IMG/VR virus record: IMGVR_UViG_3300048833_000106
Span: 1-40,543 of that record
Length of the DNA: 40,543 nt
Source: a virus
Direction: 5' to 3' (one strand)
The notes under the pieces were generated by a model, which saw only the letters and a program-made list of their open reading frames with translations, was not told where the DNA came from and did no database searches. The number at the start of each line of letters is the position of its first letter. The stretch's first letter is position 1. This document shows, one piece after another, positions 1-40,543 of the stretch. The position numbers and the translations under genes are program-made.

Positions 1-14
1 TCGGACAGGCTCAC
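1..14 (-). CDS. First four codons of Mre11-like gene (cut by window edge)
   Basis: A GTG start at 12-14 overlaps the TGA of the HTH gene (11-13), exactly as at 40039-40042, where the whole gene is present. Only the first four codons lie here. The fragment is useful as proof that the left end continues into the same gene seen complete at 38810-40042. Confidence 0.75.
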
Positions 15-256
15 GTGCGCCCGCAGGTGCAGATGCCCTTGCGGTGGCGCTGCACGGTGTTCTGGCCGATGGAGAAGCCCTCGGCCTGGAGCGCGCGCAG
101 GATGACGGTGGTGGTGATGTTCTCCCGGTCGGCGAGGTACGCAGTCAGTGCGTCGGCGTCAGCCTTGTCGAGGCGGGCGAAGATGGCCTCGAAGCTGCAG
201 GGTGGGCCCTTGCGGGCGGCGGCCTTCTCGGCGTCGAGCGCAGCGCGGAGGCTCAT
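11..256 (-). CDS. Small helix-turn-helix protein, copy downstream of HNH gene
   Basis: An 81-residue protein with a helical C-terminal half (thr-thr-val-ile-leu-arg-ala-leu, then a gly-phe-ser-ile-gly turn, then a basic recognition-like stretch and a C-x-C near the end) that reads as a small HTH domain. Such proteins sit directly before the Mre11-like nuclease in several actinophages, as here. ATG at 256 was chosen because it overlaps the HNH stop as ATGA and aligns residue for residue with the GTG start of the right copy (40284). The protein is identical to the right copy except for the initiator codon, although the DNA differs at several positions. In this allele translation is probably coupled to the HNH gene. 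DNA binding is inferred. Confidence 0.75.
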   Translation of the reverse strand: MSLRAALDAEKAAARKGPPCSFEAIFARLDKADADALTAYLADRENITTTVILRALQAEGFSIGQNTVQRHRKGICTCGRT

Positions 257-555
257 GCTGATGACGCCTTTCGCGCGTCCCATGAGCGCTGCATGTTCTC
301 AGCATGCGAGACCACCTCGAGGTGGTCGGGGTTGACGCACGCCCGGTTGCGGCAGAGGTGGTCGAGCTCGTGGCCCGTGGGGATGGGGCCAACAAACACC
401 TCGTAGGCGACACGGTGCGCCGCTCGCGGCTTCGCGTCGATCATGACGCGGCCGTAGCCATCCCGGTCGCAGTGGAGTCGCCAGGTCCAACACTCCGTCG
501 TTGCGTCGACTGCACGAAGGATGCGATCTCGAATCGGTAGCCGCTCAAACTTCAT
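253..555 (-). CDS. HNH homing-type endonuclease, present in one allele only
   Basis: A 100-residue protein with the layout of small phage HNH/AP2-like nucleases: a CWxW motif near residue 22, a GYGRV strand, a HRVAYE segment and the catalytic-region pattern ELDHLCRNRACVNPDHLE near residues 63-80. Its ATG at 555 lies a few bases from the GAAGGGG Shine-Dalgarno that serves the HTH gene in the empty allele, and its TGA overlaps the HTH start as ATGA. It is absent from the other copy of the locus at the right end, so it is a mobile insertion between the ribosome-binding site and the coding region of the HTH gene. Mobility by homing is inferred from family and from the occupied/empty pair. Confidence 0.88.
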   Translation of the reverse strand: MKFERLPIRDRILRAVDATTECWTWRLHCDRDGYGRVMIDAKPRAAHRVAYEVFVGPIPTGHELDHLCRNRACVNPDHLEVVSHAENMQRSWDARKASSA

Positions 556-593
556 GGTGCCCCTTCGTGGTCGGTCGGGGTGTGGTCGATGCA

Positions 594-627
594 CCGCAGC
601 CCCCGCCACGGATGACGGGGGCTGCGG
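594..627. terminator. 12-bp perfect hairpin between lysis and HTH-Mre11 genes
   Basis: CCGCAGCCCCCG at 594-605 pairs perfectly with 616-627 around a 10-base loop. No U-tract follows on either strand, so it may act as an attenuator, a factor-dependent terminator or an RNA stability element rather than a classical intrinsic terminator. It is conserved in the right copy (40327-40360), while neighbouring sequence differs. Confidence 0.6.
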
Positions 628-814
628 GCCACCCGGTGACCACGACACCGGGAGTCTGTGCGGCCCGCGTCGCCAGCTGACGACCGACCGCTCTCCGTAG
701 CCGGCTACGGCATTCGGGAGCAAAGCCACGGGAGTCCCAGGGGAGCCCGTGGAGTAAACCCGGTCGGGTGTTTGTGGACCCGCTGCAGACGGGGCCGACC
801 GGGGGTTGGTGGGG
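628..814. other. Intergenic DNA with allele-specific 160-bp segment
   Basis: No convincing gene. Bases about 654-811 are missing from the right copy. The segment holds a perfect 16-bp palindrome (CCGTAGCCGGCTACGG, 695-710), a 7-bp stem with 13-base loop (CCACGGG 726-732 with 746-752), and a short ACCC/GGGT hairpin at 758-769 that on the minus strand is followed by TTTACT just after the GH16 stop, which might help terminate that transcript. Function unknown. Confidence 0.55.
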
Positions 815-1798
815 TCAGGCCTTGGTCAGGACCCGGACCCAGTTCACGCGCATCGCCGCAGGGAGGGCGGTGTCCGGGGTCGAAGGGCCCCAGTACGGCG
901 AGCCGACCTGCAGCTGCAGGCGCATGTGGGCCTTGCCGGCGAACGACGACTTGAGGACGCCCTTGGCCGCGAGCTGCTCCCACGTGATCGGGTTGGGGCG
1001 GCCGTAGGTGTCGGCGAGGGGCTTCCCGTCGAACAGGTACGTCAGCCCGGTCTCCTCGAAGGCGAGGCCGTAGCGGTGGGTGGAGCCGTCGGCGATGACG
1101 CCACCGCCGGAGGCGAGGACCGTCTTGGCTGGGCTGCCCTGGGTGGTGTTGTGGGTGGTGGCCTCGTACCCGCCGCGCATGAGCGCCTGGGCGGCGGCGG
1201 ATGCGGCGGTCTTGAAGGGGGCACCGTAGGCCTCGAGGATGTCGAGCTCGCCGGCGACGTTGGCGAACCGCAGCCAGAATGCGGGCCAGAGGCCGGCCGC
1301 GTTGGCGGACATCTTCGGCATGGTGATCTCGGCCTCGAACAGCGACCCGATGCCGAACTCGACCTTGCCCGCGGAGGTTATGTAGCCGGAGGTGACGGCG
1401 CGGCCGCCGAAGGGCTCCCGCTTGGCGGTGATGACGAGCCCCTTGCCGGTGGTGACGTTCTCGGGGCGGTTGTACTCCTCCCGTGGCGCGCCGAGGGTGC
1501 CGGTGTTCGCGGTCCACGCCTTCGTGTCCAGGGTCGGGGCCTTGAACTCGTCGAGGAACGCGGTGCGCCACCCGGCCGGGACGGCGGGGCCGACGGGGGC
1601 TGGGGGCTGCGCGGCGGCGAGCAGCTGCTCGAGCTCGCGGACGCGGGCTTCGGCGGTGAGCCTCGCCGACTGGGACGTCGCGAGCGCCGAGGCGAGGTCG
1701 GCGGAGCGCGTGGTCTCCTGCGCGAGGGAGCCGGTGAGGCTGGCGATCTGCTCGTCGGCGGTGCGGCCGAGCGCGGCCGCCTGGGTCTCGTAGGTCAT
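815..1798 (-). CDS. GH16-type glycanase with N-terminal coiled coil, lysis region
   Basis: A 327-residue protein. Residues 1-65 are alanine, leucine and charge-rich with heptad spacing, suggesting a coiled coil; a proline-rich linker follows (65-75). Residues 76-327 look like a glycoside hydrolase family 16 (laminarinase/beta-glucanase) jelly roll: WPAFWLR at 171-177 and the catalytic motif ELDILE with E184, D186 and E189. The family cleaves beta-1,3/1,4 glucans or related polysaccharides. ATG at 1798 shares one base with the endolysin stop (TGATG), so it is translated with the lysis genes. No signal peptide is seen, so release would need holin lysis or virion association. A second copy of its last ~48 codons is at the right end. 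Possible role: degrading host capsule or cell-wall glucan at lysis. Confidence 0.8.
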   Translation of the reverse strand: MTYETQAAALGRTADEQIASLTGSLAQETTRSADLASALATSQSARLTAEARVRELEQLLAAAQPPAPVGPAVPAGWRTAFLDEFKAPTLDTKAWTANTGTLGAPREEYNRPENVTTGKGLVITAKREPFGGRAVTSGYITSAGKVEFGIGSLFEAEITMPKMSANAAGLWPAFWLRFANVAGELDILEAYGAPFKTAASAAAQALMRGGYEATTHNTTQGSPAKTVLASGGGVIADGSTHRYGLAFEETGLTYLFDGKPLADTYGRPNPITWEQLAAKGVLKSSFAGKAHMRLQLQVGSPYWGPSTPDTALPAAMRVNWVRVLTKA

Positions 1799-2580
1799 CA
1801 GGCACCTCGCTCGGTGTTGGCGGCCTTGTAGTACGAGCCGAAGCGGGTGACGAGCCAGGTGCGCCCGTTCTTCTTCACGACGCGGACGTAGCGGAACCGC
1901 CATCCCTTCGGGCGGGTCCGGACCGGTGGGGCGTCCTCGCGTGGTGCGCGGCGCTGGTAGGTGGCGGCGGTGAGGACGGTGCGGCCCTTCGTGGGCTTGC
2001 GGCTGTGCTTGCCAGGCTTGGCGCCGACGCTGGTGCCCGTGCCGCCGGTGGGTGCCGTGGTGACGAGTCCGAGCTGTCGGGCCAGCACGATCGGGGAGGC
2101 GACACCGACGAGCTTCTTCCCGCCGTGGCCGATCTGACCGGGACCGACGACGGGGCTGATGATCACGCCGTAGGCGGTCCCGGCGGCGTGCACGACCCGG
2201 CCGTTGCCGATGTACATGGTGACGTGGTGGCCAGAGCCGCCGACGCCTCCGAGCGCGCCGGAGTAGTAGAGGAGGTCGCCCGGTTCGATGTCGGCGAACT
2301 TGATCGCGGCGTCGACGCGCTTGAGCGCGGCGAGCTGGGTCATCGTGTAGCCGGGGTACTTCCGCCACCGCTTGGGCCGGGCCTGGGGCCAGGTGTCGTC
2401 GGCGTCGGCCTGGTCGATGTCGACGCCGACCTTCGACCAGCACCAGTGCGCGAACGTGGAGCAGTCGAACTGCGCCGGCGGCCAGTGAGGCTTGACCGCG
2501 GAGTCGCGGTACTGCGCGTCACCGACGTGGGAGCGGGCTTCAGCGACGACGGTGGCCCGCAGCACGGCCTCGGTGCTCAC
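1798..2580 (-). CDS. NlpC/P60 endolysin
   Basis: 260 residues with an NlpC/P60 cysteine peptidase domain: catalytic cysteine in FDCSTF (C40), a GDLLYYSG strand near 101-108, and the catalytic histidine region HHVTMYIGNGRVVHA near 118-132. The family cuts peptide bonds of peptidoglycan. The C-terminal part (about 200-255) is basic and beta-rich (KGWRFRYVRV, TWLVTRFGSYYK) and resembles an SH3b-like wall-binding module, although this is weaker. The GTG start at 2580 overlaps the holin stop as GTGA. No signal peptide, so export depends on the holin. Confidence 0.85.
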   Translation of the reverse strand: MSTEAVLRATVVAEARSHVGDAQYRDSAVKPHWPPAQFDCSTFAHWCWSKVGVDIDQADADDTWPQARPKRWRKYPGYTMTQLAALKRVDAAIKFADIEPGDLLYYSGALGGVGGSGHHVTMYIGNGRVVHAAGTAYGVIISPVVGPGQIGHGGKKLVGVASPIVLARQLGLVTTAPTGGTGTSVGAKPGKHSRKPTKGRTVLTAATYQRRAPREDAPPVRTRPKGWRFRYVRVVKKNGRTWLVTRFGSYYKAANTERGA

Positions 2581-2897
2581 GGGGTCTGCTCCGGGTCGAG
2601 GACGGTCTCCTCGCCGGAGGTGTCACCGTCGGACGGTGGGGTGGGACTGTCGGCCTCGCCGCCGCCGATGCCGTAAGCCGGGGTGCCGGTGTCGAGGGGG
2701 TTGAGCGCGCGCACGACCGCGGTGGACACGGCGACCCACAGCACGTTCACCGCGGTGGACGGGTCGAAGTCGCCGGGCGCGGCGAGGGTGACGGCGTACT
2801 GAGTGAGTGCGGTGAACGCTGCGCCGAGGGCGACGTTGATGATGGTGCGCATGGCCGGGGGCAGGCTGTTCCAGGCGTTGCGGAGTGCGTCGAGCAT
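2577..2897 (-). CDS. Holin (two transmembrane segments)
   Basis: 106 residues with two hydrophobic helices, about 19-42 (IINVALGAAFTALTQYAVTL) and about 50-66 (VNVLWVAVSTAVVRAL), then a hydrophilic acidic tail rich in P, S, D and E. This matches actinophage holins that sit directly before the endolysin. The stop overlaps the endolysin GTG. The membrane role is inferred from topology and neighbours. Confidence 0.75.
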   Translation of the reverse strand: MLDALRNAWNSLPPAMRTIINVALGAAFTALTQYAVTLAAPGDFDPSTAVNVLWVAVSTAVVRALNPLDTGTPAYGIGGGEADSPTPPSDGDTSGEETVLDPEQTP

Positions 2898-2910
2898 GGG
2901 CGTGGTCCCT

Positions 2911-3105
2911 TCAACAGGAAGGCCTGCCGGTGGTCGGCGGGCCTGGTGGTGCAGTGGTTGGGTCGGGGATGTCGCAGCGGGGGCAGATCGTCACGCCGCC
3001 GCGGCGTGACCAGCGCATCGGCCAGCCGCACGAGCAGGGGATGTCGCCGGGGCGTGGGTCAGGTGGTTGCGGTTCCTCGGGCACGGGGCGCCTCCACCAC
3101 GGCAT
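2911..3105 (-). CDS. Small zinc-ribbon-like protein in lysis cassette
   Basis: 64 residues, proline-rich, with a CSCG...CPRC pair that could bind one zinc ion (about residues 24-45). It lies between two small membrane-protein genes. No family recognised; the start at 3105 has only a weak ribosome-binding site, so the gene is probable rather than certain. Confidence 0.5.
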   Translation of the reverse strand: MPWWRRPVPEEPQPPDPRPGDIPCSCGWPMRWSRRGGVTICPRCDIPDPTTAPPGPPTTGRPSC

Positions 3106-3114
3106 GCCGCACGG

Positions 3115-3414
3115 TCACGGGTTGAGGCCGGTCGGCCACGGCGGGGGCGGGGGCGGGAACCCGTCGATGATGTGCTGGCGCAGCATCAGGGCGTAGTCGG
3201 TGAGGAGCCGGTCGCGGACCTCGAGCACTTCGATCCGGTCGCCGTGCTCGGCGATGACCTCCCGCCCGCGCTCGATCTCCTGCTGCAGCGTGGCGATGAG
3301 CGTCTCGGTCGCCTTCTGGCGCGCGGAGATCACTGCCACGGCGATGCCGCCGAGGGTGGTGACGAGGACGCCGGCGAGGAGGAACAACGCCTGCATGGTC
3401 GACGAGTCGTTCAA
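3115..3414 (-). CDS. Small membrane protein with coiled coil (second holin or lysis regulator)
   Basis: 99 residues: one N-terminal membrane helix at about 8-29 (ALFLLAGVLVTTLGGIAVAV), a charged helical stretch at about 33-75 likely to form a coiled coil, and a proline-rich tail (PPPPPPWP). Similar one-helix proteins accompany holins in actinophage lysis cassettes. It may be a second holin, an antiholin or a membrane anchor; the sequence does not decide. Confidence 0.6.
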   Translation of the reverse strand: MNDSSTMQALFLLAGVLVTTLGGIAVAVISARQKATETLIATLQQEIERGREVIAEHGDRIEVLEVRDRLLTDYALMLRQHIIDGFPPPPPPWPTGLNP

Positions 3415-3445
3415 GGGGTGGCTCCTGGTGGCTGGGCGGGAGCGG

Positions 3446-4453
3446 TCAGAGGGCGTACTTGGCTTGCAGGTAGTTGGTGAGGTCGTTCAGGTCGCCGGAG
3501 GACAGCACCGAGTCGTAGACGAGGAGCTCGGCGATGTCGCCGGTGAACCACTCCCCGCCGAAGGTGCCCGGGGCGGACCCGATGACCGCGGTTCGGCCAG
3601 CGGTGAGGGTCACCGAGTGCGACCCGGACCCGGACGCGGACCCGTCGAACTTGAACGCATACGAGGTGCCGTCGTCGAAGGTCGCCGCGATCACGTGGAA
3701 CGCCGACGTGACCGCGTTCGTCGAGGTCGCGACGGCGGTCGTGTACTCGCTGTTGAGGGTCTGGTAGTTCGTGGTGTCGTCGATGCGCCACTGCAGCCCG
3801 GCCGCGAGGTTCGCGGCCAGGATGGTGCGGTACCCGGTGCCCGTGGGCTTGAGGACGGCGAGCATGGTGCACGCGGCCGACGACATCGACAGGGCGCTGT
3901 CGAGCTTGTCGTTGCCGTCGAAGCGGGCGACGGGGAGACCGTTGACCTGGTTGGTCTTGAAGGTCGGCCTGACGATGCCGGAGGACTGGGTGGCGTCGTT
4001 GCCGGCGGTGGACTGGTCGGCCCAGGTGCCGATGGGGTCGCCGTCGGTCAGGCTCAGGTCGTCGGCCGCGAGCCAGAGGACCATGCCTGTGATCGTGGTG
4101 GGGTCGAACGGTGGCGTGACCAGCGACGCGGTGCCGCACGCTCCGGCGGTGCCGTAGGTGACGCTAACCCGGTCCGAGCCGGTGAGCGGGTCGGTGAGGG
4201 TGATGACGGACCCGGTGATCGTGTAGTCGACGCCCCAGGTGAGGAGGGCGCCGTTGACGAACACGAGCTCGCTGGTGGTGATCGGGGTGACGCCGAGCTC
4301 GATGTCGGTCTCGCCGCCGGAGGCGACGAGGGTGGCGCGGCATCGTTCGGTGGCGGCGTTGCCGGGCACCCAGTGGCCGAGGTCCTCGTCCCAGACGGGG
4401 ACCTCGCCGTCGAGGGCACCTGAGCGGTGCAGCTGCTGGATGCGAGGCTTCAC
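3446..4453 (-). CDS. Minor tail protein with LamG/concanavalin A-like domain
   Basis: 335 residues. The N-terminal part (about 30-95) has a beta-hairpin motif, VNGALLTWGVDYTI, that is also present in the preceding minor tail protein, as in tail-fibre shaft domains. Residues about 115-335 look like a LamG/ConA-like lectin domain (VLWLAADDL, a GTWADQS turn, WFTGDIAELLVYD near the end). GTG at 4453 overlaps the previous stop as GTGA. Probably a receptor-binding or glycan-binding tail tip component. No GH16 catalytic ExDxxE motif is seen here. Confidence 0.7.
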   Translation of the reverse strand: MKPRIQQLHRSGALDGEVPVWDEDLGHWVPGNAATERCRATLVASGGETDIELGVTPITTSELVFVNGALLTWGVDYTITGSVITLTDPLTGSDRVSVTYGTAGACGTASLVTPPFDPTTITGMVLWLAADDLSLTDGDPIGTWADQSTAGNDATQSSGIVRPTFKTNQVNGLPVARFDGNDKLDSALSMSSAACTMLAVLKPTGTGYRTILAANLAAGLQWRIDDTTNYQTLNSEYTTAVATSTNAVTSAFHVIAATFDDGTSYAFKFDGSASGSGSHSVTLTAGRTAVIGSAPGTFGGEWFTGDIAELLVYDSVLSSGDLNDLTNYLQAKYAL

Positions 4454-6441
4454 AGGGCGCTCCACACCTTGACGTAGTCGAGCTCGAACGTGTTCGGGAA
4501 CAGGGCGCCGCCCTGGTTCGCGTCGGTCCAGATCGAGTAGCCGCCGATGCTGGTGCGGCACACGCCGGGGCTGCTCTCGGAGATGCAGCGGCCCAGGCCG
4601 CGGGAGTAGCCAGCGGGGTCGTCGGGGTGCCCGACCCAGTCCCCGCCGATCTGGGAGCCCTGCAGGCAGATGTCGAAGATGTTCTCCCCGCCGCCACCGG
4701 AGGGGTGGGCGGTGCCGCGGGTGCCGGACCAGTAGGCGGCCTGGGTGTCGAGGTAGTTCCACACCTCGACGCCATCGAGGTAGCCGATGAACCTGACGTC
4801 GTCGCCCTCGGGGAGCATGTCGACGGCGAAGACGTGCCAGCCGGGGGTGAGGGTGGGGGCTTCGAAGAACTCCGAGTGGCGGGCCACGTTGGACTGGTAG
4901 GTGCCGGCGTTGTTCTTGCGGTGCAGGGTGAACCGGGCCTTGCCGGGCTCCTCGGCGTGGAAGTACTCCATGATGTCGACCTCGCAGGTCGAGGAGCCGT
5001 CGCGGTGGCGCAGCCAGAACGCGGGCCAGATCCCCTGCCCGTGGGGGATCTTCATCTTCGCTTCGTAGCGGCCGAAGACGGGGTAGTAGACGCCGAGGTC
5101 GCGGGTCGAGATCATCCCCGCGGTGAACTCGCGGCCGCCGTAGACCTCGCGCTTGCTGACCAGCTTCAGCGAGTCACCCGAGCCGCCAGAGGTCGCGGCG
5201 GACACGACGACGTTGCCGGGCCGGTAGTACTGCACGCGCATGGGGGCGCCGTAGGTGCCGGTCTCGACATCCCAGATCGAGGTGTTCAGGGACCCGGTGA
5301 ACGGCTCGTCGAGGACGAGCGACATGCCGGTGGGGCCGGGGTCTGAGCCGCCGCCTCCGGGGCTGGGCGGCGCGTCGGTGCCGGGAGAGGCCGGCAGCGG
5401 CGCCGACGACAACGTCACCTCGATGTCGGTGGACTGCACGATGTGCTCGTTGCCGACCGCGCCGGTGCCGGCTGTCAGCGCGAGCAGGATGGTCTCGGGG
5501 ACCCACACTGCGGTGGTGGAGTCCTCGAGCACGCCGTCGATGTAGACCTCGACGTCGGCCTCGTTAGCCGCGGTCCTCGTCCAGATGACCTGGTAGTCGT
5601 GGACACCGGCGTCGAGGGTGATGCCGGTGTCGTAGTGGGACTGCGTCGTCCCGTCGTCCCAGACGAACCGCGCATCAGGCGCCCACACGTAGACGGAGTA
5701 CGTCATCCACGACGAGAAGCTGTGGGGGCCGCTGCCGGTGAGGAGCCCCTGGCTGTCTCCGCCGTCGCCGACGTAGCTGGTGGCGAACACGGTGTCGTCG
5801 AGGAGGGTGATGGTGAATCCGTCGGCGAAGATCGTGGGCAGGTCGATGGTCGCGGCGAACGTGATCGACTCCCACGTCGAGGGCACCGGCAGCGGGCAGA
5901 TCGCCGACCCCGCCTGGGAGGTGCCGTTGTCGGTGAGCCAGACGTTGCCGTCGTCGAGGAACGCGTCACCGTTGAGCACCCACGCGGACACGGGCGGTGC
6001 GGTCCAGGTGGCGGCGCCGTCGAGGAACGGGTAGACCGCGGACAGCGTCCACGCGTCGTCGCCGATGCCGAGGGTGGGTGGGCGGTCGGTGTCGAGGTAG
6101 ACGACGTTCTCGACGATCGTGTAGTCGACGCCGCGGACCAGGTGCACACCGTTGAGGGCGAGGACCTCGGAGGCGTCGATCGGCACGTTGGTGAGGCTGA
6201 CCGCCGACGACGAGGCGGCGGTCAGGGTGAAGTGCTCGGAGTACCACTCGGCGGCCAGAGAGTCCTCGGAGCCGCCGTCGGAGTCGTCGACGGTGAGCCC
6301 GTCGCTGCTGCCCCCGACCGGGTACGGGGTGTCGGAGGTGCCGCCGGCCATACCGGAGCGGCGGAACCCCGCCATCCGCATCAGGCGGTCCTCGACCGCG
6401 CGGGGCGGGCGGCGCAGCTCGCCGAGCTCGGAGTCGGCCAT
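4450..6441 (-). CDS. Minor tail protein with lectin-like and GH16 catalytic domains
   Basis: 663 residues. Order: N-terminal tail-attachment region with a beta-hairpin motif LNGVHLVRGVDYTI (about 100-115); a ConA-like lectin region (about 160-340); a Pro/Gly linker; and a C-terminal GH16 domain (about 385-663) with WPAFWLRH and the catalytic EVDIME motif followed by YFHAEE. It should be a virion-borne glycanase or depolymerase that trims surface polysaccharide during adsorption. It shares the GH16 fold with the lysis-region protein 815-1798 but is much larger. ATG at 6441 overlaps the upstream stop (ATGA-type). Confidence 0.8.
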   Translation of the reverse strand: MADSELGELRRPPRAVEDRLMRMAGFRRSGMAGGTSDTPYPVGGSSDGLTVDDSDGGSEDSLAAEWYSEHFTLTAASSSAVSLTNVPIDASEVLALNGVHLVRGVDYTIVENVVYLDTDRPPTLGIGDDAWTLSAVYPFLDGAATWTAPPVSAWVLNGDAFLDDGNVWLTDNGTSQAGSAICPLPVPSTWESITFAATIDLPTIFADGFTITLLDDTVFATSYVGDGGDSQGLLTGSGPHSFSSWMTYSVYVWAPDARFVWDDGTTQSHYDTGITLDAGVHDYQVIWTRTAANEADVEVYIDGVLEDSTTAVWVPETILLALTAGTGAVGNEHIVQSTDIEVTLSSAPLPASPGTDAPPSPGGGGSDPGPTGMSLVLDEPFTGSLNTSIWDVETGTYGAPMRVQYYRPGNVVVSAATSGGSGDSLKLVSKREVYGGREFTAGMISTRDLGVYYPVFGRYEAKMKIPHGQGIWPAFWLRHRDGSSTCEVDIMEYFHAEEPGKARFTLHRKNNAGTYQSNVARHSEFFEAPTLTPGWHVFAVDMLPEGDDVRFIGYLDGVEVWNYLDTQAAYWSGTRGTAHPSGGGGENIFDICLQGSQIGGDWVGHPDDPAGYSRGLGRCISESSPGVCRTSIGGYSIWTDANQGGALFPNTFELDYVKVWSAL

Positions 6442-8030
6442 CAGGAGGGCTCCTCAAGGACTGCAGGGAGCTCGAGCTCCGGCTCATACGACAAACGGCC
6501 CTGGTCGTCCTCGAGCAGGGTGATCGACAGGACGCGGGCGCTGGCCGTGGCACCGTCGGTGCCGAGCGCGGAGACCCGGTCGCCGTTGTTGAAGTCGAGG
6601 AACGGGCGCACGTCGGGGGTGATGACGGCGGAGACCCGCTGCACGGTCACGGTGTTCTTCGCGGTCCGCTTCAGGATCCGCGACGCCGCGGCGCTGGCGG
6701 TGTTCTCCGACCGGGTGTTCCCGAACTCGAGGTAGGTCTCGCGGCGCCCGCGCGCGGAGACGCCGGCGGTGTTCGTGGCCTGGGTCCAGCCGTCCGCGGA
6801 CCGCGTCAGGGCGACGGTCTTGCCGGTGGCTTCTGACTGCACCTCGTACTCGGCGAGGTTCTTCGCCACCCGCAGCACGACGGAGCTGCTGCGGTCGGTG
6901 CCGCGGGTCTCGTAGGCGTGGAGCTCGTTGCTCGCCGGGTCCATCCACCAGTCGACGCCGTGGTCGACGCACCAGTTGAGGACGTCGAGGTAGGGGGTGC
7001 CGCAGCGGATCGAGTCGGCCAGCGCGGTCTCCCAGTCGCGGCCGGTGGAGTCCTCGTCGTCGGTCCATCCGATCGAGAAGTTCGACAGCCGCGGGACGTC
7101 TCGGGCGATCGCTTCCTCGATGAGGGTCGCCATGATCTCCGACGGGTACCAGCGTGGTTCGTCGTCGGTGACCTGCCACGAGCCGGCACCGGTGTGGCGC
7201 AGGACTGCGCCGGGCTTCCCGTTGGGCTTGACCTTGGTCGCGGACATGATGAACCCGGCCCGCGACGTCGAGGACCCGTTGCCGCCGTTCCATGCCTTCG
7301 CTGCCAGCTTGTGCGCGCCCGCGGTGACGGTGAGGGTGCGGGTCGCCATCTTGCGCCACAGGTTGCCGTCGGAGGAGATGTCCGACGACGACAGGATCTT
7401 GGTGCCGTCGAGGTAGAGCTCGAAGTAGTTGTCGGCGGTGACGTGGAAGCGGACCTTGCGGGTCTCGTCGACGTTGAGGGTCGACTTGAACCAGTTCCGG
7501 GTGCCGCCGGCGACGGGGTCGCGGGGGTCGGTCTTCCAGATCCAGTCGGCGGTGCGGTCGGGCCAGCCCTTCGGGGAGCCCTTGCGGCCGTCGGTGACCC
7601 GGTTCCAGGGCAGGTTCTCCGGCGTCGTGTAGGTGACGCGGTCCTCGAAGTGCCCGCCGATGCCGGCGAAGTTGAACGGCCGCTCCTCCGGGGAGTACGG
7701 CGAGAACCCGATCTGCGGGTAGACGACGGCGTCGTCGAGCCACGCGAGCAGGCCACGCCCGGACAGGGTCACCCAGGACTGCCCGGCGGCGTCGAGGAAC
7801 GACCGCCCGCGCTTCTCGATGATGAACGCAGCGACCGTGGTCCCGTCGAGGCGGACCCGGATGACCTGGTCGAGCGCGACGTCGCCCGCGTCGGCGGTGG
7901 GGATCGACACCTCGCCGAAGCCGACGCCGTTGAACTCCTCGAGGACGCGCAGCCCCCGTCGGCTCGGCAGCGGCTTGATGCGCGCGGCGTTGCTCGAGTC
8001 GTAGAGCTCGACGCGCAGCAGGCTGGTCAC
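6441..8030 (-). CDS. Minor tail protein, Gp37-like (tail tip/baseplate)
   Basis: 529 residues beginning with the typical LLRVELYDSSNAARIKPL-type N-terminus of actinophage Gp37-like tail proteins (siphovirus ReqiPepy6 Gp37 family). An inserted beta module at about 170-255 (FHVTADNYFELYLDG, then AGAHKLAAKAWNGG) looks like a PA14 or carbohydrate-binding domain. The C-terminal part returns to the tail-hub-like fold (VSALGTDGATASARVLSIT). GTG at 8030 overlaps the Dit stop as GTGA. Expected at the tail tip next to Dit. Confidence 0.75.
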   Translation of the reverse strand: MTSLLRVELYDSSNAARIKPLPSRRGLRVLEEFNGVGFGEVSIPTADAGDVALDQVIRVRLDGTTVAAFIIEKRGRSFLDAAGQSWVTLSGRGLLAWLDDAVVYPQIGFSPYSPEERPFNFAGIGGHFEDRVTYTTPENLPWNRVTDGRKGSPKGWPDRTADWIWKTDPRDPVAGGTRNWFKSTLNVDETRKVRFHVTADNYFELYLDGTKILSSSDISSDGNLWRKMATRTLTVTAGAHKLAAKAWNGGNGSSTSRAGFIMSATKVKPNGKPGAVLRHTGAGSWQVTDDEPRWYPSEIMATLIEEAIARDVPRLSNFSIGWTDDEDSTGRDWETALADSIRCGTPYLDVLNWCVDHGVDWWMDPASNELHAYETRGTDRSSSVVLRVAKNLAEYEVQSEATGKTVALTRSADGWTQATNTAGVSARGRRETYLEFGNTRSENTASAAASRILKRTAKNTVTVQRVSAVITPDVRPFLDFNNGDRVSALGTDGATASARVLSITLLEDDQGRLSYEPELELPAVLEEPS

Positions 8031-8812
8031 AGGTACGCCGCCCGGTAGGACACCTCGACGCTGGTGCCGCCGGTCAGTTCGAGGCTGTTCGACCCGGGCG
8101 CCAGGTCGAACCAGTGGGTGAAGTCGGGGTTCTGGGTGACGAGGCCCGCGATCGACGCTGAGGCCCGGATCGCGGAGAACGCCTCCACGTCGATCTCGGT
8201 GTCGCCGATGCCGGCCGCGACCTCCACCCACGAGCCGGTGGTGGAGTTGGTGAGGCGCTGAGCGGTCAACGACCCCTCGAACACCAGGGTGATCCTGTTC
8301 GTCGGCACGTCCCCGGCCACGGTCGGCGTCGCGGTGGTCGCCACGGTCACGTCGGTGTCGGCCGACGGGTACCAGAACGGGTCGAGGACCTCGAGGTCGA
8401 ACGCGACGCGGCCGGCGTGCGCAGCGACCTGCTCGACGCCGTCGAGGCCGCCGAGGTAGCGGGCCTGCGCGGTCACGGTGAGGTCGCCGCCGGACTGGCG
8501 GGGGATGACCCGGGTCAGGGTGAACGGCTGGCCGGCGTTGAGCACCAGGGCAGCGAGCGCGCGGATCCGGTCGAGGTAGCGGGCGCGGGCGTCGCTGGGG
8601 ATGAGCGCGCTCGTGGAGTTGCCGACGAGCAAGCCCGACACGGTCACGATGCGGGGCCCGGCCCAGGCGGCGCCCACCAGCGCCCCAGGGCGGCCGGGGA
8701 GCTCGTAGGAGCCGCCGCGCCACGACGGGGCACCGACGAGCCCACGGGACGCCTGGATCGCGTACAGGTGCGTCGACAGGGGCGTGCCGTTGATCGAGAG
8801 CGACTCGGCCAT
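8027..8812 (-). CDS. Distal tail (Dit)-like protein
   Basis: 261 residues beginning MAESLSINGTPL. ATG at 8812 was chosen because it follows the tape-measure stop by one base and gives a typical Dit-like start; the longer in-frame option would lie wholly inside the tape measure. Motifs such as RPGALVGAAWAGPRIVTVSGLLVG and the central VAFDLEVLDPFWYP match the phage distal tail / tail-component family, which links tail tube and tip. Position between tape measure and Gp37-like gene agrees. Confidence 0.75.
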   Translation of the reverse strand: MAESLSINGTPLSTHLYAIQASRGLVGAPSWRGGSYELPGRPGALVGAAWAGPRIVTVSGLLVGNSTSALIPSDARARYLDRIRALAALVLNAGQPFTLTRVIPRQSGGDLTVTAQARYLGGLDGVEQVAAHAGRVAFDLEVLDPFWYPSADTDVTVATTATPTVAGDVPTNRITLVFEGSLTAQRLTNSTTGSWVEVAAGIGDTEIDVEAFSAIRASASIAGLVTQNPDFTHWFDLAPGSNSLELTGGTSVEVSYRAAYL

Positions 8813-8813
8813 C

Positions 8814-11510
8814 TCAGCCACCCATCCCGTTGAGGAACGCCTGCCGGCGCAGCGCGCGAGGCACGGTCTCCTCGGCGCGCTCACCCGGTGCCGCGGTGAC
8901 CGTGACGACCTGGGTCAGGGTCGAACCGGAGCCGACAGTGTTGGCGCCGCCGCGGTAGACGTGGCCGGCGTTCATCGCCTCGAGCGCGGGCCGGTTGCGG
9001 CGCGTCGCCTCGGCGGTCGCGACGAACTCGCCGGTCGAGAGCCATGTCGGGATGGAGTCCGAGCGGGTGGTGCCGGGGCCACTGATGTAGCCGCCGTCGG
9101 CCCGCTTCTTCTTCTTGGGCGGCGGCGGAGCGCCCCCGCCCGTGCCGCGCCCGATCAGGTCCCCATCCGCGGTGACCTGGATCCGGATGCTCGTCGGGAT
9201 GCTGTTGATCTTCCCGGTGAGGACGTCGACCGCGGCCTGCGCCTGGGAGACGCCGCTCGTGGACACTGCCGTCGCGACCTTCTTCGGCACCAGGCCGTAG
9301 GCGGTGGCGAGCTTCTCTGCGGCGGTCTTGGTCAGCCCGGCCTTGGTCGCGGCGTCCACGAAGGCGTCGCGGGCCTTCTGTGTGCGGCGCTCGACCTCGG
9401 TGGTGCTCGCGCCCGCCTTCTGCCACGCGGGCACGGCGGCGAACAGGTCGTCGGTGATGCCCTGCAGCGCGCCCTGGGCCTTGCGACCGGAGGCGGTGTT
9501 CAGGTCGAGCTCGGTGCGGTTCTTCTTCGTCGCGCCCTCGAGGCCCTTGGTGGCCTTGCGGGCGTCGTCGATGGACTGCTCGAGGTTGGCTGTGGCCTCG
9601 TCCGCGCCGATCGTCTCGCCGCGCAGAGCCTGCAGCGCGGCGTCGAGGCGCTTGTAGGCGTCCTCGGCATTCTGCGCGGCCTCGTCGGCGTTGGTCGTCG
9701 CGCCGGCAAGGTCACCCGTCGACCCGGCGGCGCCTGTCGCTGCGACGTCGACGCCGGCGAGGGCGTCGCGGTAGTCGTTCATCTGCTCGTCGAAGACGGC
9801 GCCGTCGCCGCCCGCAGCGACGTAGGACGCCCGCAGCCTGTCGAACGCCGAGCGCGCCTCATCGAGTCGACCGGAGCCGACCAGACCCGCGAGTGCGCGG
9901 TCGACGCCGTCGATGCTCTCCTCGGCCTGGGTCAGTGCGCCCTTGGTGCCGACGATCCCGTCAAGGAAGCCGCTAAACGAGTCCAGCGCGTTGCGCGTCT
10001 CCGAGCGGGTGAGCGCGTCGTTGAAGTCCTTGTAGTCGCCGGTCAGGGTGTTGAAGCCGAGCCCGGTGGCCTCGCCGCCGGCGGCGAGGGCGATGAGCTC
10101 GTTCTGCAGCTCGTTGACGCCCTTGCCGGAGTTGACCGACGCATCCCCGATCGCGTTGATCGCGGTCGCCGCAGCCTGCATCGCGACGAGCGCGACAGCT
10201 GCCTTACCCGCTGCCTTGCCGACGGTGCCGATCGCTCGGCCCGTGCGCGGCGAGGCCTCGGACATGCGCTTGAAGGCGTCAACGGAGTCGACGACGCGGG
10301 GCGCGAGCAGGAGGAACCCGCCGGCGGCGGTCGCGGCTGCGACGCCGACGCCGAGGACCGGGCCCGGGAGGTCGCCGACGCGCTGCGCCGCGGTGTCGGC
10401 GGCCTGCGCCATGAAGCGGAGCACGCCGTTGACCGAGGAGCCGCCCTTGATGAAGTTCGTCTCAATGGTGCCGGAGAGCTTCTCGAGGTCGCCCGCGAGG
10501 TTGTCGAGGCGCAGCGCGGCCTGCTCGGCGGCAAAGCCGGAGTCATCGACGTTGTCGCGCCACTTCGCAACGCCCTCGGCGCCGTCGTTGTAGAGGATCG
10601 CGGCGGCGCGGACGGCGTCGGCACCGAACAGCGTTTGCAGGGCAGCGTTACGCTGCTCCGGCGCGAGCTTGCCGAGCTGCGTCCTCAGCTTCCCGGCGTA
10701 GGCCTCGAGCCCGATGAACTGCCCCGAGGCGTCGTAAGCGCGCAGCCCCAGGGAGTCCATGAGGTCGGCGGCTTCCTTGGACTGCGGGGTGAGGCGCTGC
10801 AGCATCGCCTTGAACGACGTGCCCGCGTCCGAGCCGAGCAGACCGGCGGAGGCGAACTGCGAGAGCGCTCCGACGGTGTCCTCGATCGAGAGGCCGGTCT
10901 GGTCAGCGACGAGCGCGGACTGCTTGAGCGCCATGCCGAGGTCGTTGACGCCGCCCTGGGCCTTTCCGGCGCCGGCGGCGAGCAGGTCGGCGACGTGCCC
11001 GACCTCGTTTCCCCGCAGGCCGAAGACCTTGAGTGCGGTGGCGGCGATCTCGGAGGCGTCGGCGACGGAGACGGCACCCGCGGCGGCGAGGTCGAGGGAG
11101 CCCTTGAGCGCACCGCCGAGGATGTCGGCGGTGGACAGCCCGGCCTTGGCGAGCTCCTCCTGGCCCTGGGCGGCCTCGGTCGCGGAGAACGCGGTGTCGG
11201 CGCCGGCCTGCAGCGCGGACTCGCGGAGCGCGTCGAGCTGCTGCGCGGACGCCTTCGACGCGGCCTGCACTGCCGACATCTGCTTGTCGAACGTCGTCGA
11301 CGCCGCAACGGCGGCGATGCCGATGCCGAGCAGTGCGCCACCGACGAGGGTGGCCTCGGTCTGGACCTGCTGCAGCGATCGGGCGGTGCGCCCGGTGGCG
11401 GCGGTGGCGTCCTTCGCGAACTTCGTCGTCGACTGCCCGGCCTGCTGCATCGCTGCGGTATAGGCCGAGGTGACGGCCATCAACTTCACCGAGACGGTCC
11501 GCGATGTCAC
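8814..11510 (-). CDS. Tape measure protein
   Basis: 898 residues, the largest protein. Alanine-rich, long helical segments, hydrophobic stretches near 45-60 (GGALLGIGIAAVAAS) and in the middle (PGPVLGVGVAAATAAGGFLLL), with the TP901-type tape-measure core (AATALKVFGL, SALVADQTGLSIEDTVGALSQF). The C-terminal region has PPPPKKKKRADGGYI and a conserved TWLSTGEFV motif typical of actinophage tape measures. Length sets the tail; about 900 residues suggests a medium siphovirus tail. GTG at 11510 overlaps the tail assembly chaperone stop as GTGA. Confidence 0.92.
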   Translation of the reverse strand: MTSRTVSVKLMAVTSAYTAAMQQAGQSTTKFAKDATAATGRTARSLQQVQTEATLVGGALLGIGIAAVAASTTFDKQMSAVQAASKASAQQLDALRESALQAGADTAFSATEAAQGQEELAKAGLSTADILGGALKGSLDLAAAGAVSVADASEIAATALKVFGLRGNEVGHVADLLAAGAGKAQGGVNDLGMALKQSALVADQTGLSIEDTVGALSQFASAGLLGSDAGTSFKAMLQRLTPQSKEAADLMDSLGLRAYDASGQFIGLEAYAGKLRTQLGKLAPEQRNAALQTLFGADAVRAAAILYNDGAEGVAKWRDNVDDSGFAAEQAALRLDNLAGDLEKLSGTIETNFIKGGSSVNGVLRFMAQAADTAAQRVGDLPGPVLGVGVAAATAAGGFLLLAPRVVDSVDAFKRMSEASPRTGRAIGTVGKAAGKAAVALVAMQAAATAINAIGDASVNSGKGVNELQNELIALAAGGEATGLGFNTLTGDYKDFNDALTRSETRNALDSFSGFLDGIVGTKGALTQAEESIDGVDRALAGLVGSGRLDEARSAFDRLRASYVAAGGDGAVFDEQMNDYRDALAGVDVAATGAAGSTGDLAGATTNADEAAQNAEDAYKRLDAALQALRGETIGADEATANLEQSIDDARKATKGLEGATKKNRTELDLNTASGRKAQGALQGITDDLFAAVPAWQKAGASTTEVERRTQKARDAFVDAATKAGLTKTAAEKLATAYGLVPKKVATAVSTSGVSQAQAAVDVLTGKINSIPTSIRIQVTADGDLIGRGTGGGAPPPPKKKKRADGGYISGPGTTRSDSIPTWLSTGEFVATAEATRRNRPALEAMNAGHVYRGGANTVGSGSTLTQVVTVTAAPGERAEETVPRALRRQAFLNGMGG

Positions 11511-12378
11511 AGCTGCGCTCCTTCGTCTCGGATCGTGTAGAAGACGCGGCCGGCCATCGCCTCGTCGCCGCCGTCGTGCGCGACGCGGCGGCGTTCGATG
11601 TCGGCGGCCTCGCACGCGTAGCAGACATCGCTGCGGGCGTCGTAGTCGTGCGCTGGGCGCCCGTGCTCGTCCTTCGCCATCGACTCGTCGCGGTGGTGAC
11701 CGCAGCCGGGGCAACGCCCGGCGAGGTCGGCCATCCACGCGAGCGCGAGCTCGGTGTCCTCCGCCGTGAACAGTGGAGCGCCGGGGCTGGGCCAGGGTCG
11801 TCCGAGGACGATGGAGCGGGGCAGGCGGTAGTGGTGCGCTAGCGCTAGCTCGGCTCGGAGGCGCTCGTCATCACGGACGCGTCCGTCGCTTTTGGGACGT
11901 CGACGACACCGCCCTGCGCGGCCATGCACGCCGCCCACAGGCGCCCGATCTGCCCGGTGCCCCACTGGTTGTACTTCCGCGTCCACCAGGCCTCGTCGGT
12001 CCCCGTGGGCTCGACGCAGGCGGCGGCCATGAGGGCGGGTGGGAAGGTGTCGGTGTTCCACGCGAGCGACGCCTCGGCGTCGGCCTCCTGCTCCGGGGAG
12101 GCAGGGTGCGCGCGGATGAGGTCGGAGTAGGCGCGACGGCCGATCGACTGGAAGACGAACTCCCGCTCGGAGGCCTTCGCCTGCTCGCGCAGCGCCATGA
12201 TCTGCTCGGCGATCTGCGGGGCGAGGGCGGTGCGGTTCGTCTTCTCGTCGAGGGCCTTCTCGCGCTGGAGCTGCTCGGTGAGCCGGTCGATCTCGAGGAC
12301 GATGCGGGAGTCGAGGCAGATGGTGGTGCGGACGAGCGTCGGCTGCCAGGCCTCGTCGATCTCTGCTGCGGTGGGCAT
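11507..12378 (-). CDS. Tail assembly chaperone, -1 frameshift fusion product
   Basis: The downstream frame (11507-11890) has no good start of its own and is in the -1 frame relative to the 11845-12378 gene. A slip on CCCAAAA (11890-11896) joins 163 codons of the upstream frame to 127 residues of the second frame, giving about 290 residues. The second part holds a Cys pattern CPGCG...CYAC with nearby histidines. This G/GT arrangement is standard for siphovirus tail assembly chaperones lying between the major tail protein and tape measure. The coding join is 12378-11890 then 11890-11507. Confidence 0.8.
11845..12378 (-). CDS. Tail assembly chaperone, upstream frame
   Basis: 177 residues, mostly helical, starting MPTAAEIDEAW with a good CAGGAG ribosome-binding site. 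It ends within the overlap with the second frame. It is expected to be made in excess of the fusion product and to coat the tape measure during tail assembly. The order major tail protein, this gene, second frame, tape measure is diagnostic. Confidence 0.85.
   Translation of the reverse strand: MPTAAEIDEAWQPTLVRTTICLDSRIVLEIDRLTEQLQREKALDEKTNRTALAPQIAEQIMALREQAKASEREFVFQSIGRRAYSDLIRAHPASPEQEADAEASLAWNTDTFPPALMAAACVEPTGTDEAWWTRKYNQWGTGQIGRLWAACMAAQGGVVDVPKATDASVMTSASEPS
11873..11896 (-). promoter_or_regulatory. -1 programmed frameshift signal (CCCAAAA plus palindrome)
   Basis: On the minus strand the zero frame reads C CCA AAA (11896-11890), a canonical X-XXY-YYZ slippery heptamer. Three bases downstream lies a perfect 14-base palindrome, ACGGACGCGTCCGT (11873-11886), able to form a 5-bp stem with CGCG loop. 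A -1 slip leads straight into the frame that reads SDGRVRDDERL. Frame arithmetic, heptamer phase and gene position all agree. Confidence 0.85.
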
Positions 12379-12427
12379 GGTGGTGCTCTCCTGACCGTGG
12401 TTCCCTGACCGGGGTGTGGTGTCGTGA

Positions 12428-12466
12428 GTCGGCGGCGGCACCCGGTCAGGTGGTGCCGCCGCCGAC
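12428..12466. terminator. 15-bp perfect GC-rich hairpin after major tail gene
   Basis: GTCGGCGGCGGCACC (12428-12442) pairs perfectly with 12452-12466, loop 9 bases. It sits between the major tail protein stop and the chaperone start and lacks a U-run. Likely a partial terminator or 3'-end stabiliser that lets the tail tube gene be expressed above its downstream neighbours. Confidence 0.7.
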
Positions 12467-12483
12467 GTCGTGGGGTGTCACGG

Positions 12484-12963
12484 TCAGGTGGTGACCGCGA
12501 CCTCCTCGTTGAGCGCCGTCACGGAGAACTCGGCGACGAACTTGCGGGCCTCGTCGCCCCACGCCTGCGGCGACCGCGAGGCCACGGTCCCGGTGAAGAC
12601 GTTCACCTTCTGCGCGGCGGCCGCGGCGGCGGTCGAGCCGCCGAACGGGCGCTCGACGATGTACCCGGCGGTGTCGGCGGCGAGTGCGGTCCAGGCGTCG
12701 TCGTCGCCGGAGACGCTGTCGCGGTAGCAGCGCAGCGTGACGACGCCGGCGTCGATGTTGCCGGGGATGTTCTTGTTGCGGCGCGTCGAGGCGTCGGAGG
12801 CGTCGATCTGGGCGACGGTCTGCGGGGCGTCGAACCCGTCGCGGGTCAGGAACGGAGTGAGGTCGACGCCGGCGTTGATCTCGTCGTCGGTGGGGGTGGC
12901 GGGGTCGGCGATCGTGGTGACGAACCAGACGCGGGACTCGCCGGTTGTGCCCTTACGGGACAT
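12484..12963 (-). CDS. Major tail (tube) protein
   Basis: 159 residues, beta-rich, starting MSRKGTTGESRVWF with a TAGGAG ribosome-binding site. Motifs such as DLTPFLTRDGFDAPQTVAQ and SDASTRRNKNIPGNIDAG resemble actinophage tail tube proteins. It is placed directly before the tail assembly chaperones and followed by a strong hairpin, as expected for an abundant structural protein. Confidence 0.8.
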   Translation of the reverse strand: MSRKGTTGESRVWFVTTIADPATPTDDEINAGVDLTPFLTRDGFDAPQTVAQIDASDASTRRNKNIPGNIDAGVVTLRCYRDSVSGDDDAWTALAADTAGYIVERPFGGSTAAAAAAQKVNVFTGTVASRSPQAWGDEARKFVAEFSVTALNEEVAVTT

Positions 12964-12972
12964 GGTGGGCTC

Positions 12973-13191
12973 CTAGAGGTTGCCGGCGAGCGCCGGGTCG
13001 GTGGGGTCGTCCTCGACGCTGGTGTCGTCGTCGGGGGCGTCTGTGGGGGCGGGCTCGGGCTCCTGCCAGAACTCGTCGAGGTCGCTGCTGTCGTCGGCAG
13101 GCACCCAGCCGGACTTGGCGAGGACGGCGGCCAGTGCGTCGGAGACGTCGATGACGCGCTCGGGCAGCGTCGGGTTTGTCAGGCGCGGCAT
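12973..13191 (-). CDS. Small acidic protein between connector and tail genes
   Basis: 72 residues. The N-terminal half (ERVIDVSDALAAVLAKSGWVPA) resembles short conserved phage head-tail region proteins; the C-terminal half is very acidic (DDSSDLDEFW, DDDTSVEDDPTDP). No function can be assigned. It ends just upstream of the major tail gene. Confidence 0.65.
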   Translation of the reverse strand: MPRLTNPTLPERVIDVSDALAAVLAKSGWVPADDSSDLDEFWQEPEPAPTDAPDDDTSVEDDPTDPALAGNL

Positions 13192-13200
13192 GGCGGACTC

Positions 13201-13629
13201 CTAGGCGGGGGTGGTGTGCGTGGTGTAGCGGTCGACCGCGTACCAGAGCGGCGGCTGCACGGTGTCGTCGCGTCGGACGACGGTGGAGTCGGTGAGCTCG
13301 ACGGGCCACACGGTGCGCCCGGTCACGGCGATCGCACCGGAGGCGAGGACTGCGGCGCGGGCGAGGTCGCGGGCGGTGTCGGCCTGCTGCGCCGTCTTGC
13401 CGACGTAGGTGACCTGCACGGTCTGGTCGGCGTCGGCGTTGGGGTCAGCGGCGGTGCCCTCGCGCAGAGCGGTGCTGCCGGGGTAGACCACGGCGTAGGC
13501 GAGGAACGTGGTGCCGACCTGGCCGGCGCCCGACGCGGGCTTCTCGCCGTACCCGGCGCCGCCGTCGAGCGTCGCGTCGAGCAGGGTGACGAACGCCGCC
13601 CCGAGGGCGGCCTCGGTGGGGTGGCTCAC
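13201..13629 (-). CDS. Tail terminator / tail completion-like protein
   Basis: 142 residues with mixed alpha/beta composition (TFLAYAVVYPGSTALREG, VQVTYVGKTAQQADTARDLARAAV), the pattern of Gp17/tail terminator proteins that cap the tail tube. The GTG start at 13629 overlaps the previous stop as GTGA. Its place after the HK97-gp10-like gene and before the tail tube supports the call. Confidence 0.65.
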   Translation of the reverse strand: MSHPTEAALGAAFVTLLDATLDGGAGYGEKPASGAGQVGTTFLAYAVVYPGSTALREGTAADPNADADQTVQVTYVGKTAQQADTARDLARAAVLASGAIAVTGRTVWPVELTDSTVVRRDDTVQPPLWYAVDRYTTHTTPA

Positions 13630-14018
13630 GACTCGAGCACCTTCGCCGCGGTCGCTGCGATCGCGTCGACGAACCGCGGGCCCTCACGGTCGAGCGCGGG
13701 GCCGAGGTGGGTGATGGGGGCGTTGTTCACGGTGCCGTACTCGAGGATGTTCCCGAGCGCGCCCTGGGGGCGGTCCTTGTCTGGGCCGATCTCCGCCTCG
13801 ATGACGCCGAAGCGCCCGTCGCCGGTCACGTCGTAGCCGATGGAGAAGGGGTAGAGGGGGGCGTGGCCGATGCCGGTCGCGAAGCGGCGCGCGTCGTTCT
13901 TCACGTTCAGCGCACCCTTGCGAACCACGGCGGCGACCTCGGCACCGACGGACCCGCCCGCCGTCTGCAGGGTGACGGCGAGGTCGTTGACCTCGGACAC
14001 GTCGAGCTCGGCGGTCAT
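13626..14018 (-). CDS. HK97 gp10-like neck/tail component
   Basis: 130 residues: a helical N-terminus with VVRKGALNVKNDARRF, then LGNILEYGTVNNAPITHLGPALDRE near the C-terminus, which is the family hallmark (GxxLEYGT followed by a PHLGPALD-type motif). Role in head-tail joining. ATG overlaps the preceding stop (ATGA). Confidence 0.78.
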   Translation of the reverse strand: MTAELDVSEVNDLAVTLQTAGGSVGAEVAAVVRKGALNVKNDARRFATGIGHAPLYPFSIGYDVTGDGRFGVIEAEIGPDKDRPQGALGNILEYGTVNNAPITHLGPALDREGPRFVDAIAATAAKVLES

Positions 14019-14425
14019 GTCGTCACCTCCTGACAGGTCATGCGACGCCCCGTGATCTGCGAGCCGTGGATGGCGCCGAGGATCGTGAACTGGCGCCCGA
14101 CCAGGTCGGGGTCGGCCGCCGAGGCGGTGACGGTGACGATCGCGCCCGGGGGGATCTCGACGACGCTGATCGGGACGGTGACGACGTGCGCGGTGACGCC
14201 GACCTCGTCAGCGCCGACCTCGGTCATGCGGTCCTGCACCTGACGGGGCCGGATCCGGCACTGGCCCGAGTACAGCTCGGTGGCGGTGTCGGTGAGGACC
14301 GCGGTGTCTGGATCGAGGGTCGGTGCACCGGGGATCGTGATGGTGCACGTGTCGGTCTGGATGCGCTCAGCGAACGACCGGCCTCGAGCGACGAGCTCAC
14401 GGACGGTGCCGTTGTGCTCGGCCAT
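14015..14425 (-). CDS. Head-tail stopper/head closure protein (DUF6093-like)
   Basis: 136 residues beginning MAEHNGTVRELVARGRSFAE, then beta-rich (CTITIPGAPTLDPDTAVL, YSGQCRIRPRQ, GRQFTILGAIHGSQITGRRMTC). This pattern fits actinophage DUF6093/head-closure proteins that plug the connector. Gene order between adaptor and gp10-like gene agrees. Confidence 0.7.
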   Translation of the reverse strand: MAEHNGTVRELVARGRSFAERIQTDTCTITIPGAPTLDPDTAVLTDTATELYSGQCRIRPRQVQDRMTEVGADEVGVTAHVVTVPISVVEIPPGAIVTVTASAADPDLVGRQFTILGAIHGSQITGRRMTCQEVTT

Positions 14426-14973
14426 CAGCTGCTCGTCGTGTACGAGCCGGGCATGAGCTTCGCGAGCGAGCGCAGCTCGGCGGCGGTGAGTGTGACGCCG
14501 GCGAGGTCGTCGTCAGAGCCGGCGCGGGTCTGGGAGTAGTCGTCGATGGCCTGCTGGCGCAGCCCGTCGGGGTTGTCGTAGGCGCGCGCGGCTACCGACA
14601 AGGCGATGGCCTTCAGCTGCGCGGGCACGGTGGCGTACCCGTGCTCGATCGTGACGTCGGCGGTCTGCCACGTCACGCCGGCGGCACGCGTCCACGAGGT
14701 GAGGCGGACCCGGGGGAAGGGACGCTCCCACTCGAACTCGGCGGCCTCCCCTGCGACCTCGACACCGGTGATGTCGGTGACGACCTGCACGGGGATGCGG
14801 ACGTAGCCCTCGCAGTCGATCGGCAGGGTCACCGTCGACGTCGCCGCCGTGATCGGGCCGACCTCGGCCTCGATCAGCCCGGTCGCGATGGTGCGCGCCA
14901 GGGTCGCGGACGAGGTGTCGAGGTCGCGCTGCAGGAACGAAGCGAGCTCGGGGAGCGTGAACAGGTCGGCCAC
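14425..14973 (-). CDS. Head-tail adaptor (connector) protein
   Basis: 182 residues. The N-terminus (FTLPELASFLQRDLDTSSATLARTIA) and C-terminal helices (QLKAIALSVAARAYDNPDGLRQQAIDDYSQT) match gp6/gp15-type head-tail connector proteins that bind the portal. It is the first of the ordered connector set (adaptor, stopper, gp10-like, terminator). Confidence 0.75.
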   Translation of the reverse strand: MADLFTLPELASFLQRDLDTSSATLARTIATGLIEAEVGPITAATSTVTLPIDCEGYVRIPVQVVTDITGVEVAGEAAEFEWERPFPRVRLTSWTRAAGVTWQTADVTIEHGYATVPAQLKAIALSVAARAYDNPDGLRQQAIDDYSQTRAGSDDDLAGVTLTAAELRSLAKLMPGSYTTSS

Positions 14974-14984
14974 AGCGACGCTCC

Positions 14985-15155
14985 CTAGGGCTGGTGGGTG
15001 ACGGTGGTGTACGGGCGGGGCGTGATGTCGTCGACGCCGTTGACCGTGACGCTCGTGTACGGGCGCGGGACGGTCGGGGAGTCGCCGGTGCCGGTGAGCT
15101 CACCCCAGGTCGCCATGGCGCCCCAGGTGGTCAGCTGCGACCAGTTCCAGGCCAC
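14985..15155 (-). CDS. 56-residue protein with RPYT(S/T)VT repeat
   Basis: GTG at 15155 lies just beyond the stop of the 15158-15385 gene; stop TAG at 14985. The N-terminus is Trp-rich (VAWNWSQLTTWGAMATWGEL) and the C-terminal half contains PRPYTSVTV and PRPYTTVT, an internal duplication spaced 15 residues apart. Coding potential is supported by frame-consistent GC3 and by filling the gap between coupled genes. No family recognised. Confidence 0.6.
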   Translation of the reverse strand: MAWNWSQLTTWGAMATWGELTGTGDSPTVPRPYTSVTVNGVDDITPRPYTTVTHQP

Positions 15156-15157
15156 GG

Positions 15158-15385
15158 TCAGCCTCCGAGGATGTGGGGCACGAACCAGAGCACGGCGGCG
15201 ACCAGGGCGACCGAGCCGAGGACGCGGTGCCAGCGGCGTGCACGGCTAGTGGTGCCGAGCCAGGTCCGCAGGTGCTCGGACAGGGTGCCGCCGGGGTGGC
15301 CACGGCGGGCCCGGAGCAGCGCGGCGCCCTCGATGATGACGAAGGCGGTGACCCAGGCGATCCACGCCCAGGTGTAGCCGGTCAC
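15158..15385 (-). CDS. Small two-helix membrane protein in head gene cluster
   Basis: 75 residues with membrane helices at about 5-24 (TWAWIAWVTAFVIIEGAALL) and about 55-73 (VLGSVALVAAVLWFVPHIL) separated by a basic loop. The GTG start overlaps the previous stop. Similar small membrane proteins occur in this place in some actinophages, with unknown role. Confidence 0.65.
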   Translation of the reverse strand: MTGYTWAWIAWVTAFVIIEGAALLRARRGHPGGTLSEHLRTWLGTTSRARRWHRVLGSVALVAAVLWFVPHILGG

Positions 15386-15687
15386 TTCAGGACCCCGGCG
15401 GCGTAGAGCGCTGCCGCGGTGATCTCGGAGACGCGGGCGGTCATCCAGTTCCGGTGCTCTTCGCAGACAGGGTCGGTGACGCCGGAGTCGCGGTACTCGA
15501 GCACGGCGGTCTGGACGGCGGAGTAGGTCTGTGCGAAGCCGAGGCCGTCCTTGGTGCCGTAGGCGCGGAGGAGCTCACGAGCGCCGTCGAGGGCGTCGCG
15601 GTGCGGCTCGGCCTTAACCATCGGGTCGGTGTCGCGCATCCGCTGCTCGACCTGTTCGGGGGTCCGAATCTCGGGGAGACCGTCCAT
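15382..15687 (-). CDS. Hypothetical helical protein following the fibre-like gene
   Basis: 101 residues, helical, starting MDGLPEIRTPEQVEQRMRDTDP. ATG at 15687 shares one base with the stop of the fibre-like gene (TGATG), so they are co-translated. It contains CEEHRNWMTARVSEI near the C-terminus. Function unknown; being coupled to the fibre-like gene, it could be a fibre chaperone or a minor head component. Confidence 0.65.
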   Translation of the reverse strand: MDGLPEIRTPEQVEQRMRDTDPMVKAEPHRDALDGARELLRAYGTKDGLGFAQTYSAVQTAVLEYRDSGVTDPVCEEHRNWMTARVSEITAAALYAAGVLK

Positions 15688-17420
15688 CAGACGAACACCT
15701 CCAACGAGTTGAAGCTCGCCTTGCCGTCCCCGCCGACGAGCAACTGCGTGCCATAGGTGGACAGGAAGGCGGCGGAGGCGAAGTTGGTGGCAAACAGCGC
15801 GGAGTCGAGGATCGCTCCGGCAGAGTTCCGGGCCGCGACGAGCACCGCCCCGGGGATGACCTTGAAGGTGACGCTGCCGGACACATCCATCGTTCCGGCG
15901 AACGTCTTCAGAGTGGTGCCACCACCGTCGAACAGGGTCACGACGCCGGCGTTGCTGATCCGCACGTATGGCCACGGGTAGGACGGATACGCGAGGCCGC
16001 AGCCGATGTAGAGGTTTCGCGAGGCCGATGGCATCGTGTTGATGGTCGCCATCATGAACGTCTCGCGGGCGCCCTGGAAGGTCGCGGTGGCATAGGCGCC
16101 GGCGAGGGTCGCCGATGCAACCTGCACGGCGTTCGCTGTGATCGTGGGTGAGCCGACCTCGACGTCGAACAGCGCCTGCGTCTGCGCCTGAGAGCCGGAG
16201 AAGGTGAACGCTCCGAGGGTGTTCGTCGTCGTCCACCCGCCGTCACTGGTGAAGTCGACTGCGTTCGCATCGGACTGCACGATTCCACCGGCGGCGACTC
16301 GGGCCCGGCGGGTCCAAGTGCCGGCCACGCGCTGCCAAAGGGTGCCCTGGTCTGTCTCGAGGTACCAGTCGCCGTCCGCTCCACCCGACGGTGCGGCGGT
16401 CCCGGCGGTGAACGCGCCACCACCGGCCGGCGCCGCCCATGACCCGTCGGCGCGGAGGAAGTTCGAGGTGCCGCCACCGGAGGCTGGGGCGAGACCCTTG
16501 AGCGACGACGTGAACGTGTCGAGCATCGCCGTGGCCTGCGCCGCGGTGAGCTCCTCCACGTCACCGGACGACGCCGTGGTGCGCCCGAGGAGCCGCGCGG
16601 TGGCGATGGCCTGCAGCTTCGCGAAGGTGATCGCACGGTCGACGACCTTCGCGGTGGCGACGGTGTTGTCGGTCGGGGTGCGTGTGTCGGAGAGGCGCGC
16701 GTCGTCACCCGCCGCGACCGTCCCCGCAGTCGTGCCCACGGACAGGACCGCAGCACCACCGAGACCCAGGTTCGACCTGGCCGTCGCGATGTTCGCCAGG
16801 TCCGACAAGTTCTGCGCCTTGTCAGCCTTCGCCGCGAGCCCAGACGTGACCGTGGCCGCGAAACTCGGGTCGTCACCGAGCGCCGCGGCGAGCTCGTTGA
16901 GGGTGTCGAGGGCACCGGGGGCACCGTCGACCGCGGCGGCGATGGCCGCGGAGATCGCGGCCTCCATCACCGCCTTCGACACCAGCTCGTTCGCCGTCGT
17001 CGCCGGGGTGATCGACACCGGCGGGTCGAGGAACGTCTTCACACCATCGACGGACTCGTCACCGGTCAGGTGAACGACTGCCGCGTCGTCGGCCTTGTCC
17101 GCCGCGAGGCCGGCCAGGGTGGTGTCGATCCCATCGATCGCGGAGTCGACGTCATCGACGCGACCGGTGAGGGTGGTGACGTCATCCTCGAGGCCGGAGA
17201 TCGAGGTCTCGTTGGTGGTGAAGCGAGCCGCGACCGTCGCCTGACTGCCCGAGGGCGTCAGGCCGAGCTCGGCGGCGATCGCCTCGAGCTCGTCCTGCAA
17301 CGCTGTGACGACGACGACCGCATCGGTGTCGGAGCCGTCGGCGGCTGGGTCGTCAGCGCCACCGACGGTGCCGTTACCGACACGGGTCAGGGACGGGAGC
17401 GCGTTCGGGTAGTCGGCCAC
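15687..17420 (-). CDS. Fibre-like protein in the head cluster (candidate head fibre)
   Basis: 577 residues. Begins MADYPNALPSLTRVGNGT, then a coiled-coil stretch (about 40-110), then tail-fibre-type repeats: an NLSDLANIATARSNLGLG motif near 205-222, GTTAGTVAAGDDARLSDTRTP, and GGGTSNFLRADGSWAAP. The C-terminal third (about 385-577) is beta-rich, ConA-like or receptor-binding in composition. Such motifs are usual for tail fibres, yet the gene lies directly after the major capsid gene and before the connectors, which argues for a capsid-attached fibre or decoration. No catalytic motif is seen. Alternatives: a relocated tail fibre. Confidence 0.7.
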   Translation of the reverse strand: MADYPNALPSLTRVGNGTVGGADDPAADGSDTDAVVVVTALQDELEAIAAELGLTPSGSQATVAARFTTNETSISGLEDDVTTLTGRVDDVDSAIDGIDTTLAGLAADKADDAAVVHLTGDESVDGVKTFLDPPVSITPATTANELVSKAVMEAAISAAIAAAVDGAPGALDTLNELAAALGDDPSFAATVTSGLAAKADKAQNLSDLANIATARSNLGLGGAAVLSVGTTAGTVAAGDDARLSDTRTPTDNTVATAKVVDRAITFAKLQAIATARLLGRTTASSGDVEELTAAQATAMLDTFTSSLKGLAPASGGGTSNFLRADGSWAAPAGGGAFTAGTAAPSGGADGDWYLETDQGTLWQRVAGTWTRRARVAAGGIVQSDANAVDFTSDGGWTTTNTLGAFTFSGSQAQTQALFDVEVGSPTITANAVQVASATLAGAYATATFQGARETFMMATINTMPSASRNLYIGCGLAYPSYPWPYVRISNAGVVTLFDGGGTTLKTFAGTMDVSGSVTFKVIPGAVLVAARNSAGAILDSALFATNFASAAFLSTYGTQLLVGGDGKASFNSLEVFV

Positions 17421-17453
17421 GTTCGCTCCCTTCCCTCGTCGGCACGGTGAGAC

Positions 17454-17490
17454 GTGACCGGGGCGGCCCGGTGGGGACCGCCCCGGTCAC
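17454..17490. terminator. 13-bp perfect hairpin after major capsid gene
   Basis: GTGACCGGGGCGG (17454-17466) pairs perfectly with 17478-17490, loop 11. It lies between the capsid stop (17503) and the fibre-like gene and has no U-run. Likely a partial terminator or mRNA 3' stabiliser giving high capsid expression. Confidence 0.7.
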
Positions 17491-17502
17491 GGGGTCGCTG
17501 GG

Positions 17503-18570
17503 TCAGCTGGTCTTGACGCCGGCGACCACGAGGGACGTCGAGCGCACGACCTTGGAGCCGTACACGTGCAGACCCTTGAGGGCGTCGCCGAACCGCTTCT
17601 CGGGGCTGTACGCCTTGACCTCGAGGATCTGCTCCGCGAAGGAGTGGGCGATCCGCGAGCCGGCGATGGCGACCCTGTTGGCACCCGAGAGCACCGTGTC
17701 GGCCTGGGTGCCGGCCGAGGCGCCGTTGGTGTCCATCGTCGCGACGGAACCGTCGGCGTTCACCGAGGCGATCTTGCTGCCGCCAGTGATGCGGGTGCCG
17801 GCGACCGTGAGGCCGACGTCGCCCTGGCTGAACGTGCCGGCTGCGCCGGTCAGCGTCTTCGCCGTGGTGGCCACCGTGATGATGTCCGTGATCGCGCGGG
17901 CCGCCGTCGGCGCGTTGTTCGACTTGTAGATCTTGAAGCCGCCGGCCTCGCCGACGTAGGCCTGGCGGAGGCCCTGGGTCTCGCCCGACTCGTTCACCTT
18001 GATGAAGCGGCCGTCGAGGCGCAGCTTCCCGTGGGTGGCCGGGTCGATGACGAGGAACCGGTCCTCCTCCGGCACGTTCGCCTCGTCGAGCTTCACGCCC
18101 GCGGGGACGATCAGCGCGTCGTAGACGTTCGTGGCCGTGGTGGCGTCCACGACACCGAGGACATTGCCAGTCGACACGCCACGAGCCATGTGGGCAGCAG
18201 CGAGCTGGTCGGCCTTGTCGCGCAGACCGAAGCCGGCCCGGCGCAGCGCCTCGTTCATCAGCGCGCCCTCGTTGCGGGTCTGCGCCTTGTCGATGTCATC
18301 GATCGCGAAGTTGAACGCCTTGGCCTGGTCGATGACGAGGAGCTGCTCGGCGTCGGTCAGCGCCTCGGGGTCGGACAGGTTGGTGTCCTTGGTGTACGTC
18401 GAGATCGTCGGGTCCGAGATCGACGTGATGTGGACCGTGTCGCCGAAGGCGCTGATGTCGCCCTCGTAGTCACGGTTCGAGCAGGCTTCGCCGGCGTAGA
18501 CCAGCGACTTGTCGAGGACTCCGAGCAGACCTGCTGCCCAGACCTCCGGGATGAAATACTGGATCGCCAT
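17503..18570 (-). CDS. Major capsid protein (P22 coat-like)
   Basis: 355 residues starting MAIQYFIPEVWAAGLLGVLDK. The opening (PEVWA...L...LV), the GDTVHITSISDPTISTYTKD segment and the DQAKAFNFAIDDIDKAQ motif are typical of P22-coat-like capsid proteins of actinophages. A beta-rich inserted stretch at about 240-300 (LTGAAGTFSQGDVGLTVAGT, GSKIASVNADGS) looks like an insertion domain. It is preceded by a scaffold gene and followed by a strong hairpin. Ribosome-binding site AAAGGAAG. Confidence 0.85.
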   Translation of the reverse strand: MAIQYFIPEVWAAGLLGVLDKSLVYAGEACSNRDYEGDISAFGDTVHITSISDPTISTYTKDTNLSDPEALTDAEQLLVIDQAKAFNFAIDDIDKAQTRNEGALMNEALRRAGFGLRDKADQLAAAHMARGVSTGNVLGVVDATTATNVYDALIVPAGVKLDEANVPEEDRFLVIDPATHGKLRLDGRFIKVNESGETQGLRQAYVGEAGGFKIYKSNNAPTAARAITDIITVATTAKTLTGAAGTFSQGDVGLTVAGTRITGGSKIASVNADGSVATMDTNGASAGTQADTVLSGANRVAIAGSRIAHSFAEQILEVKAYSPEKRFGDALKGLHVYGSKVVRSTSLVVAGVKTS

Positions 18571-18614
18571 GGCGGCGGCTTCCTTTCAGGTGGGTGAGGA
18601 GCGCCGTTCTGGCG

Positions 18615-19334
18615 CTACTTGCCTGCGAGGACGTCGGCGAGACGGCCCTCGGCGCGTGCGGTTTCGATCTGCGCGGGCGTCATGCCCTGCAGATCCGTTC
18701 GCTTGAGCTGCGTGGGACCGGTGGACCCCTTGCGGGCACCGCCGTCGCCACTGCCCTGGAACCTCTTCCCGCCTTGCGCGGCCAGGTAGGGCTTCTTCTT
18801 CAGGAGGTCGTCGATCGCGTCGGCGATCTCGTCCTCGTCGACGTTGCCGTCGTCGTCCACCTCGAACTGCGAGAGGTCGAGGAGTCTCACGGCGTCGGCC
18901 GGGTCGGCGAGCTTCTGCCCGGCCGCGGCCTTCACCTCGGAGCGCACGATGCGCTCGTTCGCGGCCTTGGTCGCTTCGCGGCGGGCCTCGGCCTTGATCG
19001 CCTCCGGGTCGGGCTGGTCGCCCTCCGTCCTGGCGGTCTTCGCCTCCTCGAGCGCTCGCCGCGCCTCGCGGAGCTCCTTGCGAGCCGCGTTGCGCTCGGC
19101 CTTCATCGCGTCGAGGGCCTTCTTGCCGGCGTCACCCAGCGCGTCCGCGCCCTCGTCAGCGGCACCGGAGTCGTCGCCGTCCTGCCCGTCGTCGTCGGCA
19201 GCGTCACCGGCCTCGTCGTCGTCAGAGGCTCCGAGGATGGGCCAGATCGGGCCGCGGCGGCCGTACCCGAGAGGAAGGATCGGCTCGCCGGTCCGGGGGT
19301 GGAGCAAGGCCGGGTGGAGGGTGGTGTCGGTCAT
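18615..19334 (-). CDS. Capsid scaffolding protein
   Basis: 239 residues, highly charged: an acidic stretch (GASDDDEAGDAADDDGQDGD), long Ala/Glu/Arg helices (about 70-135) and a conserved C-terminal segment, as usual for scaffolds between MuF and capsid genes. It directs procapsid assembly and is lost before DNA filling. No protease motif is visible. Confidence 0.8.
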   Translation of the reverse strand: MTDTTLHPALLHPRTGEPILPLGYGRRGPIWPILGASDDDEAGDAADDDGQDGDDSGAADEGADALGDAGKKALDAMKAERNAARKELREARRALEEAKTARTEGDQPDPEAIKAEARREATKAANERIVRSEVKAAAGQKLADPADAVRLLDLSQFEVDDDGNVDEDEIADAIDDLLKKKPYLAAQGGKRFQGSGDGGARKGSTGPTQLKRTDLQGMTPAQIETARAEGRLADVLAGK

Positions 19335-19388
19335 GGTGTGCTGCTCCCGTTGCGGGTGCGTCCCAGCGCCCTTGCGGCGGCCGGGTGG

Positions 19389-20279
19389 TCAGGTGAGGTA
19401 CCCGGCTGCGCGGAGCAGCTCGAGCGCCTTGTCGCGGTCCCCGGCGGCCTGGGCGTAGATGTGCCCTGGGGTGGGCCGGTTGCCGGGCGTCGGGGCGCGA
19501 TGCCCGGACGGGGTGAAGGTGCCGCGGTAGGAGTTCACGACGGCGATCGGGGAAGCGCCGTCGCGGATCGCGTCGGCGTTGACCTTCCCGAAGGTCGCGT
19601 CCTGCTGCTCCGGGGTGAGGCTGCGGAAGTACGCCTCAGGGTTAAGCGCCTGCGCGCCGGCCACGCCCTCAGCGGCCCCCGAGGGGACGGTGAGGCAGTC
19701 GCAGCGCGGGTGCCGTCGGAAGTCGTTGTCCCACCGGAACCGCTTCCCAGCGAGGATCACGCACCTCGAGCATGACGGCGGATTCAGCATCCGCACGTAC
19801 CCCGTCACCGTCGGCGTCGCCGTCATCGTGACGAGCTCGGAGCCGCGGCCCGCATCGGCGATCTGCGTCAGCGTGACCAGGTCGAGGAAGTCCCGACCGG
19901 AGCGCAGCGCCTGCGTCACGGTCGCGCCGGCACCGACGTCGGTCTTCACCCGCACGACCGCCTGGCTCAGGAGCGCGTCGAGGCCGCGACCGTCCGAGGC
20001 CTGACCGACGAACGCGCGCGGGTTGGTCGCCGCCACAGTGGCTGGGTCGAGTGCCTGCTCGAGCGTGGCGAGCGAGATGTAGGCCGCAGCCTCCGCCGCT
20101 GCGCGCAGCTGCGCGGCCGACAGGAGCACCAGGACGCGCGGGCCGACCACGCGCCACCCGGCGTCGAAGTCGTCACCCATCGCTCCCCACGCGCGCCGCA
20201 CGGCCGCGAGAGTCGCGGTCTGCAGCCGCAGCCGGGCCCGGTAGTGCTCAGGCGCCGACGGCGGGAGCTGTTGATCCAC
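19389..20279 (-). CDS. MuF-like minor head protein
   Basis: 296 residues. The C-terminal half has the actinophage MuF-like Cys/His signature (LNPPSCSRCVILAGKRFRW, then RRHPRCDCLTVP), around residues 160-205. The GTG start at 20279 overlaps the portal gene by 32 bases; later starts would cut helices at the N-terminus. It binds the portal inside the head and may be packaged in the capsid. C-terminal region (TPSGHRAPTPGNRPTPGHIY) is Pro-rich. Confidence 0.75.
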   Translation of the reverse strand: MDQQLPPSAPEHYRARLRLQTATLAAVRRAWGAMGDDFDAGWRVVGPRVLVLLSAAQLRAAAEAAAYISLATLEQALDPATVAATNPRAFVGQASDGRGLDALLSQAVVRVKTDVGAGATVTQALRSGRDFLDLVTLTQIADAGRGSELVTMTATPTVTGYVRMLNPPSCSRCVILAGKRFRWDNDFRRHPRCDCLTVPSGAAEGVAGAQALNPEAYFRSLTPEQQDATFGKVNADAIRDGASPIAVVNSYRGTFTPSGHRAPTPGNRPTPGHIYAQAAGDRDKALELLRAAGYLT

Positions 20280-21726
20280 CAGGCACCGGGCCGGTCAGCT
20301 TCGCGGCGATATCGCCGAGGACCGGGTCCGCCTTCGCAGCGGTCTGCTCCTTCTCGATCATCGCCAGGACGCGGGTGATCTCGGTGTCGGCCAGGCCGTA
20401 CCGCTCGGCGAGGTACTCGAACGGGAAGCCGATCGCGTCCATCTTCTGCAGCGCGTCGACGAGCTGCGCCTCGGAGCGGGACTCAGCGTCCTTCCACTTC
20501 ACCGTGCCGAGGGCGGCAGCATCGGCCGCCGCCTGGTCGCCCTGCACGAGCGCGGAGAGTCGGAAGATCTCCCGGATCGGCGCGGTGAAGTGCAGCTGCG
20601 CCTCCTGACACTTCTTCACCAGGCCCGTCTCGGCGGCCTTGAGCGCGTCCCCGGACAGGTTCGCCATCTTCCCCACGAGGTAGTGCTGCGGGGTGCGAGT
20701 CTGCGCGGCGACGTGCCCGACGGCGACCTCGACGACGTCGGTGAAGGCGTTCAGGTTCGCAGCTGGCCACGACCCGATGCTCGAGTTCTGTCCCGTGAGC
20801 CACAGCATGCGGCCCTCGATGAGCTTCTTCTCGTCGACCGGGACCTCGCCGACCTTCTGCCCCTGGTCGTCGAGCACGGGCACCATCGGCGGCGCCTGAC
20901 CCATCACGACGCGCGACGGCATCGAGGCGAAGTCGGCGGCGTTGAACAGGTACGCCCATAGGAGGTTGATCGCGTCCTGCATCGCCATGGTGCCGGCGAT
21001 GTCGGACATGGGCTCACCACCCAGGCGCGGCCGGTTCGCCAGCTCGACCATCGGCAGGCGCTCCAGCGGGTGCGTGAGCGGCCAGACGTCATCGTCCTCA
21101 CGCGGCTGCCAGGACCGCCCGCCCACCGTCGACGGAAGGACCAGGCCACTCGAGCTTGCACGAGCCGCAGCCCACTTCCATACCTCTGTGCGCGTGTAGA
21201 GCGACAGGTACTCGCGGTCGTCGTCGTGCCACCGCTTGACAGCGAACAACGCGACCCGCGGGTTCTCGGGGTCGTAAGACACCAGCACCTGGGCCGGGTG
21301 CTCCCACGTGATGACCGGCTTGTCATCCGAGTCGCCCCAGACGAGCGCGAAGGACCGAGCGGCGACGAAGGCCTCGAGGAAGCCCTGCGCCGACTGCGCG
21401 TCGAGGTCGTTGCTCTGCCACGTCGAGCGCCACAGCGCCTTCTCGGCCTCCGACATCTGCGCGGAGTCGTCGAGCCGGAAGCCGGTGACCTGCACGCGCT
21501 CGGCTGGTGAGTCGGCGACCACCCCCGACCAGTTGTCCGAGAAGCCCTCATAGCGCTTCGCGTGCGCCTCTGACCACTGCGTGGTCGCGAACTTCAACTT
21601 CTGCTCGCCGGCGTAGTAGGCGTCGCGGGTGAAGATGTCCTGCTGACGGGACGCCAACTGCTTGGCGAGCTTCTCGGCCAGGGAGAGGGCTTCGGTCGCG
21701 TCCACGCGGTGCCCTCCCTCTCTCAC
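20248..21726 (-). CDS. Portal protein
   Basis: 492 residues of the SPP1-like portal family: N-terminal YYAGEQKLKFATTQ, a central beta region (VITWEHPAQVLVSYDPENPR), a long-helix region (MAMQDAINLLWAYLFNAADFASMPSRVVMG) and a crown helix set toward the C-terminus (TRTPQHYLVGKMANLSGDAL). It forms the dodecameric DNA channel at the head vertex. GTG at 21726 overlaps the terminase stop as GTGA. Confidence 0.88.
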   Translation of the reverse strand: MREGGHRVDATEALSLAEKLAKQLASRQQDIFTRDAYYAGEQKLKFATTQWSEAHAKRYEGFSDNWSGVVADSPAERVQVTGFRLDDSAQMSEAEKALWRSTWQSNDLDAQSAQGFLEAFVAARSFALVWGDSDDKPVITWEHPAQVLVSYDPENPRVALFAVKRWHDDDREYLSLYTRTEVWKWAAARASSSGLVLPSTVGGRSWQPREDDDVWPLTHPLERLPMVELANRPRLGGEPMSDIAGTMAMQDAINLLWAYLFNAADFASMPSRVVMGQAPPMVPVLDDQGQKVGEVPVDEKKLIEGRMLWLTGQNSSIGSWPAANLNAFTDVVEVAVGHVAAQTRTPQHYLVGKMANLSGDALKAAETGLVKKCQEAQLHFTAPIREIFRLSALVQGDQAAADAAALGTVKWKDAESRSEAQLVDALQKMDAIGFPFEYLAERYGLADTEITRVLAMIEKEQTAAKADPVLGDIAAKLTGPVPGGSTAPAVGA

Positions 21727-23354
21727 ATGACGTAGGCGTACTCGGATGGGTCGTCGCCACCGAACAGGCGGCCTTCACGGGCTTCGGCGGCGGACTCCGA
21801 CGCGAGGACGTCGGCCATGGCGGCGTCGATCTTCTGGTGCTGGCTCGGCTTCCCGAGGATGTAGCGCTGCCCGGGGCGGGCGAGCTTGCGCGCGTTCGCG
21901 ACGTGCAGCGCTGTGATCGGGCAGGCGTCGTGCGTCGTCGCCCCCGTGGCGAGGTCGGTGCGCGCCCGGTCCAGGGCGGCGTGCATCTGGACGATGCGGT
22001 GCGTGTGCCACTCGAGGAACACGCCCTCGCCGTAGGCCTCGGCCCAGGTGAACACCTCGGACTGCCACCCGAAGGGGTCACACAGCGCGCGCACGACCCG
22101 GTAGCGGGTGCAGATCTCGTCCATCGCCGCGTGGACCTCGGCACGGGGGATCGAGCCGCCCCAGTCGACCGGGTTCCAGATCGTCGGCCGGTCGTCGGGT
22201 CCGTAGGTCGGAGTGAACCGGTAGCCGTCCTCGGTCGAGGCTCGGATCGCGGTCCAGTCGTCCGAGTCGGATCCGTCGAACCCGATCGCGATCGCCGTTC
22301 CCGCGGGCACCTCACGTGGCACCTCGCGCGACGGCCACAGCTCCTCGGGGAGCCACGAGCCCATGCCTTGCACGAGCCGGTTCCCGTAGAACCGCTCCGC
22401 CTGGGGTGGGTCGGTCTCCATGAGCTCGGCGGCCTCGGCGTCGATGCCGGCCGGGTCCACCCATGGTGAGTCGAGGTAGACGTAGCGGTGGATCTTCCGC
22501 CGCTCGTCCTTGTTGCGGTACGACAGGTCCGCCGGCGGCTTGCGGTAGTAGCGGAAGATGTCGGGCCGGTTCGACTCGAACGCCTGCTGCGCCGCTGAGT
22601 TCTCCAACGGGTCCCACGGGTTCGTGAGCTCGATGGTCCGACCCTGCATCGCCGCGATGCCGCGGCGCATCGTCTGCCAGGTGTCCAGCACCTTGTTCTG
22701 CGACGTGTAGAGCCCAGACTCGTCGGCCAGGCCGGCGGTCAGGGGCTTCCCGAGCTTCGAGCGCGCGGCCGACGACAGGGGCACGATCATGCCGCGGTTC
22801 GGGAGGCGGATGAACCCCTCGCGGACGTACACGAACTCCGCGAGCGGACCCGAGTGGATCATCGTCTGCAGCGGCTCGTACACGTTGTGCGTCTGCGACT
22901 CCGCGAAGGCGAGCAGCCCGATCAGCGACTTCCGCCGCGGCATCCCCATCGCCTCGCCGGCGACGTACTCGTAGGTCCAACCGCAGCCGCAGCCGTGGTC
23001 CGAGCAGCGGTACTCTTCACCGCCCTTGGCCCACCCGGCGAACAGGCTCGGACCGACGCCCTCGTTGAGGAGCATGCCGGCGCCCCACGGCGACTTCCCG
23101 CACTTCTGCGGACCGACCACGACCGAGCGGCGGTAGTGGAACGGGGCCAGGAGCCGACGCGGGTCCGCGACCGCCTTCGGGGTGACCCGGTAGTGGTTCG
23201 CGGTACAGAACAACTGCCACCCGTTGAACGTCAGCGGCTCACCCTCGTACACGCCGCCCGGCACCTTGCAGTGGTGCTCGACCCAGTCCGTGACCAGGAA
23301 CCCGAGCGTGTGCAGCGGGTCGAAGTCGAGGGCTAGCTCCTCACTCGCCGACAC
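21723..23354 (-). CDS. terL: Terminase large subunit
   Basis: 543 residues from GTG 23354 (TTG 23357 is one codon upstream; GTG fits the GAGGGTC ribosome-binding site). ATPase: Walker A GPQKCGKS at 81-88, a Cys cluster YRCSDHGCGCGW near 112, and an acidic Walker B-like segment LADESG. Nuclease: IAIGFDGSDSDDWTAI and a downstream D(PFGWQ) segment of the RNase H-like fold. It translocates DNA into the head and cuts concatemers. Overlaps the small subunit gene by 14 bases. Confidence 0.9.
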   Translation of the reverse strand: MSASEELALDFDPLHTLGFLVTDWVEHHCKVPGGVYEGEPLTFNGWQLFCTANHYRVTPKAVADPRRLLAPFHYRRSVVVGPQKCGKSPWGAGMLLNEGVGPSLFAGWAKGGEEYRCSDHGCGCGWTYEYVAGEAMGMPRRKSLIGLLAFAESQTHNVYEPLQTMIHSGPLAEFVYVREGFIRLPNRGMIVPLSSAARSKLGKPLTAGLADESGLYTSQNKVLDTWQTMRRGIAAMQGRTIELTNPWDPLENSAAQQAFESNRPDIFRYYRKPPADLSYRNKDERRKIHRYVYLDSPWVDPAGIDAEAAELMETDPPQAERFYGNRLVQGMGSWLPEELWPSREVPREVPAGTAIAIGFDGSDSDDWTAIRASTEDGYRFTPTYGPDDRPTIWNPVDWGGSIPRAEVHAAMDEICTRYRVVRALCDPFGWQSEVFTWAEAYGEGVFLEWHTHRIVQMHAALDRARTDLATGATTHDACPITALHVANARKLARPGQRYILGKPSQHQKIDAAMADVLASESAAEAREGRLFGGDDPSEYAYVM

Positions 23355-23805
23355 CAACGACCCTCATCCGGTCGCGTGACGACTTCTGCGTCGCCGGCGC
23401 GGACTCACGCTTCTCGGCTACCTCGTCGACGGCGACCTTCCAGCCCATCTCAGCCAGGCCGGCGGTCGTGAGACCGATCTGGTCGGCGAAGCGGTGCAGC
23501 TGTGCGAGCAGCGATGCCGGAGCGTCCTCGGCCTCACAGCGGACCGAGAGCCGGACCCACATTGCGACCGAACGAGTCCGCCACGACTCCGACGGCATCG
23601 ACCAGGCGCACGCCTGCGGCAGACGCCAGGTCTGCGCCCACACCTCGAGCTCGCGCTCGGTGGCGTTGAGCAGCGGGAAGTCGGGCACCGCGCCGTCGTA
23701 CCCGTTGGCCGGTAGTGCCGTCAGGGAGTAGCCGACACGATCGGATCGGGCCGAGTTCTCATCCGGCTTCGGACCGGAACGGTTGCGCGCACCGCCACGG
23801 GGCAT
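23341..23805 (-). CDS. Terminase small subunit
   Basis: 154 residues with the usual opening MPRGGARNRSGPKPDENSAR, followed by helical segments (VWAQTWRLPQACAWS, DQIGLTTAGLAEMGWKV). Good TAGGAG ribosome-binding site. It should recognise the packaging site; the DNA directly upstream contains unusual twin hairpins (23825-23870). Confidence 0.78.
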   Translation of the reverse strand: MPRGGARNRSGPKPDENSARSDRVGYSLTALPANGYDGAVPDFPLLNATERELEVWAQTWRLPQACAWSMPSESWRTRSVAMWVRLSVRCEAEDAPASLLAQLHRFADQIGLTTAGLAEMGWKVAVDEVAEKRESAPATQKSSRDRMRVVGVGE

Positions 23806-23980
23806 GGTGGATCACTCCTACGTCGCGGCCTTGCGCCGCATCGAGGTGCTCCCAGCCTTGCGCTGGGAGCTGCCCGGCGGGGCCGGGGCCGTGATGTCTG
23901 AACCCTCCGCACACTTGCGCCGTCTCCCCGGCGGTCCTGGTTTCCAAGATCGTTTCGAGGTGGTCCCCCGGGCGTGGGGG
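23806..23980. other. Noncoding gap upstream of terminase small subunit with twin hairpins
   Basis: No convincing gene. It holds two adjacent hairpins with the same pentaloop: GCGGC-CTTGC-GCCGC (23825-23839) and GCTCCCAGC-CTTGC-GCTGGGAGC (23848-23870). Read on the minus (transcribed) strand, both loops are GCAAG. Candidate packaging-recognition or RNA regulatory element. Confidence 0.6.
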
Positions 23981-24772
23981 TCAGGCGGCTGCTCGGTGTG
24001 GCGCTCCGACTGCTTCGCGCAGCACGAGGTGCGGTGCGCGCGGGTCGAAGGTGGCGTAGTCCGTGATGCGCGGGTCCTTGCCGCGACGGGCGCGGTCAGC
24101 TGCCCACTCACCGAGGGTCATGTCGTTCTTGTCGCTGTTGCACCGGTGACAGCACGGGAGAATGTTGGCGATGTCGTTGTGTCCGCCACGGCTGAGCGGC
24201 ACGACGTGGTCAGGATCGGGCTGCTCAGTCATCTCTAGGTCGCAGTAGGCGCAGCGCTTGCCCATCGCGAGCCAGATGCCGATGACGTCCACCCATCGAA
24301 AGATCTCGCCGCGGCCGCGCTCGCGCGCTCGGCGCCTGCGTCGACTGAGTCGGTCTCGGCATCGAGTGGAGCAGTACGTTCCTGCGTGCTCACCACCGAC
24401 CGAACGGTCTGTGATGTAGCGCGTGCCACAGTCAGCGCAGGTACCGTCGATGAACCTGGCCACCCGTTCGAGGCGGCTTGGGTGTGTCGCTGGGACGCGG
24501 CAGGAGACACCGAACCACCACTGGGACGGATGATCGGCCGGGATGCGGACCGCGGCCAGCCGTGCGCGGTCGGCGTCTCGACATGGGTAGCTGCAGTACG
24601 GGCGGTAGCCCCTACGGATGCCGGCTTCCTTGACGCAGTCGATCCCGCAGTACGTGCACGGCACTGTGACCTTCTTGTGCCGCTCAGGCTGATGGCGCTC
24701 GTTGTAGTGCGTGGAGCACAGCCCGCGAGCGCGGTGTGTCTTCTCGCAGCCGTCGACGGAGCAGACCTTCAT
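23981..24772 (-). CDS. HNH endonuclease with several zinc-binding knuckles
   Basis: 263 residues. Four Cys clusters: CSVDGC...CSTHY at the start, CTYCGIDC...CSYPC near 39-64, CADCG...CSTRC near 110-140, and an HNH core near 173-212 (CAYCDLEM, PDPDHVVPLSRGG, DIANILPCCHRCNSDK). The family nicks or cuts DNA. It separates the packaging HNH gene from the terminase, and is flanked by hairpins at 24793-24825 and 23848-23870, suggesting an inserted homing nuclease. Ribosome-binding site CGGGAG. Confidence 0.85.
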   Translation of the reverse strand: MKVCSVDGCEKTHRARGLCSTHYNERHQPERHKKVTVPCTYCGIDCVKEAGIRRGYRPYCSYPCRDADRARLAAVRIPADHPSQWWFGVSCRVPATHPSRLERVARFIDGTCADCGTRYITDRSVGGEHAGTYCSTRCRDRLSRRRRRARERGRGEIFRWVDVIGIWLAMGKRCAYCDLEMTEQPDPDHVVPLSRGGHNDIANILPCCHRCNSDKNDMTLGEWAADRARRGKDPRITDYATFDPRAPHLVLREAVGAPHRAAA

Positions 24773-24792
24773 GGTGATCTCCCGAGGAATGC

Positions 24793-24825
24793 GGAAGGCC
24801 CGTCGCTCGGGACGACGGGCCTTCC
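24793..24825. terminator. 13-bp perfect hairpin at the end of the 45-residue gene
   Basis: GGAAGGCCCGTCG (24793-24805) pairs perfectly with 24813-24825 around a 7-base loop. Its distal arm overlaps the last base of the TAG stop of the small gene 24825-24962. No U-run. Probably limits read-through from the HNH pair into the larger HNH gene or vice versa. Confidence 0.65.
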
Positions 24826-24962
24826 TAGCCCCGAGGATCAGTCGGGGTTGCTTCTGGTGTTGGTGGGTCGGGTGGGCGCTGGCTATCGAGCCAGGCGCGT
24901 AGGCCGGGCATCGCGCCGACGGGGATGACGTACTCGCCTTCCGAGAGCCACACGGTCGTCAT
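24825..24962 (-). CDS. 45-residue protein between two HNH genes
   Basis: Begins MTTVWLSEGEYVIPVGAMPG and ends with a Pro/Thr-rich tail. ATG at 24962 overlaps the HNH stop as ATGA. Compact beta-like start; no family recognised. Support comes from coupling and from filling the space exactly up to the hairpin. Confidence 0.6.
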   Translation of the reverse strand: MTTVWLSEGEYVIPVGAMPGLRAWLDSQRPPDPPTPEATPTDPRG

Positions 24963-25321
24963 CGGGCGTTCCATCCGCCCGGCTGGTGGACCGCGGTCTC
25001 GCGGTCGTGGTGCGGCTTGCACAGGCCGCGGCCGTGGGCGGGGTCGTTCGGGTCGAGGTCGGCGGCGACGAGCTCGCGTCGGCTGAGCGGGTAGTGGTCG
25101 GCGACCTCGGACAGGCGCGTGACGCCGACGCCGGCGCAGAGCACACACAGCGCGTCGCGCTCGAGCACAGCCTCGCGGAACGCGAGGTGTCCGTGGCCGT
25201 AGCCTCGGGCGCTGGGTCGTCCTCGGGCCTGCTCGGCTTCGCGTCGGTGTCGCGCGCAGCGGCCGCTGGTCACGAGCTCGGGGCAGCCAGGTGTGGGGCA
25301 CACCTTGAGTGCGCGGGGCAT
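24959..25321 (-). CDS. HNH endonuclease of the packaging module
   Basis: 120 residues: CPTPGCPELV...CARH N-terminal zinc knuckle, then LCVLCAGVG and the HNH core with ADHYPLSRRELVAA, DPNDPAHGRGLCKPHHDRET. This short form next to terminase genes is common in phages with HK97-type packaging, where it assists terminase cutting. Start ATG 25321 has a poor ribosome-binding site, with a structured leader upstream. Confidence 0.85.
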   Translation of the reverse strand: MPRALKVCPTPGCPELVTSGRCARHRREAEQARGRPSARGYGHGHLAFREAVLERDALCVLCAGVGVTRLSEVADHYPLSRRELVAADLDPNDPAHGRGLCKPHHDRETAVHQPGGWNAR

Positions 25322-25406
25322 CAGGTACGAGGAACGCCGGGGTCTCCCTGAAGGAGTCCTCTCGGCGTAGCTCGAGCGTACCCGATTCCGCGGACATCGT
25401 TGTCAA
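25322..25406 (-). promoter_or_regulatory. Candidate late promoter and structured leader
   Basis: On the minus strand a perfect TTGACA (25406-25401) overlaps the stop of the upstream gene; a TANNNT-type box TACGCT (25380-25375) follows, but the 20-base spacing is long. The leader then can fold CGCCG...CGGCG with an inner GGACTCC/GGAGACC stem around TTCA (about 25333-25365). Position at the early/late boundary is suggestive; the promoter itself is uncertain. Confidence 0.35.
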
Positions 25407-26398
25407 GCACCGCTGGATGCTCCTCTCGCGTGTCGGTGACGGAAGGCTGCGCCGGCGTCGTAGCGCCCGCCATGTCGGCGGATGGTGCCGCTCTCGGCCC
25501 ATCGGCGCAGGGTCCGGTCGGTGATTCCGAGTGCGCTGCCGATGGCGTCGGGGTAGCCCCAGACGGTGACTCGCTCGTCGGCGAGTGCGACGAGCATGAG
25601 TCGCTGCGCGGTCCAGGTGGTGCCGCAGTCGGGGCAACCGATGTCGGTGTGCAGGTCGAGGCGTCCGTCGTCGTGGCGTTCGATGGTGAGCCGGCGGCCG
25701 CACGGCTCGTTGCGCTGGGTCTTCGTGAGGCCGCAGCCTCCGGCCTCGGTGCAGGGGTTGCCGTGGCCGTCATGGCATCCGCAGGTGCAGCCCGTCGGTC
25801 CGGGGCAGCCGACGCGAGTGGTGTCGGCGGGGCAGGGGATGCCCCAGCCGTCGCGCCGATCGCGGCCTGGGTCGAGGGCGCGCAGGGTTGCGAGCGCGCG
25901 GCGCACCTGGTCGGCGAGCTGCTCGATGCCGAACGTGGGCTCGTCGCACATCCAGTCGACCTGCGAGCGCAGGAACGCGATGACGCCGGTGAGGGTGGCG
26001 CGGTGGCCAGTGACGTCGGGAGACGAGCCGCGCAAGCTGCTGGCGACGCCGTAGGGCGCGTAGCCGCGGTCCTCGCGCACGGCGCGTTCCCACGACTCGA
26101 GCATGGCGAGCAGGGGCACGGCGCTGGACGGGTCGGCGGGCTCGAGTCGGATGGAGATCAGCTCGGGGTCGATGCGCGCGACGTCGATCGGCGGCCGCGA
26201 CCCGGGGTGCGGTCGAGCGCCGGCGCCTGTGGCCCGGGAGGCGAACGGGTCGGGCATGGTCGCGGCCAGGGCGACGAGGTCGAGGATCTGGCCGAGTTCG
26301 ACGCGCAGGCCGTTGCGGCAGGGTCCGCAGACATGGCCCTCGGTGAGGTTTCGCTTGCGGCCGCGTCGGGCGCACAGCACGCAGTCGTGGTCGTTCAC
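25403..26398 (-). CDS. Zinc-binding protein with C-terminal MerR-like HTH
   Basis: 331 residues. N-terminal zinc knuckle: DHDCVLCARRG followed by HVCGPC. The middle is helical. A second Cys cluster (CPGPTGCTCGCHDG, CTEAGGCG, IGCPDCGTTW) precedes a C-terminal HTH (GSALGITDRTLRRWAESG TIRRHGG-type wing). GTG 26398 is chosen because GGAGGG lies five bases upstream and because the codon overlaps the stop of the tiny upstream frame. Probably a DNA-binding regulator at the end of the early operon; it could control the late genes that start next. Confidence 0.7.
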   Translation of the reverse strand: MNDHDCVLCARRGRKRNLTEGHVCGPCRNGLRVELGQILDLVALAATMPDPFASRATGAGARPHPGSRPPIDVARIDPELISIRLEPADPSSAVPLLAMLESWERAVREDRGYAPYGVASSLRGSSPDVTGHRATLTGVIAFLRSQVDWMCDEPTFGIEQLADQVRRALATLRALDPGRDRRDGWGIPCPADTTRVGCPGPTGCTCGCHDGHGNPCTEAGGCGLTKTQRNEPCGRRLTIERHDDGRLDLHTDIGCPDCGTTWTAQRLMLVALADERVTVWGYPDAIGSALGITDRTLRRWAESGTIRRHGGRYDAGAAFRHRHARGASSGA

Positions 26399-26448
26399 GC
26401 AGGCCCTCCGATCCCGCGGCGGCACAGTGCGCACCCGTGGTCGCTCAC
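26395..26448 (-). CDS. 17-codon leader frame resembling the next gene's N-terminus
   Basis: GTG at 26448 overlaps the stop of the upstream gene, and its TGA (26397-26395) overlaps the GTG of the next gene, GTGA at both sides. It reads VSDHGCALCRRG..., nearly the same as the next protein's VNDHDCVLCARRG, including the CxxC. The DNA is a local tandem duplication. It could be a translated leader that couples translation, a relic of a start-site duplication, or chance. Confidence 0.45.
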   Translation of the reverse strand: MSDHGCALCRRGIGGPA

Positions 26449-26825
26449 TCGACCACCGTCGATCGCTCGACCCGGGCCAGTAGGGCGGCGATCGGTCGTG
26501 GCCGCTCGTCGGGCGACGCTGCCCGGTATCGCTGCTGGCGTAGGGCTTCGATGTAGGCCACGGGGTTGTCGGGGTCGGCGTCGGGCACGCCCTCGGGCAC
26601 GGCGGACAGGCGTGCCTTGCGGATGGCCTTCACTCGGGTGCGCACGTCGGCCGGCATCAGCCAGTCGCGCGAGTCGCGGTAGTGCTCGGTCACCGCGGCG
26701 CGCACGTCGGCGGCGTCGAGGTCTCCGAGGACGGCGTGCCAGGCGGCGACGTCGGAGCGGCCGACGGTGCGGCGGTCGAAGGCGGCGGCCATGGCGAGGA
26801 CTTCAGCGGTCTCGGCGGGTGTCAT
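26445..26825 (-). CDS. Small replication-associated protein (helicase-loader-like)
   Basis: 126 residues, helical, with AWHAVLGDLDAADVRAAVTEHYRDSRDWLMPADVRTRVKAI, a pattern seen in actinophage and phage loader/G40P-inhibitor-like proteins encoded after the replication initiator. It probably recruits the host replicative helicase, since no phage helicase gene is visible. ATG follows the initiator stop by one base. Confidence 0.6.
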   Translation of the reverse strand: MTPAETAEVLAMAAAFDRRTVGRSDVAAWHAVLGDLDAADVRAAVTEHYRDSRDWLMPADVRTRVKAIRKARLSAVPEGVPDADPDNPVAYIEALRQQRYRAASPDERPRPIAALLARVERSTVVE

Positions 26826-26826
26826 C

Positions 26827-27651
26827 TCAGGCTCCGATCGCGGGGGTCTCTTCGGCTCGCAGTTCGGCGGCGAGGTCGAGTGCGGATTGGACGCGGGTGT
26901 CGGCGGTGGATCGGGGGCGTGTGGCGGCGGTGCGGGTCTCGTGGACGACGGAGGCGAGGGTGGCTGGGTGGAGGCCCTTGGCGTGCCAGGCGGCGAAGCC
27001 CGCTCGGACGTCGGGGTAGGGGATCCCTTCGTCGAGCATGGCCTTGAGCTCGCGGGCGACGTGTCCGACGACGCGCTTGGGTGGTCGCTGGCCGCAGTGG
27101 TCGATCCATTCGGCGACGAGGGCTTGGGTGTCGTGCTCGGTGAGGTCGTCGAGTGCGCCGTCGGCTCCGCCGGCGGCTACACCACCTCCTCTTCCACCTC
27201 CATCTCCTTCTCCTACTTCCATCTCCTTACGCGCGCGGAGTGAGTCGCTCAGTGAGTCCTCAGTGTCGGATTCAGTGAGTGATTCACTGAATGACTCATG
27301 GAGTGGGCATGGAGGGATGCGTGAGGGGCTCGGGCGGTTGACGCGTTGGTGCTCACGCCAGTTCACGGCGTGGAGGTAGCCGTCGCCGTTGACCGTGTAT
27401 CGGCACAGGGGTGCTGGCTTCTCGGGCTGGGCGGTGGCGTAGAGCTTGAGCCAGGTCTCGACCTTGCGTTCGGTGATGTCGCGGTCGAGGGGGAAGCAGT
27501 CTGCGGCGATGAGGCGCACGTCGTCGATGCCGCGGCCGAAGTCGTCGAGGTAGCCCCAGAGCAGCACCCAGGCGTAGCGCGCGGGGATGGGCCAGGAGGC
27601 CACGACGCGGGAGATGCGCAGGTCGGGCTTCACTGAGCGGATGCGTGCCAT
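26827..27651 (-). CDS. Replication initiator (replisome organiser-like)
   Basis: 274 residues. The N-terminus MARIRSVKPDLRISRVVASW, then WVLLWGYLDDFGRGIDDVRLIAADCFP, is the winged-helix start typical of phage replisome organisers. A low-complexity Ser/Asp/Glu then Gly-rich linker (about 120-165) coincides with repeated DNA (candidate origin). The C-terminal part (about 175-274) is helical (WIDHCGQRPPKRVVGHVARELKAML). ATG at 27651 shares a base with the previous stop (TGATG). Confidence 0.75.
   Translation of the reverse strand: MARIRSVKPDLRISRVVASWPIPARYAWVLLWGYLDDFGRGIDDVRLIAADCFPLDRDITERKVETWLKLYATAQPEKPAPLCRYTVNGDGYLHAVNWREHQRVNRPSPSRIPPCPLHESFSESLTESDTEDSLSDSLRARKEMEVGEGDGGGRGGGVAAGGADGALDDLTEHDTQALVAEWIDHCGQRPPKRVVGHVARELKAMLDEGIPYPDVRAGFAAWHAKGLHPATLASVVHETRTAATRPRSTADTRVQSALDLAAELRAEETPAIGA
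27178..27304. other. Candidate replication origin: iterons and homopyrimidine tract
   Basis: Inside the initiator gene a run of related 11-12 base units begins at 27249: TCAGTGAGTCC, TCAGTGTCGGAT, TCAGTGAGTGAT, TCACTGAATGAC, then TCATGGAGTG. Units three and four form a perfect TCAGTGA/TCACTGA inverted repeat. Next to them (27178-27231) lies an almost pure pyrimidine tract. The stretch is AT-richer than its surroundings. Origins inside the initiator gene are known from lambdoid phages. Confidence 0.6.
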
Positions 27652-27833
27652 CAGGTGGTGCGCTCCTTCATCTCGTTGCAGTGCTCGAGGAGGTCTCGTG
27701 CTGGGGCTGCGCTGTGCACGGAGCGTGTGGGGCCGCGCCACCCGCAGGTGCAGGTGCCGCGGGCTCCGGTGGTCCAGGTGCCGTCGCTGACGAGCTCCTG
27801 GTCGGTGGTGTGCGTGTCGGTGAAGGTGCTCAT
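27651..27833 (-). CDS. 60-residue protein with CTCGW motif
   Basis: MSTFTDTHTTDQELVSDGTW, then GARGTCTCGWRGPTRS and a helical end. The TCTCGWRG motif occurs in small phage proteins of unknown role. ATG overlaps the preceding stop (ATGA) and its stop shares a base with the initiator ATG. Confidence 0.65.
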   Translation of the reverse strand: MSTFTDTHTTDQELVSDGTWTTGARGTCTCGWRGPTRSVHSAAPARDLLEHCNEMKERTT

Positions 27834-28039
27834 GTGCCCTCGAAGGTGACGTTGCAGAGCAGCTCGTCCCACTCGGCCTCGGACTCGGTACGGCCGGCGT
27901 GCAGCGCCGCGCGGGCGCGGGTCTGCAGCCAGAGGCAGTCCTTCGCAACGGCGGCACGGGTGGTCTCGTCCTCGTGGTCGATGTCGCCCGCGAGGAAGTC
28001 GAGGACGCGCATCGCGGCCGCCGCCTCTCCGATGTTCAT
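27830..28039 (-). CDS. 69-residue hypothetical acidic helical protein
   Basis: Begins MNIGEAAAAMRVLDFLAGDID; helical and acidic throughout with a DCLWLQTRARAALHAG segment. ATG overlaps the WhiB-like gene stop. No family recognised. Confidence 0.62.
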   Translation of the reverse strand: MNIGEAAAAMRVLDFLAGDIDHEDETTRAAVAKDCLWLQTRARAALHAGRTESEAEWDELLCNVTFEGT

Positions 28040-28626
28040 GACGCCACCTCGTGGTCGTCGAGCGTCCAGACCGGCCGTCCGTCGACCCACACGGTTCCGC
28101 CGGCGATGATGTGAACGCCGGACAGGTGGGGCAGGGTCGCCTCCTGGACGCACCATTCACGGGTGGCGAGTGGGCAGCGTGCGCAGTAAGCGAACGCGTC
28201 CTCGATCTGCGGGGCTATCCAGCTGCTGAGGCGGCCGTCGCGGGATACCTCGCGGTGGCTGCCGAAGCTGATGTCGAACAGTCCCTCGGGTGCTTGTGCG
28301 CAGGGCCCGGGCTCGGGTGGTGCTGGTACGCGGGCTGCGAACACGGCCTCTGGGCGAGGTGTGGCGGCTCCCGAGCGCCGCGCGGCGAGGGCGACGGCGT
28401 TCTTGGAGATGCCGAGCCTGTTGGCGATCTGCTCGTTGGTGAGGCCCTGGTCGCGCAGTTCCTTGACCTGTCCCTGACGGTCGATGCGGCTGGGTGGGTA
28501 TGCGTCGAGCCGGCTCTGGCTCTGGAGGAGGTTGGCGTAGCAGCTGTGGCAGAGGCCGCGTGCGGCGTGGGTCGTGTGCGTGTCACATCGGCGGCACGTG
28601 ATCTTGCTGCGCTGGGTGGTTCTCAC
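28036..28626 (-). CDS. HTH/WhiB-like fusion transcription factor
   Basis: 196 residues in three parts. Residues 10-30: zinc knuckle C11-x2-C14...C26-x2-C29. Residues 50-86: HTH of the sigma region 4/Sin-recombinase type (GLTNEQIANRLGISKNAVAL). Residues 105-185: WhiB-like cluster with C109, C148, C151 and C159 (AYCARCPLATREWC) followed by SGVHIIAGGTVW in place of the usual GVWGG turn. WhiB proteins bind a 4Fe-4S cluster and act with the housekeeping sigma factor. The C151-C159 spacing is longer than usual. GTG start overlaps the previous stop. Confidence 0.68.
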   Translation of the reverse strand: MRTTQRSKITCRRCDTHTTHAARGLCHSCYANLLQSQSRLDAYPPSRIDRQGQVKELRDQGLTNEQIANRLGISKNAVALAARRSGAATPRPEAVFAARVPAPPEPGPCAQAPEGLFDISFGSHREVSRDGRLSSWIAPQIEDAFAYCARCPLATREWCVQEATLPHLSGVHIIAGGTVWVDGRPVWTLDDHEVAS

Positions 28627-28943
28627 CGCGGCCCCACCCACTGCCACTGCCGTCCGGGGCGGCCGGCGTTGCCGCCGCGCACGTCGTCGTTGACCTCGTT
28701 CCACCCGAGCGAGCGCAGGACGCCCTTGGCGGCGAGAGCGGAGTAGGTGGCGGAGAGCATCCGGGGGCGCACGGTGAGGCCGTGCGCGTTGCTGAGGGCT
28801 GCTCGGACGCGGTTGGGGGACACGATGCCGTCGTGGTCCATCGCGTCGGCCATGATCGCGGCGGTGATGGTGCGGCGGTCGCGGTCGGCGAGCGGGCCGG
28901 GGTCGTTGGCGACGGCCGTCAGTAGGTCCAGCTGCTCAGTCAT
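28623..28943 (-). CDS. Hypothetical winged-helix-like protein
   Basis: 106 residues: MTEQLDLLTAVANDPGPLADRD, then helix-rich TITAAIMADAMDHDGIVSPNRVRAALSN and a C-terminal ALAAKGVLRSLGW segment ending in a GRPGRQWQWVGPR beta-like tail. The pattern suggests a winged helix. Its ATG overlaps the alternative frame of the previous gene (ATGACTGA). Confidence 0.6.
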   Translation of the reverse strand: MTEQLDLLTAVANDPGPLADRDRRTITAAIMADAMDHDGIVSPNRVRAALSNAHGLTVRPRMLSATYSALAAKGVLRSLGWNEVNDDVRGGNAGRPGRQWQWVGPR

Positions 28944-29144
28944 CGTCGTTCACCGGCCTGTTCGTGGCGCGGAGCAGCCGTGCAGGTTGGTTGTCCCACT
29001 CGACCGGACCCCCCCCGAGGGGCGGCGCATGATCCACCAGCCGTCGGGGGACTGCGACCACACGGACCAGACGCGGTAGTCGCGCAGGGCGCCCTTCGGC
29101 TTCTCGAGTACCTCGACGTTGCCGCCGAGCGTCGGGGCCCTCAC
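28936..29144 (-). CDS. Small Trp-rich protein, probable frameshift at G8 run
   Basis: From GTG 29144 the frame reads VRAPTLGGNVEVLEKPKGAL, RDYRVWSVWSQSPDGWWIMR, then hits eight G on the coding strand (29016-29009). As sequenced it ends at 28950 with a low-quality tail. A -1 shift in the G run gives PVEWDNQPARLLRATNRPV and a stop at 28936 that overlaps the next ATG as ATGACTGA. Both the natural tail and the overlap favour the shifted frame. Cause could be programmed slippage, polymorphism or a base-count error. Confidence 0.5.
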
Positions 29145-29770
29145 GCTGCACCTGCCTCGTGTGCGTCGAGGTACGCGTCGAGCACCCTCCGCGGAAGCGT
29201 GCCGCGGGTCGGGCAGTCGACACCGTTCTGAACGGCCCACGCGCGAACGGTCTTCGCGTCGTAGGCAGGGGCCTCGACGGCTGGCTCCTCCGGCTCGATG
29301 AGGCCGGCCTTGATTCGGGCTGCGTGGAGCAGCTGCTCGTAGTGCTCGACCTCTGCGATCGCGGCACGGTGGTGCTCGGCCTGGATGATGCGCTCGGCGA
29401 GGATGTCCAGCCACGCCGCTGCCTCGCGTGCGGCCTCCTGCACGTCCTCGTAGTCGTGGGCGGTGCCGGCGGCGATGAGTGCGGCCGGGTCCGTGAGCGC
29501 GGCCGTGGCGTGGCCGATGGGACTGTCGTCGTCGGGCTCGGGGCCGTCCGGGTCGGTGTCGAGCGGACCGGTGTCCTCGGGGGTGACGATGGCGAGGTGT
29601 GCGCCCTCGGTGAGGTAGCGGTAGGTGCCGTCGTCGGTGCGGGCGTAGCCCTCTTCGGTGGCGAGGGCGTCGATCTCCTCGGGGGTCCAGTCGGTCTCGA
29701 CTTCGATGACCTGGACGGTGAGGCCGTTCTCGATCTGGCGCAGGACGGTGGTGCCGGGTGCCTTGCTCAT
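29141..29770 (-). CDS. Protein with Lsr2-like C-terminal DNA-binding domain
   Basis: 209 residues. The C-terminal ~40 residues (KTVRAWAVQNGVDCPTRGTL, PRRVLDAYLDAHEAG) match the Lsr2 C-terminal AT-hook-like domain that binds AT-rich DNA. The central part has a long helix (about 105-150). The acidic middle (DTDPDGPEPDDDSP) may be a linker. Lsr2 is an actinobacterial xenogeneic silencer; a phage version may counter or mimic it. ATG overlaps the preceding stop. Confidence 0.72.
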   Translation of the reverse strand: MSKAPGTTVLRQIENGLTVQVIEVETDWTPEEIDALATEEGYARTDDGTYRYLTEGAHLAIVTPEDTGPLDTDPDGPEPDDDSPIGHATAALTDPAALIAAGTAHDYEDVQEAAREAAAWLDILAERIIQAEHHRAAIAEVEHYEQLLHAARIKAGLIEPEEPAVEAPAYDAKTVRAWAVQNGVDCPTRGTLPRRVLDAYLDAHEAGAA

Positions 29771-30021
29771 GACTGGTCCTCCGGTTCGGGAGCCCACTGC
29801 GGGGCGTGGGGCTGGACGCGGCCGCGGTCGGCGGCCTCGTCGATGTCGCGGTAGAGCGCGAGGCGCTCCTCCTTGGCGTGAAGCTGCTCGATCAGGGAGC
29901 GGTTCTCGGCTTCGAGCGCCGTGATGCGCTGCCGCTGGTCCCTGATGAGCGGGGCGTGGTCGCAGCCGATGGTCCAGGTGGGCACGAACGGCGGCGGGCT
30001 GGTCTGTCGTCCGAAGATCAC
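29767..30021 (-). CDS. 84-residue coiled-coil protein
   Basis: GTG start; VIFGRQTSPPPFVPTWTIGC, then a helix with heptads (IRDQRQRITALEAENRSLIE) and a Pro-rich end. Likely a small coiled-coil oligomer. Function unknown. Confidence 0.6.
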   Translation of the reverse strand: MIFGRQTSPPPFVPTWTIGCDHAPLIRDQRQRITALEAENRSLIEQLHAKEERLALYRDIDEAADRGRVQPHAPQWAPEPEDQS

Positions 30022-30161
30022 AGCCACCACCTCGCGCGGGTGGTGACGCCGCGGACGATGGAGTCGAGGCAGCGGGGGAACGCGACGCCCCAGATCCAAC
30101 CCGCTGTGTAGCCGACGAGGACGGCGGCGGCGGTCAGCCACAACGGGGATGGGCGGGTCAC
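30018..30161 (-). CDS. 47-residue one-helix membrane protein
   Basis: VTRPSPLWLTAAAVLVGYTA with GWIWGVAF: one membrane helix at about 8-28, basic C-terminus. GTGA overlaps on both sides support translation. Role unknown. Confidence 0.6.
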   Translation of the reverse strand: MTRPSPLWLTAAAVLVGYTAGWIWGVAFPRCLDSIVRGVTTRARWWL

Positions 30162-30622
30162 GGGGTGCCGCCCAGGGCGCGGACGGTGGGACACGGCCAC
30201 GTCATCGGCGCGATGTCGTAGCACGTCTCACAGACGACGCCCGGTGGGTGCAGCGCCCGGACGGCGGCGAGCCGGGCCTCAGCGGCGTCGCGCTCGGTGC
30301 GCGCAGCCTTCTCGGCGTCCCACCCGGCATCGCGCCACGTCCGCAACCGCTCCACCTCGGCCCGCGCCTCGGTGAGCGCGGCGATGAGGGCACGCACCAC
30401 GTCCGGCGAGGCAGCAGCGATGAACTCCGGGTCACCGGGTGAGATGGGATCAGGGTTGAGTCGGGTCGCCGTAGACGCCACGAGATGCGCGTTCCACGAC
30501 GTTCCAATGTTCGCCCATATCTCGATCGGAGCGGATGGGCCACCAGTACGCCACGGCCCCGGTGTTGCTGCGGCTGCCTTGGCGTCGAGGTCTGCGATGG
30601 CCTCGGGGGTCAGATCGGTCAT
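30158..30622 (-). CDS. Ea22-like accessory protein
   Basis: 154 residues: MTDLTPEAIADLDAKAAAAT, GPW..., and a helix DVVRALIAALTEARAEVERLR with later CETCYDIAPMTWPCPTVRAL zinc-like end. This layout is typical of Ea22/ead-like early phage proteins of unknown role. Its first ~60 bases are duplicated 1.1 kb away (31669-31728). Confidence 0.65.
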   Translation of the reverse strand: MTDLTPEAIADLDAKAAAATPGPWRTGGPSAPIEIWANIGTSWNAHLVASTATRLNPDPISPGDPEFIAAASPDVVRALIAALTEARAEVERLRTWRDAGWDAEKAARTERDAAEARLAAVRALHPPGVVCETCYDIAPMTWPCPTVRALGGTP

Positions 30623-30628
30623 GACGCG
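30569..30628. repeat. 60-bp direct repeat, copy A
   Basis: Covers the start of the Ea22-like gene (TGCGGCTGCCTTGGCGTCGAG through GTCATGAC on the plus strand, with a few mismatches to copy B at 31669-31728). The two copies flank a three-gene cassette. Confidence 0.75.
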
Positions 30629-31065
30629 AGTCCAAGGTCATCAGCCCAACGGGCCACCACGACGCGACCGATGAACCCACCGATCACGCGCGGGTCGATG
30701 TAGTCCCACGAGTAGTAGTCGTACTCCCACTCGACGGAGATCACCCCGTCCGGCATCGGCGTCTCGTCGTAGTTGTGCCAGCCGTAGAACCAGCCCTCTG
30801 AGCGGCAGGTGCCTGACAGGTCGTCGCTGAGCCAGTTGCAGAGGTTGCAGTTGCGGGCTTCGTAGTGCCCGACCGAGACGTGCTCCACGTCATCATCGGT
30901 CAGCGGGTCGTAAGCGGTGTGAACCCAGCGCCCGTCCGGCAACTGGCCTTCGTAGGTGTAGGACTCGCAGCCACACACGGTCCAGTCCCACTTGGCGCGG
31001 CACGCGGCGGTCTCGGGGGCAAGGCAGATCGGTGCGCCGCCTTTGATGGCGTGGTCGCTAGTCAT
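30619..31065 (-). CDS. Cys- and Tyr-rich hypothetical protein (cassette gene)
   Basis: 148 residues with CRAKWDWTVCGCESY, NCNLCNWLSDDLSGTC and an aromatic acidic segment VEWEYDYYSWDYIDPRV, probably zinc-stabilised. It is one of three genes between 60-bp direct repeats. No family recognised. Confidence 0.65.
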   Translation of the reverse strand: MTSDHAIKGGAPICLAPETAACRAKWDWTVCGCESYTYEGQLPDGRWVHTAYDPLTDDDVEHVSVGHYEARNCNLCNWLSDDLSGTCRSEGWFYGWHNYDETPMPDGVISVEWEYDYYSWDYIDPRVIGGFIGRVVVARWADDLGLAS

Positions 31066-31277
31066 GGCGTCTCCATGGATAGGTCGAGTGCGGCCAGGTG
31101 GCCCTTGATGTCGGCGAGCGGGAGCCCGTCGAACGACACCCAGCAGCCGCACGGGGCTGCCAGCGAGTCGAGGTGCCCACAGGTCGGGCAGGTCCACGGC
31201 GGGCAGTCGCCGCAGTGGGTGGAGGGCGGGTTGTCGCCGAGGTCGTGGCCGCACCCGGCGCAGGGGTTGGCGGTCAC
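31062..31277 (-). CDS. Zinc-ribbon protein (cassette gene)
   Basis: 71 residues with CAGCG, CGDCPPWTCPTCGHLD and CGCW: up to two zinc ribbons. GTGA/ATGA overlaps on both sides. Possibly a small DNA- or protein-binding adaptor. Confidence 0.65.
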   Translation of the reverse strand: MTANPCAGCGHDLGDNPPSTHCGDCPPWTCPTCGHLDSLAAPCGCWVSFDGLPLADIKGHLAALDLSMETP

Positions 31278-31654
31278 GTCGGCTCCTCGGTCGGATCGGT
31301 GGCTGTGTCCTCGACCGCGTGGTAGCCGTTTGCCGCGAAGACCTCAGCCAACGCGCGCCGCTTGGACTCGACATCCGCAAGCAGGCGGCGCACTTCGGTC
31401 ACCAGAGCCCGGATCACGTCGTGTTCGGTGTACTGCGGGTCGCGCATGTGGTGAATCTCGACCGACTCACCCATGCCGAGGGGATCGCCCCACTCGATCG
31501 AGTCGACGGCGGTCGTGTCGCTGCCGCCCATCTCGGACAGCAGGTTGAGCAGGTCGGCGACGCTGGTGCGCTCGGAATCGGGTCCGGGGTCGAGCGCGGT
31601 CGTAAGCAGGTCGAGGGTGGAGTCGTCCACGGGGAACGGCGGGAGGCTGGTCAT
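31274..31654 (-). CDS. Hypothetical acidic protein (cassette gene)
   Basis: 126 residues: DLLTTALDPGPDSERTSVAD, LLNLLSEMGGSD, a HHMRDPQYTEHDVIRALVTE segment and a C-terminal helix. No family recognised. It is the first gene of the repeat-flanked cassette in transcription order. Confidence 0.62.
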   Translation of the reverse strand: MTSLPPFPVDDSTLDLLTTALDPGPDSERTSVADLLNLLSEMGGSDTTAVDSIEWGDPLGMGESVEIHHMRDPQYTEHDVIRALVTEVRRLLADVESKRRALAEVFAANGYHAVEDTATDPTEEPT

Positions 31655-31722
31655 CGAACCTCACCCCTTGCGGCTGCCTTGGCGTCGAGCGCCGCGAGGG
31701 CCTCGGGGGTCAGGTCTGTCAT
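31651..31722 (-). pseudogene. Truncated 23-residue copy of the Ea22-like N-terminus
   Basis: Reads MTDLTPEALAALDAKAAARG then stops, against MTDLTPEAIADLDAKAAAAT in the full gene at 30158-30622. ATGA overlaps on both sides keep it in the translated chain. Most likely the relic 5' end of the gene left by cassette insertion. Confidence 0.65.
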
Positions 31723-31728
31723 GACTCG
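31669..31728. repeat. 60-bp direct repeat, copy B
   Basis: Partner of 30569-30628; includes the start of the truncated frame 31651-31722. Same orientation, about 1.1 kb apart. Confidence 0.75.
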
Positions 31729-31817
31729 TCCTTCCCGTCGCGCCACCTCAGGTATGCGGTGGCGAGCACGGCGCAGGACCATCCGGCGATGAAGCTGAGA
31801 ACGTGGTCGGCGGTCAC
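31719..31817 (-). CDS. 32-residue one-helix membrane protein
   Basis: VTADHVLSFIAGWSCAVLATA then a charged end (YLRWRDGKDES). One short membrane helix. GTG overlaps the previous stop and its stop overlaps the next ATG. Probable but very short. Confidence 0.5.
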   Translation of the reverse strand: MTADHVLSFIAGWSCAVLATAYLRWRDGKDES

Positions 31818-32137
31818 GTCGTGTCTCCTTCGGTCGGGGTCGCGGCCTCACGGATGGCGCGGGCGGCGTGCTCCACTCGCACGTAGTCGCCGTCTCTCGC
31901 GCCGACACCGATGTAGGTGGTGCGCGAGCCTGTGCGCTCCACCGCCTGCGCGAAGTGCTCCGCGAGGATCGGCACCACGGCAGCGACGGCGGCGGCGGCG
32001 TCGCGCCACCGCAGTGCGGTCAGGTGGGCACAGTCGTCGCACCCGGTCTGGCGGTTCATGCCGTGCCATTCGCACATGTCGGGGAGCAGCGCCTCGGCGG
32101 CGGCTCGCTCGGCCTCAGCGATCCACGGGGCGGTCAT
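31814..32137 (-). CDS. Hypothetical protein with Cys pairs
   Basis: 107 residues, helical (AAAAVAAVVPILAEHFAQAVER) with MCEWHGMNRQTGCDDCAHL near the N-terminus, a possible zinc site. ATG shares one base with the previous stop (TGATG). No family recognised. Confidence 0.6.
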   Translation of the reverse strand: MTAPWIAEAERAAAEALLPDMCEWHGMNRQTGCDDCAHLTALRWRDAAAAVAAVVPILAEHFAQAVERTGSRTTYIGVGARDGDYVRVEHAARAIREAATPTEGDTT

Positions 32138-32313
32138 CACCAGGCTCCATTCAGATCGTCGTGTGCGGATTCGGCGTTCCACTCGGTCGCGGCTTCGGCG
32201 TCGTCCCATTCGGCGAGCCGGTCGTCGGCGCGCACGTTCAACGCGCACGCGACAGCCAGAACAGCGGGACCGATGACCAGCGCGAACAGCAGGAACGCGA
32301 TGGCGGCGGTCAT
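32137..32313 (-). CDS. 58-residue membrane protein
   Basis: One N-terminal membrane helix (AAIAFLLFALVIGPAVLAVA) followed by an acidic tail (DDRLAEWDDAEAATEW). ATGA/TGATG coupling on both sides. Role unknown. Confidence 0.6.
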   Translation of the reverse strand: MTAAIAFLLFALVIGPAVLAVACALNVRADDRLAEWDDAEAATEWNAESAHDDLNGAW

Positions 32314-32390
32314 CGGTCCCCCTCGTCGTTGTCCCGGTCGATGCCGAGGCGGATCTCCCGGCGGATGCGGTCGAGGATCGGGTCGCTCAC
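32310..32390 (-). CDS. 26-residue charged peptide
   Basis: VSDPILDRIRREIRLGIDRD then NDEGDR; amphipathic helix. GTGA and ATGA overlaps with both neighbours suggest it is translated, perhaps mainly as a coupling frame. Confidence 0.45.
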   Translation of the reverse strand: MSDPILDRIRREIRLGIDRDNDEGDR

Positions 32391-33211
32391 GACTCCACCG
32401 CCGCGGGCTCACCGGTGAGGTCGGCGGCAGTGACGCGCGCCTGCGGGAACTCCTCGTCCACCGCGACGTCGCCACGCTGCAGCGACTGGAACAGCACGAC
32501 GAGGGAGGCGACGTTGCCGGCGTCCCACTGGCCGCGCTTGCGCCCGAGCTTGTCCTCGAGCTGCGCCTGCTTCACACCGAAGTTGTCCTCGAAGGCGTGG
32601 ACCGCTTCCTCGATGCGCTGCGTCAGCGGCTTCCCATCGCCGTCGCGCAGGGTCTGACGGCAGCGCTCCTCTGCCTCCTCGACGAACCACGTCGGCAGGA
32701 CGGTGAAGATGCACTCGCGGACGGCGCGCGCGCCGATGTTCTGGTTGTTCAGGTAGACGTCGGTGAGGTCGATGAGCGCCTTGCGCTTGCCGCCGGCCAT
32801 GCGCTGGTGCGGCACCTGGAAGGTGCGCGTCGACCGCACGTTGGCCTGCACGTCCCACGCGAAGGCCTGGATCTCGGAGACCCCGGCCTCGTCGTCGCGG
32901 CGCAGCTCGTGGACGCCGTAGGCGACGTTCCCCCAGATGCGCGCGAGTTCGCGGGCGAGGTGGACGGACAGCCCCTCGCCGCGGTTGGTGACGCGGTAGA
33001 TGGCGCGGTTCGCGAGGGCGAGGCGCCCGCACGCGGCGGCCATCTCGGCCTCGGCGCGGGCGAGGTCGCGCGGGCACTGCTGTGCGACGACGACGGCGGC
33101 CTGGACCTCGGCGACGGCACGCGACTGCTCGACGGCGGTCGTCTGGGTGATGCCGCCGGATGCGACCTGGCGGGGCGCGAAGCCCTCACGCTCGGTGGTG
33201 GCGATGGTCAT
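32387..33211 (-). CDS. Candidate single-strand DNA annealing protein (RecT-like role)
   Basis: 274 residues; basic N-terminal half with LANRAIYRVTNRGEGLSVHL, ARELARIWGNVAYGVHELRR, EIQAFAWDVQANVRSTRTF, and an acidic C-terminus. The same protein type sits beside RecE-like exonucleases in many actinophages. Together with the exonuclease at 33783-34598 it would promote recombination of phage DNA ends. The assignment rests on context and general pattern rather than on a diagnostic motif. Confidence 0.6.
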   Translation of the reverse strand: MTIATTEREGFAPRQVASGGITQTTAVEQSRAVAEVQAAVVVAQQCPRDLARAEAEMAAACGRLALANRAIYRVTNRGEGLSVHLARELARIWGNVAYGVHELRRDDEAGVSEIQAFAWDVQANVRSTRTFQVPHQRMAGGKRKALIDLTDVYLNNQNIGARAVRECIFTVLPTWFVEEAEERCRQTLRDGDGKPLTQRIEEAVHAFEDNFGVKQAQLEDKLGRKRGQWDAGNVASLVVLFQSLQRGDVAVDEEFPQARVTAADLTGEPAAVES

Positions 33212-33783
33212 GTGGTCTCCTCGGGAGTGGTCGATGTGGCCCCGTCGCGCGCGGTTCGCACAGCGGCGCGCAGCAGCGGGACGACGAAGTCGCGGGGCAT
33301 GTCGGGGTAGATGGCGCGCGAGTGCTCCCGCGTGCGGTGCACGCGAGGCGCGCGGCGAGTCGTCAGGAGGCCGGGTCGGGGGGACTCGAACAGACCCCAG
33401 CCGTCGGGCAGCTCGTCCATGCGGACGATTCCGGCGGGGGCGACGACGGTGAACGTGTCACCTCGGTCGATCGCGGCGGCTGACTTGTCGAGGTCGGACA
33501 GTTCGCGCAGCCAGTCGCCGCGACTGACCTTGACCTCGAAGACGTGCACGAGTAGCCCGCTCGATCGCCAGAGGTCGACGGCGACGGCATCGAACGTGCG
33601 GGACGCGTCGAACGACGCGCGGTTGCGGACGTGTGTCGCGAAGACGTAGCGCGAGCCGTTGCCGCCATCGCGCTCGTACCGTGCCCGCAGCAGTCGCAGC
33701 AGGTGTGCCTCGGTGTAGCGGGTGTCCTCGGGCGTCGGCACCTCAGTGGTGTCCTCGGCTTCGAACAGCGGGGCAGTGGACAT
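33208..33783 (-). CDS. PD-(D/E)XK/MmcB-like nuclease-fold protein
   Basis: 191 residues with FDAVAVDLWRSSGLLVHVFE and EVKVSRGDWLREL: a D then E-x-K arrangement with the following helix as in MmcB-like and restriction-fold proteins. It lies between the exonuclease and annealing-protein genes and overlaps both by ATGA/TGATG. Probably part of the recombination module or a DNA repair nuclease. Confidence 0.6.
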   Translation of the reverse strand: MSTAPLFEAEDTTEVPTPEDTRYTEAHLLRLLRARYERDGGNGSRYVFATHVRNRASFDASRTFDAVAVDLWRSSGLLVHVFEVKVSRGDWLRELSDLDKSAAAIDRGDTFTVVAPAGIVRMDELPDGWGLFESPRPGLLTTRRAPRVHRTREHSRAIYPDMPRDFVVPLLRAAVRTARDGATSTTPEETT

Positions 33784-34598
33784 CACCGCACCGCCCAGGC
33801 GGGCAGCGTCACGAGCTCGATGTCGAGTGAGTAGCCGGGCCAGATGCCGGACGACTCGCACTCGGCGAACAGGAGCCGGGCGTCGCGCGCCTTCTCGGCT
33901 CCGTAGGCCAGGGCGTCGGTGTCGACCTGGTAGACCGCCACGAGGTGCGGCGGCTCCTTCTCGACGACGACGTGGACGAAGGGCAGGCGCTCGCCCGTGA
34001 TGGCCTCGTAGCCCTGCTGGTACCAGGCGGCCTGCAGCGCGTAGCCGTAGTCGACGAGGGAGCGCGAGAACTTCCCCGGCGAGGCGTTGATGGTCGTCTT
34101 GAGGTCGACGATGGCGTTGGGGAGCAGCCAGTCGATGCGACCCCGGCACGTCACGCCGGTCTCGTCGTCGATCCAGTAGAGCGACTGCTCGGCCTTGCCG
34201 TCGCGGGCGAAAGCGGCGCCGGCCACCGGGTGCTCCATGACGACGGTGACCAGCGCCCACGCCCGCTCGGAGTCGGCGGCGAGGATCGGGACCTTGCCGT
34301 CCTCGCGTGCCGCGTCGCGCGCCTCCTGTGCGGCCTTCGTGCGCCACGAGTCGGCATCGACCACGACGATGGCCTCGTCGCCGAACCCGAGGAGTCGGGC
34401 GTGGGCAACGGTGCCGAAGTCGAAGGCGTCCTTGAAGATCGGGTGGTCGCGCTGCCACGCGAACCGCGCCGGGCAGTCGAGCAGAGCCTTCGCGCCCGAC
34501 GACGACAGGGAGCGGCCCAGGGTCGGCGCGAGGTTCTGGTCGGCGTGGTACGCGGCCTCGGGCACCTCGTAGATGCCGGGCTCGTCGATGACGGTCAT
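33783..34598 (-). CDS. RecE-like exonuclease
   Basis: 271 residues. N-terminal IYEVPEAAYHADQNLAPTLG, SLSSSGAKALLDCPARFAWQR, then FGTVAHARLLG and the nuclease core CRGRIDWLLPNAIVDLKTTI (D...DxK motif) and YALQAAWYQQGY. This is the PD-(D/E)XK RecE/DUF3799 pattern. It resects double-stranded ends 5'-3' for the annealing partner. ATG overlaps the preceding stop. Confidence 0.8.
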   Translation of the reverse strand: MTVIDEPGIYEVPEAAYHADQNLAPTLGRSLSSSGAKALLDCPARFAWQRDHPIFKDAFDFGTVAHARLLGFGDEAIVVVDADSWRTKAAQEARDAAREDGKVPILAADSERAWALVTVVMEHPVAGAAFARDGKAEQSLYWIDDETGVTCRGRIDWLLPNAIVDLKTTINASPGKFSRSLVDYGYALQAAWYQQGYEAITGERLPFVHVVVEKEPPHLVAVYQVDTDALAYGAEKARDARLLFAECESSGIWPGYSLDIELVTLPAWAVR

Positions 34599-34864
34599 GC
34601 GACCACCTCGACCGCGCACCACTCGGCCGTCACCGCGACGTCGTCGATGTGACCCACCATCAGCAGCTGCGACCCCGTGCCGTCCGTCAGCTCGGCGATC
34701 ACGTTGACGGCCATCACCCAGTCGCGGGTGTCGACGCCGCGCGTGGGGTGGACGAGGACGCCGCAGCGGGCACCGATGGTGACGTTCGCAGCGTCGGACA
34801 CACCGGCATCGCCGAGGGCGCGGACGACCAGCGCAGATGCCGTGTGGACTGACGCGAGGCTCAC
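34595..34864 (-). CDS. Hypothetical 89-residue protein
   Basis: GTG 34864 overlaps the previous stop as GTGA; a second in-frame GTG at 34873 is possible. VSLASVHTASALVVRALGDA, then beta-like AANVTIGARCGVLV and WVMAVNVIAELTDGTGSQLL. No family recognised. Confidence 0.6.
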   Translation of the reverse strand: MSLASVHTASALVVRALGDAGVSDAANVTIGARCGVLVHPTRGVDTRDWVMAVNVIAELTDGTGSQLLMVGHIDDVAVTAEWCAVEVVA

Positions 34865-35079
34865 GGCGTCCACCGCCCCGCACGCAGCTGCTCACGCTGA
34901 CGCTGCTGCAGAGGGGTCGGCGGTGCCGCCGGACGCGCCGCCGTCACCAGCACACGGAACGACAGAGCCGTCGCGGCCAGGCCGAGGACGCCGAGCCACG
35001 TGTTCTCCGCGCCGGCGGCGATCGCGAACAGCAGCATCACGCCGAGGAGGAAGCGTTCAGCCCAGGTGAGGTGCTTCAT
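34861..35079 (-). CDS. Small membrane protein, two helices
   Basis: 72 residues: helices at about 9-26 (FLLGVMLLFAIAAGA) and about 29-48 (WLGVLGLAATALSFRVLVTA), then a basic Pro/Gln-rich tail. Role unknown. Confidence 0.62.
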   Translation of the reverse strand: MKHLTWAERFLLGVMLLFAIAAGAENTWLGVLGLAATALSFRVLVTAARPAAPPTPLQQRQREQLRAGRWTP

Positions 35080-35546
35080 GCGGCACCGCCCGCCCGGAGG
35101 AACGACGCCCGGATGGCGAAGCCCTCCGTCGCCCGGACGATCCTGGCGATGAACTCGTCGGTGGCGGCGGGGGTGAACTCGAACTCGTACACGGGCGACG
35201 ACGGGGCGGCGTCCTCATCTACGGGCTGAGCGTGAGACTGGCGATCCGCACGATCCACAACCTGGGAGTCCACCTCCGCCCCGTCGCCGGTCTGGGGGTT
35301 GTCGGCGTACAGGAGGTGCGAGTGGCCCCCGCAGTACGCGACAGACGGCAGGTCCCCGCCGACCGCACCCGCGGTCGCAGGTCGGTCGCACAGGTCGCAC
35401 GTGTCTGAGAGCGACCGGGACTGCTCACCCGCCAGGTACGTCTCGTAGGCCTTCGCCCGGGCGACCACGGACTCGACGGACGGGGAGTCGTGAGCGGAGC
35501 GGACCGCGTAGTCGAGGGCGAGGTGACGGACCTCAATGCTGGTCAT
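35076..35546 (-). CDS. Hypothetical protein with Cys cluster
   Basis: 156 residues: MTSIEVRHLALDYAVRSAHD, a CDLCDRPATAG...CGGH possible zinc site, a variable middle, and a VYEFEFTPAATDEFIARIVR C-terminal segment. ATG at 35546. No family recognised. Confidence 0.62.
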   Translation of the reverse strand: MTSIEVRHLALDYAVRSAHDSPSVESVVARAKAYETYLAGEQSRSLSDTCDLCDRPATAGAVGGDLPSVAYCGGHSHLLYADNPQTGDGAEVDSQVVDRADRQSHAQPVDEDAAPSSPVYEFEFTPAATDEFIARIVRATEGFAIRASFLRAGGAA

Positions 35547-35622
35547 CGGCTAGCCTTTCGGTGTCTGGACGTCCGGTGCTTCTTCGCGGGAGTGGCCGGG
35601 CGTCTTGGCGTTTCGGGGGGTG

Positions 35623-35662
35623 CCGGTCGGCCGCCGACTCGGGGGCGAAGACGGCCGACCGG
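35623..35662. terminator. 11-bp hairpin inside early operon
   Basis: CCGGTCGGCCG (35623-35633) pairs perfectly with 35652-35662, loop 18. It lies in a 119-bp gap (35547-35665) after the first four early genes. No U-run; may be a partial terminator separating the regulatory genes from the rest. Confidence 0.5.
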
Positions 35663-35665
35663 GGT

Positions 35666-35965
35666 CTAGGTGCCCTGTCGGGCGACGAGGCGGCGCTGGC
35701 GCTCGGAGAGCCGCGGTCGGAGGCGGGCGGCGGCGCGGAGCTCGCGGATGGCGGTGCGGCGCGCCTTCTTCCACCGGCGGGCGGCGTCGGCCTTGGCCTG
35801 GCGGGTCCGGACCCGCTGCGACGGAGCGGCCTCAACGAGGACCTCGACGGTGCGCTCGGGGAACGTCTCGGAGATGACGTACCAGGCACCGGAGCGGGCG
35901 GGCTCGAGGTCGACGTCGCGGACGATGCCTCGGGCCGCGAGCGGGTTGATCTGCGAGAGCCTCAT
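35666..35965 (-). CDS. Small basic protein
   Basis: 99 residues: MRLSQINPLAARGIVRDVDL, a beta segment (GAWYVISETFPERTVEVLVE), then a very basic helical tail (RRWKKARRTAIRELRAAARL). Possibly nucleic-acid binding. ATGA overlap with the previous gene. Confidence 0.62.
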   Translation of the reverse strand: MRLSQINPLAARGIVRDVDLEPARSGAWYVISETFPERTVEVLVEAAPSQRVRTRQAKADAARRWKKARRTAIRELRAAARLRPRLSERQRRLVARQGT

Positions 35966-36357
35966 GAGCCGTCCTCCTTGTCGGGTGGGCTGAACGCCTC
36001 GTCGGCACCGCGGTAGCGGCGCTGGCCGTCGACCGGCTCGCCAACTCCGAGGGTCTCGGCGAGGGACGTGATGAGCGCGGCCATGTCGTCGCCGATCGCG
36101 CGACAGGCGGGGCAGCCGTCGAGGTGACCGCAGGAGCCGCAGTACGCCTCGACGGTCAGGTGCCCGTCGGGCGTCGTTGCCAGCTCGACGCGGGCCTCGT
36201 TCGCGGCGGCCTCGTGTCCGTGGGCGGTGACCATGTGGTCCGCCAGGTCCGGGGCGGGGACGACGACCGCGCACTCCTCGCAGGCGACGCCGATCCAGTC
36301 GGGGTCGATCGGCGCGGTGTGGCCGTCGAGGACCTGGGCGAGGGTGGGGTCGGTCAT
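35962..36357 (-). CDS. Zinc-finger protein
   Basis: 131 residues with CEECAVVVPAPDLADHMVTA H-type C2H2-like finger and a second YCGSCGHLDGCPACRA ribbon. Small Cys/His proteins of this kind are common in actinophage early regions. ATGA overlap. Confidence 0.65.
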   Translation of the reverse strand: MTDPTLAQVLDGHTAPIDPDWIGVACEECAVVVPAPDLADHMVTAHGHEAAANEARVELATTPDGHLTVEAYCGSCGHLDGCPACRAIGDDMAALITSLAETLGVGEPVDGQRRYRGADEAFSPPDKEDGS

Positions 36358-36641
36358 GACGCCTCCTCGAGTCGCGGGCTGTGCAGCCGGTTGTCGCGGG
36401 GATTGAGGTCGCGGATGGTGACCCGCTCGACGGCCTCGGCGTAGGCCCGAGAGGGGCCGACGTGCCAGGCGTCGATGTGCGTCGCGCCCTCGGCGAGGTA
36501 GTGCATGTGGTTACTGGTCCGGCGCAGCCAGTTCGACGTCATGCCGACGTACAGGCACTCGTCGTCGCACCAGATGACGTAGACGGCGTGCTCGCGGTCG
36601 GCGAGGTGGCGGTTGTGGTACGCCCGGTGCTGCCCGCTCAT
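36354..36641 (-). CDS. GIY-YIG nuclease domain protein
   Basis: 95 residues: HAVYVIWCDDECLYVGMTSN with WLRRTSNHMHYL and an E-rich helix (AYAEAVERVTI) carrying the metal-binding glutamate. YVI...YVG is the GIY-YIG variant. It could be a solo homing nuclease or a structure-specific nuclease. ATG overlaps the HTH stop. Confidence 0.78.
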   Translation of the reverse strand: MSGQHRAYHNRHLADREHAVYVIWCDDECLYVGMTSNWLRRTSNHMHYLAEGATHIDAWHVGPSRAYAEAVERVTIRDLNPRDNRLHSPRLEEAS

Positions 36642-36811
36642 GCCGCACCGACGATCAGAGCGTCGATGGCGGGGCGGGGGTAGCGGCGCTGGCCGCCAGG
36701 GGTACGGAACGACGGGATCTTGCCCTCGTCGGCCCAGCGGACGATGGTCGAGACGTGGACTCCGAAGAGTGCAGCGACCTGACTGCCCGTGTAGGGGGTT
36801 TGCGGCTCCAT
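36638..36811 (-). CDS. MerR/BldC-like HTH protein (candidate excisionase)
   Basis: 57 residues: YTGSQVAALFGVHVSTIVRW, ADEGKIPSFRTPGGQRRY. This is the classic BldC/MerR winged-helix with the TPGGxRRY wing. As first leftward gene facing the repressor it may be the Cro/excisionase function. ATG at 36811 lies seven bases after a -10-like TAGGTT, with no ribosome-binding site, suggesting a leaderless message. Confidence 0.78.
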   Translation of the reverse strand: MEPQTPYTGSQVAALFGVHVSTIVRWADEGKIPSFRTPGGQRRYPRPAIDALIVGAA

Positions 36812-36817
36812 GTGGGA

Positions 36818-36847
36818 GAACCTAGGCTCTCACTAGGTTCCTGTCCA
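36818..36847 (-). promoter_or_regulatory. Leftward early promoter with overlapping palindromic operator
   Basis: On the minus strand: TGGACA (36847-36842), 17 bases, TAGGTT (36824-36819), seven bases, ATG. A perfect inverted repeat GAACCTAG-N7-CTAGGTTC (36818-36840) covers the spacer and the -10 box. It is the expected target for the divergently encoded repressor. Confidence 0.65.
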
Positions 36848-36864
36848 CCCAACACCCATAGTCA

Positions 36865-36892
36865 TTTCGGGTGGTTCTGTGGGCGCTATCTT
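36865..36892 (+). promoter_or_regulatory. Candidate rightward repressor promoter
   Basis: TTTCGG (36865-36870), 16 bases, TATCTT (36887-36892). The stretch is AT-richer than its surroundings. A lone CTAGG half-site lies at 36901-36905, between this promoter and the repressor start. Weak -35; low confidence. Confidence 0.35.
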
Positions 36893-36925
36893 GCGTCGTG
36901 CTAGGAATGCCTTACTTTGGTAGGC

Positions 36926-37285
36926 ATGAGCACTCAACCGCAGTGGGTCCCGACCGACACGTTCGGGGGACGCCTGATCCTGCTCCGACACCAGCTCGGG
37001 CTCACGATCGACGAGGCCGCAGAGCGCACCGGCCAGAAGCCGGCCACCTGGTCCACATGGGAGCGCGGGTCGATGCCGCGCTCGATGGCCTCCATCGTCG
37101 CGTCGATCTCGCTCGCAACGGGCGTGAGCCGTGAGTGGCTGATGTGGGGTGGGCCTCTGTCGGGACCAGAGGGCGGCCCTGGTGAGTCGCTACATCACCA
37201 GGGGTTGAGGCACAATGATACCGAGTTGATGCAATATCGGTCACGGCTCAGCTCGGTGCGAGACCTCGTCAAGGTGGCCGCGTGA
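36926..37285 (+). CDS. XRE-family HTH repressor
   Basis: 119 residues. HTH at about 15-60: FGGRLILLRHQLGLTIDEAA, ERTGQKPATWSTWERG, ISLATGVSREWLMWG. This is a Cro/CI-type fold with a C-terminal extension. ATG 36926 preferred over TTG 36917. Divergent from the early operon, adjacent to the palindromic operator and followed by the integrase, it is the most likely immunity repressor. Confidence 0.78.
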   Translation: MSTQPQWVPTDTFGGRLILLRHQLGLTIDEAAERTGQKPATWSTWERGSMPRSMASIVASISLATGVSREWLMWGGPLSGPEGGPGESLHHQGLRHNDTELMQYRSRLSSVRDLVKVAA

Positions 37286-37303
37286 TGAGCCGAGGTGACT
37301 TGC

Positions 37304-38086
37304 ATGACGCAACTCACCCAGCAGTGGGCGGCGCACATGAAGTTCTCGGGGGCAGCTGCTACCACCGTCGTCACGCGCGTCCGCGCGCTGCGGCGGCTGG
37401 AGCGAGAGTTCGGACCCTTGCAGGGCATCACACGCGCCGACCTCACCACCTTCCTCTCTCGCTACGAGCACGCCTCGTCGCGCTCCACGAACCTGTCCTA
37501 CGTCCGGTGCTTCTACGCCTGGGCGTTGGACGAGGGGCACGTCGAGGCCGACCCCACGGCGAAACTCCCGACGGTCAAGGTGCCCAGCGGCGACCCGCGG
37601 CCGGCGCCTGTCGCCGAGGTGCGGGCGATGCTCGCCGCGGCGCCCCCGCGGACCCGGATGTTCGCGCTGCTCATGGCCTTCTGCGGCCTGCGCTGCTGCG
37701 AGGTCTCGGGGGTGCGGCACGCGCACCTCAACCGCGCGGCGGACGGCGCCTGGTGGCTGGACATCCCGCACAGCAAGGGCGGGCATCAGCAGACGGTGCC
37801 AGTGCCGGAGTGGGTTGCCGCCGAGGTGCTCGCCGCGCCCGAGTGGGCCGTGTCGACGCAGACCGTGCAGCGCGACGTGCGGCAGGCGTTCCGCGCGGTC
37901 GGCTCCACTGCCACTCCCCACCAGCTGCGGCACTACTTCGGCACGACGGCGCTCAACGCCACTGGGGACCTGCGCAAGGTGCAGAAGTTGATGCGCCACG
38001 CCTCGCCCGCGACGACAGCGCGGTACACCGCAGTCGCCGCGTCCGAGCTCTCGGCGGTCGCCGAGGCGCTGCCCCGAATCGCGTGA
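37304..38086 (+). CDS. int: Tyrosine integrase
   Basis: 260 residues. N-terminal SAM-like core-binding domain (1-95) without an arm-type domain, then catalytic domain with R130 (CGLR), K158 (HSKGG), H206-x2-R209 (HQLRH), H232 and nucleophile Y241 (ATTARYT). Short, XerD-like length. ATG 37304 chosen because GAGGTG lies 7 bases upstream. It should integrate the phage at attP, which I could not locate. Confidence 0.9.
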   Translation: MTQLTQQWAAHMKFSGAAATTVVTRVRALRRLEREFGPLQGITRADLTTFLSRYEHASSRSTNLSYVRCFYAWALDEGHVEADPTAKLPTVKVPSGDPRPAPVAEVRAMLAAAPPRTRMFALLMAFCGLRCCEVSGVRHAHLNRAADGAWWLDIPHSKGGHQQTVPVPEWVAAEVLAAPEWAVSTQTVQRDVRQAFRAVGSTATPHQLRHYFGTTALNATGDLRKVQKLMRHASPATTARYTAVAASELSAVAEALPRIA

Positions 38087-38092
38087 CTCGCT

Positions 38093-38126
38093 GATGCCCC
38101 GGTGGCTTCCTCTCCGCCGGGGCATC
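38093..38126 (+). terminator. Hairpin terminator after integrase
   Basis: GATGCCCCGG (38093-38102) pairs perfectly with 38117-38126, loop 14. It lies just after the integrase stop. No strong U-run. Confidence 0.6.
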
Positions 38127-38162
38127 ACTACGCTTCCGACAACCAACCTCAAGGGGGACTAG

Positions 38163-38465
38163 ATGAACCGCACCGGCATCCTGCGCCTGGCCGGCCTGCT
38201 CGCCATCGCGGCGGCGTTCTGGCTGCAGTCGCAGGCCAACGCCTCGAACGCGGCCGGCGCCTACGCGGGCTTGGCAGCGTCGTCCTCGCCGCTGCCGTGG
38301 GTCGTCGGCGGGGCCGGCGTCCTGGCGATCATCGCCAGCTTCCTCGTGCCGTCGGAGTCGAAGCCCCCGGTCCGCGCAGTCGGCTGGCACGACGACCCGG
38401 ACGACCCGCAGCGCCTGCGGTACTGGGACGGCGCAGCCTGGGGACGCACGGCCGAGAAGTCCTGA
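38163..38465 (+). CDS. Two-helix membrane protein with DUF2510 motif
   Basis: 100 residues: membrane helices at about 8-22 and about 45-64 (WVVGGAGVLAIIASFLV), then the DUF2510 signature GWHDDPDDPQRLRYWDGAAWG. ATG with a strong AAGGGGG site. It is on the lysogeny strand after its own upstream hairpin, so it may be expressed from the prophage as a surface or exclusion protein. Inferred. Confidence 0.75.
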   Translation: MNRTGILRLAGLLAIAAAFWLQSQANASNAAGAYAGLAASSSPLPWVVGGAGVLAIIASFLVPSESKPPVRAVGWHDDPDDPQRLRYWDGAAWGRTAEKS

Positions 38466-38475
38466 GACGCCGAGA

Positions 38476-38514
38476 ACGCCCCGCCCCTCGCTGGCATCAG
38501 CGGGGGCGGGGCGT
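38476..38514. terminator. Bidirectional GC-rich terminator hairpin
   Basis: ACGCCCCGCCCC-T-CGCTG (38476-38493) pairs with 38498-38514 leaving one bulged T, loop GCAT. It lies between the convergent ends of the 38163-38465 (+) and 38497-38643 (-) genes and overlaps the latter's stop. Confidence 0.75.
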
Positions 38515-38643
38515 CGGCTTGCGGGGTTGGAACGGGTCGGGCCACTGCTCGAGCCCGGCGAGGTAGACGGCGAGCACCGCGTCCCAGCCGTCGGAGTCAG
38601 CACCCCCGGCGAGGAGGGCGAGCTCGTCACCGATGCCGCTCAC
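38497..38643 (-). CDS. 48-residue hypothetical protein
   Basis: VSGIGDELALLAGGADSDGW, then VLAVYLAGLEQWPDPF and a Pro/Arg tail. GTG overlaps the previous stop as GTGA. Last gene of the leftward Mre11 unit. Confidence 0.55.
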   Translation of the reverse strand: MSGIGDELALLAGGADSDGWDAVLAVYLAGLEQWPDPFQPRKPTPRPR

Positions 38644-38825
38644 TCGTAGGGGAACGTCGAGCCGCGGCCGACGTCGTCGAGGAACCCGATGCGCTGGTCG
38701 GTGAGCACGGCCTGGGAGTCGACGGGCCACGGCTCGCGCTGCTGCGGCTCATCGTCCTCGTCGTCTGTCTCAAGGATTCGGACATCGAGCCACACGCGGC
38801 CCAGCGCGGTCAGGGTGAGGCGCAC
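38640..38825 (-). CDS. 61-residue hypothetical protein
   Basis: VRLTLTALGRVWLDVRILET, an acidic DDEDDEPQQRE stretch and a C-terminal VLTDQRIGFLDDVGRGSTF. GTG start overlaps the Mre11 3' end by 16 bases. No family recognised. Confidence 0.55.
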   Translation of the reverse strand: MRLTLTALGRVWLDVRILETDDEDDEPQQREPWPVDSQAVLTDQRIGFLDDVGRGSTFPYE

Positions 38826-40042
38826 GACGCCTCCCGCAGGACTCGGACGCGGTCGAAGCCGCCGCGGCCGATGGTGAGGGTGAGCAGGCCGGCCTGGGTG
38901 TTCTCGCCGGTCTCTCGGGCGTACCACTCGGAGCCGTTGTCGAGGCTCGGTGCCTGGATCCAGGTGCGGCAGCCGGTCTCGATGATCCGGAGGCTGTGGA
39001 AGTGGCCGGTGAGGAGCAGGGCAGCGTCGCCGGCGGGGAGCATGCCGTGGGCTTGGCCGGCCCACCACTTCTCGGCGCCGCCTCGGCACTGGTGGCCGTG
39101 GGCGACGGCGACGATGGTGCCGGAGAGGTCGAGTGTGACGACGTCCTTGTCGATGCCGGGGAACGCGAAGCGGACGTGGCCGAACTTCTCGGGCTGGTCG
39201 GCGAGGCGTTCGGCGACGGCGGCAGCTGCGTCGATGTCCCAGGAGTCGTCGTGGCGGGTGGCGACCTGGCGGGATGCCTCGTCGTGGTTGCCGGCCACGG
39301 CGACGACGGTGACGGCGGGTGCGTGCTTGGCGAAGGTCATGACGGCGTGCGCGAGGAGGCGGCGGTAGACGCGGACCATCTCGGTGACGGCGAGGTCGGT
39401 GCGCCAGACGAGGCGGCCACCCTGGGAGACGAAGCCCTCGCAGCCGTCGCCGGGGAAGATCAGCGCGACCGGGCCGACGGTGCCGCGCTTGGCGAGCGCG
39501 CGGTACTCGGTGACGGCCTGGTCGGTAAGTGCGAGGACGCGGGCGATGGTGCGGTCGGTGCCGCCGGCGGCTTCCCACTTCCCGATCTGCATGTCGGCGT
39601 AGACCACGGTGAAGGTGTCGGCTGAGTCCAACGCTGGTTTGGGCGTCCGCGGCAACTTCCAACGGTCGATCGCCTCGAGCAGGTCGTCGGCGGTCTGCTG
39701 GACCTGGTCGACGACGATCGCCCACCGGCACGTCACCGCGACCGTTGAGTAGGCCGTGTGCGGCTTGCCGATGTCGGCGTGGTCGCGCCGCCACGCGGCC
39801 GGGTTCGTCTTCGCCTCGACGAGCACCGCCCGGTAGCCGGGCTCGATGTGGACGCCGAACCCGCGCAGCGTCTCGGTCCACTGGTCCTCGGCTGGCAGTG
39901 CTGGCAGGACTGCGGTGACGGTCGAGGGGCGGCCGGTGCGCTCGTCGTAGGTGATCGTGTAGTCCGGACGGTCCCGGCTGGGCGCCGGCGGCGTGGGGCC
40001 CGCCGCGGCGTACTCGGCCGCGAGGTTCTCGGACAGGCTCAC
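38810..40042 (-). CDS. Mre11-like metallophosphoesterase nuclease
   Basis: 410 residues. Phosphoesterase motifs: D-x-Q (YADMQIG, 150-152), GDG (198-200), GNHDE (251-255), AHGHQ and GHFHS further on. This fold cuts or trims DNA ends in SbcD/Mre11 proteins. The first ~140 residues form an extra N-terminal domain. GTG 40042 overlaps the HTH stop. The first histidine of the usual DxH is a glutamine. Same gene begins at the left edge. Confidence 0.82.
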   Translation of the reverse strand: MSLSENLAAEYAAAGPTPPAPSRDRPDYTITYDERTGRPSTVTAVLPALPAEDQWTETLRGFGVHIEPGYRAVLVEAKTNPAAWRRDHADIGKPHTAYSTVAVTCRWAIVVDQVQQTADDLLEAIDRWKLPRTPKPALDSADTFTVVYADMQIGKWEAAGGTDRTIARVLALTDQAVTEYRALAKRGTVGPVALIFPGDGCEGFVSQGGRLVWRTDLAVTEMVRVYRRLLAHAVMTFAKHAPAVTVVAVAGNHDEASRQVATRHDDSWDIDAAAAVAERLADQPEKFGHVRFAFPGIDKDVVTLDLSGTIVAVAHGHQCRGGAEKWWAGQAHGMLPAGDAALLLTGHFHSLRIIETGCRTWIQAPSLDNGSEWYARETGENTQAGLLTLTIGRGGFDRVRVLREASCASP

Positions 40043-40284
40043 GTGCGCCCGCAGGTGCAGATGCCCTTGCGGTGGCGCTGCACGGTGTTCTGGCCGATGG
40101 AGAAGCCCTCGGCCTGGAGCGCGCGCAGGATGACGGTGGTGGTGATGTTCTCCCTGTCGGCGAGGTACGCGGTCAGGGCGTCGGCGTCAGCCTTGTCGAG
40201 GCGGGCGAAGATGGCCTCGAAGCTGCACGGTGGGCCCTTGCGGGCGGCGGCCTTCTCGGCGTCGAGCGCAGCGCGGAGCGACAC
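40039..40284 (-). CDS. Small helix-turn-helix protein, empty-site copy
   Basis: 81 residues, identical in protein to the copy at 11-256 apart from its GTG initiator. GTG at 40284 is preceded by GAAGGGG. Its stop overlaps the Mre11 GTG. It is the ancestral arrangement: no HNH gene between ribosome-binding site and start. Confidence 0.78.
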   Translation of the reverse strand: MSLRAALDAEKAAARKGPPCSFEAIFARLDKADADALTAYLADRENITTTVILRALQAEGFSIGQNTVQRHRKGICTCGRT

Positions 40285-40326
40285 GGTGTGTTCCCCTTCG
40301 TGGTCGGTCGGGGTGTGGTCGATGCA

Positions 40327-40360
40327 CCGCAGCCCCCGCCACGGATGACGGGGGCTGCGG
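40327..40360. terminator. 12-bp hairpin, right copy
   Basis: Same hairpin as 594-627: CCGCAGCCCCCG at 40327-40338 with 40349-40360. Confidence 0.6.
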
Positions 40361-40397
40361 GCCACCCGGTGACCACGACACCGGGGGGTCTGGTGGG

Positions 40398-40543
40398 TCA
40401 GGCGCGGGTGAGGACGCGGACCCAGTTCACGCGCATCGCCGCAGGGAGGGCGGTGTCCGGGGTCGAAGGGCCCCAGTACGGCGAGCCGACCTGCAGCTGC
40501 AGGCGCATGTGGGCCTTGCCGGCGAACGACGACTTGAGGACGC
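40398..40543 (-). CDS. GH16 glycanase C-terminus, right copy (partial)
   Basis: Last ~48 codons of the gene at 815-1798, cut by the window edge. It ends VRVLTRA instead of VRVLTKA. The stop is only about 114 bases from the HTH start here, against about 260 bases to the HNH start in the left copy. Confidence 0.8.
   Translation of the reverse strand, partial: VLKSSFAGKAHMRLQLQVGSPYWGPSTPDTALPAAMRVNWVRVLTRA

Follow-up and report, generated by a model that had tools for sequence, protein, structure and literature searches.

A palindrome filling the predicted leaderless early promoter of a putative integration-dependent immunity switch in an actinobacterial phage

We analyzed a 40,543-nt viral contig (IMG/VR record IMGVR_UViG_3300048833_000106, positions 1 to 40,543; hereafter, the window) and found a site upstream of a leftward gene that is probably, at roughly 80%, the early promoter PR with its operator OR, belonging to a lysis–lysogeny switch of the integration-dependent immunity type in a temperate actinobacterial phage. 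Inspection of the site shows a palindrome that fills the −10 element and the spacer, an excisionase-like gene occupying the Cro position, and a divergent repressor–integrase pair alongside. Comparison with related loci shows that both the spacing and the position of the dyad recur. Judged by its sequence, this switch is of a known type, and many related phages share its layout; what makes it of interest is the conserved leaderless geometry.

A palindrome within the predicted early promoter

The promoter, the palindrome, and the leftward genes are as follows.

36842..36847, minus strand: −35 element of PR, TGGACA; read from sequence, position kept in relatives
36819..36824, minus strand: −10 element of PR, TAGGTT (weak match), wholly within the palindrome; read from sequence, N17 and N7 spacing kept in relatives
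36818..36840, no strand: candidate operator OR, a perfect 8+7+8 palindrome, GAACCTAG-N7-CTAGGTTC; single copy, with its core at an equal offset in five related loci
36638..36811, minus strand: first early gene, encoding a 57-aa MerR/BldC-type HTH protein, excisionase-like or in the Cro position; predicted leaderless (HTH_17/MerR, phrog_66, TIGR01764 excise)
36354..36641, minus strand: GIY-YIG domain gene (PF01541), with a 4-bp overlap with the first gene
35962..36357, minus strand: third leftward early ORF, with a 4-bp overlap with the GIY-YIG gene (ORF coordinates)

An earlier note on this DNA had described TGGACA-N17-TAGGTT beside an ATG lacking a ribosome-binding site, and this arrangement can be read directly from the minus strand: TGGACA (36847–36842), the 17-nt spacer (36841–36825), TAGGTT (36824–36819), the seven bases CTCCCAC, and the ATG (36811–36809). 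No Shine–Dalgarno-like sequence precedes the ATG at 36811. This codon is the most upstream start available in its frame, and residue 7 is where the HTH domain begins, making a later start unlikely and the start codon firm. From the spacing and the missing Shine–Dalgarno sequence, we predict that the PR transcript is leaderless, beginning at the A of the start codon and translated without a leader; leaderless translation is common in mycobacteria (PMC4633059). TAGGTT matches TATAAT at only three of six positions, and a strict sigma-70 scan did not flag PR. Since the hexamers alone are too weak, with a −10 that is poor by sigma-70 rules, our promoter call relies on the geometry conserved in relatives.

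The palindrome, whose central N7 is GCTCTCA, runs from 29 to 7 nt before the first base of the ATG. It covers the full −10 and 16 of the 17 spacer bases and ends one base before the −35, so that the repeat claimed to cover the spacer and the −10 is confirmed with the exception of a single spacer base. The genome search for further copies that had been proposed, run here over the whole virus record with up to three mismatches allowed, left 36818–36840 as the sole good copy in the contig; the only other match was a three-mismatch site at 6839 (chance expectation at this stringency, 0.04 per window). Might the dyad and the −35/−10 match have arisen by chance? The contig is 70% GC and holds 22 perfect inverted repeats with arms of at least 8, so such repeats are not rare, and the −10 is weak; yet just 15 of 2000 shuffles of the 114-nt intergenic stretch produced a perfect inverted repeat of this kind, and the core is conserved at the exact offset in relatives, which makes coincidence very improbable.

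The exact palindrome was found in three other viral contigs, two of them representing one phage at that site. No HTH repressor was recognized beside it among the inspected ORFs of two contigs (L023 and L024), and the exact sequence is therefore not diagnostic. In L024, a 110-kb viral contig, the palindrome occurs together with TTGCAT-N17-TAGGTT (11784–11815); the gene there has a leader and a Shine–Dalgarno sequence, with no repressor seen alongside, and we consider this match a coincidence.

The product of 35962..36357 had no family match in domain and phrog profile searches, and an exonuclease VIII-like gene lies further leftward. Their content (MerR/BldC-type, GIY-YIG, and exonuclease VIII-like) leads us to view the leftward genes as a putative early lytic region. 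A repressor dimer (or tetramer) bound at 36818–36840 would exclude RNA polymerase from PR and keep this leftward operon silent, and the 4-bp start/stop overlaps may couple the translation of the genes that follow the first one.

Three features elsewhere in the window were also recorded. The contig ends repeat at 95%–98% identity with gaps (1–250 with 40029–40278, 557–658 with 40290–40392, and 798–960 with 40380–40543, within regions 1–960 and 40029–40543), which suggests a phage genome that is nearly complete and closes into a circle, assembled across strain variants. At 27270–27292, in the Ser/Asp/Glu-rich part of the minus-strand ORF 26827–27957, is a perfect 9+5+9 inverted repeat rich in AT, ATTCAGTGA-GTGAT-TCACTGAAT. 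Finally, there is a 57-bp direct repeat of 89% identity with copies 1.1 kb apart (30569–30625 and 31669–31725).

The divergent repressor and integrase

Divergent from the early gene (36811–36638), the other arm of the putative switch comprises the following features.

36926..37285, plus strand: repressor, 119 aa, with an N-terminal HTH_31 domain and a tail ending in KVAA (ssrA-like); domain searches, tblastn, and structure model
37295..38086, plus strand: tyrosine integrase, 263 aa (PF00589, phrog_1)
36891..36918, plus strand: candidate promoter Prep, TTGCGT-N16-TACTTT, 7 nt before the ATG at 36926; read from sequence, with similar spacing before the repressors of several relatives
36890..36904, plus strand: CTTG-N7-CTAG covering the Prep −35, perhaps an additional weak operator; one mismatch from CTAG-N7-CTAG
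37177..37203, no strand: perfect 9+9+9 inverted repeat within the DNA encoding the tail, a speculative attP core; inverted-repeat scan

The repressor belongs to phrog_2328 ("transcriptional repressor"). Its N-terminal domain was modeled with high confidence, and the tail after residue ∼80 with low confidence. The N-terminal model resembles the DNA-binding domains of 434 Cro, P22 c2, and SinR, none reaching an E-value of 0.001, and phmmer returned no solved relative. The integrase is adjacent on the same strand, beginning nine bp past the repressor stop; its C terminus, EALPRIA, is not an AA-type tag.

Phage matches to the repressor in tblastn searches came from Gordonia, Mycobacterium, and Arthrobacter phages. 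Identity to the repressors of Brujita, Reyja, YungMoney, and EricDab was 39%–45% over the HTH domain, and the adjacent tyrosine integrase is likewise homologous to those of the same four cassettes. We take Brujita to be a member of Cluster I. Integration-dependent immunity has been reported for Cluster I (PMC4557955), and roughly half of the Gordonia phages whose attP has been identified display its features (PMC5559632). In such systems the repressor gene itself contains attP, and the viral form of the repressor has an ssrA-like tag that is lost on integration (PMC4557955, PMC9262239, PMC9934374).

By its KVAA end, the repressor of the window has the viral form. This end would keep the viral repressor scarce or unstable, and the protein would become stable once integration replaced the tail. 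Among relatives, repressors with a recognized integrase next to them mostly end in AA (exceptions L026, L040, and L043), and an AA end is missing from nearly all of those that terminate at the border of a prophage or within a chromosome (exception L035). In two loci, L055 and L058, the 3′ end of the repressor gene overlaps a tRNA-Lys gene. An alignment of seven repressors was too divergent to serve as a search query. We also noted a repressor/MerR/integrase cassette of the same phage type in a contig assigned to a "Planctomycetota" MAG (L057, JALWOP010000168.1), which was perhaps mis-binned.

Replacement of the tail would need an attP inside the repressor gene, and none was located there. A search of 396 genomes of the phylum for a matching attB returned GC-rich noise only. 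At gathering score, the window had no Rfam match. No tRNA piece was recognized in the repressor tail, by an insensitive test that gave no tRNA match in L062 either; its sole match in the tail, a snoRNA fragment, was taken as chance. The 9+9+9 repeat had no copy in the viral contigs. The repressor tails of six relatives (L003, L032, L031, L056, L061, and L063) have in common a core, TCTACCAAATGG (L031, 407–419; L056, 3240–3252; L061, 2095–2107; L063, 3228–3240), that is identical across these relatives even at synonymous sites, codes for STKW, and has a complement resembling a tRNA D-arm. It is likely the attP core of these relatives, and it is missing from the repressor tail of the window.

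We weighed these results against an ordinary repressor switch that would use the same operator but leave integration and immunity uncoupled, with attP outside the repressor gene and KVAA not a functional tag. Such a switch would accommodate the unlocated attP, the missing core, and the integrase without an AA end, but it sits poorly with the adjacency of repressor and integrase, the AA end of viral form, and the family membership, and we consider it unlikely.

The repressor gene looks leaderless as well, with TTGCGT-N16-TACTTT-N7-ATG (36926) at its start. Comparable spacing precedes the repressors of L003 (TGGACA-N17-TATTAT-N7-ATG), L030, L035, and L036; as we tried several spacings for each gene, the evidence for Prep is weaker than that for PR. 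One-mismatch CTAG-N7-CTAG sites, such as the one over the Prep −35, are within chance in number in the window. The earlier reading of a compact lysogeny switch is supported by the divergent repressor–integrase pair and by homologous cassettes in relatives. It overlooked the integration-dependent immunity family, the degradation-tag-like repressor end beside the integrase, and the leaderless-looking repressor promoter.

Promoter geometry and dyads in related loci

The −35, N17, −10, N7, ATG spacing of PR also precedes the divergent gene of Brujita, Reyja, YungMoney, and L003, lending support to the proposal of a leaderless early promoter. We compared 31 repressor-linked divergent loci with 41 control MerR/BldC-like genes that have no recognized repressor alongside. 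Not every locus is independent of the others, and some starts (e.g., L062, L033, L034, and L054) were picked by eye, making the following counts descriptive: a TTGACA-like −35 (at least 5/6 matches) at −35 to −37 in ∼20 of 31 repressor-linked loci versus 0 of 41 controls, a Shine–Dalgarno-like sequence in two of 31 versus 24 of 41, and a dyad centered at −15 to −19 in ∼20 of the 31 by hand count.

The sharpest test came from a set of six MerR-type, repressor-linked genes (window, L003, L032, L056, L061, and L063), in all of which a TAG-N7-CTA core has its center 18 or 19 nt upstream of the start codon. Counting the window, these represent about five independent cases, as L061 and L063 are mutually close. 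Of 635 ORF starts taken from the same DNA, only six have the core at −17 to −19, equal in number to the six genes, and 20,000 shuffles placed it in at most one of five sequences. Two further MerR-type loci, L062 and L057, lack the core and have other dyads. Where the divergent protein is not of the MerR type, dyads of different sequence hold the same place.

The comparison bears on what binds the palindrome. The MerR/BldC-type protein could itself be the main binder, regulating its own gene as Cro does; dyads in promoter spacers are typical binding sites of MerR proteins, and the TAG-N7-CTA core does occur with MerR-type divergent genes. Excisionase-class proteins, however, usually bind direct repeats, as Apl does, and dyads of other sequence stand at the same place where the divergent protein differs in family but the repressor is homologous. 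We thus find autoregulation of this kind rather improbable. The dyad keeps its place across families of divergent protein, with the repressor as the common factor, which argues for the repressor as the binder. The suggestion in the earlier note of a repressor operator inside the promoter gains support from the same relatives, among which the sequence of the dyad varies.

A broader proposal, which we hold only tentatively, is that throughout the family both divergent transcripts are leaderless, the −35, operator, and start codon lie at fixed distances (the start codon setting the operator position), and the first early MerR-type protein acts as both Cro and excisionase in a switch thought to have no directionality factor. 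The open-access literature searched gave no statement of a family-wide leaderless geometry or of the positional rule given below; the original papers on these switches (Broussard 2013; Oldfield 2014) fell outside that scope, and no priority is claimed. For the window, the analysis gives a base-by-base prediction of the repressor binding site and the transcription start. More generally, it suggests a rule, with the start codon at +1 and the operator centered ∼17 nt upstream, by which promoters and operators might be located in actinobacterial phages with integration-dependent immunity.

Comparison with known systems

The mycobacteriophage BPs has an operator between the −10 and −35 of PR (PMC4557955). 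Like the window, it pairs a divergent early gene with a repressor–integrase pair and has a tagged viral repressor (PMC4557955). BPs differs in having paired 12-bp palindromic half sites, 5–8 bp apart, at several loci, whereas the window has one 23-bp dyad in one copy. A C-terminal AA-type tag has also been described for the BPs integrase (PMC9262239), in contrast to the PRIA end of the integrase in the window.

L003 (IMG/VR 3300036900_000102), among the closest full cassettes, has a repressor 53% identical and a MerR-type gene ∼49% identical to those of the window. The two have the same promoter geometry and TAG-N7-CTA at −18, and the L003 tail ends in AVAA. The L003 repressor tail is shorter, however, and contains the TCTACCAAATGG core, and the integrases are just 29% identical.

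The immunity cassette of mycobacteriophage Brujita (genes 33–35, NC_011291) has a MerR-like putative excisionase, a divergent repressor, and an integrase in the same order as the window. Upstream of gene 35 is TTGACA-N17-N6-N7-ATG with a dyad in the spacer, again as in the window, and the Brujita repressor is AA-ended. The two repressors are ∼34% identical, the Brujita dyad is TGCAC-N4-GTGCA, and an antirepressor gene follows Brujita gene 35. According to a review, integration-dependent immunity systems have no evident directionality factor; despite this, both Brujita and the window have an excisionase-like first early gene.
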